A stretch of 64,000 nt of DNA, taken from the NCBI RefSeq assembly GCF_002161215.1, contig NZ_NFMB01000009.1, positions 124,001 to 188,000 of the forward strand. Reading direction: 5' to 3'. This document shows positions 1 through 64,000 of this stretch, piece after piece. The position numbers and the translations under genes are program-made. This DNA comes from Flavonifractor sp. An10 (GTDB lineage Bacteria > Bacillota > Clostridia > Oscillospirales > Oscillospiraceae). The first letter of the stretch is position 1; every line of letters starts with the position of its first letter. The notes beneath the pieces were generated by a model. It ran no database searches. It had not been told where the DNA came from and saw only the letters and a list, made by a program, of their open reading frames with translations.

Positions 1-1
1 C

Positions 2-841
2 CTCTGCCCCGTGCTGGTGGGCCTCATCGTGGTGACCTTTGCCGCCAGCCTGCTCAACCCCCTGGAGGGATACGGCCCGGCCGGCGGCGAGTACCTGACC
101 CACCCGGCCGTCCGGGGCTTCCTGGAGGGCTATCAGACCATGGACACCCTGGCCGCCCTGGCCTTCGGCATTGTCATCGCGGTGAACCTGCGGGCCCGCG
201 GGGTGGAGAAGCCGGGGGCGGTGGTGCGCTCCACCGCCTGGGCCGGGGTGATCGCCGGGGTGCTGCTGCTGGCGGTGTACTGCATGCTGGCCCATGTGGG
301 GGCCCTGTCCGGCGGGGCCATGCCCAACCCCGCCGACGGGGCGGAGGCCCTGACCAACGCGGCGGGCCTGCTGTTCGGCACCGGCGGCCGGGTGCTGCTG
401 GCCGCCATTTTCCTGATCGCCTGCTTCAACGTGTGCGTGGGCCTCATCAGCTCCTGCGGGACTTACTTCCACGGCATCTGCCCCCGGCTGGGCTACCGCA
501 CCTGGGCGGTGCTCTTCGCCGTGGTGAGCATGGTGATCTCCAACGCGGGGCTGGCCCAGATCCTGGCGGTGTCGGCGCCGGTGCTGGGCGCCCTCTATCC
601 GGTGGCCATCGTGCTCATCGCCCTGTCCTTCTTCCAGCGCCGGCTGGAGGGGCACCGGTGGGTCTATCCTGTGGCGGTGCTGTTCACGGGGGTGTTCAGC
701 GTGCTGTTCGCCCTGCGGGATGCGGGGCTGCCCCTTGGCTTCCTGGATGGGCTGCCCCTGGCCGCGGTGGGGCTGGGATGGGTGCTCCCGGCCCTGGTCG
801 GCACGGTGCTGGGCCTGCTGTGCTCCGGGCGGAGAAGATGA
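2..841 (+). CDS. brnQ: Branched-chain amino acid carrier BrnQ (LIVCS family), 3' part
   Basis: C-terminal part of a polytopic membrane carrier; the reading frame is open to the window edge, so the N-terminal portion lies outside. About 279 residues remain, almost all in hydrophobic helices separated by short loops (for example the stretches around VLLAVYCMLAHVGAL, LLAAIFLIACFNVCVGLISSC and YPVAIVLIALSFF). The order of segments and the text NVCVGLISSCGTYF match the C-terminal half of BrnQ, which imports leucine, isoleucine and valine with Na+ or H+. The gene ends just before a strong hairpin at 861-886. No neighbour in the window links it to another gene. Family assignment is confident; the exact substrate is not readable from the sequence. 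Confidence 0.85.
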   Translation, partial: LCPVLVGLIVVTFAASLLNPLEGYGPAGGEYLTHPAVRGFLEGYQTMDTLAALAFGIVIAVNLRARGVEKPGAVVRSTAWAGVIAGVLLLAVYCMLAHVGALSGGAMPNPADGAEALTNAAGLLFGTGGRVLLAAIFLIACFNVCVGLISSCGTYFHGICPRLGYRTWAVLFAVVSMVISNAGLAQILAVSAPVLGALYPVAIVLIALSFFQRRLEGHRWVYPVAVLFTGVFSVLFALRDAGLPLGFLDGLPLAAVGLGWVLPALVGTVLGLLCSGRRR

Positions 842-860
842 AGAGAAGATAAGAAAACAA

Positions 861-886
861 GGCGCGGTTCCTGTGGGAACCGCGCC
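861..886 (+). terminator. Hairpin terminator after brnQ
   Basis: Perfect 11-bp stem GGCGCGGTTCC / GGAACCGCGCC with a TGTG loop, 20 bp after the brnQ stop. It is preceded by an A-rich run, but on the plus strand it is followed by TTCAGCC rather than a T-run, because repeat element B1 starts immediately after it. This mirrors the left-hand hairpin copies beside the elements at 27.4 and 52.1 kb. Confidence 0.7.
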
Positions 887-887
887 T

Positions 888-1141
888 TCAGCCTGTCGAA
901 AAACCTCCCGCGAAGGAGAGCCTCGCAGAGTTCCGTCATCCGCAGATGACGGAATAAAATGAAAATCCGTCATTTCCGGCGACACAAGGTGAATTGCCCC
1001 GAAGGGGCAAGAGAGGGCCCCCTGGGGGGTGCGCCTCGGAAATGACCCTTCTCATAGCGGAAGGGCTGACTTTTTCGCAGGAAAATGAAGCCCTTCCGCT
1101 ATGCGGCCTTCTCACAAAAGCGGCCAAGGCCGCTTTTGTGA
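888..1141 (+). repeat. Multi-hairpin intergenic element, family B, copy B1
   Basis: Fills the 305-bp gap between brnQ and the HD-domain gene; no coding sequence is supported. It begins TCAGCCTGTCGAAAAA, then CTCGCAGAGTT, then hairpin H1 (931-954, loop CGCA). H2 has arms CCGTCATTTCCG and CGGAAATGAC and here carries about 43 extra bases in its loop. H3 has arms TAGCGGAAGGGCT and AGCCCTTCCGCTA. H4 (1112-1141) has 13-bp arms around CAAG. The same order of hairpins with different stem sequences but the same loops occurs at 4755-4937, and a related order at 52165-52370. H4 ends six bases before the stop of the minus-strand HD gene and could terminate it. Confidence 0.75.
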
Positions 1142-1146
1142 CGCGC

Positions 1147-1728
1147 CTACAGCGCCGCGCACTGGGCCTCAATATCCGCCTCGGTGGCCTTCATGGCCTG
1201 GAGGGTGCGCTCCAGCAGCTCACTGAGCTCCCAGCCCAGCAGCTCTGCCCCCTGCTGGATGGTCTCCCGGGAGCAGCCGGCGGCAAAGCGCTTGTCCTTG
1301 AACTTCTTTTTCAAACTGGACAGCTCCATGTCCTGGACGCTCTTGGAGGGCCGCATGAGGGCGGCGGCCCCGATAAGGCCGGTGAGCTCGTCCACGGCGA
1401 AGAGCACCTTCTCCATCTGGTGCTCCGGCTGGGCGTCGCCCTCCGTCATGCCCCAGCCGTGGCTCACCACCGCGTGGATGAGGGCGGGATCCAGCCCCCG
1501 GGCCTCCATGATCTCCCTCACCTTGACGCAGTGCTCCTCCGGGTACTGCTCAAAATCCAGATCGTGGAGCAGGCCGGCGGCGGCCCAGAAATCCGCCTCT
1601 CCGCCATAGCCCAGCTCCTGGGCGAACCAGCGCATTACTGCCTCCACCGTCAGGGCGTGGCGCAGATGAAAGGGCTCCTTGTTGTACTCCTTGAGCAGCT
1701 CCAGGGCCTGCTCCCTTGTCAGTTCCAT
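1147..1728 (-). CDS. HD-domain phosphohydrolase-like protein
   Basis: A 193-residue cytosolic protein of the HD superfamily (metal-dependent phosphohydrolases). The metal ligands are visible: His24 in HLRHA, the His55-Asp56 doublet in LLHDLDF, and a downstream HAVVSHGWG segment and Asp in VDELTG. This matches the small HDIG-type proteins of Clostridia whose substrates are unknown. The start is ATG at 1728 with AAGGAGG ten bases upstream. It is transcribed divergently from the AIM24-like gene, from a likely promoter TTTACA-18-TATGAT (1759-1788). Hairpin H4 of element B1 abuts its stop codon. Function beyond hydrolase chemistry cannot be assigned. Confidence 0.85.
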   Translation of the reverse strand: MELTREQALELLKEYNKEPFHLRHALTVEAVMRWFAQELGYGGEADFWAAAGLLHDLDFEQYPEEHCVKVREIMEARGLDPALIHAVVSHGWGMTEGDAQPEHQMEKVLFAVDELTGLIGAAALMRPSKSVQDMELSSLKKKFKDKRFAAGCSRETIQQGAELLGWELSELLERTLQAMKATEADIEAQCAAL

Positions 1729-1758
1729 GGTCTGACGCCTCCTTCGTGGGTTTGCTTT

Positions 1759-1788
1759 ATCATAGCACAGCGGAAAAGGGTTTGTAAA
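1759..1788 (-). promoter_or_regulatory. Sigma-A-type promoter of the HD-domain gene
   Basis: On the minus strand TTTACA (1788-1783) and TATGAT (1764-1759) are separated by 18 bases, about 30 bases upstream of the start codon. Divergent to the promoter at 1804-1832. Confidence 0.5.
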
Positions 1789-1803
1789 GATTTCATACAG
1801 GGC

Positions 1804-1832
1804 TTGCTATCCTTCGGAAATCGTAATATACT
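1804..1832 (+). promoter_or_regulatory. Sigma-A-type promoter of the AIM24-like gene
   Basis: TTGCTA, a 17-base spacer, then TATACT, ending about 30 bases before the ATG at 1863. The spacing is optimal and both hexamers are close to consensus. Confidence 0.6.
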
Positions 1833-1862
1833 GGTGGTATCTTGAAAAAGGGAGGCACCAGC

Positions 1863-2543
1863 ATGAAATACGAGATTCTCGGCGAGCCCCTGCCGGTAGT
1901 CGTCTGCCACCTGGAGGGCGGCGAGTCCATGATTACGGAGCGCGGTTCCATGGTTTGGATGAGCCCCAACATGAAGATGGAGACCGGCGCCGGCGGCATC
2001 GGCAAGGCCTTCGGACGCATGTTCTCCGGCGACTCCATTTTCCAGAATACGTACACCGCCCAGGGCGGCCCGGGCATGATCGCCTTCGGCTCCAGCTTCC
2101 CTGGCTCCATCCGGGCCATTGAGGTGGATCCGGCCCACCCGGTGGTGGTGCAGAAGAGCGGCTTCCTGGCCTCGGAGCAGGGGGTGGAGCTGTCCATCTT
2201 CTTCCAGAAGAAGCTGGGCGCCGGTGTGTTCGGCGGCGAGGGCTTCATTATGCAGAAGCTGTCCGGCCACGGCACCGCCTTTGTGGAGCTGGACGGCTCC
2301 GCGGTGGAGTATGAGCTCCAGGCCGGGGAGAGCATGGTCATCGACAGCGGCAACCTGGCCATGATGGACGCCACCTGCTCCATGGACATTCAGATGGTGA
2401 AGGGCGTCAAGAACGTGCTGTTCGGCGGCGAGGGCCTGTTCAACACGGTGGTCACCGGCCCGGGCAAAATCGTGCTCCAGACCATGGCCATCAGCGGCGT
2501 GGCCGCCGCCCTGGCCCCCTTCCTCAACACGGGGAACAAGTAA
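1863..2543 (+). CDS. TIGR00266 / AIM24 family protein
   Basis: A 226-residue soluble protein of the AIM24/TIGR00266 family, which folds as a TRAP-like beta structure. Its biochemical role in bacteria is not established. Family-typical text includes VVCHLEGGESMITERGSMVWM at the N-terminus, a Gly-rich METGAGGIGKAFGRMFSG segment, and the beta-rich GHGTAFVELDG and QAGESMVIDSGNLAMM repeats. The ATG at 1863 is chosen because GGGAGG sits nine bases upstream; an in-frame codon 21 bases earlier lies inside that ribosome binding site. It is a single-gene unit with its own promoter and a strong terminator at 2560-2591. Confidence 0.85.
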   Translation: MKYEILGEPLPVVVCHLEGGESMITERGSMVWMSPNMKMETGAGGIGKAFGRMFSGDSIFQNTYTAQGGPGMIAFGSSFPGSIRAIEVDPAHPVVVQKSGFLASEQGVELSIFFQKKLGAGVFGGEGFIMQKLSGHGTAFVELDGSAVEYELQAGESMVIDSGNLAMMDATCSMDIQMVKGVKNVLFGGEGLFNTVVTGPGKIVLQTMAISGVAAALAPFLNTGNK

Positions 2544-2559
2544 ATTCCATACAGCGGAA

Positions 2560-2591
2560 CCGGGGCGGCACACCGATGTGTGCCGCCCCGG
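2560..2591 (+). terminator. Rho-independent terminator between the AIM24-like gene and argF
   Basis: 13-bp GC-rich stem CCGGGGCGGCACA / TGTGCCGCCCCGG with a 6-base loop, followed on the plus strand by CGGTTTTATT. It lies in the convergent gap and also faces the end of argF. Confidence 0.8.
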
Positions 2592-2599
2592 CGGTTTTA

Positions 2600-3523
2600 T
2601 TACTTGCCCTCGCCCATGAGCAGGTAGAGCACCGCTTTCTGGGCGTGGAGGCGGTTCTCCGCCTCGTCGAAGATCTCGCCGGCGTGGGCCTCGAACACCT
2701 CGGCGGTGATCTCCTCCCCCCGATGGGCGGGCAGGCAGTGCTGCACCATGCAGCCGGGGTGGGCCAGCTTCAGCAGCTCGCCGTTGATCTGGTAGACCCC
2801 CTCAAAGACGGCCCGCCGCTGGGCGGCCTCCCCCTCCTGGCCCATGGAGGCCCACACGTCGGTGACCAGCACGTCGGCGTCCGCCGCCGCCTCTTTGGGG
2901 TCGCGGCACAGGGTGAAGGTGCTGCCGGTGACGGACCTGGCGAAGTCCAGCACCTGGGGGTCGGGGTCGAAGCCCTCGGGGCAGGCCGCAGACACGTCCA
3001 TGCCCACCTTCAGGCCGCCCACGATCAGGGAGTTGGCCATGTTGTTGCCGTCGCCGATGTAGCACAGCTTGAGGCCCTCCAGCCGGGACTTGTGCTCCCG
3101 GATGGTCATGAGGTCGGCCAGCACCTGGCAGGGGTGGGCGAAGTCGGTCAGGCCGTTGATCACGGGGATGGAGGCGTACTGGGCCAGCTTCTCCACCTCC
3201 TCCTGGCCGAACGTGCGGATCATAATGCCGTCGCAGTAGCGGCTGAGCACCCGGGCGGTGTCCTCGATGGGCTCGCCCCGGCCGATCTGGCTCTCCTTGC
3301 CGGAGAGGAACAGGGCGTGGCCCCCCAGCTGGAACATGCCGGTCTCGAAGGACACCCGGGTGCGGGTGGAGTTCTTCTCGAAGATCATGGCCAGGGTCTT
3401 GCCCGCCAGATACTGGTGGGTCAGGCTGTGCTTCTGGTTGTACTTCATCTGGTCGGCGGTGTCCAGGATCTTCACGATGTCCGCCTTGGACAGATCCAGC
3501 AGCTTGAGCAGGTCTTTCTTCAT
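2600..3523 (-). CDS. argF: Ornithine carbamoyltransferase
   Basis: Cytosolic enzyme joining ornithine and carbamoyl phosphate to citrulline, the sixth step from glutamate to arginine. 307 residues, the normal length. The carbamoyl-phosphate site STRTR is at residues 52-56, the HPCQ motif is in LTDFAHPCQVLADL, and the ornithine-binding HCLPAHRGEE is near the C-terminus. The ATG at 3523 fits AAGAGGTG better than an upstream in-frame GTG, which overlaps that site. It is the last gene of the arginine operon, 12 bases after argD. No carbamoyl-phosphate synthetase genes are present in the window. Confidence 0.96.
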   Translation of the reverse strand: MKKDLLKLLDLSKADIVKILDTADQMKYNQKHSLTHQYLAGKTLAMIFEKNSTRTRVSFETGMFQLGGHALFLSGKESQIGRGEPIEDTARVLSRYCDGIMIRTFGQEEVEKLAQYASIPVINGLTDFAHPCQVLADLMTIREHKSRLEGLKLCYIGDGNNMANSLIVGGLKVGMDVSAACPEGFDPDPQVLDFARSVTGSTFTLCRDPKEAAADADVLVTDVWASMGQEGEAAQRRAVFEGVYQINGELLKLAHPGCMVQHCLPAHRGEEITAEVFEAHAGEIFDEAENRLHAQKAVLYLLMGEGK

Positions 3524-3535
3524 TGCATTCACCTC

Positions 3536-4714
3536 TTACGACAGCGTCTGTTTCAGGATTTCCAGGCCCCGATCCAGCTCGGCCTGGGTAATGGTCAGGG
3601 GGGGCAGCAGGCGGAGGGCATCCCCGGCGGTGAGCACCAGCAGGCCGTTTTGGGCCAGCCGGGCCGCCAGCTCCTTGTTGGTGCGGGGTGGCTTGACCTC
3701 GATGCCGATCATCAGCCCCAGGCCCCGGGTGGCCCCCAGGCAGGGCAGGCCCATGGCCTCGATGGCGGCGCGGAGACAGCGGCCCTTCTTCTGCACCCCG
3801 GCCAGGGTGTCCTCGTCCAGAATGTCCAGCACCGCCTGGGCCGCCGCGGCGCAGATGGGGTTGCCGCCGAAGGTGGAGCCGTGATCCCCCGGCCCCAGCA
3901 CGTCCCGGCACTTCTCACTGACCAGGAAGCCGCCCATGGGCAGGCCGCCGGCAATGCCCTTGGCGAAGGACACCGCGTCGGGCAGGATGCCGTACTGCTG
4001 GAAGGCGAAGAGGGTGCCGGTGCGGCCGATGCCGGTCTGCACCTCGTCCACCAGCAGGAGCCAGTCCCGCTCGGCGCACAGCACCGCCAGATCGTGGACA
4101 TATTCCCGCTCCAGGGGGATCACGCCGCCCTCGCCCTGCACCAGCTCCAGCATCACGGCGCACACATCGTGGCCCGCCGCCCCCTGGAGGGCGTCCAGGC
4201 TGCCCGCCTCGGCGTACCGGAAGCCGTCGGGGAAGGGGAAGAAGGAGTGGTGCAGTCTGTCCTGCCCCGTGGCGGTCAGGGTGGTTATGGTGCGGCCGTG
4301 GAAGGAGTTTTTCAGGGTGAGGATGGTGCCCCGGCCCTTGCCGTACTTGTCAAAGGAGTACTTGCGGGCCAGCTTGATGAGCCCCTCGTTGCCCTCGGCG
4401 CCGGAGTTGCCGAAGAAGGCCGCCGCCAGGCCGGAGCGCTCACAGAGGGTCTGGGCCAGCCTGGCGTAGGGCTGGGTGTAGTACAGGTTGGAGATGTGTC
4501 CCAGCCTGGCCGCCTGGTCGGCGACAGCCTCCACCCACCTGGGGTTGGCGTGGCCGACGGAGCACACCCCGATGCCGGAGGTGAAGTCGATGTACTCCGT
4601 TCCGTCCAGGCTGTACAGCGTGGCCCCCTGGCCGTGGTCGATGTCCACGTCAAAGCGGCCGTAGGTCTGGAGCACATATTGGTGGTCAAGCTGTTTCAGT
4701 TCCTCGTGGGTCAT
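3536..4714 (-). CDS. argD: Acetylornithine aminotransferase
   Basis: PLP-dependent class III aminotransferase converting N-acetylglutamate semialdehyde to N-acetylornithine with glutamate as amino donor. 392 residues. The catalytic lysine is in SFAKGIAGGLPMGGF (around residue 251), the cofactor-binding aspartate in LLLVDEVQTGIGRTG, and the family text STFGGNPICAAAA follows. ATG with GGAGG nine bases upstream. It is followed closely by argF, so the two are probably co-translated. Upstream, repeat element B2 separates it from argB, so its expression may depend on read-through of several hairpins. Confidence 0.95.
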   Translation of the reverse strand: MTHEELKQLDHQYVLQTYGRFDVDIDHGQGATLYSLDGTEYIDFTSGIGVCSVGHANPRWVEAVADQAARLGHISNLYYTQPYARLAQTLCERSGLAAAFFGNSGAEGNEGLIKLARKYSFDKYGKGRGTILTLKNSFHGRTITTLTATGQDRLHHSFFPFPDGFRYAEAGSLDALQGAAGHDVCAVMLELVQGEGGVIPLEREYVHDLAVLCAERDWLLLVDEVQTGIGRTGTLFAFQQYGILPDAVSFAKGIAGGLPMGGFLVSEKCRDVLGPGDHGSTFGGNPICAAAAQAVLDILDEDTLAGVQKKGRCLRAAIEAMGLPCLGATRGLGLMIGIEVKPPRTNKELAARLAQNGLLVLTAGDALRLLPPLTITQAELDRGLEILKQTLS

Positions 4715-4754
4715 GGTAATTGCCTCCTTCGCGGGTAGCCTCCCCGCCCCCGCC

Positions 4755-4937
4755 TAAAAAGCCTCGCAGAGTTCCGCCGTCCGCAGACGGCGGAAGAAAT
4801 TGAAAATCCGTCATTTCCGGCGACATGTGCGTCGGAAATGACACTTCTCATGGCGGGATGGGTGACAATTCTGAAAAGAATCGAACCCATCCCGCCATGC
4901 AGCTTCTCTCAAACAAGCGGCAAAGCCGCTTGTTTGA
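4755..4937. repeat. Multi-hairpin intergenic element, family B, copy B2
   Basis: Occupies nearly all of the argB-argD gap. It has AGCCTCGCAGAGTTCC identical to B1. H1 (4772-4795) has stem TTCCGCCGTC around the CGCA loop. H2 (4810-4842) has arms GTCATTTCCG and CGGAAATGAC around GCGACATGTGCGT. H3 has arms TGGCGGGATGGGT and ACCCATCCCGCCA. H4 (4909-4937) is a 13-bp stem around AAA. H4 touches the argB stop codon on the minus strand. The 5' end motif TCAGCCTGTCGAAAA of the other copies is missing. Confidence 0.75.
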
Positions 4938-5795
4938 CTATAGCAGCATGGTGCCGATACCGGCATCGGACAGGAGCTCGATGAGCAGGGAGTGGGGGAT
5001 GCGCCCGTCCAGGATGACCGCGTTCTTCACCCCGGAGCGCACCGCCTCCACACAGCACTCCACCTTGGGGAGCATGCCCCCCTTGATCACCCCGTCCTTC
5101 ACCAGACCGGGCACCTGGGACAGGCGCACCTCGGGCAGCAGGGTGCCCTCGTCCGCCGGATCCCGCAGCAGGCCCCGCACGTCGGTGAGGAGCAGCAGCT
5201 TCTCCGCGCCGAGGGCCACCGCCAGCTTGGCGGCGGCGGTGTCGGCGTTGATGTTGTAGGCGGCGGGGCCGTCTGTCCCCTGGGCCACGGTGGACACCAC
5301 GGGGATGTAGCCGTTCTCCAGGCTGTCCACCACCACGCGGGGCTCCACGGCGGTGATCTCCCCCACCAGGCCGTACTTCTCGTCCAGCATCCTGGCCTGG
5401 AACAGGCCCGCGTCCATGCCGCACAGGCCCACCGCCCGGCCCCCGGTCTGGTTCAGGATGGCCACCAGGTTCTTGTTCACCTTGCCGCACAGCACCTGCT
5501 GCACCACGTCCATGGTCTCCTCATCGGTGTAGCGCAGGCCGTCCACAAACCGGGACTCCTTGCCGATTTTTCGGAGCATCTCAGTGATCTCCGGCCCGCC
5601 GCCGTGAACCACCACCACCCGGATGCCCACCAGGTGGAGGAGGATCAGGTCGGAGATCACGGCCCGGCGCAGCTCGTCGGAGATCATGGCGTTGCCGCCG
5701 TATTTCACCACCACGGTCTTGCCGTAGTACTTCTGAATGTAGGGCAGGGCCTCGGCCAGTACCTGGGCCCGCTGTGCCACCAGGGAATCGGACAT
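4938..5795 (-). CDS. argB: N-acetylglutamate kinase
   Basis: Phosphorylates N-acetylglutamate with ATP, the second step of arginine synthesis; usually the arginine-inhibited step. 285 residues. Amino-acid kinase fold motifs: VVVKYGGNAM near residue 28, VVVHGGGPEI, the substrate text RKIGKESRFVDGLRYTDEET, and YNINADTAAAKLAVALGAEK near the C-terminus. The N-terminal helix preceding YIQKYYGKTVVVKYGG is present; in arginine-sensitive homologues this helix mediates hexamer formation, so feedback control is plausible. Start ATG with GGAGG nine bases upstream. It follows argJ after 77 bases that include a small GC-rich hairpin. Confidence 0.96.
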   Translation of the reverse strand: MSDSLVAQRAQVLAEALPYIQKYYGKTVVVKYGGNAMISDELRRAVISDLILLHLVGIRVVVVHGGGPEITEMLRKIGKESRFVDGLRYTDEETMDVVQQVLCGKVNKNLVAILNQTGGRAVGLCGMDAGLFQARMLDEKYGLVGEITAVEPRVVVDSLENGYIPVVSTVAQGTDGPAAYNINADTAAAKLAVALGAEKLLLLTDVRGLLRDPADEGTLLPEVRLSQVPGLVKDGVIKGGMLPKVECCVEAVRSGVKNAVILDGRIPHSLLIELLSDAGIGTMLL

Positions 5796-5825
5796 GGGTT
5801 TTCGCCTCCATTGGATTGCGGGATA

Positions 5826-5866
5826 TTCGGGCGCGCCATACGCGCCCCGATAGGATGTGCCGCCCG
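5826..5866. repeat. Short GC-rich hairpin between argJ and argB
   Basis: Inverted repeat with arms GGGCGCG and CGCGCCC around a 5-base loop in the 77-bp gap. Too weak in U-tract to be a clear terminator; it is one of several palindromes in the arginine operon junctions. Confidence 0.4.
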
Positions 5867-5872
5867 TCTGTA

Positions 5873-7135
5873 TCAGGTGCGGTAATCCCCGTTGATCTTC
5901 ACATAGTCATAGGTCAAGTCGCAGCCCCAGCAGGTGGCGGAGTCCTCCCCCTCGCTGAGGGTGACGGTGATGACCACCTCGTCCTGGCTCAGGATGCTCT
6001 TGGCGCTCTCCTCGTCGAAGTCCACTCCGGCGCCCTGCTTACACACCAGGATCTCCCCCACGGCGGAGGAGAAGGAGATGTCCACATACTCCGGCCGGAA
6101 GGGGGCCTTGGAGTAGCCCATAGCGCACAGCACCCGGCCCCAGTTGGCGTCGGAGCCGAACATGGCCGCCTTCACTAGGGGGGAGCCCACCACTGCCTTG
6201 GCCAGGCGCTCGGCGCTCTCCTCGCTGCGGGCGCCCTGCACCGTGCAGGTGATCAGCTTGCTGGCCCCCTCGCCGTCGGCGGCGATGGCCCGGGAGAGCT
6301 GCTCGCACAGGTGGCGGAGGGTCTTGACAAACACGGTGTAGCCGTCGTCCTTCCACTCGATGAGGGGGTTGCCCGCCATGGAGTTGGCCAGCACCACGCA
6401 CATATCGTTGGTGGAGGTGTCCCCGTCCACGGTCACCCGGTTGAAGGTGCGGGGGACGATCTCGTGGAGGGCGTCGGAGAGCAGCTCGGGGGTGATGGCG
6501 CAGTCGGTGGTGATGAAGCACAGCATGGTGCCCATGTTGGGGTGGATCATGCCGGAGCCCTTGGCGATGGCCCCCAGGGTCACCGTCTTGCCGCCAATGG
6601 AGCAGGTGAAGGCCAGCTCCTTTTTCACCGTGTCGGTGGTCATGATGGCGTTGGCCGCGGCGTCGGAGCCGTCCCTGGACAGGGCGGCGGCCGCCTGGGG
6701 CAGGCCCTTCCCGATGGCGTCGATGTTCAGCTCCTGGCCGATCACGCCGGTGGAGGCCACCACAAAGTCCTCCGGCTTCAGGCCGGTGGCCCGGGCGGCC
6801 AGGACGCACATCTCCTCGGCGTGCTCGTGGCTGTTGGGGGCGCAGGCGTTGGCGTTGCCCGAGTTGGCCACGATGGCCTGGGCCTCCCCGTTTTCCAGGT
6901 GATCCATGGTCACATAGATGGGGGCGGCCTTCACCCGGTTCATGGTGTACACCGCCGCCGCGGCGCAGGGCTGCTCCGACACGATGAGGGCCAGATCCTT
7001 CTTGTCCGCCAGAACCTCGGGCATGCCGCTGCGGGCGGGCTGATTGCCGTCGCCCTTGCCCTTCTTCACGCCGCAGTGGACGCCGGAGGCCGTGAAGCCC
7101 ATGGGGGCGGTGACGCCGCCGGAAATCTGTTTCAT
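5873..7135 (-). CDS. argJ: Bifunctional glutamate N-acetyltransferase / amino-acid acetyltransferase
   Basis: Transfers acetyl from N-acetylornithine to glutamate, recycling the acetyl group, and can also make N-acetylglutamate from acetyl-CoA. 420 residues. The autocleavage site is readable in AKGSGMIHPNMGTMLCF: cleavage is expected before Thr203, which becomes the nucleophile of the beta chain. The residue before it is Gly where Ala is usual. The C-terminus NWGRVLCAMGY ... CDLTYDYVKINGDYRT is typical. The ATG at 7135 has AAGGAG eight bases upstream, better than a GTG nine bases earlier. An insertion of about 16 residues (GDGNQPARSGMPEVLA) follows GVKKGK near residue 28. No argA or argE is present, in keeping with the cyclic pathway. 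Confidence 0.95.
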   Translation of the reverse strand: MKQISGGVTAPMGFTASGVHCGVKKGKGDGNQPARSGMPEVLADKKDLALIVSEQPCAAAAVYTMNRVKAAPIYVTMDHLENGEAQAIVANSGNANACAPNSHEHAEEMCVLAARATGLKPEDFVVASTGVIGQELNIDAIGKGLPQAAAALSRDGSDAAANAIMTTDTVKKELAFTCSIGGKTVTLGAIAKGSGMIHPNMGTMLCFITTDCAITPELLSDALHEIVPRTFNRVTVDGDTSTNDMCVVLANSMAGNPLIEWKDDGYTVFVKTLRHLCEQLSRAIAADGEGASKLITCTVQGARSEESAERLAKAVVGSPLVKAAMFGSDANWGRVLCAMGYSKAPFRPEYVDISFSSAVGEILVCKQGAGVDFDEESAKSILSQDEVVITVTLSEGEDSATCWGCDLTYDYVKINGDYRT

Positions 7136-7195
7136 ATCCTTCACTCCTTGCTGAGCCGGAGCGGCGGGACAGGCCCGCCCTACGGCGATTCTGAT

Positions 7196-7220
7196 GTAGG
7201 GCGGGGGCTTGCCCCCGCCG
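7196..7220. repeat. Palindromic repeat C1 (GTAGGGCGGGGGC-TT-GCCCCCGCC)
   Basis: Hairpin in the argC-argJ gap with the same core as copies at 9801-9828 and 21408-21432. A partial related sequence (GGCGGGACAGGCCCGCCCTAC) lies 30 bases away, so this junction holds about one and a half copies. Confidence 0.7.
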
Positions 7221-7228
7221 TCTGTCTC

Positions 7229-8170
7229 TTACAGCACCAGGCCCCGTGTCTCTTCAAAGCCCAGCATCAAATTCATGTTCTGCACCGCCGCGCCGGAGGC
7301 CCCCTTGCCCAGGTTGTCGAACCGGGCGGTGACGATGGTCTGCCCCTCGTGTCCGCTGACGGTGAGCTCCAGCCGGTCGGTGCCCGCCAGGGCGTTGGCC
7401 GCCAGATAGGCGGGCTGGTCGGAGTAGGGGGCCACGCTCACCAGGGGCTGCTTGGCGTAGTAGGCCGCCAGGATCAGGGACAGCTCCCTGGCCGTGGGCT
7501 GGCCCCGCAGATAGCGGTTGTGGAGCTGGATGGTGGTGGCCATGCCCCGGTAGTAGTCGTCCACCACCGGGCAGAACACCGGCGGGGCCTCCAGGCCGGA
7601 GATCTTCTGCATCTCGGCCAGGTGCTTGTGTTTTAGAGTGGTTCCGTAGATGCGTGGGCTGTAAAGCTCATTTCCTTTATCGCTGGCCTCGTACTCCGCG
7701 ATCATCTTCTTCCCGCCGCCGGAGTAGCCGGTGAGGGAGAAGCAGGTCAGGGGGTAGTCCCTTGGGAGCACGTTCAGGGCCGCCAGGGGCGCGGCGGCGG
7801 CCAGAAAGCCGGTGGCGTGGCACCCCGGATTGGCTATAAACCGCGCTGTCCCAATGGTTTGGGCCGGATCCTTGTAGAGCTCCGGGAAGCCGTACACCCA
7901 CCCGGGGGCGGTGCGGTGGGCGGTGGAGGCGTCAATCACACGGGTGTGGGAGTTCTCGATCAGGCCCACCGCCTCCACGGCGGCGGCGTCGGGCAGGCAG
8001 AGGAACACCAGATCGGCCTCGTTGATCAGCCGCTTTCGCTCTGTCAAGTCTTTCCGCTTGTCGGGATCGATGGAGAGCAGTTCAATATCGTCCCGCTCCG
8101 CCAGCCGCTGGTGGATCTCCAGGCCGGTGGTGCCCTCCTGGCCGTCGATGTAGATCTTGGGCTTATTCAT
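7229..8170 (-). CDS. argC: N-acetyl-gamma-glutamyl-phosphate reductase, short (type 2) form
   Basis: NADPH-dependent reduction of N-acetylglutamyl phosphate to the semialdehyde. 313 residues, the length of the shorter ArgC class (TIGR01851) rather than the about 345-residue class. The nucleophilic cysteine is in ANPGCHATGF, the dinucleotide-binding start is YIDGQEGTTGLEIHQRL, and SLTGYSGGGKKMI follows. The start is the ATG at 8170 (MNKPKIYIDG); an upstream in-frame start would only read the argH remnant. Its start codon overlaps the stop of a duplicated argH tail in ATGAATAA, showing that argH and argC were once translationally coupled. Confidence 0.94.
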   Translation of the reverse strand: MNKPKIYIDGQEGTTGLEIHQRLAERDDIELLSIDPDKRKDLTERKRLINEADLVFLCLPDAAAVEAVGLIENSHTRVIDASTAHRTAPGWVYGFPELYKDPAQTIGTARFIANPGCHATGFLAAAAPLAALNVLPRDYPLTCFSLTGYSGGGKKMIAEYEASDKGNELYSPRIYGTTLKHKHLAEMQKISGLEAPPVFCPVVDDYYRGMATTIQLHNRYLRGQPTARELSLILAAYYAKQPLVSVAPYSDQPAYLAANALAGTDRLELTVSGHEGQTIVTARFDNLGKGASGAAVQNMNLMLGFEETRGLVL

Positions 8171-8466
8171 GCTCCCGGGCCTCCACAAACACCTTGATGT
8201 TGGCGATCTGCTGCTTCACGCTGTCGGCCGCCGGGCCGCCGTAGCACCCCACGGGGCAAGCCCCGTGGGGGCCCCGATTTCTTTCACATGCTCGGCGGAA
8301 GTGAATTCCGCCTGCGCCAAGGTTTTGCCTGCGGCAAAACGCTTGTACGCGCCACTCGGCGCGTGCGTCTACGTCGGCCCGCTTATCCATGTGCTCTTTC
8401 CTCCACAAACGCTTTGATATTGGCGATCTGTTGCTTCACGCTGTCGGCCGCCGGGCCGCCGTAGAC
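8161..8466. repeat. Duplicated argH-3'/argC-5' segment flanking a palindrome-rich insert (element D)
   Basis: Bases 8161-8246 and 8381-8466 align without gaps at a constant offset of 220 and differ at about 13 positions. Both contain the last 27 or so codons of argH and a start codon like that of argC. Between them lie about 134 bases rich in palindromes: CCCACGGGGC-AA-GCCCCGTGGG, GGCGGAA...TTCCGCC, GTTTTGCC-TGC-GGCAAAAC and GCGCC-ACTC-GGCGC. The copy next to argC encodes YGGPAADSVKQQIANIKVF and then stops on argC; the other copy is the actual end of argH. Confidence 0.85.
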
Positions 8467-9768
8467 GGTGCGGCCGTTGACGCAGGTTTTCAGCTCCAGG
8501 GCCTGGTACACGTCGGCGTCGAACAGGTTGGAGATGGAGCGGAAATCCTTCAGGGGCAGGGTGTCCAGGGTTTCGCCGGACTTGATGCACATGTTCACCA
8601 GCCGGCCTACGATCATGTAGGCCTCCCGGAAGGGCATGCCCTTCTTCACCAGGTAGTCGGCGCAGTCGGTGGCGTTGATGAAGCCGCCGGAGGCGGCGCT
8701 GCGCATGTTCCTGGGCAGGACGGTGAGGGTGTCCAGCATGGCGGCAAACACGGGCACGCACAGCTCCACCGTGTCGATGGCGTCAAAGACGCACTCCTTG
8801 TCCTCCTGCATATCCTTATTATAGGCCAGGGGCAGGCCCTTCATGACGGTGAGCAGGGTGATCAGGGAGCCGTACACCCGGCCGGTCTTGCCCCGCACCA
8901 GCTCGGCCACGTCGGGGTTCTTCTTCTGGGGCATGATGGAGGAGCCGGTGGAGTAGGCGTCGTCCAGCTCCACGTATTTGAACTCCCAGGAGCACCAGAG
9001 GATGATCTCCTCGGAGAACCGGGACAGGTGCATCATGAGGATGGAGCAGGCGGACAGGAACTCGATGGCGAAGTCCCGGTCGGAGACCGAGTCCATGGAG
9101 TTGTCGGTGGGTTTGGCAAAGCCCAGGGCGGCGGCGGTCTGGAACCGATCCACCGGATAGGTGGAGGTGGCCAGGGCGCCCGCCCCCAGGGGGCACTCGT
9201 CCATCCGCTCCATACAGTCCTCCAGCCGGGTCACGTCCCGGCGGAGCATGTTGGCGTAGGCCATCATGTAGTGGGCGAAGGTGGTGGGCTGAGCCCGCTG
9301 GAGGTGGGTGTAGCCGGGCATGACGGTGTCCAGGTTGGCCTCCGCCTTCCGGATGAGCACCTTCTCCAGCTCCAGCACCATGCCGATGATCTTGGGGATC
9401 TCCTGCTTGACGTAGAGGCGGAAGTCCACCGCCACCTGGTCGTTGCGGCTGCGGGCGGTGTGGAGCCGCTTGCCCGTGTCGCCGATGCGCTGGGTGAGCA
9501 GGGTCTCGATGTTCATGTGGATGTCCTCGTTCTCCAGGGAGAACTCCACCTTGTCGGCCTCGATGTCGGCCAGAATGGCCTTGAGGCCGTCGATAATCTT
9601 CTCCGCCTCGTGCTCCTCAATGATGCCCTGCCTGCCCAGCATGGCCGCGTGGGCGATGGAGCCCGCGATGTCCTCTTTGTACATCCGGGCATCAAAGGCG
9701 ATGGAGGAGTTGAAGTCGTTGACCAGGGTATCGGTCTCCTTTTGGAACCGTCCGGCCCAGAGTTTCAT
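8383..9768 (-). CDS. argH: Argininosuccinate lyase
   Basis: Splits argininosuccinate to arginine and fumarate, the last step of the pathway. 461 residues. The fumarase/aspartase-superfamily signature GSSIMPQKKNPD lies near residue 280, with the N-terminal LWAGRF and ARSRNDQVAVDFRL typical of ArgH. Start ATG at 9768 with GGAGAGG eight bases upstream. Its 3' end is duplicated 220 bp downstream with an insert between (8161-8466). The present C-terminus KAFVEERAHG differs from the remnant KVFVEAREHE. The protein is full length, so the event did not inactivate it. Confidence 0.96.
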   Translation of the reverse strand: MKLWAGRFQKETDTLVNDFNSSIAFDARMYKEDIAGSIAHAAMLGRQGIIEEHEAEKIIDGLKAILADIEADKVEFSLENEDIHMNIETLLTQRIGDTGKRLHTARSRNDQVAVDFRLYVKQEIPKIIGMVLELEKVLIRKAEANLDTVMPGYTHLQRAQPTTFAHYMMAYANMLRRDVTRLEDCMERMDECPLGAGALATSTYPVDRFQTAAALGFAKPTDNSMDSVSDRDFAIEFLSACSILMMHLSRFSEEIILWCSWEFKYVELDDAYSTGSSIMPQKKNPDVAELVRGKTGRVYGSLITLLTVMKGLPLAYNKDMQEDKECVFDAIDTVELCVPVFAAMLDTLTVLPRNMRSAASGGFINATDCADYLVKKGMPFREAYMIVGRLVNMCIKSGETLDTLPLKDFRSISNLFDADVYQALELKTCVNGRTVYGGPAADSVKQQIANIKAFVEERAHG

Positions 9769-9800
9769 AATGGTTCCTCTCCTATGATTGATAAGATAGG

Positions 9801-9828
9801 GTAGGGCGGGGGCTTGCCCCCGCCCTAC
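9801..9828. repeat. Palindromic repeat C2
   Basis: Perfect hairpin with 13-bp arms GTAGGGCGGGGGC / GCCCCCGCCCTAC and a TT loop in the argG-argH gap. Most complete of the three C copies. Confidence 0.75.
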
Positions 9829-9858
9829 TGGTCTATTAATTCCAGGGAAGCCGGATGC

Positions 9859-11073
9859 TCACAGTTTTCCCTGATCCCGGAGAGCGAGAATCGTATCCGG
9901 CAGGCCCCACAGGTTGATGAAGCCGGTGGCGTCGTTCTGGTTGTAGTCGCTCTCCTCGAAGGTGACGATTTTCTCGGAGTAGAGGGTGTCGGGAGAGGTG
10001 ACGGAGGCGGTGATGATGTTGCCCTTGTAGAGCTTGAGCTTCACGGTGCCGGTGACGTGCTTCTGGGTGTCGGCGGCGAAGGCGGTGAGGGCCTCCCGCA
10101 GGGGGGTGAACCACTTGCCGTTGTAGACCAGGTCGGCGAAGTCCACCGCCAGCTTGGCCTTCATGTGGGCGGTGTCCTTGTCGATGGTGATCATCTCCAG
10201 CACCTCGTGGGCCCGGTAGAGGATGGTGCCGCCGGGGGTCTCGTACACGCCCCGGTCTTTCATGCCGGTCATACGGTTTTCCACGATGTCCAGCAGGCCG
10301 ATGCCGTTCTTGCCGCCCAGGTCGTTGAGCTTGCGGATGATGTCGCTGGCCTTCATCTTCTCGCCGTCCACCGCCACGGGCCAGCCCTTCTCAAAGTCGA
10401 TGGTGACGTAGGTGGGCTCGTCGGGGGCCTGGGCGGGGGAGATGCCCATCTCCAGGAAGCCGGGCTTGTCGTACTGGGGCTCGTTGGCCGGATCCTCCAG
10501 ATCCAGGCCCTCGTGGCTCAGGTGCCATAGGTTCTTGTCCTTGGAGTAGTTGGTCTCCCGGGAGATCTTCAGGGGTACGCTGTGGGCCTCGGCATAGTCG
10601 ATCTCCTCATCCCGGCCCTTGATGTCCCACTCCCGCCAGGGGGCGATGATCTTCATCCCGGGGGCGAACCGCTTGATGGCAAGTTCAAAGCGGATCTGGT
10701 CGTTGCCCTTGCCGGTGCAGCCGTGGCAGATGGCGTCGGCGCCCTCCTTCTTGGCGATCTCCACCAGGCGCTTGGCGATGATGGGCCGGGCGAAGGCGGT
10801 GCCCAGCAGGTAGCCCTCGTACTTGGCGCCCATCTGCATGGAGGGGATGATCACGTCATCCACCATCTCGTCGATCAGATCCTCCACATAGAGCTTGGAG
10901 GCGCCGGTTTTCAGGGCCTTCTCCTCCAGGCCCTCCAGCTCGTCGGCCTGGCCCACATTGCCGGAGACGGCGATGATCTCGGGGTTGTTGTAGTTCTCCT
11001 TCAGCCAGGGAATGATGATGGATGTATCCAGACCGCCGGAGTAGGCGAGGACGACTTTTTTGATCTCAGACAT
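9859..11073 (-). CDS. argG: Argininosuccinate synthase
   Basis: ATP-dependent condensation of citrulline and aspartate. 404 residues, standard length. The ATP-pyrophosphatase motif is in [16 protein letters not shown] at the N-terminus; [16 protein letters not shown] and [15 protein letters not shown] are conserved family text. The ATG at 11073 is preceded by GGAGGG. An open extension of 23 codons upstream has no ribosome binding site and covers the promoter, so it is rejected. It is the first gene of the arginine operon, read from the promoter at 11107-11135. Confidence 0.96.
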
Positions 11074-11106
11074 GGCGAAACCCTCCGTTTTCGTTTTGTT
11101 GGGAAC

Positions 11107-11135
11107 AGTGTACCATAGCCTGGGATAAAAAGCAA
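11107..11135 (-). promoter_or_regulatory. Sigma-A-type promoter of the arginine operon
   Basis: TTGCTT (11135-11130), a 17-base spacer, TACACT (11112-11107) on the minus strand, about 34 bases upstream of the argG start codon. The -35 hexamer coincides with the T-rich tail of the hairpin at 11136-11167. An imperfect ARG-box-like sequence TGCATAATATTCA lies further upstream at 11198-11210. Confidence 0.6.
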
Positions 11136-11167
11136 GGGCCAATTCGCATAAATATGCGAATTGGCCC
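11136..11167 (-). terminator. Terminator of the sigma/anti-sigma operon, possibly also an operator for argG
   Basis: 14-bp perfect stem GGGCCAATTCGCAT / ATGCGAATTGGCCC with a 4-base loop, followed on the minus strand by TTGCTTTTTATC. This fits a Rho-independent terminator for the operon ending at 11225. The 18-bp core TTCGCATAAATATGCGAA also resembles an ArgR-type palindrome directly upstream of the argG -35, so a double role is possible. Confidence 0.7.
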
Positions 11168-11224
11168 CGCTGTTATTGGGCGATTATCCTGAAAATATGC
11201 ATAATATTCAAATAATAATGAATA

Positions 11225-12331
11225 TTAACGATTGGCAGCACACACCGCGCCGTCCACCGCCACCGAGACCACCTGCGCCGGATCCACCAGGCGGTTGAAG
11301 CACAGGCGCAGTTGGGTGCCGTCCATATTGTACAGGCCGTGCTCGGCGTTGTCCACGTTGCCGGCGTCGTCCTGCACCACGTAGGTGCTGCCGTCGGCGT
11401 ACTCCAGAGCCACGTACCTGACAGAGTCGCCATCCTCCAGATAGCTGGTGTCCACCAACATTCCGATGGCGGAGAAGCAGGCCGCCGTGCCGCCGGTCTT
11501 CGGATTTACGGCGGTGACGGCGGGCAGGCTGTCCGCACCGGGCAGCTCCATCTCAGCCACCAGGCTCACATCCCGCTCACTGTCTCGGTTGCGCCGCAGA
11601 TCGTGGAACCGGATATGCAGTCCGTCCTCCGCCTTCCAGCCCGACGCAGCTCCCAGGGCGGCGGTTAGGTACAACTTCTCCGGCGTGCTCCGGTTCTGAT
11701 CCGCGTAGAAGCGGCCGCTCATGGGCGTCCACGTCCCGTCCGCTCCCCCCGCGCAGAAGTTCAGGGAGATGCCGGAGCCATCCGCCCAGGCCTCGCCGTC
11801 CTCCGGGGTGATCTGGAGCCCCTCCACGCCGCCGGGCCGTTCCAGGGTGAAGTACACCCGGCCGGTACCGGTGTGCTCGTCCAGCAGATAGCTCTCCACC
11901 GTCAGGGTGTAGTCCCCGACCTGCCATACATAGCCGGTACCGGGCAGATATTCCCCTACCAGAGCCTCTGCCTGCGCCGCGTCCACCGGCACCCGTTCCT
12001 GGTTGGGCAGGTTCAGGCTCATCCCGCCGGTCTCGTCGTACTCAACCGTGGCCTCCACGGAATCCCGCCCCTGGTTGCCGAACATGGCCTCTACCGCCGC
12101 ATCAAGGTCGGGGAACTTCTCCTCCCGGACGACGGTATAGCCCGCCGCCGCCCCCACGCACAGGGCCGCCGCCAGACAGGCCGCCAGCACCAGGGTGCGC
12201 AGGCCCCGCCGGGGCCGTTTTTTTCCCGCGGAGTGCCCAGCCTGGGCGCAGGCCGCCGCCAGGCGGGCCTCCACCTCCGGCGGCACCTCCACCGGCCGGG
12301 CCAGCAGCTCCCGCAGATCCTGTTCTGTCAT
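11225..12331 (-). CDS. Probable anti-sigma factor (single-pass membrane protein, DUF4179-like)
   Basis: 368 residues. The N-terminal about 40 residues are cytosolic and end in basic KKRPRRG. One membrane helix follows (about 45-66, LVLAACLAAALCVGAAAGYTVV), then a long extracytoplasmic domain rich in beta strands. The layout matches membrane anti-sigma factors encoded after ECF sigma genes in Clostridia. The gene starts 10 bases after the sigma factor stop, so the pair is co-expressed. The outer domain starts FPDLDAAVEAMFG and ends in a metal-free, Ser/Asp-rich fold that I do not recognise further. No zinc-binding HxxxCxxC motif is seen, so it is not a ZAS-type factor. Confidence 0.65.
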   Translation of the reverse strand: MTEQDLRELLARPVEVPPEVEARLAAACAQAGHSAGKKRPRRGLRTLVLAACLAAALCVGAAAGYTVVREEKFPDLDAAVEAMFGNQGRDSVEATVEYDETGGMSLNLPNQERVPVDAAQAEALVGEYLPGTGYVWQVGDYTLTVESYLLDEHTGTGRVYFTLERPGGVEGLQITPEDGEAWADGSGISLNFCAGGADGTWTPMSGRFYADQNRSTPEKLYLTAALGAASGWKAEDGLHIRFHDLRRNRDSERDVSLVAEMELPGADSLPAVTAVNPKTGGTAACFSAIGMLVDTSYLEDGDSVRYVALEYADGSTYVVQDDAGNVDNAEHGLYNMDGTQLRLCFNRLVDPAQVVSVAVDGAVCAANR

Positions 12332-12341
12332 AGTTTCCTCC

Positions 12342-12839
12342 TTACTCCGCCTCGTAGGCCAGCCTGAAGCTGGCCCGGGCGCGTTTCAGCCTTGTTTTCA
12401 CCGTCTCCTCGTTCAGGTTCAGAATACGGGCGATTTCCGGGGTGGTGAACCCCTCGCCGTAGTAGAGTAGCAGCACCGTCCGGTACTTCTCGTCCAGGCT
12501 GTCCAGCAGGGCGAGAAACTCCGCGCGCTGGTGGCCTGGCTCCGCTGCGGCGGGCTCGGGCGCGCCTTCCAGGGGGACTAACCGCTGCCGCTGGCGCAGA
12601 ATGTCCTGGCACTTCCGGATCAGAATCCGCACCAGCCAGGTGCGGAAATACCGGGGCTGGCGCAGTGTGGGCAGTTTCTCCCAGCAGGCCAGCACTGTGT
12701 CCCCGATAGCGTCCGCTGCGTCGGCGTCGCTGTGCAAATAGCTCCGGGCAACCTTATACAGGGTCTGCTTCTGGCCCTCCATCAGTTCCGCAAAGGCCTC
12801 GCCGTCCCCGGCTTTGGCCCGGGCGATCAAATCTTCCAA
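12342..12839 (-). CDS. ECF-type RNA polymerase sigma factor
   Basis: 165 residues from the TTG at 12839. Region 2 includes LEDLIARAKAGDGEAFAELM and DAADAIGDTVLACWEKLPTL; region 4 includes LDEKYRTVLLLYYGEGFTTPEIARIL with the HTH before LNEETVKTRLKRAR. An upstream ATG (12875) is possible. It lacks a ribosome binding site and falls at the expected transcription start, whereas the TTG has AGAAGGGA six bases ahead. It is co-transcribed with the membrane protein downstream, which probably holds it inactive. An ECF-like promoter just upstream suggests autoregulation. Confidence 0.88.
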   Translation of the reverse strand: MEDLIARAKAGDGEAFAELMEGQKQTLYKVARSYLHSDADAADAIGDTVLACWEKLPTLRQPRYFRTWLVRILIRKCQDILRQRQRLVPLEGAPEPAAAEPGHQRAEFLALLDSLDEKYRTVLLLYYGEGFTTPEIARILNLNEETVKTRLKRARASFRLAYEAE

Positions 12840-12877
12840 CGTGATCCCTTCTTTCTGTTGACCGGTCACACCCATTA

Positions 12878-12904
12878 GACGGCCGGGCGGGAGGATCCGG
12901 TTCA
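12878..12904 (-). promoter_or_regulatory. ECF-type promoter of the sigma/anti-sigma operon
   Basis: Minus-strand TGAACC (12904-12899), 17 bases, then CGTCTAA. This resembles extracytoplasmic-function promoters (GAAC ... CGTC), as expected for a self-activating sigma gene. It lies directly after the dinB terminator. Confidence 0.45.
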
Positions 12905-12916
12905 CAGGGGATAAAA

Positions 12917-12948
12917 AACTGCGCGCACCGGCTCAGGTGCGCGCAGTT
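12917..12948 (-). terminator. Terminator of dinB
   Basis: 13-bp stem AACTGCGCGCACC / GGTGCGCGCAGTT with a 6-base loop, followed on the minus strand by TTTTATCC. Classical Rho-independent terminator 12 bases after the dinB stop. Confidence 0.85.
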
Positions 12949-12959
12949 CATGCAGGGCG

Positions 12960-14198
12960 TCAGTCCACCGGCGGCAGGCGGTGATCCTCCTTGACCTCCG
13001 CCTTGTCCCGGTGGACGGTGGAGGCGGCGGTGATGGCGTCCCTGCCGAACCTGTCCCGGATGCCGTCCATGGCCTTCTCCAGCTTCTCCAGCCGATCCCG
13101 CCGGGGGGCGGCCCCGGCGGCGAACAGGTTCAGCTGCTCCCCGGCGTCCTGTTCCTCCACCAGGTTCTGGGCGGTGATGGTGAGGGCCCGCACCGGGGCC
13201 TTGGGGTTCCAGGAGGCGCGGATGAGCTCCATGGCGGCGTCCGTCAGATCCCGGGACACATAGGTGGGGGCGCTGAGGCGCTTCTGGCGGCAGATGTCCT
13301 TGAAGCTGGGATCCCGGATGGTCACCTGGACGGTGGTGCATTTGAGGGCGTGCTTGCGCAGGCGGACGGCCACCTCGTCGGACAGCTCGGTGACGGCGGT
13401 GCGCAGCTCCGTCCACCCCTCCAGGTTCCGGGGGAAGGTGAGGCCGTTGCCCACCGACTTGGGCCCCGGCTGCTCCCGGGCGGGGATCACGGGGGAGTGC
13501 TCCGCCCCGGAGGCGTAGTCGTGGAGGGTGTACCCCTGCCTGCCCAGCAGCTTTCCCAGGGCCTCCCGGTCATAGGCGGCCAGATCGCCGATGGTTCGGA
13601 CGCCGTACTGCTCCAGCACCCGGGCCGCCGCCCTGCCCACGAAGAGCAGGTCAGTGACGGGCAGGGGCCACAGCAGCTCCCTGTAGTTTTCCCGGGAAAT
13701 GACGGTGGTGGCGTCGGGCTTTTTGTAGTCGCTGCCCAGCTTGGCGAAGATCTTGTTGAAGGACACCCCCACCGACACGGTGAGGTTCAGCTCCTCCCGC
13801 AGCACCCGGCGGATCTCGTCGGCCAAAGCGCGGGCGTCCCCGCCGAACAGGTGGAGGGTGCCCGTCACGTCCAGCCAGCTCTCGTCGATGGAGAAGGGCT
13901 CCACCAAATCGGTGTACCGCTCGTACACGGCGTTGACCTTTTTGGAGTACTCCCGGTACTTCCAGTGGTGGGCGGGCAGGAGGATCAGGCCGGGGCACTT
14001 GCGCCGGGCCTGCCACACCGTCTCGGCGGTCTTGACCTGGAACCTCTTGGCCGGCTCGTTCTTGGCCAGGATGACGCCGTGGCGGGAGGAGGGGTCGCCG
14101 CACACCGCCACCGGCCTGTCCCGCAGCTCCGGATGATCCAGCAGCTCCACCGAGGCGTAAAAGCTGTTCAGATCGCAGTGCAGAATCACACGCTCCAC
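12960..14198 (-). CDS. dinB: DNA polymerase IV (Y-family)
   Basis: Translesion polymerase, 412 residues from GTG at 14198 (VERVILHCDLNSFYASVELL). Catalytic residues: Asp in HCDLNSFYA, and SIDESWLDVT with its Asp-Glu pair. The finger-palm text VGVSFNKIFAKLGSDYKKPD and the little-finger domain follow. A beta-clamp binding motif QLNLF lies near the C-terminus. The GTG is preceded by GGAGGGGG. An ATG 18 codons upstream (14252) with GGAG at suitable distance is possible but adds a Gly-rich non-conserved leader. It is a single gene with its own promoter and terminator. No LexA-type box was found near it. Confidence 0.93.
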   Translation of the reverse strand: MERVILHCDLNSFYASVELLDHPELRDRPVAVCGDPSSRHGVILAKNEPAKRFQVKTAETVWQARRKCPGLILLPAHHWKYREYSKKVNAVYERYTDLVEPFSIDESWLDVTGTLHLFGGDARALADEIRRVLREELNLTVSVGVSFNKIFAKLGSDYKKPDATTVISRENYRELLWPLPVTDLLFVGRAAARVLEQYGVRTIGDLAAYDREALGKLLGRQGYTLHDYASGAEHSPVIPAREQPGPKSVGNGLTFPRNLEGWTELRTAVTELSDEVAVRLRKHALKCTTVQVTIRDPSFKDICRQKRLSAPTYVSRDLTDAAMELIRASWNPKAPVRALTITAQNLVEEQDAGEQLNLFAAGAAPRRDRLEKLEKAMDGIRDRFGRDAITAASTVHRDKAEVKEDHRLPPVD

Positions 14199-14294
14199 GT
14201 CGCCGCCCCCTCCACATCCTTCGCCCTGCCATGGCCGGCAGGGCTCACTCATTCCGGGGCTCCGATACGCCCCTCCGAATGGCTGTCTCCTATT

Positions 14295-14323
14295 ATTATA
14301 TCGGAGCGGATATGGGAAGTCAA
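14295..14323 (-). promoter_or_regulatory. Sigma-A promoter of dinB
   Basis: TTGACT (14323-14318), 17-base spacer, TATAAT (14300-14295) on the minus strand. Near-perfect consensus; the 5' leader would be about 90 bases. Confidence 0.75.
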
Positions 14324-14341
14324 ACGGATGTACTAGCCCGG

Positions 14342-14995
14342 TCAGAACCAGGGGAGCAGGGTTACGGCGGCGTACCACAGCCAGAGGCTCAGCAGCAGGA
14401 GCACAGCCGACGCCCGCAGGGCCACGGCCCGGCGGTAATGGATGGGGGTGAAGGCCCGCCGGGAGCCGGCCAGCAGCTGCCGCCGCAGACTCCGCAGCCA
14501 CAGGATCTCCGCGATGTGCCAGCCGTAGACGATGCAGCAGCAGAGGGAGTACAGGACGGCATGGGGAAACTCCGCCGGCTTCCGGTTGAAATAGAGCTCA
14601 AAAAAGACCAGCAGGGGCAGGAAGATGACCAGGAACACCAGCGTCATCCCCAGCCGCTCCTCCAGATCCCTCATCCCGGCGGCCAGCACCACCGGGTCGG
14701 TGTGGAGCTCCTCCGCCTCCGGATCGCCGGACTGAAAGATGCGGTAGAAGCTCTTCACGGTGCACAGATAATGCCAGCCGCAGGACTCGTAGTAGTCCAG
14801 CCGCTCCTGGGTGGGGATGGGGCTCTCGGTGTCCAGGGGCTCCGCCCGGCAGCGGACGGCCCTGGGCACCCCCTTTTCGAACCAGGAGAGCAGGGGGCCG
14901 GCGTCCACCAGAAACCGTCCCTTTTGGGCCATGCGCTCCAGCCACTGCTCCATGGCGGCCATGTCATAGAGGCTGACCGGCGTGAGATACCACAT
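14342..14995 (-). CDS. DUF2812 domain-containing membrane protein
   Basis: 217 residues. N-terminal DUF2812 domain: YLTPVSLYDMAAMEQWLERMAQKGRFL, the RCRAEPLD strand, YYESCGWHYLCTVKSFYRIFQS and the family signature EAEELHTDPVVLA. Three hydrophobic helices follow (around TLVFLVIFLPLLVFFELYF, AVLYSLCCCIVYGW and ASAVLLLLSLWLWYAAVTL). The ATG at 14995 has AAAGGAGG seven bases upstream. It is the third gene of the padR operon, 13 bases after the longer DUF2812 gene. DUF2812 proteins usually travel with PadR regulators; their function is unknown. Confidence 0.85.
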   Translation of the reverse strand: MWYLTPVSLYDMAAMEQWLERMAQKGRFLVDAGPLLSWFEKGVPRAVRCRAEPLDTESPIPTQERLDYYESCGWHYLCTVKSFYRIFQSGDPEAEELHTDPVVLAAGMRDLEERLGMTLVFLVIFLPLLVFFELYFNRKPAEFPHAVLYSLCCCIVYGWHIAEILWLRSLRRQLLAGSRRAFTPIHYRRAVALRASAVLLLLSLWLWYAAVTLLPWF

Positions 14996-15008
14996 AAGAC
15001 GGCCTCCT

Positions 15009-16196
15009 TTATGCTTCAAATGCGGCCAGCCGGGCCAGCAGCTCCGGGCGGCCGGTCAAGTCCTGCGCTCCGGAGTAGTCCAGATAGATCACCACATTCC
15101 CCGCCTGGAGGAACAGCTCCTGGCCGGGCCACCGGTTGTCCTGAACCAGCACCGCCCGGTCAAATCCGGGCAGCTCCGGCTCTGTTACGGTGTAATGCTC
15201 CGGGGCATAGCGTAAGTCGCTGTACCGGCTGATCAGATCGTCCAGCAGGGGGGAGGCCAGGCAGGGGAGGGAGAGGCGGTACCAGCGCATGTCCAGACGG
15301 GGCTCATAGTCCCCGCGGCCGGTGAGGTGCTGATCCACCTCGTACTGCCCCGGCGCCAAGAGAGACCAATTCCGGCGGACGTAGTTGTGGCTGTCGTAGC
15401 CGAAGATCTCCAGCGTGATCGGGGAGGGGACGGCCTCCAGCGCCGGGTCGCCCTCCAGCTCCCGCAGCTCCAGGATGGGGAAGGGCCTCTCCGCCGCGGC
15501 CAGCTCGCCCTCCCACTCCACGGAGCGCAGTACCAGAGGGCTGGCGATCAGGGCGGCCAGCAGCACCAGGTCGAACAGGAGCAGCCCGAGATTCCACCGG
15601 CCGGTGGACCGCCAGCTGTGCCGCCTGGGGACGATCCCCTCCCGCAGCCTCCTGCGCAGGCGGAAGAAGGAACCCAGGCTCCGGAACTCCACCCCGAGCA
15701 GGAGAAAGAGCAGCAGCATGGACAGGGTAGAGATGCCGCTGGCGTTCAGCAGGAGAAGCACCGGCGCGTCAGAGAGCAGATAGGGGAGCAGGAGGGCAGC
15801 CAGCTCGCCCACAAAGCAGAGAACCAGCACAGCGGTGAGTATCCGGAGAGACCTGGATATCCGATCCAGGGCGTAGCTGTGTACCACCGGGTCGGTGTGG
15901 AGCTCCGGGGCCTCCGGGTCGTCATTGCGGTAGAGGTCGAACCACCGCCCCACATGAAAGACGAACTCCCACCCCAGACTCCGGCAGTAGTTCTGACTCT
16001 CCCGGCTCCAGAAGCTGCCCCGGGGCTCCAGCCGGTAGCGCACCGGGGCGGGCTCCCCTCGCTGAAAGGCGGCGAACAGGAAGGGGGTCAGGTGGTGGAG
16101 GTACAGGCCCCGCCGGGCCATATCCTCCGCCCAGCCCTCGAAGCGGTCGACGTCCACGAAATCCACCGGGATCAGCTTGTAGACAGTATTCCGCAT
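15009..16196 (-). CDS. DUF2812 domain-containing membrane protein with extended C-terminus
   Basis: 395 residues, much longer than its downstream relative. The N-terminal DUF2812 domain carries VDVDRFEGWAEDMARRGLYLHHL, the text CRSLGWEFVFHVGRWFDLYR and APELHTDPVVH. Two hydrophobic segments around residues 120-165 and one near 210 (LGLLLFDLVLLAALIASPLVL) follow. About 170 further residues are predicted outside the membrane after the last helix. ATG at 16196 with AGGAGGAG upstream; it overlaps the padR stop by 25 bases, indicating translational coupling. The outer domain is not recognised. Confidence 0.82.
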   Translation of the reverse strand: MRNTVYKLIPVDFVDVDRFEGWAEDMARRGLYLHHLTPFLFAAFQRGEPAPVRYRLEPRGSFWSRESQNYCRSLGWEFVFHVGRWFDLYRNDDPEAPELHTDPVVHSYALDRISRSLRILTAVLVLCFVGELAALLLPYLLSDAPVLLLLNASGISTLSMLLLFLLLGVEFRSLGSFFRLRRRLREGIVPRRHSWRSTGRWNLGLLLFDLVLLAALIASPLVLRSVEWEGELAAAERPFPILELRELEGDPALEAVPSPITLEIFGYDSHNYVRRNWSLLAPGQYEVDQHLTGRGDYEPRLDMRWYRLSLPCLASPLLDDLISRYSDLRYAPEHYTVTEPELPGFDRAVLVQDNRWPGQELFLQAGNVVIYLDYSGAQDLTGRPELLARLAAFEA

Positions 16197-16516
16197 GGCA
16201 GCTCCTCCTGTTCCGCCTGTGCCGCGTCCGCCAGACAGCTGCGCAGGCGGGCGATCTCCTCCTGATAGCGCTCCAGACCCGTGTCGGTGAGGGCGTAGGT
16301 GCGCTTGCGGCCCTCCACGGCGGTCTCCCGGATCAGGCCCTCCTCCTCAAACTTTGCCAGGATGGTATAGAGGGTGCCCGGCCCCAGGCGCACCCGGTTT
16401 TGGGTGATGGCGGAGACGAAGTCGGCGATCTCCGTGCCGCACCGGGGCTGGTGCAGCAGGGCCATCAGCGCATAGAACATGGACTCGGTCAGGGTCTCCA
16501 GAGTTTTGCGGCCCAT
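16172..16516 (-). CDS. PadR-family transcriptional regulator
   Basis: 114 residues. Winged-helix PadR signature: ESMFYALMALLHQPRCGTEIADFVSAIT, then RLGPGTLYTILAKFEEEGLI and the wing GRKRTYALTDTG. PadR proteins repress their own operon and release it on binding a ligand. Here the gene heads a three-gene operon with two DUF2812 proteins, a common pairing in Firmicutes. ATG at 16516 with GGAGGTGG upstream. The promoter contains inverted repeats that are likely its operators. Confidence 0.93.
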   Translation of the reverse strand: MGRKTLETLTESMFYALMALLHQPRCGTEIADFVSAITQNRVRLGPGTLYTILAKFEEEGLIRETAVEGRKRTYALTDTGLERYQEEIARLRSCLADAAQAEQEELPCGILSTS

Positions 16517-16528
16517 GATTCCACCTCC

Positions 16529-16587
16529 AATATCAATTCACGATATCGCCTGTGGATATTATAATATCGAAGACCGATATTGTCAAG
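16529..16587 (-). promoter_or_regulatory. Consensus promoter and PadR operators
   Basis: Minus strand: TTGACA (16587-16582), exactly 17 bases, TATAAT (16564-16559), a perfect sigma-A promoter. The spacer is itself the inverted repeat ATATCG-GTCTT-CGATAT. A second repeat, ATATC-GTGAATT-GATAT, lies between the -10 and the padR ribosome binding site. Two operator-like palindromes of the same half-site strongly suggest autorepression. Confidence 0.8.
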
Positions 16588-16718
16588 AAAAACCTGGCCG
16601 GCCGCCCGGCCTGCCTCCGGGGGCGCGGAGAAAATCGGAAATAGGCATACCATTCCGCCGGGAAATGTGGTATGATAAAAAACGACTGATATACTTTTCC
16701 CACGGAGGGGGCTGCAAC

Positions 16719-18101
16719 ATGAGACGATTCAAGCTGCTGCTGGCGGCAGGGCTGCTGTCGCTGCTGCTGGGCGGCTGCTTTTCCCAGTCGGTGGACGAGC
16801 TCTACCGCGCCCCGCGGGCGCCTGACGACTACCTCAAGCTGGACGAGCGGATCAACGAGGTGCTCAATGCCGGCGGCGAGTACGCCGCGCCCCTGACCGG
16901 GGAGCTGACCCAGAAGGTGCAGCTCCAGGATCTGGACGGCGACGGCGTACAGGAGGCCATCGCCTTCTTCCGGGTGAGCGCCGACGAGCGGCCCTTGAAG
17001 ATCTACATCTACCGGCAGGTGGAGGAGGACTATGAGGTGGCCGCCATCATCGAGGGCTCGGGCAACGCCATCAACTCGGTCTCTTACGAGAATCTGGACA
17101 ACAGCCCCACCAAGGAGATCATCGTGGACTGGGAGACGGCGGGGCAGACCTACTCCCTGGCGGCCTACTCCATCGACCGCTATGAGGTGGTGGAGCTGCT
17201 GCGCAAAGAGCACAGCGGCTTCCGGGTGTACGACATCGACGGGGACGGGCAGCAGGAGATCCTGATACTGCGCACCGCCGGCGGGGCGGAGAGCGCCCAG
17301 AGTGACGCCATGTACACCATCGGCGCGTCGGAGAACCGGGTGGAGCTGTACAACCTGCGGGACGGCGTGGTGGCGCTGGATTCCTCCGCCCCCCTGAGCC
17401 AGAATGTGGAGCAGGTGGTGAGCCTGAACGTGGGCTATCTCCGGGATATGGTGCCCGCCCTGTTTGTCACCTCCACCTATGCGGTCAACGGGCAGATCAC
17501 CGACATTTTTGCCTGGAAGGACGGCGGGGTGGAAAACGTGACCCTGGAGCGGGACACCGGAGAGAGCGGCGGTACCGTGCGCTGGGAGACCGAGGTAAAC
17601 AGCACCCAGGTCTCCTGCACGGACATCAACCACGACGGGATCATGGAGCTGCCCTCGGCCTATGCCCTGACCGAGCCGGACAGCACCAGCACCGCCCCCA
17701 ACTTCTGGGCCATCCGGTGGCAGCAGTACGACGTGAACGGCGGCGCCCACCAGGTGTTCACCACCTACCACAACAACCAGGACGGCTGGTATTTCATCCT
17801 GCCCACGGAGTGGAGCGGGAAGCTGACCCTGTCCCGCAGCAACCTGGCCGGCGGCGGGGAGCGGGCGGTGGTTTTCTCCTACTGGGAGGGGGACGAGGCC
17901 GTGGAGCCGGAGCCCTTCCTGGTCATTTACAAGCTCACCGGCGACAACCGGGAGGCCCGGGCCAGCATGCCCGGCCGCTTCCGCCTGCTGGAGGGGGAGG
18001 ACGACGCCATTTATGCCGCCCGGCTGGTGGACAGCGACTGGGACTGCGGCCTGGACGAGGAGGGCGTCAGGGCCAACTTCGCGCTGATCAGCGGGCGCTG
18101 A
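16719..18101 (+). CDS. Lipoprotein with FG-GAP/VCBS-like Asp-rich loops
   Basis: 460 residues. Signal peptide with lipobox LLGGC (Cys near residue 20), so it is exported and lipid anchored. Three Asp-rich loops, DLDGDGVQEA, DIDGDGQQEI and DINHDGIMEL, sit on strands of a probable beta-propeller like FG-GAP repeats and may bind calcium. The ATG at 16719 has GGAGGGG ten bases upstream. It is followed after 19 bases by a response regulator and then a sensor kinase, so it may act in or be controlled by that signalling system. No catalytic motif is visible. Confidence 0.7.
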   Translation: MRRFKLLLAAGLLSLLLGGCFSQSVDELYRAPRAPDDYLKLDERINEVLNAGGEYAAPLTGELTQKVQLQDLDGDGVQEAIAFFRVSADERPLKIYIYRQVEEDYEVAAIIEGSGNAINSVSYENLDNSPTKEIIVDWETAGQTYSLAAYSIDRYEVVELLRKEHSGFRVYDIDGDGQQEILILRTAGGAESAQSDAMYTIGASENRVELYNLRDGVVALDSSAPLSQNVEQVVSLNVGYLRDMVPALFVTSTYAVNGQITDIFAWKDGGVENVTLERDTGESGGTVRWETEVNSTQVSCTDINHDGIMELPSAYALTEPDSTSTAPNFWAIRWQQYDVNGGAHQVFTTYHNNQDGWYFILPTEWSGKLTLSRSNLAGGGERAVVFSYWEGDEAVEPEPFLVIYKLTGDNREARASMPGRFRLLEGEDDAIYAARLVDSDWDCGLDEEGVRANFALISGR

Positions 18102-18120
18102 GTACAAAGGAGGTAACGGG

Positions 18121-18807
18121 ATGAAAAAGGTTCTTGTGCTGGAGGATGAGGCGAATATCCGCAGCTTTGTGGTGATCAATCTCAAGCGGGCCGGCTACGA
18201 GGCCATCGAGGCCGAGACCGGCGAGGAGGCGCTGGCCCAGCTCAAGCGCAATCCGGATATCAAGGTGGCCCTGCTGGACATCATGCTGCCCGACATGGAC
18301 GGCTTCGAGGTCTGCCGCCGCATCCGGGCCAGTGACAGCAACATCGGCATCATCATGCTCACCGCCCGCACCCAGGAGATGGACAAGGTCACCGGCCTCA
18401 TGACCGGCGCCGACGACTATGTGACCAAGCCCTTCTCCCCGGCGGAGCTCACCGCCCGCATCGACGCCCTCTACCGCCGCACCGGCGGGGGTGATCCCAT
18501 CGACACCGGGGAGATCAGCCAGCCGCCCTTCCTCCTGAACACCCGCAACCGCACCCTGGAGAAGAACGGCCAGCGGGTGAAGCTCACCCAGGTGGAGTAC
18601 TCCATCATGAAGCTGTTCATGGACAACCCGGGCAAGGCCCTCTCCCGGGAGGAGATTCTGGACTCCGTGTGGGGCAGGGACTACTTCGGGGAGCTGAAAA
18701 TCGTGGACGTGAACATCCGCCGCCTGCGCATCAAGATCGAGGACGATCCGACGAATCCGTCTTTCATTACCACGGTGTGGGGCTACGGATATAAGTGGGG
18801 CTTCTGA
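18121..18807 (+). CDS. OmpR/PhoB-family response regulator
   Basis: 228 residues. Receiver domain with acidic pocket Glu8/Asp9, phosphoacceptor Asp53 in LLDIMLPDMDG, and Lys103 in VTKPF. A winged-helix output domain follows (residues about 130-228) with VKLTQVEYSIMKLF and IVDVNIRRLRIKIE, ending VWGYGYKWGF. ATG with GGAGG upstream. It is encoded between the lipoprotein and the histidine kinase. The output domain indicates DNA binding at direct repeats; targets cannot be read here. Confidence 0.95.
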   Translation: MKKVLVLEDEANIRSFVVINLKRAGYEAIEAETGEEALAQLKRNPDIKVALLDIMLPDMDGFEVCRRIRASDSNIGIIMLTARTQEMDKVTGLMTGADDYVTKPFSPAELTARIDALYRRTGGGDPIDTGEISQPPFLLNTRNRTLEKNGQRVKLTQVEYSIMKLFMDNPGKALSREEILDSVWGRDYFGELKIVDVNIRRLRIKIEDDPTNPSFITTVWGYGYKWGF

Positions 18808-18920
18808 GGGGCGGCATCCGCCCTCCGCAGGCCGGGCCGCGGGGGCGCGTCCCGCCCCCGGCGCCCCAAGCGGGCGCATTCAGGCAAACAAGAACCAGAC
18901 CCAGGTGGTGAAGGGAAGGC
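18808..18920. other. Gap between response regulator and kinase
   Basis: 113 bases, very GC rich, with a weak inverted repeat GGGGGCG...CGCCCCC around 18845. No promoter hexamers or coding potential seen. Confidence 0.4.
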
Positions 18921-20321
18921 ATGAAAAAAATCAGAGGTATCCGAAAGCGGTGGATGGTGAACTCCATCAGCGTGGTGCTGTTTATCGTCCTGCTGGCGGT
19001 GACAGCCTTCTCCACGGCCATGGGGAGCTATTACTACTCCACCATGAGCGAGTCCCTGCGCCAGAAGGCGGAGAACGCCATCGGCAGCTTTGACTACCGC
19101 AGCGGGGACGACTACTACAGCTATGCCCGGACGGTGGTGGCAGGGGATCCCAACAGCGACAACCTGGAGGTGGAGTATCTGGACAGCAGCGGGCGCATCC
19201 GCTTCTCCAGCTCGGATCTCACCGCCTTCCGCGTCCCCGGCACGCCGGAGATCGCCCAGGCCATCAGCGAGAAGGAGACCCGCTCCTGGGTGGGTTCCGA
19301 CCCCAGCACCGGCGAGCACATCATGGCGGCCACCAGCCCCCTGGTGGTCAACGGCGAGGTGGTGGGGGCCATGCGCTACGTCACCTCCCTGCGCAACGTA
19401 GACCGGCAGATCATCATCATCGTGGCTATCGCCCTGGGCATCGGCCTGGCGATCCTGTGCATCGTGTACTTCTCCAACCTGTACTTCATCCGCTCCATCG
19501 TGGATCCGGTGGCGGGGATTACCGAGACCGCCAAGCGCATCGCCGAGGGCTCCTACGGCGTGCAGATCGAGAAGCGGTACGACGACGAGATCGGCACCCT
19601 GGCCGACGCCATCAACGACATGTCCCTGCGCATCAACCAGAGCGAGAAGATGAAGAACGAGTTCATCTCCTCCGTGTCCCACGAGCTTCGCACCCCCCTC
19701 ACCGCCATCAACGGCTGGGCGGAGACCATCATGAACGGGGAGGTGCGGGACGCCGGGGACGTGAAAAAGGGCATGGGCATCATCGTGTCCGAGGCCCGGC
19801 GGCTGACCAACATGGTGGAGGAGCTGCTGGAGTTCTCCCGCATCCAGGACGGCCGCTTCACCCTGTCGGTGGAGCCCATGGACATCAAGGCGGAGCTGGA
19901 GGACGCGGTGTACACCTACCGGGAGTTCTTCCGCCGGGAGGGCATCGAACTCAACTACTACGACTGCGAGGAGGAGTTCCCCCTCATCAACGGGGATCCC
20001 GAGCGGCTGCGGCAGGTGTTCTGCAACCTGCTGGACAACGCCGCCAAGCACGGCGGCTCCGGCAAGCGCATCGACATCTCCATCGCCCCCGACGGGGATC
20101 AGGTGGCCATCACCATCCGGGACTACGGCCCCGGCATCCCGGAGGAGGAGCTGCCCCACGTGAAGTACAAGTTCTACAAGGGCTCCTCCAAGGCCCGGGG
20201 CTCCGGCATCGGCCTGGCGGTGTGCGACGAGATCGTCACCCGCCACGAGGGCACCCTGGACATCGGCAACGCCGAGGGCGGCGGGTGTATTGTCACCATC
20301 CGCCTGCCCATTCGAACATAA
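18921..20321 (+). CDS. Membrane sensor histidine kinase
   Basis: 466 residues. First transmembrane helix about 12-35, an extracytoplasmic sensor region about 36-155, second helix about 160-187, then HAMP (FIRSIVDPVAGITETAKRIA). DHp domain with phosphoacceptor His in SVSHELRTPLTAING (about residue 253), and ATPase motifs N (FCNLLDNAAKHG), G1 (RDYGPGIPEE) and G2 (GSGIGLAVC). ATG at 18921 with AAGGGAAGG upstream. It partners the adjacent response regulator. The outer domain is double-Cache-like in length, but no ligand can be named. Confidence 0.94.
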   Translation: MKKIRGIRKRWMVNSISVVLFIVLLAVTAFSTAMGSYYYSTMSESLRQKAENAIGSFDYRSGDDYYSYARTVVAGDPNSDNLEVEYLDSSGRIRFSSSDLTAFRVPGTPEIAQAISEKETRSWVGSDPSTGEHIMAATSPLVVNGEVVGAMRYVTSLRNVDRQIIIIVAIALGIGLAILCIVYFSNLYFIRSIVDPVAGITETAKRIAEGSYGVQIEKRYDDEIGTLADAINDMSLRINQSEKMKNEFISSVSHELRTPLTAINGWAETIMNGEVRDAGDVKKGMGIIVSEARRLTNMVEELLEFSRIQDGRFTLSVEPMDIKAELEDAVYTYREFFRREGIELNYYDCEEEFPLINGDPERLRQVFCNLLDNAAKHGGSGKRIDISIAPDGDQVAITIRDYGPGIPEEELPHVKYKFYKGSSKARGSGIGLAVCDEIVTRHEGTLDIGNAEGGGCIVTIRLPIRT

Positions 20322-20334
20322 GTTCTAAAAGCAG

Positions 20335-20362
20335 CCCGCGCCCCTTGCAATCGGGGCGCGGG
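20335..20362 (+). terminator. Terminator of the two-component operon
   Basis: 10-bp stem CCCGCGCCCC / GGGGCGCGGG with loop TTGCAATC and then TTTGG. The loop contains the -35 hexamer of the next promoter. Confidence 0.6.
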
Positions 20363-20373
20363 TTTGGTACAAT
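20345..20373 (+). promoter_or_regulatory. Sigma-A promoter of the DUF1385 gene, embedded in the terminator
   Basis: TTGCAA (20345-20350), 17-base spacer, TACAAT (20368-20373). The -35 sits in the loop and the spacer covers the 3' arm of the upstream terminator. Confidence 0.65.
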
Positions 20374-20410
20374 AGATTACATTCAGATTAGTAAGGAGAA
20401 CTTACCCCAC

Positions 20411-21391
20411 ATGCCAAACGAAAACAACCAATCCTGCGCCACGCCCTACAAGACCATGATCGGCGGCCAGGCCCTCATCGAGGGAATCATGATGCTGGGG
20501 CCGGAGAAGAAGGCCGTGGTGGTGCGCAAGCCCGACGGCGAGCTGGAGGAGCAGGTGGAAAACCGGGTGCTCATTAAGGATCGCCACCCCCTGCTGGGCG
20601 TGCCCTTCATCCGGGGCGTGTTCAACTTCTGTTCCTCCCTGGCCAACGGCGTCAAGGCACTGATGTTCTCGGCCTCCTTCCTGCCGGAGGACGAGGAGGA
20701 GCCGGAGGAGCCCTCCAGATTTGAGCTGTGGCTGGACAGGCGCCTGGGCAGCGAGAAGGCTGCGTCCTTTTTTGTCACCGCCGCGGTTGCTCTGGGCATC
20801 ATCTTTGCCGTGGTGCTGTTCATCCTCCTGCCCACCGCCATCACCGGCCTGATCGGCCTGGTTGTCCCCCTGCCCATGTGGCTGCGCAACCTGCTGGAGG
20901 GCGTGGTCAAGGTGGTGATCTTCGTGGGCTACCTGATACTCTGCTCCCGGATGAAGGACATCCACCGGGTGTTCCAGTACCACGGCGCCGAGCACAAGAC
21001 CATCTTCTGCTATGAGCATGGCCTGCCCCTGACGGTGGAGAACGTGCGCATCCAGCCCCGGCACCACCCCCGCTGCGGCACCAGCTTCCTGTTTGTGGTC
21101 ATCGTGGTGAGCATCCTGCTGTCCAGCCTGCTGTTCAGCTTCATCGAGGTGACCAACACCTTTGCCCGCATGGGCCTGCACCTGCTGCTGCTGCCGGTGA
21201 TCGTCAGCCTGACCTATGAGTTCAACCGCCTGGTGGGCCGGTACGACAACTGGTTCACCCGCATCATGACCGCCCCCGGCCTGTGGCTGCAGAACTGGAC
21301 TACCTTCGAGCCGGACGACTCCATGATCGAGGTGGGCATCCGGGCCTTTACCCTGGTGCTGCCCGAGGAAAAGGGAAAAGATAAATGGTAA
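20411..21391 (+). CDS. DUF1385 (YqhQ-type) membrane protein
   Basis: 326 residues. N-terminal family signature MIGGQALIEGIMMLGPEKKAV and RHPLLGVPFIRGVFNF. Four hydrophobic segments include AASFFVTAAVALGIIFAVVLF and FLFVVIVVSILLSSLLFSF. The conserved YHGAEHKTIFCYEHG with its histidines, and RHHPRCGTSFLF, are in the membrane-proximal part. ATG at 20411 with AAGGAG 12 bases upstream. Typically encoded beside prmC in Clostridia, as here. The molecular function is unknown; the conserved His/Cys residues suggest metal binding, which is inference. Confidence 0.9.
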   Translation: MPNENNQSCATPYKTMIGGQALIEGIMMLGPEKKAVVVRKPDGELEEQVENRVLIKDRHPLLGVPFIRGVFNFCSSLANGVKALMFSASFLPEDEEEPEEPSRFELWLDRRLGSEKAASFFVTAAVALGIIFAVVLFILLPTAITGLIGLVVPLPMWLRNLLEGVVKVVIFVGYLILCSRMKDIHRVFQYHGAEHKTIFCYEHGLPLTVENVRIQPRHHPRCGTSFLFVVIVVSILLSSLLFSFIEVTNTFARMGLHLLLLPVIVSLTYEFNRLVGRYDNWFTRIMTAPGLWLQNWTTFEPDDSMIEVGIRAFTLVLPEEKGKDKW

Positions 21392-21407
21392 TTTGCCTGG
21401 GGGAATC

Positions 21408-21500
21408 GTAGGGCGGGGGCTTGCCCCCGCCGTACACCCGGCTTATCGGGGCGGCCTGTGGCCGCCCCATGGGAGAGATCGGGTGATACCCATATCACCC
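21408..21500. repeat. Three hairpins between DUF1385 and prmC, including repeat C3
   Basis: Repeat C3 (GTAGGGCGGGGGC-TT-GCCCCCGCC, 21408-21432) is followed by GGGGCGGCC-TGT-GGCCGCCCC (21448-21468) and GGGTGATA-CCCA-TATCACCC (21481-21500). No U-tracts, so these are repeats rather than clear terminators. Confidence 0.7.
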
Positions 21501-21537
21501 CGGAGAGAAAGAGAGAAAATTGAGGAGTGGTGCTTAC

Positions 21538-22401
21538 ATGGCGACCACGTACAACAACCTCTACCTGGACACGCGGCAGCGTCTGCGGGAGGCGGGGGTG
21601 GAGGGCGCCCAGCTGGAGGCCCGGGAGCTGCTGTGCTATGCCGCGGGCAAGAGCCGGGAGCAGTTCTACCGGGACATGGCCCTCTATGCCCCCGACCCGG
21701 TGGAGGAGAAGCTGGCCGCCCTGGTGGAACGCCGTCTGGCGGGGGAGCCGGTGGCCTACCTGATCGGAGAGTGGGAGTTTTACGGCCTGACCCTGGATGT
21801 GACGCCCGACGTGCTCATCCCCCGGATGGACACCGAGGTGCTGGCCGAGCGGGCCATCCTGCTGGCCCGGGCCGCCGGCGAGGGGGCGCGGGTGCTGGAT
21901 CTGTGCGCCGGCAGCGGCTGCGTGGGCCTGGCGGTGGCAGCCAATGTGCCCACCTGCCGGGTGGTGCTGGCCGACATCAGCGAGGCGGCCCTGAAAATCT
22001 GCAAGGGGAATGTGCGCCGGAATGAGCTCAACGCCCGGGTCACCTGTGTTCAGGCCGACGCCCTGCAGAAGCCGGACGCCGCCCTGTGGGACTTTGACGT
22101 GATCGCCTGCAACCCGCCCTATATCCCCACCGGGGATCTGGCCGGGCTGGACGTGTCCGTCCGGGACTACGAGCCCCGCTCCGCCCTGGACGGCGGGGCC
22201 GATGGGCTGGACTTCTACCGGGCCATCGCCGCCCAGTGGGGCTCCGCCCTGCGGCTGGGGGGTTCCCTGCTGTTTGAGGTGGGAATCAACCAGGCCATGG
22301 ACGTGGCCGCCCTGCTGGAGGGCAGCGGATTTGAGGACATCCAGTCCACCCAGGACACCCAGGGGATCCCCCGGGTGGTGGAGGGCGTCGTCAACCGATA
22401 A
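21538..22401 (+). CDS. prmC: Peptide chain release factor N5-glutamine methyltransferase
   Basis: 287 residues. Methylates the GGQ glutamine of RF1/RF2. N-terminal helical domain (1-75), the substrate-binding text IGEWEFYGLTLDVTPDVLIPRMDTE, the SAM motif VLDLCAGSGCVGLAVA, and the catalytic NPPY motif (CNPPYIPTGDL). ATG at 21538 with GAGGAG upstream. In most relatives prfA precedes prmC; it is absent here, with DUF1385 upstream instead. The stop codon lies inside a tandem 24-bp repeat. Confidence 0.94.
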   Translation: MATTYNNLYLDTRQRLREAGVEGAQLEARELLCYAAGKSREQFYRDMALYAPDPVEEKLAALVERRLAGEPVAYLIGEWEFYGLTLDVTPDVLIPRMDTEVLAERAILLARAAGEGARVLDLCAGSGCVGLAVAANVPTCRVVLADISEAALKICKGNVRRNELNARVTCVQADALQKPDAALWDFDVIACNPPYIPTGDLAGLDVSVRDYEPRSALDGGADGLDFYRAIAAQWGSALRLGGSLLFEVGINQAMDVAALLEGSGFEDIQSTQDTQGIPRVVEGVVNR

Positions 22402-22441
22402 AAGTCCTGCTTATTGGACAGATAAAAGCGTAAGCTATTGG
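22394..22441 (+). repeat. Tandem 24-bp imperfect repeat at the prmC-recA junction
   Basis: ACCGATAAAAGTCCTGCTTATTGG is followed directly by ACAGATAAAAGCGTAAGCTATTGG, then a third partial start ACAGAATA. Two full units, with the prmC stop in the first. No SOS box of the GAAC-N4-GTTC type was seen here. Confidence 0.6.
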
Positions 22442-22493
22442 ACAGAATACCCGGCGCCCTCCGGCTGCCGGGATACCAAAGGAGAGATTGGAT

Positions 22494-23603
22494 ATGGCAA
22501 CCAAGAAAGCGGCGGTGGAGGCCGCCACCCCCGCGGCGGATAAGAAGCGGGCCCTGGAGACCGCCATGGCCCAGATTGAGCGGGCCTACGGCAAGGGCTC
22601 CATCATGCGCCTGGGTGACAACGCCGACATTGTGGTGGAGTCCATCCCCACCGGCTCCCTGTCCCTGGATCTGGCCCTGGGCATCGGGGGCGTGCCCCGG
22701 GGACGCATTGTGGAGATCTACGGCCCCGAGTCCTCCGGCAAGACCACCCTGGCCCTGCACATCGTGGCCGAGGCCCAGAAGCGGGGGGGCGAGGCGGCCT
22801 TCATCGACGCCGAGCACGCCCTGGATCCCTCCTACGCCCGGGCTCTGGGGGTGGACATCGACTCCATGCTCATCTCCCAGCCCGACACCGGCGAGCAGGG
22901 CCTGGAGATCTGCGAGGCCCTGGTGCGCTCCGGCGCCATCGACGTGGTGGTGGTGGACTCGGTGGCGGCCCTGACCCCCCGGGCGGAGATCGAGGGCGAC
23001 ATGGGCGACTCCCACGTGGGCCTGCTGGCCCGGCTCATGAGCCAGGCCCTGCGCAAGCTGGCCGGCTGCATCTCCAAGACCAACTGCGTGGTGATCTTCA
23101 TCAACCAGCTCCGGGAGAAGGTGGGCGTCATGTACGGCAACCCGGAGGTGACCACCGGCGGCCGGGCCCTGAAGTTCTACGCCTCGGTGCGCATCGACGT
23201 GCGGCGCATTGAGGCCCTCAAGAGCGGCTCGGAGATCATCGGCAACCGCACCCGGGCCAAGGTGGTGAAGAACAAGGTCTCTCCCCCCTTCAAGGAGGCG
23301 GAGTTTGACATCATGTACGGCGAGGGCATCTCCAAGGTGGGCGAGATCCTGGATCTGGCCACAAAGCTGGATCTGGTGCAGAAGTCGGGCTCCTGGTTCG
23401 CCATGGGGGAGACCCGCCTGGGCCAGGGCCGGGATGCGGCCAAGCAGTACCTGCGGGACAACCCGGAGGTGTGCGACCAGCTGGAGGCCGACATCCGCAG
23501 GAACTCCTACAAGCTGATGAGCAGCCAGGCCCGGGCCGCCGCCAAGGCGGCCGGCCGCGCGGTGGACGTGTCCGCCGAGGACTTCGAGGATGCGGATCAG
23601 TAA
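22494..23603 (+). CDS. recA: Recombinase RecA
   Basis: 369 residues. Homologous recombination and SOS coprotease. N-terminal [19 protein letters not shown], Walker [12 protein letters not shown], Walker [19 protein letters not shown], loop L2 region [21 protein letters not shown] and [19 protein letters not shown]. The C-terminal domain ends in an acidic AEDFEDADQ tail. ATG at 22494 with AAAGGAG upstream. The stop overlaps the recX start by 14 bases. Confidence 0.97.
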
Positions 23604-24234
23604 GCTCTCCCCATCTGCCCGCGTGGAGGGCCGCTGGCTTTGCCAGCTGGAGGACGGAACCCTGCTGACCATCGGGGAGGGGGAGGTGGTCTCCTTCGGC
23701 CTGGGCACCGGCGTGGAGCTGGACGGCGGGACGCTGGAGGCCCTCACGGCCTCCGCCCGGCTCACCCGGGTGAAGGAGAAGGCCCTGGAGCTGCTCTCCG
23801 CCCGGCCCCTGTCCCGGAAGGAGCTGGTGGACAAGCTTACCGCCCGCCCCCGGAACCCGGAAAAGGGGCCCCTGTGCGATGCGGAAACCGCCGGGCAGGC
23901 GGCCGACTGGCTGGAGGGGCTGGGCTACCTGAACGACAAGGAGTATGCCCGCATGGTGGCGGAGCACTGCGCCGCCAGGGGCTACGGCCCCGCCCGGGCC
24001 AGGGAGGAGCTGCGCCGCCGGGGTGTGCCCCGGGAGCACTGGGACACAGCCCTGGAGGGCATGGACGACCCGGCGGAGGCCATAGACGCTTTTCTGCGGA
24101 AAAAGCTGCGGGGGGCGGAGCTGTCCGACCCCAGGGTGCGCAAGCGCCTGTCTGACGCCCTGGCCCGCCGGGGCTTCCGGTGGGAGGACATCAGTGCCGG
24201 CCTGCGCCGCCTGGGCGCGGAGCCGGAGGAGTAA
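23590..24234 (+). CDS. recX: Regulatory protein RecX
   Basis: 214 residues, binds RecA filaments and limits their activity. Three-helix repeats are visible: [39 protein letters not shown] and [19 protein letters not shown]. It has the Firmicute-type N-terminal extension with beta strands (about 70 residues). The start ATG lies inside the end of recA (ATGCGGATCAGTAAG), so translation is coupled and the ratio of the two proteins is tied. Confidence 0.92.
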
Positions 24235-24294
24235 GGGCCGGCTTCCCGCCGGCCGGGTATTTCACAAGGAATGAACGGAGAAAGGAGCACCGCC

Positions 24295-24870
24295 ATGGAG
24301 GCAAGAGAGGCCCTGCTGACCCGCCGGAGCATCCGGCGCTACAAGCCCGATCCCATTTCTGAGACGGATCTGAAGGAGATCCTGGAGGCCGGCCTGGCCG
24401 CCCCGTCGGCCATCAACCTGCAGCACTGGTATTTCGTGGCGGTGCAGAACCCTCAGGCCCTGGATGAGATCAAGGCCGTCATGGGGGGCGTGACGGAGAA
24501 GTTCCAGCCCGTGCTGGCCGAGCGCTTTTCCCGCAACCCGGAGCAGATCGGCATCACCAACCGCTTCCTGACCACCCTGGGGGGCGCGCCGGTGTGCGTG
24601 CTGGTGTTCCTGCTCAAGCCCGACTACCCCGACCGGGACGGGGCCATGCAGTCGGTATCCGCCGCCATCGAGAACCTGCTGCTGGCGGCGTGGGACAAGG
24701 GCATCGGCTCCTGCTGGCTGTCGGCCCCCCAGCGCATGGGCTTCGGCCCGGCCCTCCAGGAGCGCTTTGCCCCCGACAAGGGGGAGTTTGTGGCCATGGT
24801 CACCCTGGGCTACCCCGACCAGGCCCCCAAGATGCCCCCCAGACGGGACGGGCGCTACACGATTGTATAA
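24295..24870 (+). CDS. Nitroreductase-family FMN oxidoreductase
   Basis: 191 residues. FMN-binding signature at the N-terminus LLTRRSIRRYKPDPI, then LEAGLAAPSAINLQHWYFVAV, and ENLLLAAWDKGIGSCWLSAP, all typical of the nitroreductase fold. The ATG at 24295 has AAAGGAG eight bases upstream. It sits between recX and rimO with short gaps, probably one transcript. The physiological substrate is unknown; members reduce nitro compounds, flavins or quinones with NAD(P)H. Confidence 0.9.
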   Translation: MEAREALLTRRSIRRYKPDPISETDLKEILEAGLAAPSAINLQHWYFVAVQNPQALDEIKAVMGGVTEKFQPVLAERFSRNPEQIGITNRFLTTLGGAPVCVLVFLLKPDYPDRDGAMQSVSAAIENLLLAAWDKGIGSCWLSAPQRMGFGPALQERFAPDKGEFVAMVTLGYPDQAPKMPPRRDGRYTIV

Positions 24871-24882
24871 GGAGACATTTCA

Positions 24883-26202
24883 TTGAAGGTTGCATTTATC
24901 TCCCTGGGCTGCGCCAAGAATCTGGTCAATACCGAGCAGATGATGGCCCTGACCCGGGACGCCGGGTATGAGCTGGTGTCCGACCCGGAGGGGGCGGACG
25001 TGGCGGTGCTCAACACCTGCGGCTTCATCGACTCCGCCAAGAGCGAGGCCATCCAGAACATCCTGGAGCTGGCCGCGTTGAAGGACGCGGGCAAGCTGGG
25101 CAAGCTGCTGGTGGCCGGCTGCCTGTCCCAGCGGTACCAGGATGAGCTGGAGCAGGAGATGCCCGAGGTGGACGGCGTGCTGGGCACCGGCAGCTACACC
25201 GACATCGTCTCCGCCCTGGAGGAGGTGACCGCCGGCGGCCATCCCCGCCGCTTCGGCGACATCGACCACACGGAGGAGGACGGGGCCCGGGTGGTGTCCA
25301 CGCCGCCCTACACCGCCTACCTGAAGATCGCCGAGGGCTGCGACAACCGCTGCTCCTACTGCATCATCCCCTATCTCCGGGGCCGCTACCGCAGCCGGAG
25401 CATGGAGTCCCTGCTCGCCGAGGCCAAGGCACTGGCCGACCGGGGGGTGCAGGAGCTGATTGTCATCGCCCAGGACATCACCCGCTACGGCACCGATCTC
25501 TACGGCCGCCGCCGGCTGGGAGACCTGCTCACCGAGCTGTGCAAGCTGCCCTTCCACTGGGTGCGGCTCCACTACCTGTACCCCGACGAGGTGGATGACG
25601 ACCTCATCGACGTGCTCGCCCGGGAGCACAAGATCCTCCGGTATATCGACATCCCTCTCCAGCATATCAATGACGGGATCCTGAAGGCCATGAACCGCCG
25701 CTCCACCAAGGCGGAGATTATCGCCCTGCTGCACAAGCTGCGGCAGCGGCTGCCCGGCCTGGTGCTGCGCACCTCCCTGATCTGCGGCCTGCCCGGCGAG
25801 GGGGAGGCGGAGTTCGAGGAGCTGTGCGAATTCCTGCAGGACGCCGGCATCGAGCGGGCGGGCATCTTCCAGTTCTCCCCGGAGGAGGGCACCCCCGCCG
25901 CCGTCATGGAACACCAGGTGGAGCCGGAGGTGGCCGCCCGGCGGGTGGAGCTGCTGGTGGAGCTCCAGAGCCGGGTGATGGACGCCTATAACGAGAGCCG
26001 CCTGGGGGAGACCCTGGAGGTGCTCTGCGAGGGCTTCGACCCGGACATGGGCTGCTACGCCGGCCGTTCCTATGCCGACTCCCCCGACGTGGACGGCAGG
26101 GTGTTCTTCACCGCCGCCGGCCTGGTGCCCGCCGGCACCTTTGTCAACGTCCGCATCACCGGCACCAGCGACGGCGATCTCACCGGCGAGATAGAGGAGT
26201 GA
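24883..26202 (+). CDS. rimO: Ribosomal protein uS12 Asp methylthiotransferase RimO
   Basis: 439 residues. Radical-SAM enzyme that methylthiolates an aspartate of ribosomal protein S12. N-terminal MTTase domain with cluster cysteines in SLGCAKNLVN, LNTCGFIDSAKSEAIQ and AGCLSQRY; radical-SAM CxxxCxxC in GCDNRCSYCIIPYLRGRYRSR; C-terminal TRAM domain after about residue 370. The start is TTG at 24883 with AAGGAG eight bases before. NTCGFIDSAKSEAI distinguishes RimO from MiaB. Confidence 0.94.
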   Translation: MKVAFISLGCAKNLVNTEQMMALTRDAGYELVSDPEGADVAVLNTCGFIDSAKSEAIQNILELAALKDAGKLGKLLVAGCLSQRYQDELEQEMPEVDGVLGTGSYTDIVSALEEVTAGGHPRRFGDIDHTEEDGARVVSTPPYTAYLKIAEGCDNRCSYCIIPYLRGRYRSRSMESLLAEAKALADRGVQELIVIAQDITRYGTDLYGRRRLGDLLTELCKLPFHWVRLHYLYPDEVDDDLIDVLAREHKILRYIDIPLQHINDGILKAMNRRSTKAEIIALLHKLRQRLPGLVLRTSLICGLPGEGEAEFEELCEFLQDAGIERAGIFQFSPEEGTPAAVMEHQVEPEVAARRVELLVELQSRVMDAYNESRLGETLEVLCEGFDPDMGCYAGRSYADSPDVDGRVFFTAAGLVPAGTFVNVRITGTSDGDLTGEIEE

Positions 26203-26209
26203 CACGACT

Positions 26210-26737
26210 TTGAATACCGCCAACAAGCTGACCATGCTCCGGGTGGTGCTCATCCCGGTGTTTCTGGTGCTGCTCTACCTCCCCATCCCCTTCCACATGG
26301 CCTTCGCCCTGGTGATCTTCATCCTGGCCAGCGTCACCGACTTCATCGACGGCTACATCGCCCGCCACTACAACCAGGTCACCGACTTCGGCAAGTTCAT
26401 GGATCCCCTGGCGGATAAGCTGCTGGTGATGTCCGCCCTGCTGTGGTTTGTGGAGGCGGGCCGCCTGCCCGCCTGGGCCATGCTGGTGGTGGTGGCGCGG
26501 GAGTTTGCCGTCACCGCCCTGCGCCTCATCGCCGTGGAGCGGGGGCGGGTGATCGCCGCGGCCTGGTCGGGGAAGATCAAGACCGCCTCCACCATGGTGT
26601 GCATCTGCCTGATGCTGCTCTTCGCCCGGCCCTGGCTGGACGTGCTCTGCGCGGCGGTGATCCTGGTCACCACGGTCTACTCCGGCGTGGAGTACTTTGT
26701 CAAGAACCGGGACGTGATGGACTGGAGGAACCTGTAA
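26210..26737 (+). CDS. pgsA: CDP-diacylglycerol-glycerol-3-phosphate 3-phosphatidyltransferase
   Basis: 175 residues, membrane enzyme of phosphatidylglycerol synthesis. The CDP-alcohol phosphotransferase motif DG-AR-G-D-D is read in [28 protein letters not shown]. Five to six hydrophobic helices. TTG start at 26210 with GAGGAG upstream, seven bases after rimO. rimO-pgsA is a conserved Firmicute pair. A second enzyme of this family is encoded at 55028-55567. Confidence 0.93.
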
Positions 26738-27375
26738 TGCTGGACTTCACCCGGCAGCTGCGGGCCGAGGAGCCCCTGATCCACCCCACCAGCCGGGTCA
26801 AGAACTGCACCTTCGGCCGGTATGTGGAGATCGGCGACCACTGTGTGCTGGAGGAGACAGCGGTGGGGGACTACACCTACTGCTTCGGCTGTAATGACGT
26901 GATCTATACCGCCCTGGGCAGGTTCAACTCCATCGCCACCGGCGTGCGCATCAACCCGGTGCAGCACCCGGCCAAGTTCCGGGCGGCGGCCCACCACTTC
27001 ACCTACCGCTGCTCCCACTACGGCCTGGGCCCCGATGACGACGGCCTGATCGCCTGGCGGCGGCAGAACCGGGTGACCACCGGGAACGACGTGTGGCTGG
27101 GTCACAACGCGGTGATCATGGGGGGCGTCACCATCGGCGACGGCGCGGTGGTGGGGGCCGGGGCGGTGGTGACCCACGACGTGGCCCCCTATGAGATCGT
27201 GGGCGGCGTTCCGGCCCGGCACATCGGCTGGCGCTATCCGCCGGAGCTCATTACCGCTCTGGAGCGCATCCGCTGGTGGGACTGGAGCCATGAGACCCTG
27301 GGGGAGCGCCTGCGGGACTTTGACGACGTGGAGGCCTTCTGCGCCAAGTACGACCCCGGAGCCCCGGAAAAATGA
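26737..27375 (+). CDS. Left-handed beta-helix (hexapeptide) acyltransferase, phosphonate-cluster type
   Basis: 212 residues. Hexapeptide repeats run from [22 protein letters not shown] through [14 protein letters not shown], and after an excursion resume at [27 protein letters not shown]. The conserved excursion [15 protein letters not shown] and the end [12 protein letters not shown] match the hexapeptide family normally found in phosphonate operons (TIGR03308-like). The ATG overlaps the pgsA stop in TAATG, so translation is coupled. No phn genes are present, so the acceptor is uncertain; a CatB-like O-acetyltransferase is the general alternative. Confidence 0.8.
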
Positions 27376-27384
27376 GACAAAAAA

Positions 27385-27412
27385 CCGCACGGCCGCTTCC
27401 GCGGCCGTGCGG
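27385..27412. terminator. Terminator hairpin, left copy beside element A1
   Basis: Perfect 12-bp stem CCGCACGGCCGC / GCGGCCGTGCGG, loop TTCC, preceded by a run of A. The identical 28 bases occur again at 27637-27664, followed by TTT. The two copies look like one bidirectional terminator duplicated around an insertion. Confidence 0.8.
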
Positions 27413-27636
27413 TCAGCCTGTCGAAAAAGTCTTTTCGACAGGCTGCTGAACTTTTTGAAACTTAAAAAAGTTTCAAAAAGTTGTTTGATCCAACGCGAAA
27501 GGGAACCCTGACGGTTCATCTCCGCGCTAAGGGCCGCCGCTTTGCGGCGGTTGCGCTTCGAAACGCCCTGCGGGGCAGCCTTTCACACTATCCTTCCCTC
27601 CGAATCCTTCGGCCGGAGGGTTTATTGACAGTCTCA
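27413..27636 (+). repeat. Intergenic element family A, copy A1
   Basis: 224-bp insert filling most of the 303-bp convergent gap between the acyltransferase and the AEC transporter. It starts TCAGCCTGTCGAAAAA, whose first bases form a hairpin with TTTTCGACAGGCTG. Next comes a hairpin of AACTTTTTGAAACTT with its complement, a near-palindromic GGGAACC-CTGAC-GGTTC, a 62-bp segment absent from copy A2, and TTCACACTATCCTTCCCTCC. It ends TTGACAGTCTCA. The ends form an imperfect inverted repeat. No coding capacity. Confidence 0.8.
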
Positions 27637-27664
27637 CCGCACGGCCGCTTCCGCGGCCGTGCGG
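27637..27664. terminator. Terminator hairpin, right copy beside element A1
   Basis: Exact duplicate of 27385-27412, followed by TTTCC on the plus strand. Confidence 0.8.
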
Positions 27665-27678
27665 TTTCCTGTATCCGG

Positions 27679-28626
27679 TCAGATGAGCCCCATGGTGCGC
27701 AGGATGTAGAGCCAGAGGGTGAGGGTAAAGATGCTGAACAGGGTGGTGAGCATGACGGTGCTGGAGGTGAGGGTGCCCTCGTGGCCCATGCTGCGGGCCA
27801 TGACAAAGCTGCTGACGGTGGTGGGGCTGGCCAGCATGGCCAGGGCGGCCACCAGCTTGTCGTCCCGGGCGCCCATGGCCACGGCGGCGGGGAGGAACAC
27901 GGCGGCCAGCACCACCAACTTGACCGCAGTGGCGGCCACGGCCGGCTTCCAGCGGCCCAGGGCCTTTTTCAGATCGAAGGAGGCGCCCAGGGCCATGAGG
28001 CCCAGGGGGGTGGCGGTGGCGGAGATGCTGTTCACCGTCTTCTCCATGATCAGCGGCTCAGGGATGCGCAGCAGAGTCCACACCAGGCCGACCACGATGC
28101 CCAGAATGATGGGATTGGTGACAATGCCCTTGCAGGCCTTTTTCAGGGCCGCCCGGTTGACGCCGCTCTGCTGCGGGCTGGAGAGGGAGAGCACCAGCAC
28201 CGCCGCCACGTTGTACAGGGGCACCGCGCCGATGATCACCAGGCTGGCCGCCCCGGCGTTGCCGTACAGGTTCTCCAGGAAGGCGGCCCCCAGCAGGGCG
28301 ATGCTGCTGCGGTAGCCCACCTGGACAAACTCCCCCCGGAGGGAGCGGTCTTTCCAGAACAGGCTGACGGCGGCGGTGAGGAGGATGGACAGGAGGGTGG
28401 CCAGGAAGCAGTAGAGGACGAAGGGGGCGTCCCACACAGAGAAGAAGTCGGAGTCCACCAGATCCTTGAAGAGCATCACCGGCAGGCCGATCTTGAACAC
28501 ATAGCTGTTGAGCTTGTCCGCGAAGGCCTGGTCGAAAAAACCCATCCGCCGGAAGAGCATGCCCAGCAGCATCATCAGGAAGATGGGCACGGTGGCGTTG
28601 AGGCAGTAGATCAGATTGTCCAGCAT
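27679..28626 (-). CDS. AEC-family transporter
   Basis: 315 residues, about ten transmembrane helices in two halves. N-terminal ATVPIFLMMLLGMLFRRMGFF, central NPIILGIVVGLVW and the C-terminal LASPTTVSSFVMA are typical of the auxin-efflux-carrier superfamily, whose bacterial members move malate, malonate or other organic acids. ATG at 28626 with a likely promoter TTGTTT-17-TATAAT. No metabolic neighbour points to a substrate. Confidence 0.9.
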   Translation of the reverse strand: MLDNLIYCLNATVPIFLMMLLGMLFRRMGFFDQAFADKLNSYVFKIGLPVMLFKDLVDSDFFSVWDAPFVLYCFLATLLSILLTAAVSLFWKDRSLRGEFVQVGYRSSIALLGAAFLENLYGNAGAASLVIIGAVPLYNVAAVLVLSLSSPQQSGVNRAALKKACKGIVTNPIILGIVVGLVWTLLRIPEPLIMEKTVNSISATATPLGLMALGASFDLKKALGRWKPAVAATAVKLVVLAAVFLPAAVAMGARDDKLVAALAMLASPTTVSSFVMARSMGHEGTLTSSTVMLTTLFSIFTLTLWLYILRTMGLI

Positions 28627-28674
28627 ATTGAGAATCCCCCTGTGCGTTCCGATTCGAGTATGCGCGCAATAGGT

Positions 28675-28703
28675 ATTATAGTCCCATCCGGGCGGGGAAA
28701 CAA
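28675..28703 (-). promoter_or_regulatory. Sigma-A promoter of the AEC transporter gene
   Basis: TTGTTT (28703-28698), 17 bases, TATAAT (28680-28675) on the minus strand, about 50 bases before the start codon. Confidence 0.65.
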
Positions 28704-28779
28704 GACAGTTACCGCGGGGTAAGGGGCATGGGACGGGCCGCGGCGCGCATAGAGGTAGAGGGAAGGGGAGGGATGCGCC

Positions 28780-29061
28780 GTGCTGTGCCGGGTTTCCGAG
28801 CTGCGGTACAAGGAGATGATCAACGTCACCGACGGCAGCCGATACGGCTACGTGGGGGACGCGGAGGTGGATCTGGAGACGGGGCAGGTGAGGGCCCTGG
28901 TGGTGCCGGGGCGGCTGCGGCTCTTCGGCCTGCTGGGTCGGGAGGAGGACACGGTGGTGCCCTGGGAGGCGGTGCGCCGCATCGGCGCGGACATCATCCT
29001 GGTGGAGGGCGGCCCCATGGGGCGCATCGGCCGGGGGCGTCGGCAGAGCGGCGCCCTTTGA
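28780..29061 (+). CDS. YlmC/YmxH-family sporulation protein (PRC-barrel)
   Basis: 93 residues. RVSELRYKEMINVTDGSRYGYVGDAEVDLETG is the PRC-barrel-like family signature, followed by a loop of about 14 residues and EDTVVPWEAVRRIGADIILVE. Members occur across endospore-forming Firmicutes and some are expressed in the spore programme; the biochemical role is unknown. GTG start at 28780 with GGGAGGG seven bases upstream. It stands alone between divergent AEC and downstream glmS. Confidence 0.85.
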   Translation: MLCRVSELRYKEMINVTDGSRYGYVGDAEVDLETGQVRALVVPGRLRLFGLLGREEDTVVPWEAVRRIGADIILVEGGPMGRIGRGRRQSGAL

Positions 29062-29145
29062 CCAGTGAGGAACGGCGCCTCCCCGGTTCTCTCAGTCAGG
29101 TTGACAGAAAACAAGACTGGTTGACAAAAACAGGGCAGGATGAGG

Positions 29146-29174
29146 TTGCGGGGATTGGCAGGACGTGGTATACT
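29146..29174 (+). promoter_or_regulatory. Sigma-A promoter of glmS
   Basis: TTGCGG, 17 bases, TATACT, 36 bases before the ATG. Two TTGACA-containing direct repeats (GGTTGACAGAAAACA and GGTTGACAAAAACAG) lie 30-60 bases upstream and could be further -35 boxes or a binding site. The leader is too short for a glmS ribozyme. Confidence 0.6.
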
Positions 29175-29210
29175 GCTGATTTAGAGTATCAAACCAGGAG
29201 GTACATCCCA

Positions 29211-31043
29211 ATGTGCGGTATTGTCGGATTTGTTGGCCGGGAGGAGGCCGCCCCCATTCTGCTGGACGGCCTGGCCCGGCTGGAATATCGGGGCTATGAC
29301 TCCGCGGGCATCGCGGTTTACGGGGAGCAGGAGGGCCTGCAGGTGGCCAAGGCCAAGGGCCGGCTTCAGGTGCTGTATGAGCTGGTGGAGGGGGGCAGAA
29401 CTGTCCATGGCGCCATCGGCCTGGGCCACACCCGCTGGGCCACCCACGGGGAGCCCTCGGACGTGAACTCCCACCCCCAGGTCAGCGAGAGCGGCCGCTT
29501 TGCCGTGGTGCACAACGGCATCATCGAAAACTATATGGAGCTGCGGGAGTTTCTGGAGTCGGAGGGGGTCACCTTCGTTTCCCAGACCGACACCGAGGTG
29601 GTGGCCCAGCTGCTGGAGTACTACTACGACGGGGACATTCTGGCGACGGTGGGGAAGGTGCTGGGTCTGATTCAGGGGGCCTACGCCCTGGGCATCCTCA
29701 GCGCCGACTGTCCCGACCGGCTCATCGCCGCCCGGAAGGACAGCCCCCTGATCCTGGGCTTTGGAGACGGAGCCCACTTCCTGGCCTCCGATGTAACCGC
29801 CCTGATCAAGTACACCCGGGACGTGTGCTACCTGGACGACGGGGAGATCGCCGAGCTCACCGCCGACCACCTGTGGGTGTACGACGCCTACCTCCGCCCG
29901 GTGGAGAAGGAGCACCACCACGTGGACTGGGAGATCTCCGCCGCCGAGAAGGGCGGGTATGAGCACTTCATGGCCAAGGAGATCATGGAGCAGCCCGAGG
30001 CCTTCCGCAAGACCATCTCCCCCCGCATCCTGCAGGGGAAGGTGGCGCTGGACGGCCTGAGCCTGGAGGCGGACTACCTGCGGGAGATGGACAAGCTGTA
30101 TGTCATCGCCTGCGGCTCCTCCTACCACGTGGGCATGGTGGCCAAGTACACCCTGGAGCGGCTGCTGCGCAAGCCGGTGGAGGTGACCCTGGCCTCCGAG
30201 TTCCGCTACTGCGACCCCATCGTCACCGACAAGACCCTGGCCCTGGTGATCAGCCAGTCCGGCGAGACGGTGGACACCCTGGCCGCCATGCGGGAGGCCC
30301 GGCGGCTGGGGGCCCGGGTGCTGTCCATCGTCAACGTGGTGGGCTCCACCATCGCCCGGGAGAGCGACGACGTGCTCTACACCTGGGCCGGGCCGGAGAT
30401 CGCCGTGGCCACCACCAAGGCCTTCTCCACCCAGCTGGCGGTGGTGTACCTCATCGGCCTGTACTGCGCCGACAAGCTGGGCACCCTGCCCCGGGAGGAA
30501 TACGACGCCATCCTGGCGGAGCTGCAGACCATCCCCGACAAGCTGGAGCAGATTCTGGACAACCGGGCGGACATCCAGTATTTCGCCTCCCTCTACTTCA
30601 ACCACCCCTCCATCTTCTTCATCGGCCGCAACGTGGACTACGCCATCGGCATGGAGGGCTCCCTGAAGCTGAAGGAGATCTCCTACATCCACTCGGAGGC
30701 CTACGCCGCCGGGGAGCTGAAGCACGGCACCATCTCCCTCATCGAGCCGGGCACCCTGGTGGTGGCCCTGGCCAGCTACACCAAGCTCTTTGAAAAGACC
30801 ATGAGCAACGTGGTGGAGGTGAAGAGCCGGGGGGCCGACGTGCTGGGCCTCACCGTGGCCTCCCGGGCGGCGGACATGGCCAAGACGGTGGATCACGTGA
30901 TCCCCGTGCCCGATACCCACCCCGTGCTGCTGCCCGTCCTGGATGTGGTGCCCATGCAGCTCTTTGCCTACTACGTGGCCCTCCAGCGGGGGTGTGACAT
31001 CGATAAGCCCAGAAATCTTGCCAAGTCGGTGACTGTGGAGTGA
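29211..31043 (+). CDS. glmS: Glutamine-fructose-6-phosphate aminotransferase (isomerizing)
   Basis: 610 residues, makes glucosamine-6-phosphate for peptidoglycan. The N-terminal nucleophile Cys2 is in MCGIVGFVG; glutaminase text GYDSAGIAV, GHTRWATHGEPS and HNGIIENY. Two SIS domains follow (ACGSSYHVGMVAKY; ISQSGETVDTLAAMREA; AYAAGELKHGTISLIE), ending DKPRNLAKSVTVE. ATG at 29211 with CAGGAGG upstream. The substrate-binding protein gene starts 11 bases after the stop, so read-through into the ABC genes is likely. Confidence 0.97.
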   Translation: MCGIVGFVGREEAAPILLDGLARLEYRGYDSAGIAVYGEQEGLQVAKAKGRLQVLYELVEGGRTVHGAIGLGHTRWATHGEPSDVNSHPQVSESGRFAVVHNGIIENYMELREFLESEGVTFVSQTDTEVVAQLLEYYYDGDILATVGKVLGLIQGAYALGILSADCPDRLIAARKDSPLILGFGDGAHFLASDVTALIKYTRDVCYLDDGEIAELTADHLWVYDAYLRPVEKEHHHVDWEISAAEKGGYEHFMAKEIMEQPEAFRKTISPRILQGKVALDGLSLEADYLREMDKLYVIACGSSYHVGMVAKYTLERLLRKPVEVTLASEFRYCDPIVTDKTLALVISQSGETVDTLAAMREARRLGARVLSIVNVVGSTIARESDDVLYTWAGPEIAVATTKAFSTQLAVVYLIGLYCADKLGTLPREEYDAILAELQTIPDKLEQILDNRADIQYFASLYFNHPSIFFIGRNVDYAIGMEGSLKLKEISYIHSEAYAAGELKHGTISLIEPGTLVVALASYTKLFEKTMSNVVEVKSRGADVLGLTVASRAADMAKTVDHVIPVPDTHPVLLPVLDVVPMQLFAYYVALQRGCDIDKPRNLAKSVTVE

Positions 31044-31054
31044 GGAGAAGCGAA

Positions 31055-32629
31055 TTGAAGAAGCTGTTTACTCTGGTTCTGGCCCTGCTCCTGGCTCTCT
31101 CCCTGTCCGCCTGCGGCGGCGGGGGAGAGGACGCGGGGGCGCAGGCCGTGGTGCGCTGCGGCCTGTCCAACGCGTGGGATTCCCTGATGCCCTACAACAG
31201 CCCGTCGGGGAGCAACTACTCCCGCATCATCTACGACAAGATTTACGACCGCCTGGCCTACGTCCACGCCGACGGCACCCTGGATCCCCGGGGAGCCGAG
31301 TCCTGGGAGAGCGCCGACGGCGGCTATGTCGTCCTGTTCCACCTGGATCAGGGGGCGGCCTTCCACGACGGAACCCCGGTGACGGCGGAGCACTGGGCGG
31401 ACACCATCGCCCTGCTGACCGACCCGGACTGCCCCACCCTGGGCCGCGCGGCTTTCTCCGTGCTCGCCGGCACCGACGACAACGGCGCGGCGGTGGAGGG
31501 GGAGGCCCTGGGGGCGGAGGCGGTGGACGACTACACCCTCAGGCTCACCTTCAAGACCCCCACCACCCCGGAGGACTTCCTGCTAGACAGGAACCGGGAG
31601 TACTACGTGCTGCCCACCCACCTGCTGGAGGGGGTGGAGCCGTCACAGCTCATGGATCTGGAGCTGTGGGACAAGCCCATCGGCTCCGGCCCCTGCAAAT
31701 TCGTCTCCGAGACCCCGGGCAGCCAGCTGGTGCTGGAGGCCAACAAGGACTACCAGCTGGGGGCGCCCGGCTTTGACCAGCTGGTGATCCGGGTCATCGA
31801 CAAGTCCAACCTGCTCACCTCCCTGATCGCCGGGGATCTGGACTACTACGCTTTCGGCGGCAACGTGTCGGTGGAGGACGCCCAGGTGGCCGAGGAGGCG
31901 GGCCTGACGGTGGCGGAGGGCACGGTGCCCAACTACTTCTACGAGCTGATGCTCAACAACGAGACCATCCCCAGCGCGGCCATCCGCCGGGCCATCGACC
32001 TGGCTCTGGACAAGGAGGCCCTGTGCCTCCAGTCGGCCCAGAGCCTGGGGGAGCCAGCGGCCTCGGATCTCACCCCCGGCACGGGGTATGACAGCGGCCT
32101 GACCTGGAGCCGGGACGTGGAGGGGGCGAAGGCCCTGCTGGAGCAGGGGGGCTATGACGGCCGGACTTACACCCTGGCCTGCACCTCCAACCGCTCCGGC
32201 CTGGCCGCCCTCATGCAGCAGGAGCTGGCCGAGGCGGGGGTCGCTGTTGTCATTGAGACGGTGGACTCCGCCACCCTGTTTGCCGGCATGGCGGACGGGA
32301 AGTACGACATGGCCATCGCCAGCCACACCCCCGGCGCCCTGCCCCTGTGGTTCACCGCCAGCCGGTTTGCCGAGGGCAACAACATCTTCCATGTGGCGGA
32401 TCTCACCCCCTACACGGACTATATCTCTGCCATCCAGGGGGAGGCCGACCAGGCCCGGCGGCAGGCCCTGGTGACGGAGTTCCAGGCCTTCCTGGCCCGG
32501 GAGCGGCCCTTCATCCCCCTGTGGTTCAGCCGCACCCTCCACGTCCAGTCCCCCACGGTGGACGGCATCGACTACCCCTCCTCCACCTTCTCCAACGAGA
32601 ACGTGTGGGACTGGGAGTACCGGGGATGA
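31055..32629 (+). CDS. Peptide/nickel-type ABC substrate-binding lipoprotein (SBP family 5)
   Basis: 524 residues. Signal peptide with lipobox LSACGGGG, mature lipoprotein. Family 5 solute-binding features: YDRLAYVHADGTLDPRGAESW, HLDQGAAFHDGTPVTAEHW, IGSGPCKFVSE and a repeat of substrate-lobe text IRRAIDLALDKEAL. TTG start at 31055 with GAGGAG seven bases ahead; an upstream in-frame GTG would overlap this site. Followed by two permeases; no ATPase gene is nearby. Confidence 0.9.
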   Translation: MKKLFTLVLALLLALSLSACGGGGEDAGAQAVVRCGLSNAWDSLMPYNSPSGSNYSRIIYDKIYDRLAYVHADGTLDPRGAESWESADGGYVVLFHLDQGAAFHDGTPVTAEHWADTIALLTDPDCPTLGRAAFSVLAGTDDNGAAVEGEALGAEAVDDYTLRLTFKTPTTPEDFLLDRNREYYVLPTHLLEGVEPSQLMDLELWDKPIGSGPCKFVSETPGSQLVLEANKDYQLGAPGFDQLVIRVIDKSNLLTSLIAGDLDYYAFGGNVSVEDAQVAEEAGLTVAEGTVPNYFYELMLNNETIPSAAIRRAIDLALDKEALCLQSAQSLGEPAASDLTPGTGYDSGLTWSRDVEGAKALLEQGGYDGRTYTLACTSNRSGLAALMQQELAEAGVAVVIETVDSATLFAGMADGKYDMAIASHTPGALPLWFTASRFAEGNNIFHVADLTPYTDYISAIQGEADQARRQALVTEFQAFLARERPFIPLWFSRTLHVQSPTVDGIDYPSSTFSNENVWDWEYRG

Positions 32630-32765
32630 GGGCCGCCGCGCGGGGCCGCCGCGCCCCGCATGCGCTATTTGTCAGAAATCGAAACAGAAGAGAAAACCTC
32701 CGTAGGGCCGGCCCATACGGCCCGTGCCTCCCGAGAGAGGCCGGAAGTGCAGGAGGAATCAAGCT
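32630..32765. other. Gap between the binding protein and first permease
   Basis: 136 GC-rich bases with an inverted repeat GGGCCGGCCC around 32706. No promoter or U-tract hairpin seen; probably within one transcript. Confidence 0.4.
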
Positions 32766-33725
32766 ATGGGACGCTATATTCGCCGCCGTCTGCTGACGGC
32801 AATCCCCGTCTTTCTGGGCATCACCCTGCTGGTCTTCGGGATGCTCCACCTGGCCGCGGGCTCGGTGCTGGATCTGATGGGGGAGGGGAGTGCCTCCAGC
32901 GCCGCCGACAAGGCGGCGCTGGAGGCGTCTCTCGGCCTGGACAGGCCCCTGCCCGTCCAGTACCTGGACTGGCTCTCCGGCCTGCTCCGGGGTGATCTGG
33001 GGGAGTCCTACCTGACGGGGAAGGACGTGGCCGGGCTGATCGCCCAGCGGGTGGGCCCCTCCCTGCTGCTGACGGGGACGGGGGTGCTGCTGGCTGTCGC
33101 CATCGCCCTCCCCCTGGGGATCCTGGCGGCCTGGAAGCCAGGCTCGGCCTGGGATAAGGCCGCATCCGCCCTGTCCCTGCTCAGCTTCGGGGTGCCGGGC
33201 TTCTTCCTCTGCCTGGTGGGGATCCTGGTGTTCTCGGTCTTCCTGGGCTGGCTGCCCGCCCAGGGCATGTATGAATACGGGGTGTTCACCGGGATGGGGG
33301 ATCTGCTCCGCCACCTGGTGCTCCCCGCCGGGGTGGTGTGCCTCAGCGGCGTGGGGGAGCTGGTGAAGCAGACCCGGGCCGCCTGCCTGGAGGGGCTGGG
33401 GGAGGACTACATCCTCACCGCCCGGGCCAAGGGCCTGAAAGAGGGGGCGGTGATGGTGCGCCACGCCTTCCGTGGGTCGCTGCTGCCGGTGCTCACCACC
33501 ATCCTGAGCCACATCCCCCACATCATCGGCGGCTCGGTGGTGGTGGAGCGGGTGTTCGGCTGGCCGGGCATGGGCAGCCTGCTCTTTGACGGCATCGACA
33601 GCCGGGACGACGCCGTGGTCATGGGGGTGACGGTGGTGATCGCCCTCACCGTGCTCCTCACCAATCTGCTGCTGGATCTGGTCTACGGGCTGGCCGATCC
33701 CCGGGTGCGCTATGAGAAGGGGTAG
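32766..33725 (+). CDS. ABC transporter permease, DppB/OppB type
   Basis: 319 residues, about six helices. N-terminal GRYIRRRLLTAIPVFLGITLLVFGMLHL is typical of DppB-like subunits, and the cytoplasmic EAA loop is in EDYILTARAKGLKEGAVMVRHAFRGSLLPV, which contacts the ATPase. VVERVFGWPGMG follows. ATG at 32766 with AGGAGG upstream. The next permease gene overlaps by 14 bases. Confidence 0.92.
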   Translation: MGRYIRRRLLTAIPVFLGITLLVFGMLHLAAGSVLDLMGEGSASSAADKAALEASLGLDRPLPVQYLDWLSGLLRGDLGESYLTGKDVAGLIAQRVGPSLLLTGTGVLLAVAIALPLGILAAWKPGSAWDKAASALSLLSFGVPGFFLCLVGILVFSVFLGWLPAQGMYEYGVFTGMGDLLRHLVLPAGVVCLSGVGELVKQTRAACLEGLGEDYILTARAKGLKEGAVMVRHAFRGSLLPVLTTILSHIPHIIGGSVVVERVFGWPGMGSLLFDGIDSRDDAVVMGVTVVIALTVLLTNLLLDLVYGLADPRVRYEKG

Positions 33726-34626
33726 GGCGGAGGGGCGCAGCCCCCGGGCCAGGCTCCTGCGGGATCGGCGGGCGGTGTTCTGCCTGGCCGTCCTGGCGGC
33801 GGAGCTGCTGGCGGTGCTGCTGCTTCCCCCGCTGCTGGGGCTGGATCCCTATACCAGCGATCTGGCGGCGGGCTTCTGGGCGCCCCCCTCCGCCGTCCAT
33901 CCCCTGGGCACCGACGACGTGGGGCGGGATCTGCTGGCGCGGCTGGTGTGCGGCGGCCGGGTGTCCCTGGCGGTGGGGCTGTGCTCGGCGGCCCTCAGTG
34001 TCCTGGTGGGGGTGCCCCTGGGCCTGCTGGCGGGCTACCGCCGGGGGGCGTGGGAGTTCTGGCTCATGCGCCTGGCCGACGTGCTCCAGAGCTTTCCCAG
34101 CATTGTGCTGGTGCTCTGCCTGGTGACCCTGGCGGGGCCGTCGGCGGTCAACCTGGTGCTGGTGCTGGGCCTGCTGGGCTGGACGGACATCGCCCGGCTG
34201 GTGTACGGCAACACCCTCTCCGTCCGGGAGCAGGAGTACGTTCTGGCGGCCCGGGCCCTGGGGGGACGGACGGGGCGGATCCTCCGGCGCAATGTGCTGC
34301 CCAATGTGATCTCGCCGGTGTGGTGCGCCTTCCCTCTGCGGGCGGGCCGGGCTATCCTGTCCGAGTCCAGCCTCAGCTTTCTGGGCGTGGGCATCCGCAC
34401 CCCCCAGGCCTCCTGGGGCAGCCTGATCCAGTACGCCGTCAGCCTGCCCGTGCTGGCGGGCCGGCCCTGGGTGTGGGTGCCGCCGGCGGCGTGCATGCTG
34501 CTCACGGTGTTCTGCCTCCAGGGTGTGGGGGACGGCCTGCGGGACGCCCTGGATCCCCGCGGGCGGGCCGGACAGGATGGAAAGCGGCCATGCCGGGTAA
34601 AAAGTAACGGAATCCAAAAATATTAG
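33712..34626 (+). CDS. ABC transporter permease, DppC/OppC type
   Basis: 304 residues. N-terminal Arg-rich segment, then one helix, an outer loop with HPLGTDDVGRDLLARLVCGGRVSL typical of DppC, and the EAA loop EQEYVLAARALGGRTGRILRRNVLPN. LSFLGVGIRTPQASWG is the family C-terminal text. ATG at 33712 overlaps the preceding gene by 14 bases. Expected partners DppD and DppF (ATPases) do not follow, so the importer must use ATPases encoded elsewhere. Confidence 0.92.
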   Translation: MRRGRAEGRSPRARLLRDRRAVFCLAVLAAELLAVLLLPPLLGLDPYTSDLAAGFWAPPSAVHPLGTDDVGRDLLARLVCGGRVSLAVGLCSAALSVLVGVPLGLLAGYRRGAWEFWLMRLADVLQSFPSIVLVLCLVTLAGPSAVNLVLVLGLLGWTDIARLVYGNTLSVREQEYVLAARALGGRTGRILRRNVLPNVISPVWCAFPLRAGRAILSESSLSFLGVGIRTPQASWGSLIQYAVSLPVLAGRPWVWVPPAACMLLTVFCLQGVGDGLRDALDPRGRAGQDGKRPCRVKSNGIQKY

Positions 34627-34869
34627 CCCTATTTTTCGGGATTAAATTCTTTCTAATCTGAAACTTAACAATTTGTTCACAAAATACCGGAGCAAGTCTG
34701 TTAAAATAATAACAGACTTACTGAGGAAGGCGACCTTGGCCCAGGAAAGGACCAGAGGCCGCCTTTTTTTGAGGGGGGTGTGGGATATGGATGCGATACA
34801 GGCAGAAGAAGGATACAGGCAAGGAACGGGGCGGCTGAACAGCGCCTAAATGAAAAGAGAGGTGAATCC
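34627..34869 (+). promoter_or_regulatory. Long leader before the DUF1538 gene with inverted repeat and terminator-like hairpin
   Basis: 243-bp, noticeably AT-rich at first. A perfect inverted repeat AAGTCTGTTA-AAATAA-TAACAGACTT lies at 34694-34719. Then an imperfect hairpin (34727-34763, AAGGCG ... CGCCTT) is followed by TTTTTTT, a terminator or attenuator. About 100 more bases follow before the ATG. No clear pair of sigma-A hexamers with correct spacing was found. Confidence 0.5.
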
Positions 34870-36396
34870 ATGCGGAAAAAACTCAAGGAAAAGATTTCGG
34901 AATCCCTGACCTCGGTGCTCCCGGTCACGGTGATTGTGCTGATTCTCAGCTTTACATTGACCCCCATGCCCAACGGGACGATGCTCCTGTTTCTGCTGGG
35001 GGCGGCCATGCTGATTCTGGGCATGGGCTTTTTCTCCCTGGGAGCGGACATGGCCATGGTGCCCATCGGCGAGCAGATGGGCCGCAGGCTGGGCCCGGGC
35101 AGCAGGCTGCCCATGGTCATTGTTGTGTGCTTCCTCATCGGCGTGTTCGTCACCATCGCCGAGCCGGATCTCACCGTGCTGGCCAAGCAGGTGCCCGCCG
35201 TGCCCGATCTGGTCATTATTCTCACCGTGGCGGTGGGCGTGGGTGTGTTCCTGGTGGCCTCCATGCTGCGCACCCGGTTCAACATCCCCCTGGCGCCCAC
35301 CCTGCTGGTGCTCTATATCGGGGTGTTTCTCCTGTCCATCTTTGTGCCCAACGAGTTCCTGGCGGTGGCCTTTGACTCCGGCGGCGTGACCACCGGCCCC
35401 ATTACGGTGCCCTTCATCATGGCGCTGGGCACCGGCATCGCCAGCATCCAGGGCAGGGAGGAGGACAACTTCGGCATGGTGGCCATGTGCAGCGTGGGCC
35501 CCATCCTGGCGGTCATGGTGCTGGGCATCTGCTTCCAGTCCACGGACGTGGCCTACACCCCCTTCCACATCCCCACCGTCCTGGACTCCCAGGACGCGGG
35601 GCGGGAGTTCCTCAACGGCCTGCCCGCCTATATGGAGGAGGTGGCCCTGGGCCTGCTGCCCATTGTGGTGTTCTTCGCCCTGTTCCAGATGATCTCCATC
35701 CGCCTGAAAAAGCGGGCGGTGATCAAGATCATCGTGGGCATGGTCTATACCTACATCGGCCTGGTGCTGTTCCTCACCGGCGTCAACGTGGGCTTCATGC
35801 CCGCGGGCTATTTCCTGGGCGGTGCCCTGGGGTCGCTGCCTGTGTACTGGCTCCTGGTGCCCATCGGCATGGTGGTGGGCTACTTCATCGTGGCGGCGGA
35901 GCCGGCGGTTCACGTGCTCAACAAGCAGGTGGAGGAGGTCACCAGCGGCGCCATCCCCCAGAAGGCCATCGGCCTGGCCCTGTCCATCGGCGTGTCGGTC
36001 TCCATCGGCCTGGCCATGCTGCGGGTGTGCCTGGGCATCCCCATCTACTTCCTGCTGGTGCCGGGCTATGCCATCGCCCTGATCCTCATGTTTTTTGTCC
36101 CCAAGATCTTCACCGGCATCGCCTTTGACTCCGGCGGCGTGGCGTCCGGCCCCATGACGGCCACCTTCCTGCTGCCCCTGACCATGGGCGCCTGCGAGGC
36201 CCTGGGACGGGACGTGCTGACCGATGCCTTCGGCGTGGTGTCCATGGTGGCCATGACGCCGCTGATCACCATCCAGCTGCTGGGCCTGTTCTACCAGTGG
36301 AAGGTGCGCCGCACCCAGGAGGTCACCCCGGCCGAGGAGCGGGAGATCCAGCTGGTGGACGGCATCATCGACTATGACGAGGAGGTGGAGGCATGA
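34870..36396 (+). CDS. DUF1538 membrane protein
   Basis: 508 residues, polytopic. Two related halves: TVIVLILSFTLTPMPNGTMLLFLLGAAMLILGMGFF begins the first, and TYIGLVLFLTGVNVGFMPAGYFLG the second. Both halves end with a signature FDSGGVTTGPITVPFIMALG / FDSGGVASGPMTATFLLPLT. This duplication is typical of DUF1538 proteins, which look like transporters but whose substrate is unknown. ATG at 34870 with GAGAGGTG upstream. The stop overlaps the start of a P-II-like protein gene, suggesting that this protein is gated by it, as AmtB is by GlnK. Confidence 0.88.
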   Translation: MRKKLKEKISESLTSVLPVTVIVLILSFTLTPMPNGTMLLFLLGAAMLILGMGFFSLGADMAMVPIGEQMGRRLGPGSRLPMVIVVCFLIGVFVTIAEPDLTVLAKQVPAVPDLVIILTVAVGVGVFLVASMLRTRFNIPLAPTLLVLYIGVFLLSIFVPNEFLAVAFDSGGVTTGPITVPFIMALGTGIASIQGREEDNFGMVAMCSVGPILAVMVLGICFQSTDVAYTPFHIPTVLDSQDAGREFLNGLPAYMEEVALGLLPIVVFFALFQMISIRLKKRAVIKIIVGMVYTYIGLVLFLTGVNVGFMPAGYFLGGALGSLPVYWLLVPIGMVVGYFIVAAEPAVHVLNKQVEEVTSGAIPQKAIGLALSIGVSVSIGLAMLRVCLGIPIYFLLVPGYAIALILMFFVPKIFTGIAFDSGGVASGPMTATFLLPLTMGACEALGRDVLTDAFGVVSMVAMTPLITIQLLGLFYQWKVRRTQEVTPAEEREIQLVDGIIDYDEEVEA

Positions 36397-37115
36397 CAGA
36401 TGGAAACAGGCTGCCCCGGCTCAAGCTGATGGTCACCATCATCGACCGGGACAAGGGCGCCCTGGCGGTGAGTCTGTTCCGCGCCCACCATCTGCACTTC
36501 GACTATCTCTGCATGGGGCTGGGCACAGCCAGCTCCCGGATTCTGGACTATTTCGGACTGTCCGAGACGGAGAAGGACGTGGTGTTCACCCTGGTGCCGG
36601 AGCCCTGCGTGGGGAAGATCCTCCGCCTGACGGCGGAAAAATTCCAGATCCACCGGCCCGGGCAGGGGATCCTGTTCACGGTGCCCCTGTCGGCGGTGAG
36701 CGCCCAGGTGCCCCAGGTGCTGTGCAAAAAAGAATATCTGGCCGAAGACGGCGCGGAGGAGGCGGAGAACATGGAGCATACCAAGCAGTACACCCTGGTT
36801 CTGGCGGTGGTCAACCACGGCAGCGTGGACGCCGTCATGGACGCGGCCCGGAGCGAGGGAGCCCGGGGCGGCACCGTTCTCTACGCCCGCCGTGTGGGCA
36901 TGGAGGACATGGAGAACGTGCTGGGCTTTACCTTCCAGCCGGAGAAGGAGGTGGTGGCCATCCTGGCGCCCAAGACGCAGAAAAAGGCGCTGATGGAGGC
37001 CATCAACCGCTCCGCGGGCCTGACCACCGAGGCCAGGGGCATCCTCTTTGCCCTCCCCGTGGACGATCTCATCGGGCTCCAGCCCCCCATTGACAACGGG
37101 GCGGGACAGGAGTAG
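36393..37115 (+). CDS. Tandem P-II-like signalling protein
   Basis: 240 residues with two P-II-like (ferredoxin-fold) units: residues about 8-115 (LKLMVTIIDRDKGALAVSLFRAHHLHFDYLCMG) and about 130-235 (YTLVLAVVNHGSVDAVMDAARSEGARGGTVLYARR). The text GARGGTVLYARR matches the T-loop start of P-II proteins. The start ATG overlaps the DUF1538 stop in ATGA, so expression is coupled. Inferred role: regulator of the neighbouring membrane protein. Classical uridylylation Tyr in the T-loop is not evident. Confidence 0.85.
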   Translation: MTDGNRLPRLKLMVTIIDRDKGALAVSLFRAHHLHFDYLCMGLGTASSRILDYFGLSETEKDVVFTLVPEPCVGKILRLTAEKFQIHRPGQGILFTVPLSAVSAQVPQVLCKKEYLAEDGAEEAENMEHTKQYTLVLAVVNHGSVDAVMDAARSEGARGGTVLYARRVGMEDMENVLGFTFQPEKEVVAILAPKTQKKALMEAINRSAGLTTEARGILFALPVDDLIGLQPPIDNGAGQE

Positions 37116-37223
37116 GATGTTGTCAGAGGGGCGGGCCCCGTACAGGCGGCCCGCCCGCAGAAGAGAAGCAGGGCCCCCGGCTGCGGCTGGGGAGGCCCTG
37201 CCGGGAGAGGGGGAGGGCCCGTC

Positions 37224-37769
37224 ATGACAAAGATCATTGAACTGAAGGAGCGGCGGCAGTTCCGCATTCTGCTCAACCCGGTGCGGCAGGATATTCTCCA
37301 TCTGCTCCGACGGGCGGCACGGCCCATGACGGCCAGCGCCGTGGCGGAGCGGATGCTCCTCTCACCCAGCGCGGCCCAGGCCCATCTGCAGCGGCTGGTG
37401 GAGCTGGGCGCGGTGGAGCAGGTGGCGGTCAGCGGCCGCCCCGCGGCCCTCTACCGGATTGCCGACGCGGAGATCTGCCTGGATCTGGGCCGCAAAGACG
37501 GCTTCCAGGGCGAGCGGGAGGCTCTGGCCGCCCAGATGATGGACGGCACCTTCCGGGGCATCCTCCACGCGGCCTACAGCCACGGGGAGAAGGAGCTGGA
37601 GGACTGCCGCCAGTTCCAGTTCGGCGCCCTCCACCTGAAGCCGGAGGAGCGGGCTGAGCTTCAGAAGATTGTAGAGGACTATCTCCGGGCCCACGGAGCC
37701 CCCCAGGCGGAGGCGGAGCACTGGGAGTATGTCCTGATGGCCTACCGGGCCGATGACGTGAAGCCCTGA
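37224..37769 (+). CDS. Winged-helix (ArsR-like) transcriptional regulator
   Basis: 181 residues. N-terminal HTH of ArsR type: FRILLNPVRQDILHLLRRAARPMTASAVAERMLLSPSAAQAHLQRLVELGAVEQV, followed by a wing RPAALYRIADAE and an all-alpha C-terminal half with no metal-binding cysteines. ATG at 37224 with GGGAGGG upstream. It lies 108 bases after the P-II-like gene, same strand, and could regulate that pair; no operator is recognisable. Strong terminator follows. Confidence 0.8.
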   Translation: MTKIIELKERRQFRILLNPVRQDILHLLRRAARPMTASAVAERMLLSPSAAQAHLQRLVELGAVEQVAVSGRPAALYRIADAEICLDLGRKDGFQGEREALAAQMMDGTFRGILHAAYSHGEKELEDCRQFQFGALHLKPEERAELQKIVEDYLRAHGAPQAEAEHWEYVLMAYRADDVKP

Positions 37770-37803
37770 GCACCCTGCCGGCCGCCCTCTATACAGTATG
37801 AAA

Positions 37804-37847
37804 ATTCCCCCGCCGGGGCCCGCGCAACGCGGCCCCGGCGGGGGAAT
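37804..37847. terminator. Bidirectional terminator
   Basis: Perfect 17-bp stem ATTCCCCCGCCGGGGCC / GGCCCCGGCGGGGGAAT with a 10-base loop, followed by CTGTTTT (plus) and TTTTCATAC (minus). It serves both convergent genes. Confidence 0.9.
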
Positions 37848-37875
37848 CTGTTTTCAGGCGGGCATGGGAACCGGC

Positions 37876-39171
37876 TCAGCCCTCGTCCTTCTCCATCATG
37901 ATGTCCAGGATGGTGCGGTCGGTGGCCACCATGCCGGGGTTGCTCACCCGGCCCATGTTGCGGATGGCCTGCTCGGGGGTGGAGGCGCAGATGCCGTCGC
38001 TGGCGCTGACCACCACGCCGCCCATGGCCAGGTAGGCGCTCATCACCGCGGCGGAGGAGGCGGTGGCCAGCTTGAGGGCGCAGCCGATCTTGCCGCCGTC
38101 GCAGATCATGCCGGTCAGGTTGCCGCTCATGTTGATGATGGCGGCCCCCATCTGGGCGTCGTCGCCACCCAGCAGCCACACCATGGCGGCGGAGGCGGCG
38201 GCCGCCGCGGACACGCCGCAGCCGCAGGTGGCGCTGAGCTTGCCGGTGAAGATCTTGATGTACACGTTGAGCAGGTGGGAGAAGGCCAGGGCCTTCTCGG
38301 TGGCCTCCTTGCTGGCCCCCACGTGCTTGGCCATCTCCACCACGGGGATGATGGCGGTGATGCCGTGGTTGCCGCTGCCGGCGCTGCTCATGACCGCGTA
38401 GGGACAGCCGGACATACGGCCCTCGGCGCTGGAGGCCACCCGAACCATGATGTTGCTCATCAGACTGGAGCCCATCACGTCGGTGGTCAGCTGGTTCTTG
38501 AGGGTGTCGGCGATGCCGATGCCCAGGCGGTTCTCCAGGCCGTAGTCGGAGAGGTTCTCGTTCATCTCGGCGCCGTCCATCATGAAGGAGAGCTCCTCCT
38601 CGGTGGCGGAGTCCACCAGCTCCCGGATCTGGGCCACGGTCATGTCCTTGAGCTTCTCGTGGAGGGCGTCCTCGCCGTCCACGGTGTACTCCTTCTCAAA
38701 GAGCACCTGGTTGTTGGCGCTGGTGTAGACGATGTTGGCGTGGGTGTTGCGGATGGTGCTGATGCCGATGCCCCGGGTGGTGATGATCTCGGCGTGGGCG
38801 TAGAGCTGGGTCTCCTCCTCGGCGATGGTGACGCTGACCTGCTTCTCCTCCACCAGGCGGGTGGCCTCCTTGCTGACGATGCTGTTGATCTCCTCCAGCA
38901 GCTGCAGGCCCTTCTCCGGGTTGCCCAGGCAGGCGCCCAGGGCGGCGGCGTACTTCAGGCCCACCCGGTTGAAGCCGGGGATGCCCACGCTCATGCCGTT
39001 CTTATAGATGCCGGGGTTGACCTCCATCTTGATGGACACCACCTGGCCGCCGATGGCGTGGTAGGCGTCGGCGGCGCACAGGGCCACGCACACGGGCTCG
39101 GTGCAGCCCAGGGCGGGGACAACCTCCTGGCGCAGCAGGGTGAGCATTTCTTCCTTGGTCAGTTGCTTCAT
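37876..39171 (-). CDS. CyuA-type L-cysteine desulfidase / UPF0597 family protein
   Basis: 431 residues. Family of [4Fe-4S] beta-eliminating enzymes related to L-serine dehydratase alpha chains; members degrade cysteine to pyruvate, sulfide and ammonia. Cluster-type cysteines occur in [12 protein letters not shown] near the N-terminus, [15 protein letters not shown] and [14 protein letters not shown]. The GSGNHGITA motif is conserved. ATG at 39171 with AAAGGAG upstream. It is driven by a near-consensus sigma-54 promoter 60 bases upstream, opposite to the activator gene. Together with the PatB lyase and symporter beyond the activator, this points to cysteine/thiol use. Confidence 0.85.
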
Positions 39172-39231
39172 TGCGATTCTCTCCTTTTCAGTCGCCCCGG
39201 CCGGGCGGCTTTGTTTTCTGCATTGACAGAT

Positions 39232-39249
39232 ATGCAACCGGCGTGCCAA
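39232..39249 (-). promoter_or_regulatory. Sigma-54 (-24/-12) promoter of the CyuA-type gene
   Basis: Minus strand TTGGCACGCCGGTTGCAT, matching the RpoN consensus TGGCACG-N4-TTGCW at every defined position. The 12-base GG-to-GC spacing is correct. The predicted start near 39222 leaves a 50-base leader. Confidence 0.85.
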
Positions 39250-39302
39250 CTCATTGCGGCGGGAAAAAGAGGGGAAAAACGGGGAAAATCGGCCCCTGGG
39301 AC

Positions 39303-39331
39303 TTGACAAAGGGGCGGGCAGCGGCCAAAAT
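39303..39331 (+). promoter_or_regulatory. Sigma-A promoter of the sigma-54 activator gene
   Basis: TTGACA, 17 bases, CAAAAT. The -10 is weak. The activator-binding repeat array begins directly after it, over the expected transcription start, allowing self-repression. Confidence 0.5.
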
Positions 39332-39336
39332 AGGTG

Positions 39337-39370
39337 TTAAATCGGTTAAACTGGTCAAAGAAATTGGCCA
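39337..39370 (+). promoter_or_regulatory. Array 1 of 9-bp repeats, probable upstream activating sequence
   Basis: TTAAATCGG, TTAAACTGG, TCAAAGAAA then TTGGCC: 9-bp repeats of the type GGTTAAATY ending with a GGTCAAA unit. It lies about 88 bp upstream of the leftward sigma-54 promoter. Array 2 at 41464-41505 repeats the pattern in inverted orientation. Confidence 0.75.
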
Positions 39371-39388
39371 GATAAGGAGGGCCTTCCC

Positions 39389-41464
39389 TTGAAAAAGAAT
39401 GTGGCGGTCATCTCCCTGGACGCCTATGCCGGGCAGTTCTATGCCCAGCAGGTGCAGGAGCTCTTCGGCGACCGGATTGCCGTGTGCTCCTACAGTGTGC
39501 GGGACGGCTCGGTGGAGCACATGCCCCGCAAGTACGATCTCTATATGGTCACCACCGACGCCTTCGACTCCCTGGGAGACATGCACCGCTATGTGCCCAT
39601 CGACGGGGAGATGATGGAGATTCACGTCACCCTTCGCTGGGACGTGGTGCACAGGCTCCAGGCCCTGCCCGCCGGCAAAAAGGTTCTGTTCGTCAACCTG
39701 AGCGATAAGATGTGCCGGGAGGCGGTGACCCGCCTCAACCAGCTGGGGGTGAACCAGCTGGACTTCGATCTCTACCATCCCGGCGCGCCGGAGCCGGATA
39801 TGAGCCAGTATGACTTTGTGATCACCCCCCAGGAGACCCGCTATGTCCCCGCCGGGGCCAGGGAGATCATCGACATCGGCCAGCGGGTGTGCGACAGCTC
39901 CACCATGATCGAGGCGGCCCTCCGCCTGGGCTTCGAGGAGCTGCTGGAGACCCCGGAGTTTGAGCAGTACCAGCGGGATGTGGCCGCCAATACCTACAGC
40001 TTCGACCGGGTGTTTGCCCGGGGCCTGCGGCTGGAGAGCCAGTTTGAGATCCTCATGGAGATCCTGGACGAGGGCATCGTGGGGGTCAACGAGCGGGGAG
40101 AGGTGTTTGCCAGCAACCACAAGCTGGAGGAGATCACCGGCATCCCCGGTGCCCGGGCGCTCCAGCGCCCGGCGGCGGAGGTGTACCCCTTCGTCCCCTT
40201 TGCCAGATGCCTGGCCGAGCGGGCCCCCCAGCCCGCCCAGGTGGTGAGCGCCAACGGCGTCAACATGAACGTGGCGGTGGCGCCGGTGCTCCGGGGGGGC
40301 GCCTGCATCGGTGCCTTCGCCACGGTGCAGCGGTTCAGCGACGCGGAGAACCGGCAGAACGAGCTGCGCAGCCAGCTGCTCCACAAGGGCTACCGGGCCA
40401 AGTACACCTTTGACGACGTGGTGGGCCAGTCACCGGCCATCCGGCGGTGCATCACCATATTAAAGAAGATGTCCCTCACCCAGCTCCCCGTCCTCCTCAT
40501 CGGGGAGACGGGCACCGGCAAGGAGCTCTTTGCCCACGCGGTTCACAACGCCTCTCCCCGGGCAGACGGGCCCTTTGTAGCCATCAACTGCGCCGCCATG
40601 CCGGAAAACCTGCTGGAGAGCGAACTGTTCGGCTACGAGGAGGGAGCCTTCACCGGCGCCCGGAAGGGGGGCAAGCCCGGCCTGTTCGAGTTCGCCCACA
40701 AGGGCACCCTGTTTCTGGACGAGGTGGAGGGCATGAGCACCGCCCTCCAGTGCAAGCTGCTGCGGGTGCTCCAGGAGCGGGAGATCATGCGGGTGGGGGG
40801 CAACCGCATCGTCTCGGTGGACGTGCGCATCGTGGCAGCCACCAACGAAAACCTGGACAAGATGGTGGAGGAGGGCACCTTCCGGCGGGATCTCTACTAC
40901 CGTCTCAACACCCTGCCCGTGCTGATCCCGCCCCTGCGGGAGCGGGAGGGGGATCTGCTGCTGCTCATCGACCACTTCCGAAAGGGCATCGGCGCCTCCT
41001 TCACCCTGTCGCCCGAGCTGGAGCGGCTGCTGCTCACCCACCAGTGGCGGGGGAATATCCGGGAGCTGCGCAACGTGGTGGAGTATTTCAGCTATACCGG
41101 CAGCCCCGTGGTGGGGCCGGAGGAGCTGCCGCCCACCTTTCACTATCTGCCCGCCGGCCTGCCGGAGGCCGGCGGGGCCGGGGCGCAGCCCCCGCGGCTG
41201 GCGGACTGCCCCCAGGAGGACGAGCGGTTTGTGCTCTCCCGGCTCTACCAGGCCGACCGGGAGGGGCGCAGCCTGGGCCGGGACGCCATCCTGGCCGATG
41301 CCAAGGCGGCGGGGCTGCCCTGCTCCCAGCAGGAGGTGCGGCGCATCCTCTCCGCCCTGGATCAGGCGGGCCTGGCCCGGGTGAGCCGGGGGAGAGGGGG
41401 CACACGGCTCACCCCAGCCGGCCGGGCCCTGTGCCGCCGGCTGGAAACGGAGGAGAAGCTCTGA
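39389..41464 (+). CDS. Sigma-54-dependent transcriptional activator with C-terminal winged helix
   Basis: 691 residues. An N-terminal sensory region (1-200) starts KKNVAVISLDAYAGQFYAQQ and resembles a PrpR-N-like or receiver-like alpha/beta domain. A PAS domain follows (about 210-315; ILDEGIVGVNERGEVFASN), then an AAA+ domain: Walker A GETGTGKE near residue 371, GAFTGA near 419 for sigma-54 contact, Walker B GTLFLDEVE near 440. Instead of a Fis-type HTH, the C-terminus (about 610-691) looks like a winged helix (VRRILSALDQAGLARVSRGRGGTRLT). TTG start at 39389 with AAGGAGGG upstream. It is flanked by two copies of its probable binding array. Confidence 0.92.
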   Translation: MKKNVAVISLDAYAGQFYAQQVQELFGDRIAVCSYSVRDGSVEHMPRKYDLYMVTTDAFDSLGDMHRYVPIDGEMMEIHVTLRWDVVHRLQALPAGKKVLFVNLSDKMCREAVTRLNQLGVNQLDFDLYHPGAPEPDMSQYDFVITPQETRYVPAGAREIIDIGQRVCDSSTMIEAALRLGFEELLETPEFEQYQRDVAANTYSFDRVFARGLRLESQFEILMEILDEGIVGVNERGEVFASNHKLEEITGIPGARALQRPAAEVYPFVPFARCLAERAPQPAQVVSANGVNMNVAVAPVLRGGACIGAFATVQRFSDAENRQNELRSQLLHKGYRAKYTFDDVVGQSPAIRRCITILKKMSLTQLPVLLIGETGTGKELFAHAVHNASPRADGPFVAINCAAMPENLLESELFGYEEGAFTGARKGGKPGLFEFAHKGTLFLDEVEGMSTALQCKLLRVLQEREIMRVGGNRIVSVDVRIVAATNENLDKMVEEGTFRRDLYYRLNTLPVLIPPLREREGDLLLLIDHFRKGIGASFTLSPELERLLLTHQWRGNIRELRNVVEYFSYTGSPVVGPEELPPTFHYLPAGLPEAGGAGAQPPRLADCPQEDERFVLSRLYQADREGRSLGRDAILADAKAAGLPCSQQEVRRILSALDQAGLARVSRGRGGTRLTPAGRALCRRLETEEKL

Positions 41465-41505
41465 ATTGGTTTGACCAATTTAACCTTTTTAACCGATTTA
41501 ACCTG
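41464..41505 (-). promoter_or_regulatory. Array 2 of 9-bp repeats, probable upstream activating sequence
   Basis: On the minus strand: AGGTTAAAT, CGGTTAAAA, AGGTTAAAT, TGGTCAAAC, CAATT. Same motif order as array 1 with one extra 9-bp unit. It lies about 132 bp upstream of the rightward sigma-54 promoter, directly after the activator stop codon. Confidence 0.75.
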
Positions 41506-41526
41506 TTTCCCCGGCTTGCGTCAGGG

Positions 41527-41566
41527 GCGCCGCCGGACACTGGTAAGAGTGTCCGGCGGCGCTTTT
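41527..41566 (+). terminator. Terminator of the activator gene
   Basis: 15-bp perfect stem GCGCCGCCGGACACT / AGTGTCCGGCGGCGC, loop GGTAAG, followed by TTTTATC. It lies between array 2 and the patB promoter. Confidence 0.88.
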
Positions 41567-41636
41567 ATCTGTTTTATACAAAGGCAGAGAATAGAAATTG
41601 TATAAATCGGATAATGTTGCGGAAGCTGGCATAGTT

Positions 41637-41652
41637 CGGCACGCCGTTTGCT
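41637..41652 (+). promoter_or_regulatory. Sigma-54 (-24/-12) promoter of the PatB-symporter operon
   Basis: CGGCACGCCGTTTGCT against TGGCACG-N4-TTGCW: one mismatch, correct 12-base GG-to-GC spacing. Predicted start near 41663, 59 bases before the ATG. Confidence 0.8.
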
Positions 41653-41721
41653 CAAAACAGGGGCAAGCGTACAGCCTGAAATAAAAACCCAATCCAGAGA
41701 AGGAAAGGCAGGTAAGCAGCG

Positions 41722-42891
41722 ATGAAGTATGATTTTGATGTGGTGGTTGACCGCAGCAAAAACTGCGCGGCCAAGTACGATGAGCGGAAGAAGAAATTCG
41801 GCACCGATGACGTCATCCCCCTGTGGATCGCCGACATGGACTTCAAGACCGCCCAGCCCATCATTGACGCCCTGGGCAAGCGGGCCCAGGAGGGCATCTG
41901 GGGCTACACCAGCCGCCCGGACTCCTATTTTGAGGCCATCCGGGGCTGGCAGAAGCGCCGCAACGGCTGGGACATCGACCAGAGCCTGATGAGCTTCAGC
42001 CTGGGCGTGGTGCAGACCATCAGCGCCATGGTGAAGCTGTTCACCCCCGAGGGGGGCAGCGTGCTCATCCAGACCCCGGTGTACTCCGAGTTCTACGACA
42101 TGACCGAGGCGTGGAACCGCAGGGTGCTGGAGAACCAGTTTATTGAGAAGGACGGCAAGTGGGAGATGGACTGGGCCGACTTTGAGGCCAAGCTGGAGGA
42201 GGCCGACCTGTTCCTGCTGTGCAACCCCCACAACCCCCTGGGCATCGTCTGGACGCCCGAGGAGCTGCGCCGCATGGTGGAGCTGTGCATGAAGCACCAT
42301 GTGGTTCTGTTCTCCGACGAGATCCACTCCGACCTGATCTTCCACGGCAAGAAGCATACCCCCACCGCCACCGTGTCTCCCGAGGCCGCCCAGTACGTGG
42401 TCACCGGCATCTCCGGCACCAAGACCTTCAACCTGGCGGGCCTGCAGGCCTCCACCGCGGTGTTCCCCAATGCCCATATGAAGCAGGTCTTTGACCACTA
42501 CTGGCAGTGCATGGACATCCACCGCAACAACGCCTTCTCCCTCACCGCCATGCAGGCCGCCTTCAACGAGGGCGAGGAGTGGCTGGAGCAGCTGCTGGCC
42601 TATCTGTCCGACAACTTCGACTTCGTGGTCAACTACTGCAGGGAGCACATCCCCCAGATCAAGACCTACGCCCCCGACGCCACCTACCTGATGTGGCTGG
42701 ACTGCCGGGAGCTGGGCCTGGACAACGAGGCGCTGCGCCGCTTCATGATCGAGAAGGCCAAGCTGGGCCTCAACGAGGGCTATACCTTCGGCCGCAGCCT
42801 GAGCGGCTACATGCGGCTCAACGCTGCCTGCCCCCGCAGCGTGCTGGAGCAGGCCATGAAGCAGCTGGAGGCGGCGGTCAAGTCCCTGTAA
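41722..42891 (+). CDS. PatB/MalY-family C-S lyase (aminotransferase fold)
   Basis: 389 residues. PLP enzyme; family members cleave cystathionine or S-substituted cysteines to pyruvate, ammonia and a thiol. Typical text: DVIPLWIADMDFKTAQPIIDAL at the N-terminus, LLCNPHNPLGIVWT, the PLP-binding SDEIHSDLIF, and the Schiff-base lysine in SGTKTFNLAG (about residue 234). It ends with RMNAACPRSVLEQ-like text (MRLNAACPRSVLEQ). ATG at 41722. First gene of a sigma-54-driven operon with a symporter and a glutaredoxin-like protein. Confidence 0.93.
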   Translation: MKYDFDVVVDRSKNCAAKYDERKKKFGTDDVIPLWIADMDFKTAQPIIDALGKRAQEGIWGYTSRPDSYFEAIRGWQKRRNGWDIDQSLMSFSLGVVQTISAMVKLFTPEGGSVLIQTPVYSEFYDMTEAWNRRVLENQFIEKDGKWEMDWADFEAKLEEADLFLLCNPHNPLGIVWTPEELRRMVELCMKHHVVLFSDEIHSDLIFHGKKHTPTATVSPEAAQYVVTGISGTKTFNLAGLQASTAVFPNAHMKQVFDHYWQCMDIHRNNAFSLTAMQAAFNEGEEWLEQLLAYLSDNFDFVVNYCREHIPQIKTYAPDATYLMWLDCRELGLDNEALRRFMIEKAKLGLNEGYTFGRSLSGYMRLNAACPRSVLEQAMKQLEAAVKSL

Positions 42892-42939
42892 GGGGCCGCC
42901 TCGGCACAAGGAATCTTGGAAAAGAGAGGAGCATCTCCT

Positions 42940-44205
42940 GTGGCAACCATTCAAAAGAAGAGCTTCTGGCAGCAGTACGGAAGCCTGATCCTGATCCTGG
43001 GCGGCATCATCATCGGCGCCCTCATCGGGGCCTTTGCCCCCGCCGTGGGCACCACCATCAAGCCCATCGGCGACATCTTCCTGAACCTGCTGTTCACCAT
43101 CGTGGTTCCCCTGGTGTTTGTGTCCATCGCCTCCGCCGTTGGCAGCATGGCAAACATGAAGCGCCTGGGCAAGATCCTGGGCTCCACCATCGGCACCTTC
43201 ATCTTCACCGGCCTGATCGCCGCGGCCTGTGTGCTCGTCTGGGTGAACCTGTTCAGCCCCTCCGCCGGCACCTCCATCCAGCTGACGGCCGGTGAGGCCG
43301 GCGAGGCCCAGAGCGCCGGCGAGCTGCTGGTCAGCACCCTGACCGTGTCCGATTTCTCCGATCTGTGGGATAAGTCCAACATGCTGCCCCTGATCATCTT
43401 TGCCATCATCTTCGGCTTCTGCGTGTCCGCCTGCGGCGGCGACGAGAGCCCCATGGGCAAGCTGCTCATGAACCTGAACGACATCATCATGAAGTTCGTG
43501 GGCGTCATCATGTTCATCGCCCCCATCGGCCTGGGCGCCTACTTCGCCAACCTGGTGGCTACCTACGGCCCGGAGATCGTGGGCGACTACGGCCGCTCCA
43601 TGCTGGTCTACTACCCCCTGTGCCTGCTTTACGGCGTTATTTTCTTCCCCCTGTACGCCTTCCTGGCCGGCGGCAAGCTGGGCGTGAAGAGAATGATCAA
43701 GAACATCTTCCCGCCTGCCATCACCGCCTTCGCCACCCAGTCCTCCGCCGCCACCATCCCCGTGAACAAGGAGGCCTGTGACAACATCGGCGTGCCCAAG
43801 GACGTCAGCGATCTGGTGCTGCCCATGGGCTGCACCATGCACATGGACGGCTCCGTCCTCAGCTCCATCGTGAAGATCGCCTTCCTCTACGGCATCTTCG
43901 GCATGGACTTCACCGGCGCGGGCACCTACGCCATGGCCATCGTGGTGGCCATCCTGTCCGCCTTCGTGCTCTCCGGCGCCCCCGGCGGCGGCCTGGTGGG
44001 CGAGATGCTCATCGTCAGCATGTTCAACTTCCCCGCCGAGGCTTTCCCCATCATTGCCACCCTGGGCTTCATCTTTGACCCCGCCGCCACCTGCCTGAAC
44101 TCCTCCGGCGACACCATTGCCTCCATGATGGTCACCCGCCTGGTGGAGGGCAAGGACTGGCTGGTCAAGGCTGTGGCCGCCAAAAAGGGGCAGAGCCAGG
44201 AGTAA
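42940..44205 (+). CDS. Dicarboxylate/amino acid:cation symporter (DAACS family)
   Basis: 421 residues, GltPh-like fold with eight helices and two re-entrant hairpins. Family motifs: FLNLLFTIVVPLVFVSIASAVGSM, hairpin 1 serine-rich TAFATQSSAATIPV, helix 7 PMGCTMHMDGSVL (a variant of NMDGT) and hairpin 2 APGGGLVGEM. GTG start at 42940 with AGAGAGGAG upstream; an earlier in-frame start would overlap that site. Context suggests cystine, cysteine or a related amino acid as substrate, by inference from its operon partners. The helix 7 text differs from aspartate/glutamate carriers. Confidence 0.92.
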   Translation: MATIQKKSFWQQYGSLILILGGIIIGALIGAFAPAVGTTIKPIGDIFLNLLFTIVVPLVFVSIASAVGSMANMKRLGKILGSTIGTFIFTGLIAAACVLVWVNLFSPSAGTSIQLTAGEAGEAQSAGELLVSTLTVSDFSDLWDKSNMLPLIIFAIIFGFCVSACGGDESPMGKLLMNLNDIIMKFVGVIMFIAPIGLGAYFANLVATYGPEIVGDYGRSMLVYYPLCLLYGVIFFPLYAFLAGGKLGVKRMIKNIFPPAITAFATQSSAATIPVNKEACDNIGVPKDVSDLVLPMGCTMHMDGSVLSSIVKIAFLYGIFGMDFTGAGTYAMAIVVAILSAFVLSGAPGGGLVGEMLIVSMFNFPAEAFPIIATLGFIFDPAATCLNSSGDTIASMMVTRLVEGKDWLVKAVAAKKGQSQE

Positions 44206-44253
44206 TCCGCTCCTGACGCGCCCGGCATCAATCCCGTAAGGAGGTATTGTACC

Positions 44254-44505
44254 ATGAAAGTCACTGTAATCGGCAGCCATCTGTGCCCCGATACCCTGTA
44301 TGCCCTGAATCGCCTGGTGGAGGCCAAGGCGGACATCGACTTCAAGAACCTGTCCGCCAGCCTGTCCGACCTCAAGGCCTATCTGGCCCTGCGGGAGAGC
44401 AGCCCCGTGTTTGACGGCCCCAAGGCCAGGGGCTCCCTGGGCATCCCCTGCTTTGTCCTGGAGGACGGCACCGTCACCCTGGAGCTGGAGAAGGTTCTGG
44501 GCTGA
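44254..44505 (+). CDS. Small glutaredoxin-like protein with CPDT motif
   Basis: 83 residues. Thioredoxin-fold pattern MKVTVIGSHLCPDTLYALNRLVEAKADIDFKNL, then SLGIPCFVLEDGTVTLELE, with the cis-Pro region at GIPC. The active site is CPDT instead of CPYC, so only one active-site cysteine, as in monothiol glutaredoxins; a second Cys lies in GIPCF. ATG at 44254 with AAGGAGG upstream, 48 bases after the symporter gene. Probably co-expressed in the thiol operon. Redox or thiol-transfer role is inferred. Confidence 0.8.
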   Translation: MKVTVIGSHLCPDTLYALNRLVEAKADIDFKNLSASLSDLKAYLALRESSPVFDGPKARGSLGIPCFVLEDGTVTLELEKVLG

Positions 44506-44534
44506 TTCAATCAGATACAGATATAGAAATAAGC

Positions 44535-44562
44535 AGCGCCCGCCGGGATTCCGGCGGGCGCT
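44535..44562. terminator. Terminator hairpin, left copy beside element A2
   Basis: 12-bp stem AGCGCCCGCCGG / CCGGCGGGCGCT, loop GATT. The same 28 bases recur at 44723-44750. Confidence 0.8.
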
Positions 44563-44722
44563 GTGCTGTCGATAAACCTTCCAGCCGAAGGATTCGGAGG
44601 GAAGGATAGTGTGAAAGGGAACCGTCAGGGTTCCCTTTCGCGTTGGATCAAACAACTTTTTGAAACTTAAAAAAGTTTCAAAAAGTTCGTCAGCCTGTCG
44701 AAAAGATTTTTTCGACAGGCTG
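44563..44722 (-). repeat. Intergenic element family A, copy A2
   Basis: 160-bp insert, inverted relative to A1. Read on the minus strand it starts CAGCCTGTCGAAAAAATC, then the hairpin TTTTCGACAGGCTG, the AACTTTTTGAAACTT hairpin, GTTTGATCCAACGCGAAAGG, GGGAACCCTGACGGTTC, directly TTTCACACTATCCTTCCC, and ends GGTTTATCGACAGCAC. It lacks the 62-bp segment of A1 and is otherwise nearly identical. Confidence 0.8.
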
Positions 44723-44750
44723 AGCGCCCGCCGGGATTCCGGCGGGCGCT
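44723..44750. terminator. Terminator hairpin, right copy beside element A2
   Basis: Exact 28-bp duplicate of 44535-44562; lies just before the stop side of the minus-strand HAD gene. Confidence 0.8.
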
Positions 44751-44765
44751 GCTCTGTGCTCGGGC

Positions 44766-45437
44766 TTATTGGGAAACGGCGGCGGGGGAGAGGAGCAGGG
44801 CCTCCAGTTCCGCCGGGCTGCCCACAATCTGCCGGGCGCCGTGGGCCGACAGGAACCCGGCGTCCCGGAAGCCCCAGCTCACCGAGATGCAGGGCAGGCC
44901 GGCGTTTTGGGCGGTGGCGATGTCCACGTCGGAGTCGCCCACGTACACCGCCCCCGCCGGCTCCGCCCCCAGCTCCGCCAGGGCGCGGAACACCGTATCC
45001 GGGGCAGGCTTGCGGGCCACCCCCTGGGACTCGCCGATAGCCACGGGGAGCCGGTCGCCAAAATAGTTCTGGCACAGCCCCTTTACCGCCCCGTCGAACT
45101 TGTTGGACACCACGGCGGTGCGGATGCCCGCGGCCTGGAGGTGCTCCAGCAGTGCCGGAACGCCGGGATAGGGGGCGGTCTTGTTCTCCATGTTCAGCAG
45201 GTAGTGGGCCCGGAAGTCGGCCAGACAGGCGGCCTCCTCCTCCGCCGGGGTGCCCTCGGGCACCGCCAGGTGGATCAGCCGCCCCACCCCGTTGCCCACA
45301 AAGGTGCGCACCTCCTCCAGGGTGCGGGCGGGCATGCGGTGGACGGACAGGGCGTAGTTGGTGCTGTCGGCCAGATCCTGGAGGGTGTCCAGCAGGGTGC
45401 CGTCCAGGTCGAAAATCACGGTCTGATAGGGATACAT
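44766..45437 (-). CDS. HAD-superfamily phosphatase (phosphoglycolate-phosphatase-like)
   Basis: 223 residues. HAD motifs I (VIFDLDGTLLDTLQDLADS), II (TAVVSNKFD), III (GVARKPAPDT) and IV (VYVGDSDVDIATAQNAG). Helical cap of about 65 residues after motif I with PARTLEEVRTFVGNGV, the C1-cap type of phosphoglycolate phosphatase and PpaX. ATG at 45437 with AGGAGG upstream. Not clearly linked to neighbours. Substrate uncertain; small phosphate esters are likely. Confidence 0.92.
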   Translation of the reverse strand: MYPYQTVIFDLDGTLLDTLQDLADSTNYALSVHRMPARTLEEVRTFVGNGVGRLIHLAVPEGTPAEEEAACLADFRAHYLLNMENKTAPYPGVPALLEHLQAAGIRTAVVSNKFDGAVKGLCQNYFGDRLPVAIGESQGVARKPAPDTVFRALAELGAEPAGAVYVGDSDVDIATAQNAGLPCISVSWGFRDAGFLSAHGARQIVGSPAELEALLLSPAAVSQ

Positions 45438-45476
45438 GTCATTGGTGCCTCCTGTGGGATAGTTCCGTTGGACGGG

Positions 45477-46505
45477 CTATATGATACCACAGAAGGGGGA
45501 GGAGCGGAAGAGGGAAGCGAGCAAAAATCCCAGCAGGCCGCAGCCGGGGAAAGTCCACAGCCAGGTTCGGACAATCCGCCCCGCCACCGCCTGGTTCACC
45601 CCGCCGCCCGCCCCGGCCCCCAGGATGGCGGCGGTCTTGGCATGGGTGGTGCTCACCGGCAGGCCCGCCAGCGTGCAGAAGAGCAGGCAGAGACCGCCCC
45701 CCAGATCGGCGGCCAGCCCCTCCGCCGGCCCCAGGCGCACCATGTCCCGGCCTACCGTGTCCACAATCCTGCGGCCCCCCAGGGCGGTACCCAGTGCCAT
45801 GACGGCGGCGCAGAGGAGGGTGAGCCCCGGCTCCGGCGCAAAGCCCGCCGTATGCCCCCCGGCCAGGGAGGCGGCCAGGAGAAAGACCCCCAAAAACTTC
45901 TGCCCGTCCTGGGCCCCGTGGAGGAAGGCCATAACCGCCGCCCCGGCGATCTGCCCCCGGCGGCACAGGGCGGGGGAAGGGCGCAGGCGCCCCGCCAGGC
46001 GGCGGCATACCGCCCCGGCCAGCCACCCCAGCAGCAGGGAGCCCGCCAGCCCCAGCAGGATCCTTCCCCAGGGCCCGGGCCGCAGGTTGGAGAGTCCTCC
46101 GGGCAGGGCCAGGGCCGCGCCGGACAGCCCCGCCGCCAGGGCGTGGCTCTCGCTGGTGGGCACGCCGAACCGCCACGCTGCCGCCGCCCACACCACAATG
46201 GCGCACAGGGCCGCGCACAGGGCGGGGAGGGCATCCGCCGGCGACGAACTGAAGTCCGCCATATCATACAGCGTTTCCGCCACCGAGGCGTTTACCGCCG
46301 TCATCACCAGGGCACCCAGCAGGTTGCACGCCGCCGCCAGCAGGGCCGCCCGGCGGAAGGACAGAGCGCCGGCACCCACCGCCGCAGCGATGGCGTTGGG
46401 CGCATCCGTCCAGCCGTTGACCAGCACCACCGCCAGCACCAGGGCGCAGGTGAGGGACAGTACGGGATTTTGGCTGGCCTGAAAAAGCAGAGCGGAGAGA
46501 GACAA
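45477..46505 (-). CDS. Inorganic phosphate transporter (Pit family)
   Basis: 342 residues from a TTG at 46505, with about ten helices. PHO4-family signatures occur twice: NGWTDAPNAIAAAVGAGAL near the N-terminus and TTHAKTAAILGAGA near the C-terminus, plus FLHGAQDGQKFLG in the middle. It is shorter than E. coli PitA and lacks the long central loop. The TTG has GGGGGTG upstream; an in-frame ATG at 46526 is in the loop of a terminator hairpin and lacks a binding site. It follows the glycosyltransferase gene on the same strand. Confidence 0.85.
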   Translation of the reverse strand: MSLSALLFQASQNPVLSLTCALVLAVVLVNGWTDAPNAIAAAVGAGALSFRRAALLAAACNLLGALVMTAVNASVAETLYDMADFSSSPADALPALCAALCAIVVWAAAAWRFGVPTSESHALAAGLSGAALALPGGLSNLRPGPWGRILLGLAGSLLLGWLAGAVCRRLAGRLRPSPALCRRGQIAGAAVMAFLHGAQDGQKFLGVFLLAASLAGGHTAGFAPEPGLTLLCAAVMALGTALGGRRIVDTVGRDMVRLGPAEGLAADLGGGLCLLFCTLAGLPVSTTHAKTAAILGAGAGGGVNQAVAGRIVRTWLWTFPGCGLLGFLLASLFRSSPFCGII

Positions 46506-46510
46506 GCAAA

Positions 46511-46545
46511 CACCCCCTGTCCCCATTCTACGGGGACAGGGGGTG
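46511..46545 (-). terminator. Hairpin terminator after the glycosyltransferase gene
   Basis: 14-bp stem CACCCCCTGTCCCC / GGGGACAGGGGGTG, 7-base loop, followed on the minus strand by TTTGCTTGT. The Pit gene begins in its tail, so its translation start may be influenced by this structure. Confidence 0.7.
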
Positions 46546-46567
46546 CGGTATGAGTCGCCCGCCGCCG

Positions 46568-47641
46568 TTAATACAGCCCGATGGTGCGCAGAATCCGGAT
46601 CACCTGCCCGGCCCGGACAGACCAGGCGGCCTGCCGGGCGTGTTCCCGTCGACGCTCCCTGGCCCAGCTGCCGGTCTCCTCCAGGGCCCGGCGGCACAGC
46701 CGGGCGAACTCCTCGTCCGTGTGGGCGGTGTAGACCACGTCGGGAAAGGGCTCCACCTGGTCGGGGGGCAGGAGGGTGACAATGGGGAGGCCGGTAGCCA
46801 GATACTCATAGAGACGGGGGGAGAGGATGTCGTTTTTCAGGTTGTCCAGCCGGAGAAAGTCCAGGCACACGTCGAACCGGGCCAGGTAGTCGGGCACCTC
46901 CACCGGCCGCCGGGCGCCCAGGAAGCGCACGTTGGGCAGCCGCTCCAGCGCGTCGGCGGCAGGGTTGTCCCTCCGCCGGCCCAGAAAGAGGAAGGAGGCG
47001 TCCGGCATGGCCCGGGCGGCGCGGAGGGCGGGGGAGAGATCCAGATCCGGCCAGATGGTGCCCACATAGCCCAGCACCGGCCCGGTGAGGCCCCGCAGCT
47101 CCGGCGGGCAGTCGGCGGGCGTGCGGGTGAACATGGGGAAGTTGACCCCGTTGGGCAGCAGGGCGATGTTGTCGTTGCAGGGGGAGAGGTGATCCGCCAG
47201 CCCCGGGGAGGCGGCGAACACCACGTCGGCGGCCAGAGCCAGGTCGCTCTCCCACCGGGGGGGCAGGTCGAACCAGTCCCGGTCACAGTCATACACCACC
47301 CCCCGGTGGGGCAGCAGCTCCAGCAGGTGGATCTGCTCCGGATCGGTGCACCACAGCAGGGGCTCCTTGAACCGGTGCCGCTCCATCTGCCGGAGGATGG
47401 GCCGGGCCAGCCACCGCCACCGCTGCCGGTGGAGCAGGGCGTGGCGGGGCTCCACCTCGGGCAGGGGAGGGAGGGTGAACACCGTCAGGCCGGGGCGCAT
47501 CTGCCGCCCCGGCTGCCGCCAGCGGCGGCCCGGCGGCTCGAAGAAGAGCACCTGGGCATCCTTCAGGCGGATCATCAGCTGCTGGGTGCGGGTGGGCACC
47601 GTCCGCCACGGCTCGGCGGACAGGCAGACAATCTGCTGCAT
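46568..47641 (-). CDS. Glycosyltransferase, family 1/4 type
   Basis: 357 residues, GT-B fold. N-terminal acceptor domain starts QQIVCLSAEPWRTVPTRTQQLM. The C-terminal donor domain has NGVNFPMF, GPVLGYVGTIWPDLDLS, FLFLGRRRDNPA, and SPRLYEYLATGLPIV with the conserved Glu of donor binding. ATG at 47641 with GAGAGG upstream, four bases after the csaB fusion gene stop; they form one unit. Probably adds a sugar to a secreted or cell-wall polymer. Substrate not readable. Confidence 0.88.
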   Translation of the reverse strand: MQQIVCLSAEPWRTVPTRTQQLMIRLKDAQVLFFEPPGRRWRQPGRQMRPGLTVFTLPPLPEVEPRHALLHRQRWRWLARPILRQMERHRFKEPLLWCTDPEQIHLLELLPHRGVVYDCDRDWFDLPPRWESDLALAADVVFAASPGLADHLSPCNDNIALLPNGVNFPMFTRTPADCPPELRGLTGPVLGYVGTIWPDLDLSPALRAARAMPDASFLFLGRRRDNPAADALERLPNVRFLGARRPVEVPDYLARFDVCLDFLRLDNLKNDILSPRLYEYLATGLPIVTLLPPDQVEPFPDVVYTAHTDEEFARLCRRALEETGSWARERRREHARQAAWSVRAGQVIRILRTIGLY

Positions 47642-47645
47642 CCCC

Positions 47646-49877
47646 TCACCTCTCCAGCAGGGCCCGGGCGGTCTCGCTGTTGCGCTGCTCCACCTGGCGC
47701 AGGCGGTTGACGCCGCCGGACAGGAATGCCTCGTCCCCGATGCGCCCGCAGGCCGCGTCGATGTGGGCCCGCAGGGCCTCCACGGTGACGGCGTCCAGGT
47801 CGGTGTAGAGATCCTGCCCGATATAGGACAGGAAGGAGCTGATCTTCTGGTCGTACACCACACCCACCAGGGGCACCCCCTGGCCGGCGGCGAACACCAG
47901 GGCGTGCAGGCGCATGGACACCACCACCTGCATCCGGGCAAACAGGCCGATGGTGTGGTCGGAGCTGCCGGTCTCCGGCAGGATATAGTGGGGGGCCTTC
48001 ATGTGCTGGGCGGCCAGCTTGGCGGCCCCCACGTCCAGCCGCCGCTCGATGGGCAGGAACACGGGGGTAAGGCCGTACTTCTCGTAGGCGTAATCCGCCG
48101 CCGCGCCAAACAGGGAGGCCTTCTCCTCAAAGCCGGGCCAGGGCCGCAGGGCGAAGCCGATGTACCGGCCCCTGGGGTCGATGCCCTGGCTCTCCAGGAT
48201 GCCGTCCACCACCTGCTCCGGGGCGGCGGGGAGGATCACCGTGGGGTCGGCGGAGAGAATGATCTCCGGGTTGGTGACCCCCATATCCTCCAGCTCCTCC
48301 CGGGAGTGGGTGTCCCGCAGGGTGATGGCGTCCACGCTCTTCTGGAGCACCTTGGCCGCCCGGCGGCGGTTGGCGGGGGAGTGGATGGGCCCGATGCCGC
48401 AGCCGTACATCATCACCTGGCAGCCCAGGCGCTTGGCCGCCGAGATGGTGAACAGGTAGAACCACAGGGAGCGGTGGCTGGTCACATCCTGCATCAGGGA
48501 GCCGCCGCCGTTGATGTAGAGCCGGGTTTTGCCCATCCGCCGCAGGAAACGGGGGAAGGCGAAGGTGTAGATGGAGTTGACCCGGTAGGTGAGGCGGGTG
48601 TCGTCCGGGTTGCGGGAGAGCACCCAGATGGGCAGATCCGGGTCGATCTGCCGCAGCTCGGTGACGATGGCCTCCAGGATGGCGTCGTCGCCGGCGTTGC
48701 CCCGGCCGTAGGCGCCGCACACCAGGGCCCCGTCCCGGCGGCCCCTGAGGTTTTTCTTCCGCTCCTGGCGGCGGAGGATGGTGCGGTAGATGGTCAGCTG
48801 CCGCTCCAGGGTGCTCTCCAGGGAGAAGTCGGCCTTGGCCCGCTGGTAGAGCCGCTGCCCCAGGTGCTCCCGCAGGGTGGGATCCTGGGCCAGGGAGACC
48901 AGGCAGCGGGCCAGCCCCTCCGCATCCCCCGCCTCGAAGAGCAGGCCGTGGATGCCGTGCTCGATGAGGTAGGGCACGCCGCCCACCCGGCTGGCCACCG
49001 TGGGCAGGGCTGCCCGGGCCCCCTCGGTGAGGGAGTAGGGGAAGGTCTCGGACAGGGAGGTGAGGGTGTTGATGTCGATGGCGTGGTAGAAGCTGTCGGT
49101 GTCGGTGATCCACCCGGCAAAGCATACCTGCCGCTCCACCCCCAGCTCGGCGGAGAGCTTTTTCAGCATGTCCATCTGCTCCCCGTCGCCGGCGATGAGC
49201 AGCCGCAGGTTGGGGCAGGTCTGGTGGGCGATGGCGAAGCCCCGCACCAGGGTGGCGATGTCCTTCACCGGGTTGAGCCGGGCGGCGATGCCCACCACCA
49301 CGCTGTCCCCGTCGGCCTCCAGCCCCACGGAGCGGAAATACTCCTCCCGGCCCAGGGCGGGGGTACGGGGGGTGAAGTCGATACCGTTGTAGATGGTGAA
49401 CAGCTTGTCCGGGTCGAAGCCCCGGCTGATGAGCAGGTCGGTCATGGCGTCGGACACGCCGATGCGGTAGTCCAGCAGCCGCAGGGCGATGGTGTTGATG
49501 GTGCCGTAGCTGAGGCGGGAGAAGGGGCGGCCCAGGTAGTCCAGACGGTAGTCGGAGTGGACGGTGGTGACCACCGGCAGCCCAGTGGCCCGGCGCAGCA
49601 GGGCTCCCATCATATTGCCCCGGGCCCCGTGGCAGTGGATGATCTCATAGCCCTCCTCCCGGATCATCCGCTTGAGGGTGCGGTAGGTGCGCAGCAGGTT
49701 GCGCCCGGGGAGCACCACGGTGCGGATCCCCAGCTCCCGGGCCTCCTGGGCGAAGGGGCCCTCCATGAAGCACACCATGGTCACGTCAATGGTGCGGGTG
49801 AGGTTCTGGAGCAGGGAGTGGACATGGGTCTTGGCTCCGCCGCTGTCCCCGCCGGAGATCAGATGGATGACTTTCAT
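47646..49877 (-). CDS. csaB: Fusion of GT4 glycosyltransferase and polysaccharide pyruvyl transferase CsaB
   Basis: 743 residues. Residues 1 to about 375: GT-B glycosyltransferase family 4 (MKVIHLISGGDSGGAKTH, RLNPVKDIATLVRGF, and the EX7E pair in SETFPYSLTEG). Residues about 386-743: pyruvyl transferase domain (VCGAYGRGNAGDDAILEAIV, INGGGSLMQDVTS, YGCGIGPI, SMRLHALVFAAGQGVP). CsaB adds pyruvyl ketals to the secondary cell-wall polymer that anchors SLH-domain proteins. Normally the two activities are separate proteins. ATG at 49877 with TGGAGG upstream. The next gene is a further glycosyltransferase, giving a compact wall-polymer unit. Confidence 0.92.
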   Translation of the reverse strand: MKVIHLISGGDSGGAKTHVHSLLQNLTRTIDVTMVCFMEGPFAQEARELGIRTVVLPGRNLLRTYRTLKRMIREEGYEIIHCHGARGNMMGALLRRATGLPVVTTVHSDYRLDYLGRPFSRLSYGTINTIALRLLDYRIGVSDAMTDLLISRGFDPDKLFTIYNGIDFTPRTPALGREEYFRSVGLEADGDSVVVGIAARLNPVKDIATLVRGFAIAHQTCPNLRLLIAGDGEQMDMLKKLSAELGVERQVCFAGWITDTDSFYHAIDINTLTSLSETFPYSLTEGARAALPTVASRVGGVPYLIEHGIHGLLFEAGDAEGLARCLVSLAQDPTLREHLGQRLYQRAKADFSLESTLERQLTIYRTILRRQERKKNLRGRRDGALVCGAYGRGNAGDDAILEAIVTELRQIDPDLPIWVLSRNPDDTRLTYRVNSIYTFAFPRFLRRMGKTRLYINGGGSLMQDVTSHRSLWFYLFTISAAKRLGCQVMMYGCGIGPIHSPANRRRAAKVLQKSVDAITLRDTHSREELEDMGVTNPEIILSADPTVILPAAPEQVVDGILESQGIDPRGRYIGFALRPWPGFEEKASLFGAAADYAYEKYGLTPVFLPIERRLDVGAAKLAAQHMKAPHYILPETGSSDHTIGLFARMQVVVSMRLHALVFAAGQGVPLVGVVYDQKISSFLSYIGQDLYTDLDAVTVEALRAHIDAACGRIGDEAFLSGGVNRLRQVEQRNSETARALLER

Positions 49878-49904
49878 AGGAAAACCTCCAGGGAAAGAAA
49901 AGAC

Positions 49905-49934
49905 TTGTTTCCTGGTATGGATGTATGGTACAAT
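49905..49934 (+). promoter_or_regulatory. Probable promoter of the DUF4330 gene
   Basis: TTGTTT, 18 bases, TACAAT, in the divergent gap to csaB, about 69 bases before the ATG. Confidence 0.45.
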
Positions 49935-50002
49935 ATCCAAGTATCAGTAAAGATCATTGTACCAACTCTACAGACAATTTACAACCTCGGAGGCTGCAAA
50001 AG

Positions 50003-50530
50003 ATGATCGACGAAAAGGGAAGACTGTTTGGTAAGATCAATATTGTGGATCTGATCGTGATCCTGGTGATCGTGATTGCCGCGGTGGTCGTGGGCATGAA
50101 GTTCCTGGGCGGCAGCGGCAGCGCCATCAACCCCACCAAGACCCCGGTGCGGTACACCGTCCTGGTGGAGGGCGTGGAGCCGGAGGTCTATGAGAATATT
50201 CAGAAATACATCCCCGGGCAGCTGATGGCCTCCGGCGAGATGCTGGACGGCCATGTTGTCGCTGTGGAGGCGGTGGAGGGCCGCACCCACACCGCCGCCG
50301 TGGATACCGCCGACGGCACGCTGGAGATCCCTGTGAACAGCGGCAAGCTGGATCTGATTTTCACCATCGAGTGCAATGTGGTGAACTCCATCACCACCGA
50401 GATCGGCACCCAGGAGGTGCGGGTGGGCAAGACCCACACGGTCAAGACCGACAAGTTTGAGCTTATCAACGGCATCATCCTGGACTGCGACTGGGGTGAG
50501 GACGCGGAGAACGCGGGCGGCGCGGAATAA
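50003..50530 (+). CDS. DUF4330 membrane-anchored protein
   Basis: 175 residues. A short cytosolic N-terminus (IDEKGRLFGKINIVDLIVIL) leads into one membrane helix (about 15-37) and an extracytoplasmic beta-rich domain. Start signature GRLFGKINIVD is typical of DUF4330. ATG at 50003 with CGGAGG nine bases upstream. It is often found beside csaB and envelope glycosyltransferases in Clostridia, here divergent from csaB. Function unknown; an envelope role is inferred from context. Confidence 0.85.
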   Translation: MIDEKGRLFGKINIVDLIVILVIVIAAVVVGMKFLGGSGSAINPTKTPVRYTVLVEGVEPEVYENIQKYIPGQLMASGEMLDGHVVAVEAVEGRTHTAAVDTADGTLEIPVNSGKLDLIFTIECNVVNSITTEIGTQEVRVGKTHTVKTDKFELINGIILDCDWGEDAENAGGAE

Positions 50531-50609
50531 GCGAAGGCGCACAGAGGGCGGCGGCGGTTGTGCCGCCGCCCTTTTCATCTCAATACCGTATGAGAAAGGA
50601 AGCGATGTC

Positions 50610-51164
50610 TTGCTCCAGGGACTGCTCAATCTGGACGGCGGGGTGCTGCTGTGGATCCAGGAGTGGGTGCGCAGCGGCCTGCTCACCCCTCTGGTGACCG
50701 TGTACACCCACCTGGGGGACAGCGGCATGCTGTGGATTGCCCTGTCCGTCCTGCTGCTCTGCTTCAAAAAGACCCGGAAGGCCGGGGTGGTGAGCCTGCT
50801 GGCCCTGCTGCTCAGCCTGATTTTCACCAACGGCATCCTCAAGCACCTGGTGGCCCGAACCCGGCCCTGGCTGACGGTGGAGGGGCTGGTGCCCCTGATT
50901 GCCGAGCACGACCCCAACTCCTTCCCCTCGGGCCACACCAGCGCCTCCTTTGCCGCGGCGTCGGCCTGGTGGCGCACCCTGCCCCGGCGGTGGATGAAGG
51001 TGACGGCGGTGGTGCTGGCGGCCCTGATGGCCCTCTCCCGGCTGTATGTGGGGGTGCACTTCCCCAGCGACGTGCTGGCGGGGGTGCTGGTGGGCCTGCT
51101 GTGCGGCTGGCTGGCATGGCTGCTGTGGCGGAGGTTCGCCGCCTGGCGGGGCCTGGAGCCCTGA
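50610..51164 (+). CDS. PAP2-family phosphatase
   Basis: 184 residues, membrane phosphatase of lipid or polyprenyl phosphates. The three active-site motifs are intact: KHLVARTRP, FPSGHTSAS and SRLYVGVHFPSD. Four to five hydrophobic helices. TTG start at 50610 with AAAGGA upstream, as no ATG precedes the conserved LLNLDGGVLLWIQEWV start. It is followed after 21 bases by the sugar kinase gene. Undecaprenyl pyrophosphate recycling is a plausible role. Confidence 0.88.
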   Translation: MLQGLLNLDGGVLLWIQEWVRSGLLTPLVTVYTHLGDSGMLWIALSVLLLCFKKTRKAGVVSLLALLLSLIFTNGILKHLVARTRPWLTVEGLVPLIAEHDPNSFPSGHTSASFAAASAWWRTLPRRWMKVTAVVLAALMALSRLYVGVHFPSDVLAGVLVGLLCGWLAWLLWRRFAAWRGLEP

Positions 51165-51185
51165 GAAAGCGGGGCGCGAGGCACG

Positions 51186-52100
51186 ATGATCTATACCGTC
51201 ACCTTCAATCCCGCCATTGACTATGTGGTGTGGCTGGACGGGCTGCGGCCTGGGGCCGTCAACCGGGCCAGGCGGGAGTTCATCCAGTTCGGCGGCAAGG
51301 GCATCAATGTGTCCGTCATGCTGGGCCGCCTGGGGGTGGAAAGTACCGCCCTGGGCTTTCTGGCCGGCTTCACGGGCCGGGCGGTGGAGCAGGGGTTGGT
51401 TCAGGACGGGATCAAAACCGACTTCATCCACCTGGACGAGGGTTTTACCCGCATCAATGTGAAGCTCAAGGGCGGGGAGGAGACCGAGATCAACGGGCAG
51501 GGGCCGGCCATTCCCGCCGGGGCGCTGGAGGCCCTGTTCAGGCGGCTGGACAGGCTGACCGGGGAGGACATCCTGGTGCTGGCCGGCTCCATCCCGTCCT
51601 CCCTCCCCGGCGATATCTATGAGCGCATCCTGGCCCGGCTGGACGGCCGGGGCGTACGGACGGTGGTGGACGCGGAGGGGGAGCTGCTGCGCGGGGTTCT
51701 GCCCTGCCGGCCCTTCCTCGTCAAGCCCAACCACCTGGAGCTGGAGGCCGTCTTCGGCCGGGAGCTCCGCTCTGAGGAGGAGCGGAGGGCATGTGCCGGG
51801 GAGCTCCGGAAGCGGGGGGCGCGCAACGTGCTGGTGTCTCTGGCCGGGGACGGCGCCCTCCTGCTGGACGAGACCGGGGCCTTCCACCGCATCGCCGCCC
51901 CAAGAGGCGCGGTGCGCAACTCGGTGGGGGCGGGGGACTCCATGGTGGCCGGCTTCCTGGCCGGCTGGCTGAATACCGGGGACTATGCCCGGGCTCTCCG
52001 GCTGGGGGTTGCCGCCGGCAGCGCCACCGCCTTCTCCGACGGGCTGGCATCCCGGGCGGCCGTGGAGGAGCTGCTCAGACAGGGATTTCCGCAGGCCTGA
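51186..52100 (+). CDS. 1-phosphofructokinase-family hexose kinase (PfkB)
   Basis: 304 residues. N-terminal TVTFNPAIDYVVWLDGLRPG and GGKGINVSVMLGRLG are typical of FruK/LacC-type kinases. ATP site with catalytic Asp in NSVGAGDSMVAGFLAGW, and VKPNHLELEAVFG. ATG at 51186. Absence of a fructose PTS gene nearby leaves fructose-1-phosphate and tagatose-6-phosphate both possible. Confidence 0.9.
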   Translation: MIYTVTFNPAIDYVVWLDGLRPGAVNRARREFIQFGGKGINVSVMLGRLGVESTALGFLAGFTGRAVEQGLVQDGIKTDFIHLDEGFTRINVKLKGGEETEINGQGPAIPAGALEALFRRLDRLTGEDILVLAGSIPSSLPGDIYERILARLDGRGVRTVVDAEGELLRGVLPCRPFLVKPNHLELEAVFGRELRSEEERRACAGELRKRGARNVLVSLAGDGALLLDETGAFHRIAAPRGAVRNSVGAGDSMVAGFLAGWLNTGDYARALRLGVAAGSATAFSDGLASRAAVEELLRQGFPQA

Positions 52101-52136
52101 CCGGCAGGTTTGGCGGCCGACAGCCGACAAAAGAAC

Positions 52137-52160
52137 GCCCCGGCCCGTATGGGCCGGGGC
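52137..52160. terminator. Terminator hairpin, left copy beside element B3
   Basis: 10-bp core stem GCCCCGGCCC / GGGCCGGGGC with GTAT loop, extended by GAAC/GTTC; preceded by an A-run. The 24-base core recurs at 52373-52396. Confidence 0.8.
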
Positions 52161-52164
52161 GTTC

Positions 52165-52370
52165 TCAGCGTGTCGGAAAAGTCTCGCAGAGTTCGCGCCC
52201 GCAGGCGCGAAAAAATTGGAATCTGTTTTCTCCGGCGACATGTGCGTCGGAGAAAACACTTCTCAGACCGCAAGTGTGGGATTTGTCCGCCTGAAGCGGA
52301 CAAATCCTGCGCGCGGCGGACTGCATCCTGCTCGAAAAAGTGGCTTTGCCACTTTTTCGACAGTCTCAGA
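52165..52370 (+). repeat. Multi-hairpin intergenic element, family B, copy B3
   Basis: Fills the 309-bp convergent gap between the kinase and Clp genes. It starts TCAGCGTGTCGGAAAAGTCTCGCAGAGTT. H1 (52192-52211) has stem TTCGCGCC around CGCA. H2 has arms GTTTTCTCCG and CGGAGAAAAC around GCGACATGTGCGT, then ACTTCTCA. H3 is GGATTTGTCCGC-CTGAA-GCGGACAAATCC. H4 is TCGAAAAAGTGGC-TTT-GCCACTTTTTCGA. It ends CGACAGTCTCAGA, an imperfect inverted repeat of the start. Confidence 0.8.
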
Positions 52371-52372
52371 GT

Positions 52373-52396
52373 GCCCCGGCCCGTATGGGCCGGGGC
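52373..52396. terminator. Terminator hairpin, right copy beside element B3
   Basis: Same 24-base core as 52137-52160, followed by GCTCTTTATG; 14 bases before the clp stop on the minus strand. Confidence 0.8.
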
Positions 52397-52409
52397 GCTC
52401 TTTATGCGC

Positions 52410-54947
52410 TTATTCGGAGGTGAGCACCACGCTGTCTCCGTCGGCGGAGGCGTGGATGCTGTGCAGGGGGTGGAGGTAGCTGTCGATGAGCTTGGTGGCG
52501 ATGCCGTCCTCCAGATCCTTCTGGATCTGCCGGCGCAGGTTGCGGGCGCCGTAGGTGGCAGAGAAGGACTTCTTCACCAGGTGATCCAGCAGGGCCTCGT
52601 CCCAGGTGAAGGTGATGCCCCGCTCCTTCAGGTTGTCCCGCAGCTCGCCCAGCATGATGCCGGCGATGGCCTTGAAGTTCTCCTCGGTGAGCTTGTTGAA
52701 GTAGACGATCTCGTCCACCCGGTTGATGAACTCGGGCCGCAGGAAGCCCTCCAGAGCCTTCATGGCCCGCTCCTTGCCCTGCTCGTCGGCGGTGCGGCCG
52801 AAGCCCACGCTGCCGGCGGAGGTGCGGGCGTCGCTGCCCGCGTTGGAGGTCATGACGATGATGGTGTTCTCGAAGTTCACGTTGCGGCCCTGGGCGTCGG
52901 TGATGTGGCCGTCGTCCAGGATCTGCAGCAGGATGTTGAGCACATCGGGGTGGGCCTTCTCGATCTCGTCAAAGAGGATGACGCAGTAGGGCTTGCGGCG
53001 CACCTTCTCGGTGAGCTGGCCCGCCTCGTCATAGCCCACATAGCCCGGGGGAGAGCCGATGATGCGGCTGACGGCGAACTTCTCCATGAACTCGCTCATG
53101 TCCAGCCGGATCAGGGATTCGGGGGAGTGGAACATGTCCATGGCAAGCCGCTTGACCAGCTCGGTCTTGCCCACGCCGGTGGAGCCCACGAAGATGAAGG
53201 ACACGGGCTTGCGCTTGGAGGCGATGCCCACCCGGCCCCGCCGCACGGCGGTGGCCACGGCGTGAACGGCCTCATCCTGGCCGATGATGTGCTCCTTCAG
53301 CCGGTCTTCCAGCCTGGCCAGGCGCTCGTACTCCGCCTCCTGGATCTGGCTGGCGGGGATCTTAGTCCACAGCTCAATGACGTGGGCCAGGTGCTCCACC
53401 GTCAGGGGCGGGGCGCTCTGGGCCTCCAGCTTGGCCAGCTCGTCCTGGAGCTGCATCTCCCGGCTCTTGATGGCGGCCAGGTTCTCATAGTCCTTGCTGC
53501 TGCCCTCGTCGGAGAGGAGCTTCTCCCGCTCCTCGGCCAGGCTGCCCAGCTCCCGGCGGAAGTTGGACTGCCGCTGCTCGTTGGCGCTGAGGGCCTCGGT
53601 GGTGGCCGGATTGCCCATGAGAGAGTCGTGCTCGGCATTGAGCTTGGCCAGCTCCCGGCGCAGCTCGGTCTGCCGCTGCTCGTTGTTTTTCAGGGCGGTC
53701 TGCCGCTTATAGTCCCGGTCGTTGGCCTCCACCATCAGCCGCTCCCGCTCCTTCTCCAGGGACTCGATCTCTTTCTTCACCTCCACCTCCCGGGCCAGGG
53801 TCTTGTTGTGGAGGTTCACGTCGGAGCAGGCTTCGTCGATGAGGTCGATGGCCTTGTCGGGGAGGAACCGGTCGGTGATGTACCGCTCGGACATGGTCAC
53901 CGCCAGGCGGCACATCTCGGGGGAGATGGACACGAAGTGGAACTTCTCATAGTAGGGGGCGATGCCCTGGATGATCTTCACGCTGTCCTCGATGGAGGGC
54001 TCCTCCACCATGACGGGCTGGAAGCGCCGCTCCAGGGCGGAGTCCTTCTCGATGTACTTGCGGTACTCGGTGAGGGTGGTGGCGCCGATGACCTGGATCT
54101 CGCCCCGGCTCAGGGCGGGCTTGAGGATGTTGGCGGCGTTCATGGAGCCCTCGGCGTCGCCGGCGCCCACGATGTTGTGCACCTCGTCGATGACCAGAAT
54201 GATGTTGCCCAGCTTCTTGATCTCCTCAATGAGGCCCTTCATGCGGCTCTCAAACTGGCCGCGGAACTGGGTGCCCGCCACCAGGGCGGTGAGATCCAGC
54301 AGGTAGACCTCCTTGTCCAGCAGCTTGTAGGGCACGTCCCGCTGGTAGATCTTCTGGGCCAGGCCCTCGGCGATGGCGGTCTTGCCCACGCCGGGCTCGC
54401 CGATCAGGCAGGGGTTGTTCTTCTGCCGGCGGTTGAGGATCTGGATGGTGCGCTGGATCTCCTCGTCCCGGCCGATGATGCGGTCAAGCTTGCCGTCGGC
54501 GGCCTTCTGGGTCAGGGAGATGCAGTAGTTCTCCAAAAACTTCCGCTTGGGGGGCTTGTCCCCCTTCTTCTCCTTGCCGTCCCCCTGCCGGGGCTGCTCC
54601 CGCTCCGGGGGCTGGGCCTGGGGGCTCTGGGCCGAGCCGAAGAGCTTGTTCAGGAAAGGGAAGGTGGCGGTCTTGCCCTCGTCCTCCTCGTCGTCGCCGT
54701 CCTCGGCGGGAACCAGCCCCTCCATACCCTCGGCGCCGCCGAAGGCGGACATCATCTCGTTGGTCAGGCCCTCCAGATCCTCGTCGCTGATGCCCATCTT
54801 CTGCATCATATCTTCCACGGGCTTGATGCCCAGCTCTTTTGCGCATTTGAGGCAGAGACCCTCGCTCTTGGTGGCCCCGCCCTCCATCTTCTGGATGAAG
54901 ATGACGGCCACATTCTTGTGGCATCTGGAACAAAGTGTGGGTTGCAT
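52410..54947 (-). CDS. ClpE-like AAA+ unfoldase with N-terminal zinc finger
   Basis: 845 residues. Zinc finger C6-x2-C9 ... C32-x2-C35 as in ClpE, an acidic linker (DGDDEEDEG) and Pro/Gln-rich stretch, then AAA1 ([14 protein letters not shown]; Walker [10 protein letters not shown]), an enlarged coiled-coil middle region, and AAA2 ([24 protein letters not shown]). The middle region includes a repeated NEQRQ-x3-RREL unit. It lacks the double Clp-N repeats of ClpC. ATG at 54947 with AAAGGAG upstream. Expected to deliver substrates to ClpP. The usual ctsR-mcsAB neighbours are absent. Confidence 0.9.
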
Positions 54948-55027
54948 AGTCGTTCAGCTCCTTTGGAGGGGTCTCCACGCCCCTCGGAGAAATGATTCTA
55001 ATCCGAAATTATGAACTGCGTATGAAA

Positions 55028-55567
55028 TTACGCGTTTTTTCTCTGCTGAATTACCCGCCGGTACTGGATGATGTAGCTGACCAGGGCGGCCAGGGTGAGG
55101 GCCAGGGCAAAGGAGATCAGCCCGGTGGCCCAGGGGCGGGAGATGGCGGGGAAGAGCACCAGGGCTGCGCACACCACGAAGAACACGCCGGTGGAGGACT
55201 TGCCCAGCCAGTTGGAGGAGATCACATCCCCCACCTTCTGATACATGAGGTAGCCGCCGATGGCCATGGTCAGCTCCTTGCAGAAGAAGACCACCACGGC
55301 CCAGAGGGGGATAATGCCGTCGGCGGTGATGCAGATGATCACCGTAAAGGTCATCAGCTTGTCCGCCAGGGGATCCAGGATGCGGCCCAGCTTGGTGATC
55401 TGGTTGAAGTGCCGGGCGATCCAGCCGTCGGCGATGTCGGTGAGAAAGGCGGCCAGGTAGATCACCGCCGCCCAGAAATGGGCGTCCGGCCAGGGCCGGA
55501 AAAAGACCACGGCGAACACCGGCACCAGAACCAGCCGGATGAGGGAGAGCACATTGGGGATGGACAT
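55028..55567 (-). CDS. CDP-alcohol phosphatidyltransferase family protein (second PgsA-like)
   Basis: 179 residues with the motif DG-AR-G-D-D in TDIADGWIARHFNQITKLGRILDPLADK and five to six helices. Closest in layout to PgsA, differing from the enzyme at 26210-26737. One of the two may be the real phosphatidylglycerophosphate synthase, the other a cardiolipin-synthase-type or regulated isoenzyme. ATG at 55567. It lies 38 bases after the CvpA gene on the same strand. Confidence 0.88.
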   Translation of the reverse strand: MSIPNVLSLIRLVLVPVFAVVFFRPWPDAHFWAAVIYLAAFLTDIADGWIARHFNQITKLGRILDPLADKLMTFTVIICITADGIIPLWAVVVFFCKELTMAIGGYLMYQKVGDVISSNWLGKSSTGVFFVVCAALVLFPAISRPWATGLISFALALTLAALVSYIIQYRRVIQQRKNA

Positions 55568-55605
55568 GGAACTTCACCTGATTTTCATTGGTATAGGGGT
55601 CGAAG

Positions 55606-56301
55606 TTATGCCACCAGGGAGAAGGGGTTGGTGGTCATGAAGAATTTCAGGAGCACGGTCTGCTCCACCAGCTCCCGGGGCAGCACCTGCCCGAAGAACT
55701 GGAGCAGCCAGGCGGCCACGAAGAGGATGATGCACCCCTGCACCAGCCCGAACAGGGCGCCGCCGGTCTTGTTGAGGAAGTGGAGCCCCGGCAGCCGGGC
55801 CACCAGATCCAGCGCCCGGCTGAGCAGCCGCCAGGCCAGCAGGATGAGGAAGAAGCCCAGCAGGAACAGGATCAGATAGGCCGCCGACTGGGCGATGGCG
55901 GCGGCCACTGCCGCTGCCGCGCTGGCCGCCACGGCGGTCATGCCGTTCTCCACCGCCCTGTCCACGGTGTTGATCAGCGTCTCGTAGAAGCCCATCTCCC
56001 GCAGGGCGTCCAGCACCCCCTCCAGGGGTACGTCGTCGGGGGAGAGGACGGCCGCCTCACCGGCCTCCGACTGCTGGCGGATGGACTCGTTGAGCTGCTC
56101 CTCAATGGCGGCGGCAAATTTGGGCTCCAAAGCGTCGGCCACCACGGGGGAGAGAGTGCGGGCGGCAAAGCTGGCCCCCAGAAAGGCCACCACAAAGGCC
56201 AGCAGGCCGCACAGGGACAGAATCAGCCCCCGGCGGGCGCCTATGCAGGCGAAAATGAGAAGCACGGCCAGAACCAGGCCGTCTGCGATCAGAAAAGCCA
56301 T
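55606..56301 (-). CDS. CvpA-family membrane protein
   Basis: 231 residues. Four hydrophobic helices: near residues 5-25, 27-47, 130-160 and 185-207. Start IADGLVLAVLLIFACIGARRGLILSLCGLLAFVVAF and later text LPGLHFLNKTGGALFGLVQGCIILFVAAWLL are typical of the colicin V production family. A soluble insert of about 75 residues between helices 2 and 3 is rich in Ala and Glu. ATG at 56301. Function is not established. Confidence 0.88.
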   Translation of the reverse strand: MAFLIADGLVLAVLLIFACIGARRGLILSLCGLLAFVVAFLGASFAARTLSPVVADALEPKFAAAIEEQLNESIRQQSEAGEAAVLSPDDVPLEGVLDALREMGFYETLINTVDRAVENGMTAVAASAAAAVAAAIAQSAAYLILFLLGFFLILLAWRLLSRALDLVARLPGLHFLNKTGGALFGLVQGCIILFVAAWLLQFFGQVLPRELVEQTVLLKFFMTTNPFSLVA

Positions 56302-56319
56302 AGGGAAATTCCTCCGGAT

Positions 56320-57522
56320 TTACTGCGGGACATAGAGGTGGGCGGTGTGGCTGGAGATGAGCATGGCGCTGCCGTCGTCCCGCAGCAGCACGCTCTGGGC
56401 GCCCTGGGTGCCGTCCAGGGTGCTGTAGCTCTCCAGGGACTGGTTGTACACATCCAGCCGGTCGGCGGTGAGCACCCCCACATACCGCCCGGCGGCGGAG
56501 AGGGAGAGGATCTGTTCATTGACGTCCAGCGCGGCCTGGGCGGCGCCGTCGGCGCCCACCAGAACCAGCTCCGCCGTGCTGCCCGCCCGGTACTTGCCCA
56601 GCAGCAGGGCGGCGGTGCCCTCCCCGTCCAGGGAGAAGGCCTTCAGGTACCGCCCGCCGTAGTCATAGGCGCCGGACAGGGCGCCGTCGGGGGAGACGAT
56701 GACCAGGCCGGTGTCCCCCAGCGCCCAGATGCCGCTGTCGTTCCAGCGCAGGGCCAGGATCGCGTCGCCCCCCACGGGACAGCTCCAGTCCGGCTCGGTG
56801 TCCTCCTCCGTGCGCGCCAGGGCGTAGCACTCCACCCGGCTCTCAAAGCTGCCGTCGGTGAGGCCCATGGTGAGCACCGCAACGGAGCGGTTGTCCGGAG
56901 ACACCACTGCGTCCATGACAAAGCGGTCGGAGCGGCTGATCTGGATCAGGGGCGTGGCGTAGTCGCTGTCATAGATGGTCACCGCCCCCTTGAAGCCGCT
57001 CTGCTGGCTGACCACAGCCAGCCACCCGTTCCGGTTGAGGGAGGCGGACAGAATGGACTGCCCCGTCTCCTGGGTGAGGGAAAAGACCTCCTCACGGCTG
57101 GCGTAGATCAGCAGCTCCTCGCCGCCCACGTCGTAGATCAGGGCGGTTTCCCCCGCCGTGTCCACGGCGGGATTTTCCATGGAGATGGTCTCATTCACAT
57201 AGAGCTGGCCGCTGCCTGAATAGAGCTGCAGGCTGTTGGGAGAGCAGACCAGCAGATCTCCGCCCACCGAGGCGAAGATGCTGTCGGAGTCCCCGTCAAA
57301 GGGGAAGGACTCCGCCTGCCCGCTGTCACTGCGGGCCAGGGAGCGGTAGGAGAACCACCGCTTGACAAAGTCGAAATTCAGCTTGTCGTAATTGGCCACC
57401 AGGGCCACCGCCCCCAGCACCAGGGCCAGGGTCACCAGAAAGGCCAGGAAGCGGACAAAGGGATTGGGCCGCTTTCTGCCCTTCGGGGAGGAAGTGGGAC
57501 GGCCCCCATTGATTTCTTCCAT
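56320..57522 (-). CDS. DUF5711 membrane-anchored beta-propeller-like protein
   Basis: 400 residues. Basic N-terminus, one membrane helix (about 24-45, VRFLAFLVTLALVLGAVALVA), then about 350 residues of repeated beta strands with WD-like units (ASVGGDLLVCSPNSLQLYSG, AVVSPDNRSVAVLTMG, WNDSGIWALGDTGLVIVSPDG, LLRDDGSAMLISSH). Propeller fold and DUF5711 assignment are from this layout. ATG at 57522. It lies 18 bases upstream of the cvpA-like gene, a frequent pair in this family of bacteria. Function unknown. Confidence 0.75.
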   Translation of the reverse strand: MEEINGGRPTSSPKGRKRPNPFVRFLAFLVTLALVLGAVALVANYDKLNFDFVKRWFSYRSLARSDSGQAESFPFDGDSDSIFASVGGDLLVCSPNSLQLYSGSGQLYVNETISMENPAVDTAGETALIYDVGGEELLIYASREEVFSLTQETGQSILSASLNRNGWLAVVSQQSGFKGAVTIYDSDYATPLIQISRSDRFVMDAVVSPDNRSVAVLTMGLTDGSFESRVECYALARTEEDTEPDWSCPVGGDAILALRWNDSGIWALGDTGLVIVSPDGALSGAYDYGGRYLKAFSLDGEGTAALLLGKYRAGSTAELVLVGADGAAQAALDVNEQILSLSAAGRYVGVLTADRLDVYNQSLESYSTLDGTQGAQSVLLRDDGSAMLISSHTAHLYVPQ

Positions 57523-57579
57523 TCTATGCTCCTTCGCGGATTTTATGCGGTTGGAATCCGCCCCGCAAGGAAAGCGGGG

Positions 57580-58329
57580 CTACAACACATCCTCATTGTA
57601 CCACAATCTGGTCATGTACAGGCCACCCGCAGGTACGGTGGGCCCGGCATCCGTCCGGTTTTTGCCCTCCAGAATGGCGGGCACGGCGTCGGGGGAGAAC
57701 TTGCCGTCGGCGGCGTAGACGCAGGTGCCCACCATGGCCCGCACCATGTTGTACAGGAAGCCGTCGGCGCACACCTTACATTCAATCAGATCCCCGCTGC
57801 GGGAGATGTCGAAATAGTGGACGGTGCGCACGGTGGTGCGGGTCTCGGTGCCCACACTGCGCACGGCGGCGAAGTCGTGGGTGCCCACGAAGTGTGAGGC
57901 GGCCCGCTGCATGATGGTCTCGTCCAGCCGCTTGGGATAGAACCAGGCACGATTGACATAAAACGCATTCCGGATGCGGGAATTGTAGATCCGGTAGGTG
58001 TACTCCTTTTTCAGGCAGGAGCCGATGGCGTTGAATTCATCCGGCACCTCGGTGGCCTTGACCACCACGATGTCGTCGGGCAGGCGGGTGTTCACCGCCA
58101 GGGGGATCCGGTCGCAGGGGATGCGGGAGGAGGTGCGGAAATTGGCCACGTAGACCTCCGCATGGACGCCGGCGTCGGTGCGGCCCGCGCCGGTGCACTT
58201 CACCGGATGGCCCACCACCGAGGCCAGGGACTTCTCCAGAGTCTCGGCCACGGTCTCCGCGTTTTTCTGCACCTGCCAGCCGTGATAGGCCGTGCCCACG
58301 TACATCAAGCGTAACGCAATATTTCTCAT
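57580..58329 (-). CDS. truA: tRNA pseudouridine synthase A
   Basis: 249 residues. Converts uridines 38-40 of tRNA anticodon stems. Catalytic Asp52 in AGRTDAGVHAEVYVANF; YVGTAYHGWQVQ at the N-terminus and NMVRAMVGTCVYA near the C-terminus. ATG at 58329 without a strong ribosome binding site, 34 bases after ecfT. Its place behind ecfA1-ecfA2-ecfT is the standard Firmicute order, although rplM-rpsI do not follow. Confidence 0.95.
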   Translation of the reverse strand: MRNIALRLMYVGTAYHGWQVQKNAETVAETLEKSLASVVGHPVKCTGAGRTDAGVHAEVYVANFRTSSRIPCDRIPLAVNTRLPDDIVVVKATEVPDEFNAIGSCLKKEYTYRIYNSRIRNAFYVNRAWFYPKRLDETIMQRAASHFVGTHDFAAVRSVGTETRTTVRTVHYFDISRSGDLIECKVCADGFLYNMVRAMVGTCVYAADGKFSPDAVPAILEGKNRTDAGPTVPAGGLYMTRLWYNEDVL

Positions 58330-58363
58330 AAGGCTTTAAGCTCACATTATAATTTTCTTAAAT

Positions 58364-59176
58364 TTACAGCCCGAAGTGGCCCAGCACGCCGATGCCCACG
58401 CACATGGCCAGGGCAAACAGCAGGGCGGCCACATCCATGCCCTTCAGCTTCAGCTGGCGCAGGCGGGTGCGGCCCTCGCCGCCGTGGTAGCAGCGGCACT
58501 CCATGGCCACCGCCAGCTCGTCGGCCCGGCGGAAGGCGGAGATGAACAGGGGCACCAGCAGAGGCACCAGGGCCTTGGCCTTCTGCATCAGGTTGCCGGT
58601 GTCGAAGTCGGCACCCCGGGCCTTCTGAGCGGACATGATCTTGTCCGTCTCCTCAATCAGGGTGGGAATGAACCGCAGGGCGATGGACATCATCATGGAC
58701 AGCTCATGGACGGGCACCTTGATGGCCTTCAGGGGGTTCATCAGCCGCTCCAGGCCGTCGGTGAGCTGGATGGGGGAGGTGGTGTAGGTCAGCAGGAAGG
58801 TGCAGGTGATGAGCATGGCGATGCGCAGCACCATGAAGATGGCGGCCCAGATGCCCTCCGCGTAGATGTTGAACACCCAGAAGGAGACCAGGGGCTCCCC
58901 CTCGCCGGCGGTGTAGAACAGGTTGAGCACGCCGGTGATGATCACGATGATCAGAATGGGCTTCATGCCCCGCAGGATGCTCTTGAGGCCCACCTTGGAC
59001 ACGGCGATGAGCACCCCCAGCAGAACCAGCAGGATGGCATAGGAGACCACCTGCCTGGCCAGGAACAGGGCCACGATATAGGCCACGGTGAAAATGAGCT
59101 TGGTGCGGGGATCCAGCCGGTGGATCACGGTGTGGCCGGGGAAGTACTGGCCCAGGGTAATGTCCTTCAGTGCCAT
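58364..59176 (-). CDS. ecfT: ECF transporter transmembrane subunit EcfT
   Basis: 270 residues, five to six helices. Coupling-helix motifs: AQKARGADFD (ARG) and AMECRCYHG, the second a variant of the usual Ala-Arg-Gly/Cys. N-terminal GQYFPGHTVIHRLDPRTKLIF is the family signature. It starts directly after the ecfA2 stop. With EcfA1 and EcfA2 it forms the energizing module shared by several vitamin S components, none of which is encoded in the window. Confidence 0.94.
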   Translation of the reverse strand: MALKDITLGQYFPGHTVIHRLDPRTKLIFTVAYIVALFLARQVVSYAILLVLLGVLIAVSKVGLKSILRGMKPILIIVIITGVLNLFYTAGEGEPLVSFWVFNIYAEGIWAAIFMVLRIAMLITCTFLLTYTTSPIQLTDGLERLMNPLKAIKVPVHELSMMMSIALRFIPTLIEETDKIMSAQKARGADFDTGNLMQKAKALVPLLVPLFISAFRRADELAVAMECRCYHGGEGRTRLRQLKLKGMDVAALLFALAMCVGIGVLGHFGL

Positions 59177-60055
59177 TTACACCGCCCCCTTTTCTGTCTG
59201 CCCACGGCCCAGCCTGGCCAGGATGGCGTCCCTGGCCTGCTCGGTGGTGTATACCGAGGCGTCGATGTCCACGCCCATGGCCCGCAGCCGGTGGAACACC
59301 CGCGTCATGGCGGGCACGCCCAGGCCCATGGCCTCCAGCTCGTCCCCGTGGGCAAACACCTCCCGGGGCGCGCCGGAGAAGGGAATGCGGCCGTCGTTGA
59401 CCACCACGATGCGGTCTACCGTCCGGGCCATCTCCTCCATGGAGTGGGAGACGATGATGATGGTGGCGTTCTTGGCCTGGTGGTAGTCCCGGATGTTGCC
59501 CAGAATCTCCTCCACGCCCACGGGATCCAGCCCGGCGGTGGGCTCGTCCAGAATGAGCACCGACGGCTCCATGGCGATGACGCCGGCGATGGCCACCCGG
59601 CGCTTCTGGCCGCCGGAGAGCTCAAAGGGGGACTTGTCCAGCAGTTCCTCCCTCAGGCCCACGAACTGGGCAGCCTCCCGCACCCGGCGGTCGATCTCCT
59701 TCTCGTCCAGGCCCATGTTTTTGGGGCCGAAGGCGATGTCCTTGTAGATGGTCTCCTCAAAGAGCTGGTACTCCGGGTACTGAAACACCAGGCCCACGTG
59801 GAAGCGGGTCTCACGGGTGCGCTCCTTGCTCTCCCAGATGTCCTGCCCCTCGTAGAGCACCCGGCCGGAGGTGGGTTTGAGCAGGCCGTTCAGGTGCTGG
59901 ATCAGGGTGGATTTGCCCGAGCCGGTGTGGCCGATGATGCCCAGGTATTCCCCCCGGTAGGCGGTGAAGTCCACGTCCACCAGAGCGCCGTGCTCAAACG
60001 GGGTGCCGGCGGAGTAGATATGGCTCAGGTGTTCCGTCTGAATGATGGGTTCCAA
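59177..60055 (-). CDS. ecfA2: ECF transporter ATPase EcfA2
   Basis: 292 residues. Walker A GHTGSGKST, Q-loop VFQYPEYQLFEETIYKDIAFGPKNMG, signature LSGGQKRRVAIAG, Walker B VLILDEPTAGLDP, switch His in VSHSMEE. YSAGTPFEHGALVDVDF is typical of EcfA2. TTG start at 60055 with AAGGAATGAAG upstream. It lies 76 bases after ecfA1. Confidence 0.94.
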   Translation of the reverse strand: MEPIIQTEHLSHIYSAGTPFEHGALVDVDFTAYRGEYLGIIGHTGSGKSTLIQHLNGLLKPTSGRVLYEGQDIWESKERTRETRFHVGLVFQYPEYQLFEETIYKDIAFGPKNMGLDEKEIDRRVREAAQFVGLREELLDKSPFELSGGQKRRVAIAGVIAMEPSVLILDEPTAGLDPVGVEEILGNIRDYHQAKNATIIIVSHSMEEMARTVDRIVVVNDGRIPFSGAPREVFAHGDELEAMGLGVPAMTRVFHRLRAMGVDIDASVYTTEQARDAILARLGRGQTEKGAV

Positions 60056-60131
60056 CTGACTTCATTCCTTTATCAATAGTGGTGCATCCCCGTGAAACCG
60101 GGTGACGCCCGGTAAGCGGAGCGCGATTTTC

Positions 60132-60983
60132 TCACGCCCGCGTCAATACGTCATACAGAGCCTGGGCGCACTCCTCGTCGCTGAGGGCGTCCAGGGGCAC
60201 GTCCACCCCGGCCTGGCGCAGCTGCCACAGCAGCTCGGTGGTCTCAGGGACGGTGAGGCCCACAGATTTCAGCGCATCCACCTGCTGGAAGACCTCCTTG
60301 GGGGCGCCGTCGGCCACCACCCGGCCCTTGGCCATGACCACCAGCCGGTCGGCCTGGGCGGCCTCGTCCATGTGGTGGGTGATGAGCACCACCGTGACGC
60401 CGGACGTGCGGTTGAGGGTTTTTATGGTTCTCATGACCTCCGCCCGGCCGGTGGGATCCAGCATGGCGGTGGGTTCGTCCAGCACGATGCACCGGGGCGC
60501 CATGGCCAGCACGCCGGCGATGGCCACCCGCTGCTTCTGCCCGCCGGAGAGCAGATGGGGGGCGTGCTCCCGGTACTCGTACATGCCCACGGTCTTGAGG
60601 GCGTCATCCACCCGGCGGCGGATCTCCTCCGGGGGCACCCCCAGGTTCTCCGGGGCGAAGGCCACATCCTCCTCCACCACGTTGGCCACGATCTGGTTGT
60701 CCGGGTTCTGAAATACCATGCCCACGGTGCGGCGGATATCCAGAAGCCGCTCCTCGTCCGCGGTGTCGATGCCGTCCACGTACACCTTGCCGCCGGAGGG
60801 CAGCAGGATGGCGTTCAGGTGCTTGGCCAGGGTGGACTTGCCGGAGCCGTTGTGGCCCAGCACGGCCACGAAGGAGCCGGCCTCAATGTCCAGGCTCACC
60901 CCGTCCAGCACCAGGGGGTTGACCTCCCCTGCCTCGGCATAGGTGAAGCGGAGGTTCTCGGTTTTGATGATGGTGTCGTTCAT
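60132..60983 (-). CDS. ecfA1: ECF transporter ATPase EcfA1
   Basis: 283 residues. Walker [11 protein letters not shown]-loop [26 protein letters not shown], signature [13 protein letters not shown], Walker [14 protein letters not shown], switch His in [14 protein letters not shown] distinguishes EcfA1 from EcfA2. ATG at 60983. The upstream neighbour is an rRNA-methyltransferase-like gene 11 bases away rather than rplQ. Confidence 0.94.
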
Positions 60984-60994
60984 GCGTCTCCCTC

Positions 60995-61858
60995 TTATTC
61001 GGCAGTCCAGCGGCCCGTGGCCCCGCAGGGCAGAGCCAGACCGGTGGCGGTGACGGGCAGGCCCAGCTCCTGGCTCTCGGTGCGGCCGCCGTATTTCCGG
61101 CTCACCAGGGTCTCCAGCAGATAGGTCAGCACCGACGGGGCCAGGCCCGTGGTGTAGGAGTTGATCAGGAAAAACAGGGGCTCGTCAGAGAGCACCCCGG
61201 TGACCAGTTCCACAAAGGGGAACAGGTTCTCCTCCAGCTTCCAGATCTCCCCGGAGGGGCCCCGTCCGTAGGAGGGGGGATCCATGATCACCGCGTCGTA
61301 CTTCCGCCCCCGGCGGATCTCCCGCTCCACAAACTTGGCGCAGTCGTCCACAATCCAGCGGATAGGGGCGTCGGACAGGCCGGAGGAGGCCGCGTTCTCC
61401 CGGGCCCAGGCCACCATGCCCTTGGCCGCGTCCACGTGGCACACCGAGGCCCCCGCCGCCGCGCAGGCCACCGAGGCCGCGCCGGTGTAGGCGAACAGGT
61501 TGAGTACGCTGACGGGCCGCCCGGCGGCGCGGATGCGCTCCATGGCGAAGTCCCAGTTGGCCGCCTGCTCGGGGAACACGCCGGTGTGCTTGAAGTTCAT
61601 GGGCTTGACGTTGAGCGTCAGCGGGCCGTAGCCCAGCGTCCACCGCTGGGGCAGTTCCTTCTTGACCCACTGGCCCCCGCCGGTGGAGGAGCGCTGATAC
61701 CGGGCGTCATACTTCCGCCAGCCGGGGTGCCTTCCCTCGGGCCGCCAGATGGCCTGAGGGTCGGGCCGCACCAGCAGGTAGTTTCCCCAGCGCTCCAGCC
61801 GCTCGCCATTGCCGCAGTCCAGCAGCTCATAGTCTCTCCAGTTATCGGAAATCCACAT
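60995..61858 (-). CDS. RlmI/RlmK-like SAM-dependent methyltransferase
   Basis: 287 residues. Rossmann SAM motif [20 protein letters not shown], acidic strand [18 protein letters not shown] and catalytic loop [15 protein letters not shown], typical of the C-terminal domains of RlmI/RlmK-type 23S rRNA methyltransferases; the PUA domain of RlmI is missing. ATG at 61858 preceded by promoter TTGACT-17-TATAAT. Probably first gene of the ecf-truA transcript. Target nucleotide not predictable. Confidence 0.85.
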
Positions 61859-61898
61859 CTTGATCCCGTCCCATTGTCCAGTTTGTCATAATCATCCT

Positions 61899-61927
61899 AT
61901 TATATCACCTGTAGGGAAACCAGTCAA
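61899..61927 (-). promoter_or_regulatory. Sigma-A promoter of the methyltransferase-ecf-truA unit
   Basis: TTGACT (61927-61922), 17 bases, TATAAT (61904-61899) on the minus strand. Confidence 0.75.
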
Positions 61928-61985
61928 TGCAAAGAAGCCGGGAGGGCCATGGCCTGGCTTTCTGCCCGGAAAATCGGGCGGAAGG

Positions 61986-62014
61986 TGGATTTTTCCCCCG
62001 CCGTATGCTATACT
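61986..62014 (+). promoter_or_regulatory. Possible promoter of the small exported-protein genes
   Basis: TGGATT, 17 bases, TATACT, 65 bases before the ATG at 62079. Good -10, weak -35. Confidence 0.4.
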
Positions 62015-62078
62015 CTCCCTGACAGGAGGAGACGGCCGGGCGGGCGGCGGAGGCCGCGAAAAAGTTGGGGGATGCAGT

Positions 62079-62421
62079 ATGAAAAATGGCTTGCACAGGA
62101 GATGGCGGGCGGTACTCTGCATCGGCGTGCTGGTACTGGCCGCCGCTGTGGCGGCAGCTGTATTTCTGCCCACAAGGCCCATGGTAGAGCCCGCGGACAA
62201 CCCCAGCGTCGGCTTTGTCAGCGCCGACTTCGGGCGGGACGGGGAGACCTACAGCGCGGACATTCCCGGGAGCGAGCTGCCTCAACCTCTCCAGCCGGCC
62301 AGGCTATGACTCCGCCCAGTTTGGGGACCCCCATTATCAAATTGTCGGGCACGAGAAGCTGTATCAGGAGGTCTATGCCCTGCTGTCCGACGTGATCTCC
62401 GCCCATGCGATAAAGAGATGA
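62079..62421 (+). pseudogene. Small exported protein gene, apparently frameshifted
   Basis: From ATG 62079 a signal-anchor (HRRWRAVLCIGVLVLAAAVAAAVF) and DNPSVGFVSADFGRDGETYSADIPGSELP are read, ending at 62309 in QPLQPARL. The next frame continues naturally: SSRPGYDSAQFGDPHYQIVGHEKLYQEVYALLSDVISAHAIKR to a stop at 62421. The two parts together make a plausible protein of about 114 residues, so a one-base indel near 62280-62300 is likely, or a sequencing error. GGGG is the only upstream ribosome-binding hint. Confidence 0.5.
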
Positions 62422-62442
62422 GGAACGGAAGGGGGTATCCGG

Positions 62443-62748
62443 ATGAACAGGAGAAGAAAGCTGACCATCGCGGTTCTTGTTCTGGCGGCTGTCCTGGTGT
62501 TTTTCATTTGGCTGCCCCTGGTTCATTCCGCCCGTGATTATCGGGCCATGTCCATGACCGCGCAGTTGGAGTACAAAATCAAGGTGGAGCACGGCGTATA
62601 TTCCGACTCGCTATTTGAAAGCGTGGAGGTAATACGCCCGTGGTACAGCCGTGATCCGTCAGGCTGGATCTTTGTGGTCACCATGGCCCCGGACGGTGAG
62701 ACGCTGTATTACAGGTATGACGACGGTGAATTTGTCCTTCTTTCTTGA
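62443..62748 (+). CDS. Small signal-anchored protein of unknown function
   Basis: 101 residues. Basic start MNRRRK, one hydrophobic helix (about 7-27, LTIAVLVLAAVLVFFIWLPLV), then a small domain ending GWIFVVTMAPDGETLYYRYDDGEFVLLS. ATG at 62443 with GGAAGGGGG upstream, 21 bases after the frameshifted gene, which has a similar layout. I do not recognise a family. Confidence 0.65.
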   Translation: MNRRRKLTIAVLVLAAVLVFFIWLPLVHSARDYRAMSMTAQLEYKIKVEHGVYSDSLFESVEVIRPWYSRDPSGWIFVVTMAPDGETLYYRYDDGEFVLLS

Positions 62749-62765
62749 ACAGGACGCACTTTTTG

Positions 62766-62794
62766 TTGTACTGTGGCGTTAACTGTGATAAAAT
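62766..62794 (+). promoter_or_regulatory. Sigma-A promoter of the DivIVA-like gene
   Basis: TTGTAC, 17 bases, TAAAAT, 32 bases before the ATG. Confidence 0.6.
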
Positions 62795-62826
62795 AGCCGT
62801 GAATCTGTAGAAACGAGGGATCCGAA

Positions 62827-63570
62827 ATGGCCGACACAGAACTCCAATTCCGCACAGCCACCTTTGGCGGCTTTCAGAAGCAGGACGTACTGCTGTATAT
62901 TGAGACCATGACGCGGGAGCACCGGGAGAAGCTGGATGGGCTTCAGCGGAAGCTGGACGAGGCCGGAGAGGCGCAGTCTGCCCGGGAGGGGGAGCTGGCG
63001 GCCGCCCGGGAGCGGGAGGAGAAGCTGGGACAGGAACTCCAGGGCCTGCGGGAGGAGCTCTCCGCCGCCCGCAGGGAGGGCGAGGAGCGTCAGAAGGAGC
63101 TGGCCCGGCTGGAGACGGAGCTGGCGGAGCTGCGCCGGGAGAAAACCGCGGCGGAGGAGCTGCTGACCGAGACGGAGGCGCGCCTGACGGAGACCAAGGA
63201 GAAGCTGGCCCGGGCGGGTCAGGCGGCGGAGGCCTACGAGAAGATCAAGGATCGCACCGCCGGCATCGAGCTGGAGGCCCACTGCCGGGCCCAGGATGTC
63301 CAGGCAGAGGCGGAGGAGCGGGCAAAGCGGCTCCAGGCCGACGTGGAGCAGTGGCTGAGCCGGGTGCAGACCGGATACGGCAGGCTGCGGGAGGACGTCA
63401 ACGCCGCCATCGGACGGGCCAGGGCCGAGATGGATCAGGCGGGCGGCCTGCTGGAGGAGATCTCCCACACCCTGGGCAGCCAGGCGGAGCAGCTGAGCCG
63501 ACTGGCCGAGGGCTATTCGGCGGAGCTCAACCACCGGCCGCCGGATCCCCTGCCCCTGGACGATAACTGA
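62827..63570 (+). CDS. DivIVA-like coiled-coil protein
   Basis: 247 residues. N-terminal about 25 residues (ELQFRTATFGGFQKQDVLLYIETM) resemble the DivIVA/GpsB lipid-binding start with its GFQKQDV turn. A long charged coiled coil follows (about 30-140, rich in Glu/Arg/Ala), then a helical C-terminal region and a Pro-rich tail. ATG at 62827. Likely a cytoplasmic scaffold for cell division or pole organisation, by family; exact role unknown. Confidence 0.7.
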   Translation: MADTELQFRTATFGGFQKQDVLLYIETMTREHREKLDGLQRKLDEAGEAQSAREGELAAAREREEKLGQELQGLREELSAARREGEERQKELARLETELAELRREKTAAEELLTETEARLTETKEKLARAGQAAEAYEKIKDRTAGIELEAHCRAQDVQAEAEERAKRLQADVEQWLSRVQTGYGRLREDVNAAIGRARAEMDQAGGLLEEISHTLGSQAEQLSRLAEGYSAELNHRPPDPLPLDDN

Positions 63571-63581
63571 AATACAGAAAA

Positions 63582-63611
63582 ACCGGGCGGACGCGGCTGC
63601 GTCCGCCCGGT
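63582..63611. terminator. Bidirectional terminator
   Basis: 13-bp stem ACCGGGCGGACGC / GCGTCCGCCCGGT with a 4-base loop, in the convergent gap, preceded by AAAA and followed by CTGCTTG. Confidence 0.8.
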
Positions 63612-63643
63612 CTGCTTGTGCTGCGGCCGGAACCCCGGCCGGG

Positions 63644-64000
63644 CTACCCCCAGAAGCGCCAGTTCCGCCACGTGCGGAAGTCAATCAGGCCCTCCACGGT
63701 GAGGGAGGCCGTGCCGGACTCCGGCTCGTCCTCCAGCCCGGAGGGGAACAGGTAAAAGGAGAAGTCGTTTCCTGTCCGCCCCAGGGGCTGTATGTCCGCC
63801 AGCTCACCGGCCCAGCTCTGCCCGCCCACAGCGGTGGTGAGGGACAGGCCGTCGGCGGCCTCCACCCGGAAGCTGCTCAGGGAATCGTCGGCGCGCTCCT
63901 CATAGCAGCCGGACACCAGCCGCCCGCCCAGGCGGTTCAGGGCACCCTCCGCCTGGAAGGTGACCACCCAGCGGCCGTTAAGCTGTTCCAGCCCGGACAC
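63644..64000 (-). CDS. Hypothetical protein, C-terminal part only
   Basis: The reading frame stays open to the window edge; the C-terminal 118 or so residues are present. They form a lipocalin-like beta pattern (LNGRWVVTFQ, GRLVSGCYEE, SSFRVEAADGLSLTT, FSFYLFPSGLE) and end RTWRNWRFWG. No family is recognised. The true start lies outside the window. Confidence 0.55.
   Translation of the reverse strand: MSGLEQLNGRWVVTFQAEGALNRLGGRLVSGCYEERADDSLSSFRVEAADGLSLTTAVGGQSWAGELADIQPLGRTGNDFSFYLFPSGLEDEPESGTASLTVEGLIDFRTWRNWRFWG

Follow-up and report, generated by a model that had tools for sequence, protein, structure and literature searches.

Which protein reads the two arrays of GGTYAAA repeats that flank the gene of a sigma-54 activator (enhancer-binding protein, EBP) in Flavonifractor sp. 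An10, and to what end? Having analyzed a stretch of 64,000 nucleotides (the window), we propose that the arrays are probably enhancers of the intervening activator, which would bind them via winged helices, drive two sigma-54 promoters and repress its own gene at array 1. This reading is built on computed features of the DNA: the arrays and promoters, their conservation, the polarity of array 1, the uniqueness of the arrays in the genome, their co-occurrence with close orthologues of the activator and the lack of a Fis match in that protein. The locus is composed of the following elements:

37224-37769: ArsR-like protein
37876-39171, minus strand: L-cysteine desulfidase-like gene (CyuA/CdsB type, PF03313; Pfam SDH_alpha, 5.9e-53)
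39233-39248, minus strand: sigma-54 -24/-12 promoter 1, of the desulfidase gene, TGGCACGCCGGTTGCA, a perfect consensus match
39303-39331, plus strand: sigma-A-type promoter of the activator gene, TTGACA-17-CAAAAT (one in the region versus a shuffle mean of 0.3)
39335-39370, plus strand: array 1, a degenerate unit at 39335 and units with GG at 39344, 39353 and 39366 (steps of 9 and 13)
39389-41464, plus strand: sigma-54 activator (EBP) of 691 amino acids
41464-41505, minus strand: array 2, four GGTYAAA units in 9-bp steps (GG at 41503, 41494, 41485 and 41476) and an inverted AATTGG half-site (41464-41470)
41523-41566, plus strand: intrinsic terminator for the activator transcript, past array 2 and ahead of promoter 2
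41637-41652, plus strand: sigma-54 -24/-12 promoter 2, of the patB operon, CGGCACGCCGTTTGCT, a perfect consensus match
41722-42891, plus strand: PatB/MalY family C-S lyase (TIGR04350, 467.7 bits; cut-off 340)
42916-44205, plus strand: SDF-family (sodium:dicarboxylate) symporter (PF00375, 2.8e-100)

The genes predicted to be served by the arrays encode a putative L-cysteine desulfidase, a PatB/MalY C-S lyase and the SDF symporter, whose substrate is perhaps cystine or an amino acid. Judged by alignment, the desulfidase gene product is homologous over nearly its whole length to a solved L-cysteine desulfidase (PDB 9fsl 'L-cysteine desulfidase', residues 11-429 of 431, E 2.2e-30). The initial annotation regarded both -24/-12 promoters as real, and a search of the 64 kb with YGGCACG-N4-TTGCW at up to one mismatch agrees, returning two sites, both perfect. 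Since at least two sites at up to one mismatch were also present in 34 of 100 shuffles, their number alone does not exceed chance and the weight of these sites comes from position and conservation. Among 24 orthologous loci (the window and L031-L053), the desulfidase gene is divergent in 22 (the window, L031-L050, L053), all of which have a sigma-54 site facing it; the other two have no such site. A site facing PatB is present in 22 of the 24. Each array is indeed oriented alike relative to its promoter, as had been claimed, and their distance from the -24 GG (97-162 bp) fits an upstream activating sequence (UAS). Array 1 is proposed to be the UAS of promoter 1 and, at the same time, an operator near the transcript start of the activator gene, array 2 to be the enhancer of promoter 2. 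In a lenient scan, a sigma-A promoter running into array 1 was found in 22 of the 24 loci, and in the window the first perfect unit lies 13 bp past the -10 element. Because array 1 follows this element so closely, the bound activator should block its own transcription. Neither the sigma-A promoter leading into array 1 nor the non-Fis nature of the C-terminal domain described below appears in the initial annotation.

The activator itself has the hallmarks of a sigma-54 EBP: an AAA+ domain (PF00158, 2.1e-70) with the GAFTGA motif that had been read from the sequence before (residue 419), -24/-12 promoters nearby and a sigma-54 gene (rpoN) in the genome. Its regions are:

Residues 1-205: two-lobed N-terminal domain, tentatively PrpR_N-like
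Residues 216-330: region that matches PAS in homologues, not in the protein itself at E 0.001
Residues 345-585: AAA+ domain with GAFTGA
Residues about 609-689: predicted C-terminal winged helix

The term PrpR_N-like is tentative because the N-terminal structural matches, PrpR N-terminal domains among them, are weak (best E 2.2e-3). A Fis-type C-terminal helix-turn-helix is usual among EBPs, without being an absolute requirement of the class; the corresponding family, PF02954, was not found among the Pfam matches of the activator at E ≤ 1. Its DNA-reading C-terminal domain is predicted to be a winged helix: the AF2 model of the C-terminal piece has blocks with pLDDT 91-95 across its residues 31-110, and Foldseek relates the piece to DtxR/IdeR/MntR/MarR/CggR, with only one match at E below 0.001. 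HTH_12 scores 27.7 bits in homologue L105 (cut-off 21.4) and stays below the cut-off, with 14.3 bits, in the activator of the window. A winged helix may account for the use of tandem repeats in place of simple mirror-image pairs.

Both arrays are present, with some revision of their make-up. Only two units of array 1 are perfect GGTYAAA (39344 and 39353), and what had been counted as its first unit, TGTTAAA at 39335, is degenerate and differs among loci; an extra unit, AAATTGGCC, is located 13 bp past the second perfect one (GG at 39366). The '(C)AATT' element that the two arrays were said to share belongs to the direct 13-bp unit of array 1, but in array 2 it is an inverted half-site and forms the palindrome AATTGGT-TTG-ACCAATT (41464-41480); consequently, array 2 is not purely direct. 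Conservation at orthologous loci, set beforehand as the test on which the claim could fail, was found within limits. The exact 9/13 triple of GG units precedes the activator gene in 12 of the 24 loci, where mononucleotide shuffles predict 0.05, three further loci have the 9-bp pair alone and nine have neither, while downstream the 9-bp GGYY pair is missing in 12. An alignment of 14 of the 24 loci shows no variation in TTGACA or the first two GGTs and hardly any in the third GG. With a trained matrix, L042, L049, L050 and L053 hardly exceed shuffles downstream, and L048, L050, L052 and L053 upstream. Nor is 9 bp the sole repeat step, since steps of 7, 8, 11, 12, 20-22, 30, 33 and more also exceed shuffles in the near group, where the loci are related and the shuffles ignore kinship. 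Polarity was counted with the relaxed unit AWHGGTY, picked after inspection of the same 24 loci: upstream of the activator gene there are 48 sense and no antisense units, versus 48 and 20 downstream. The description as direct repeats instead of a dyad consequently suits array 1, and only partly array 2 and the distant relatives, where direct pairs often make up the two arms of a dyad.

The same layout bears on two readings in which no protein reads the arrays as enhancers. Lying in opposite orientation in the 5' and 3' untranslated regions of the activator mRNA, the arrays could act as RNA and pair or bind a protein; array 1 does lie past the predicted start and ahead of the ribosome site, array 2 ahead of the terminator, and inspection by eye shows complementarity of about 15 nt. 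Yet conservation falls on the GG columns and not on both sides of a stem, Rfam gave no match up to E 1 for 37800-42000, and the distant homologues showed the downstream array only (partly by eye), so that we hold a role as RNA to be very unlikely. Hardly credible is an origin in which the activator gene came in on a mobile element and the arrays are the inverted terminal repeats or remnants of that element. Inverted repeats on both sides of one gene would suit such an origin, but the units differ between the arrays while their polarity to the promoters is kept, and a scan of seven neighbouring proteins found no transposase. PatB/MalY follows the activator gene in all 24 loci, the window included, and CyuA is divergent in 22; on this synteny, mobile-element ends were rejected.

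A more serious alternative is that the arrays only happen to adjoin the activator gene and belong to another DNA-binding protein, be it the ArsR-like protein at 37224-37769 or a global regulator of sulfur or nitrogen. The place of array 1 directly after a sigma-A promoter is a usual one for a repressor operator. However, exact GGTYAAA-N2-GGTYAAA pairs are found nowhere else in the 3.88 Mb genome: all four lie inside the arrays, and the window's four compare with none in each of 200 dinucleotide shuffles. 'Complete regulon', as the locus had been called, is fair for this exact pattern in its own genome. At up to one mismatch there are 10 sites, 5 of them outside the arrays; as the reversed-pattern control gives 9, weaker sites may exist elsewhere. 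Across 60 genomes, the exact pairs track close activator orthologues. In all four genomes whose orthologue reaches 83% identity or more (the own genome included), they occur on both flanks of it, and the 11 exact-pair matches of these genomes are all located beside it, whereas the other 56 genomes yield seven single matches versus six for the reversed pattern, i.e., background. The exact pair is absent in three genus relatives with 75-76% identical orthologues (G002, G009, G015). Likewise, among 21 CyuA-family loci, the seven with an orthologue of at least 75% in the genome all have a sigma-54 site and GGTYAAA units. Neither a sigma-54 site nor a 9-bp pair was seen in the 14 CyuA loci from genomes without such an orthologue, a weak control because they are distant homologues (≤52% identity), and a stray single GGTYAAA is present in eight of them. 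Moreover, distant activator homologues have a similar half-site beside other target genes, and ownership by another regulator is in our view unlikely. Backed by this co-occurrence over the 60 genomes, we infer that the activator binds the arrays, which very probably are its own landing sites.

These distant homologues have a similar AATNGG half-site in direct pairs of 9 or 12 bp at 14 of 20 loci; a count of the steps gave 18 pairs at 12 bp and 6 at 9 bp versus shuffle means of 0.15 and 0.21. Often the pairs are face-to-face; the facing pairs lie just past the stop codon and may partly be terminator hairpins. The Fis-type control, seven loci without a pair and with shuffles near zero too, is too small a set to weigh. 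No GGTYAAA array was found in the flanks of the same-genome paralogue L024 (35%); its stop codon is followed by a long palindrome that contains GGGATAAACGGG, with a 9-bp direct step in each arm, and that may equally be a terminator. A class-wide search gave matches in 22 of 196 genomes (E ≤ 1e-90), of which some span the AAA+ part only.

A system of this sort has already been predicted: the XcyR group, a sigma-54 regulon malY-pepT-hyp in Clostridioides, Clostridium, Flavonifractor, Geosporobacter and Lachnoclostridium, whose UAS motif is said to differ from the TGT-N10-12-ACA type (Nie et al., 2019, PMC6615313). The window resembles it in having an EBP adjoining malY, in a genus named there and with PatB/MalY downstream throughout the 24 loci; in F. 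plautii (L037), the orthologue directly precedes a close malY (PatB 88% identical). In contrast, the table passage on XcyR does not list cyuA (PMC6615313). In the window, malY is followed by the SDF symporter. In C. difficile, the EBP before the nearest malY sits on a long branch with only 36-39% identity, and the gene after that malY looks, on our own reading, like one for an antiporter, not pepT. Outright naming of the activator as XcyR was therefore rejected; by gene context it is a candidate member of that group. For the GamR group, puuDT is given (Nie et al., 2019, PMC6615313). Full-length homologues of the activator (31-35% identity) with the same C-terminal domain and an AATAGG half-site stand before a PuuD-like gene and a permease, an order seen in 12 of the 16 distant loci with neighbours listed (gene names read by eye, without library search), and may be GamR. 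Their direct pairs often face each other (e.g., a 12-bp pair, then an inverted 9-bp pair), whereas the units of array 1 run one way.

Sigma-54 control of a cysteine desulfidase, as proposed for the window, is described for CdsR of C. difficile, which is cysteine-induced and needs the region 153-223 bp upstream of the start (PMC5767170). For CdsR (591 aa), the domains described are PAS, AAA and Fis, and the UAS is putatively an inverted repeat (PMC5767170), unlike the activator of the window, in which no Fis domain was found. The inverted-repeat UAS of the CdsR group is not seen in array 1, all direct (48:0 over the 24 loci), and array 2 is mixed (48:20). The passages on CdsR mention no PatB arm (PMC5767170). 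DVU0151 of Desulfovibrio vulgaris is, by description, similar in lacking a Fis-type domain, in its winged-helix link (some orthologues match such a model) and in its long N-terminal region, there of unknown kind; it differs by a GAFSEA motif and a transporter operon as target (PMC4641369).

To return to the activator as reader of the arrays, it would assemble on several half-sites of about 9 bp, (A)AANNGGTYAAA, via its C-terminal winged-helix domains, with half-site steps (9 and 12/13) that may mirror the domain spacing in the oligomer. From there it would drive the two sigma-54 promoters 97-162 bp away, leftward for cyuA (L-cysteine desulfidase) and rightward for patB and the symporter, most likely in response to cysteine, cystine or a thioether amino acid. 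Sigma-54 activators have been described to bind as pairs of helix-turn-helix domains (PMC7175178), the DNA-binding domain of EBPs as usually Fis-type (PMC4641369, PMC6615313) and their sites as often inverted repeats (PMC6615313). Against this background, we suggest only tentatively, as a possibility still short of an even chance, that there is a clostridial subfamily of sigma-54 activators whose monomeric winged helices read direct half-sites in polar arrays with steps of 9 to 13 bp. The enhancer would then have a head-to-tail layout in keeping with the rotational symmetry of the AAA+ ring, and that array would also shut off the activator gene. If true, such a winged-helix clade would test whether enhancers need dyad symmetry, how the AAA+ ring is seated on the enhancer and how important enhancer polarity is. 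For gut Oscillospiraceae, one switch would tie together two routes of cysteine and C-S breakdown, and hence H2S formation.

The activator gene, which encodes a 691-residue sigma-54 enhancer-binding protein (EBP), lies in one block together with its putative target genes:

37876-44205, gene block, starting with an L-cysteine desulfidase-like gene, minus strand (PF03313; PDB 9fsl, E 2.2e-30)
39335-39370, array 1
39389-41464, plus strand, sigma-54 activator gene
41464-41505, array 2
within 37876-44205, PatB/MalY C-S lyase gene (TIGR04350, score above cut-off)
within 37876-44205, SDF-family symporter gene

A pattern scan of the 64-kb window yields two perfect sigma-54 sites, facing the desulfidase gene (promoter 1) and patB (promoter 2), and no others across the 64 kb at up to one mismatch, a tolerance at which two or more sites also occur in 34 of 100 shuffles of the window. 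A search of the genome found one sigma-54 gene. A-tracts with 10-bp steps (39264-39292) separate promoter 1 from array 1 and perhaps form an intrinsic bend aiding a loop. The desulfidase gene is adjoined by a cluster (34780-37769) encoding a fused UmpA/UmpB-like (DUF1538) protein, a PII-like protein and an ArsR-like winged-helix regulator.

The two 9-bp repeat arrays that the initial annotation placed beside the activator gene are real. Exact GGTYAAA-N2-GGTYAAA pairs (Y, C or T) occur four times in the window vs none in 200 dinucleotide shuffles, and the genome-wide total is likewise four, every one inside arrays 1 and 2. Array 2 consists of four GGTYAAA units at steps of exactly 9 bp; array 1 has two perfect units, a degenerate unit ahead and a AAATTGGCC unit 13 bp downstream. 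Discrimination is provided by the exact pattern only, since up to one mismatch gives 10 pair sites in the whole genome (5 beyond the arrays) and 9 for the reversed-pattern control. A 17-bp palindrome, AATTGGT-TTG-ACCAATT (41464-41480), includes the final base of the activator stop codon.

The repeats co-occur with close orthologues of the activator. Of 60 genomes, 4 (source genome included) encode an orthologue that is at least 83% identical; in all four, exact pairs occur on both sides of the activator, and 11/11 exact-pair matches flank it. The other 56 genomes have 7 matches vs 6 for the reversed-pattern control (7 across all 60). Among desulfidase-family loci (38 match rows; 24 loci fetched, 21 examined), a sigma-54 site and GGTYAAA units are found in 7/7 from genomes with an activator orthologue of at least 75% identity. 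Neither a sigma-54 site nor a 9-bp pair is found in the 14 from genomes lacking such an orthologue (stray GGTYAAA in 8), a weak control because all 14 are distant homologues of at most 52% identity.

Flanks were examined for 43 of 79 homologue loci plus the window. The near group comprises the window and the 23 nearest loci (L031-L053), headed by L031 (activator 99% identical) and followed by Flavonifractor loci. PatB lies downstream of the activator in 24/24 loci and CyuA, the desulfidase-like gene, is divergent in 22 (exceptions L051, L052); a sigma-54 site towards CyuA is present in precisely these 22 and in neither exception. Towards PatB, the site is present in 22/24, with L035 and L042 lacking a match to the search pattern. 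The comparison with related genomes that the initial annotation had proposed reveals conservation in close relatives: an exact 9/13-step triple upstream of the activator in 12/24 loci (window, L031-L037, L044, L046, L047, L053) vs 0.05 expected from mononucleotide shuffles, which ignore kinship of the loci. Of the remaining 12, three have the 9-bp pair alone and nine neither pair nor triple. Downstream, a 9-bp GGYY pair occurs in 12/24. In an upstream alignment of 14 of the 24 loci, spanning Flavonifractor-like to Gemmiger, TTGACA and, in two units, GGT are among the columns that do not vary, and the third-unit GG is nearly invariant; gaps indicate differing steps in L049 and L050.

Across the near group, steps other than 9 likewise exceed shuffle levels, again with no correction for kinship. 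Array conservation fades as distance grows. No exact pair is found beside orthologues 75-76% identical, L041, L042, L048 and L052 have steps of 8, 11 or 12, and several near-group arrays are close to shuffle level under a trained matrix. GGTT runs with steps of ~10 and 11 bp downstream of the activator in L053 and L052 (read partly by eye) suggest that the step drifts between lineages. The Clostridiales 1_7_47_FAA genome holds a second activator-PatB pair (L126; identities 56% and 67%), which looks like a duplication of the regulon.

The proposal of direct repeats instead of a dyad stands for array 1 and is only partly borne out downstream. The relaxed unit AWHGGTY, picked after inspection of the same 24 loci, occurs upstream 48 times in sense and never in antisense, and downstream 48 and 20 times, respectively. 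Downstream, 22 near-group loci contain nine pairs of convergent half-sites 7-8 bp apart.

In 20 distant homologue loci, direct WAWNGG pairs downstream of the activator number 18 at 12 bp (shuffle mean 0.15) and 6 at 9 bp (0.21). Direct pairs are present in 14/20, 13 of which also have a convergent partner (spacings 24, 27, 36 and others); six lack direct pairs at 9- or 12-bp steps. L075 is typical: AATAGG -12- AATAGG ... CCTATT -9- CCTATT. Some pairs may double as terminator hairpins, as they directly follow stop codons. Steps of 9 and 12/13 are thus common to both groups and orientation differs, distant pairs often facing each other whereas all units of array 1 point one way. A PuuD-like gene and a permease (named by reading sequences) follow the activator in 12 of the 16 distant loci with listed neighbours, from which we infer that they correspond to GamR-puuDT as described by Nie et al. 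(2019). The C. difficile malY gene nearest to PatB is preceded by an activator 36-39% identical to the window's, with AATAGG-like units at 9-bp steps in both directions after it (by eye). One C. difficile genome (that of L059) has 16 activator matches, five near full length; the family looks expanded there, as six span the N-terminal and AAA+ parts. In the activator's paralogue from the window's own genome (L024), a long perfect palindrome past the stop codon (1419-1465), with GGG at a 9-bp step in its arms, may be a site or a terminator.

The activator carries GAFTGA and AAA+ domains, and its C-terminal part has no Fis-type match in a Pfam search at E<=1. The AlphaFold2 model of this part (33 sequences; mean pLDDT 83, folded-part blocks 91-95) has the order helix-helix-helix-strand-strand-helix, and Foldseek retrieves winged-helix proteins: DtxR (E 9e-4, the sole match below 0.001), then IdeR, MntR, CggR and MarR-family chains. 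The winged-helix family HTH_12 scores 27.7 bits in homologue L105, above the Pfam cut-off of 21.4, and 14.3 bits, under it, in the window's activator. The N-terminal part has two lobes; its matches, which include PrpR N-terminal domains (2pju, 2q5c) as well as other folds, are weak, all at E >0.001.

A winged helix in an EBP, as predicted here, has a precedent in DVU0151 (PMC4641369). Fis-type domains are reported for 335/490 EBPs by Nie et al. (2019; PMC6615313), and UAS are typically bound by paired DNA-binding domains, according to a review (PMC7175178). CdsR, according to PMC5767170, regulates a cysteine desulfidase and contains a Fis domain, and its putative site is an inverted repeat; the desulfidase gene is common to both systems, whereas the Fis domain was not found in the window's protein. 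Nie et al. (2019) assign XcyR to malY-pepT-hyp with a distinct motif and name Flavonifractor. The window's activator likewise adjoins a PatB/MalY gene, and its F. plautii counterpart is probably XcyR. PMC9243749, on malY in C. difficile, added nothing further on regulation, and in the open-licence literature we found no description of polar direct-repeat arrays in this activator clade.

Array 1 may have a second role. In 22/24 loci (not in L052 and L053), a lenient scan places a TTGAC(A/T/G) box before the activator gene, followed after 17-19 bp by a -10-like hexamer. Array 1 lies between this promoter and the start codon, 13 bp separating the -10 box from its first perfect unit in the window, a position from which activator bound there is predicted to repress its own gene.

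In summary, the arrays are a real feature conserved among close relatives and, judged from sequence, most likely constitute the enhancer pair of the activator encoded between them. The regulon itself was likely predicted earlier, as XcyR; what is new here is a probable winged-helix EBP, as modelled, that would act with oriented half-site arrays.
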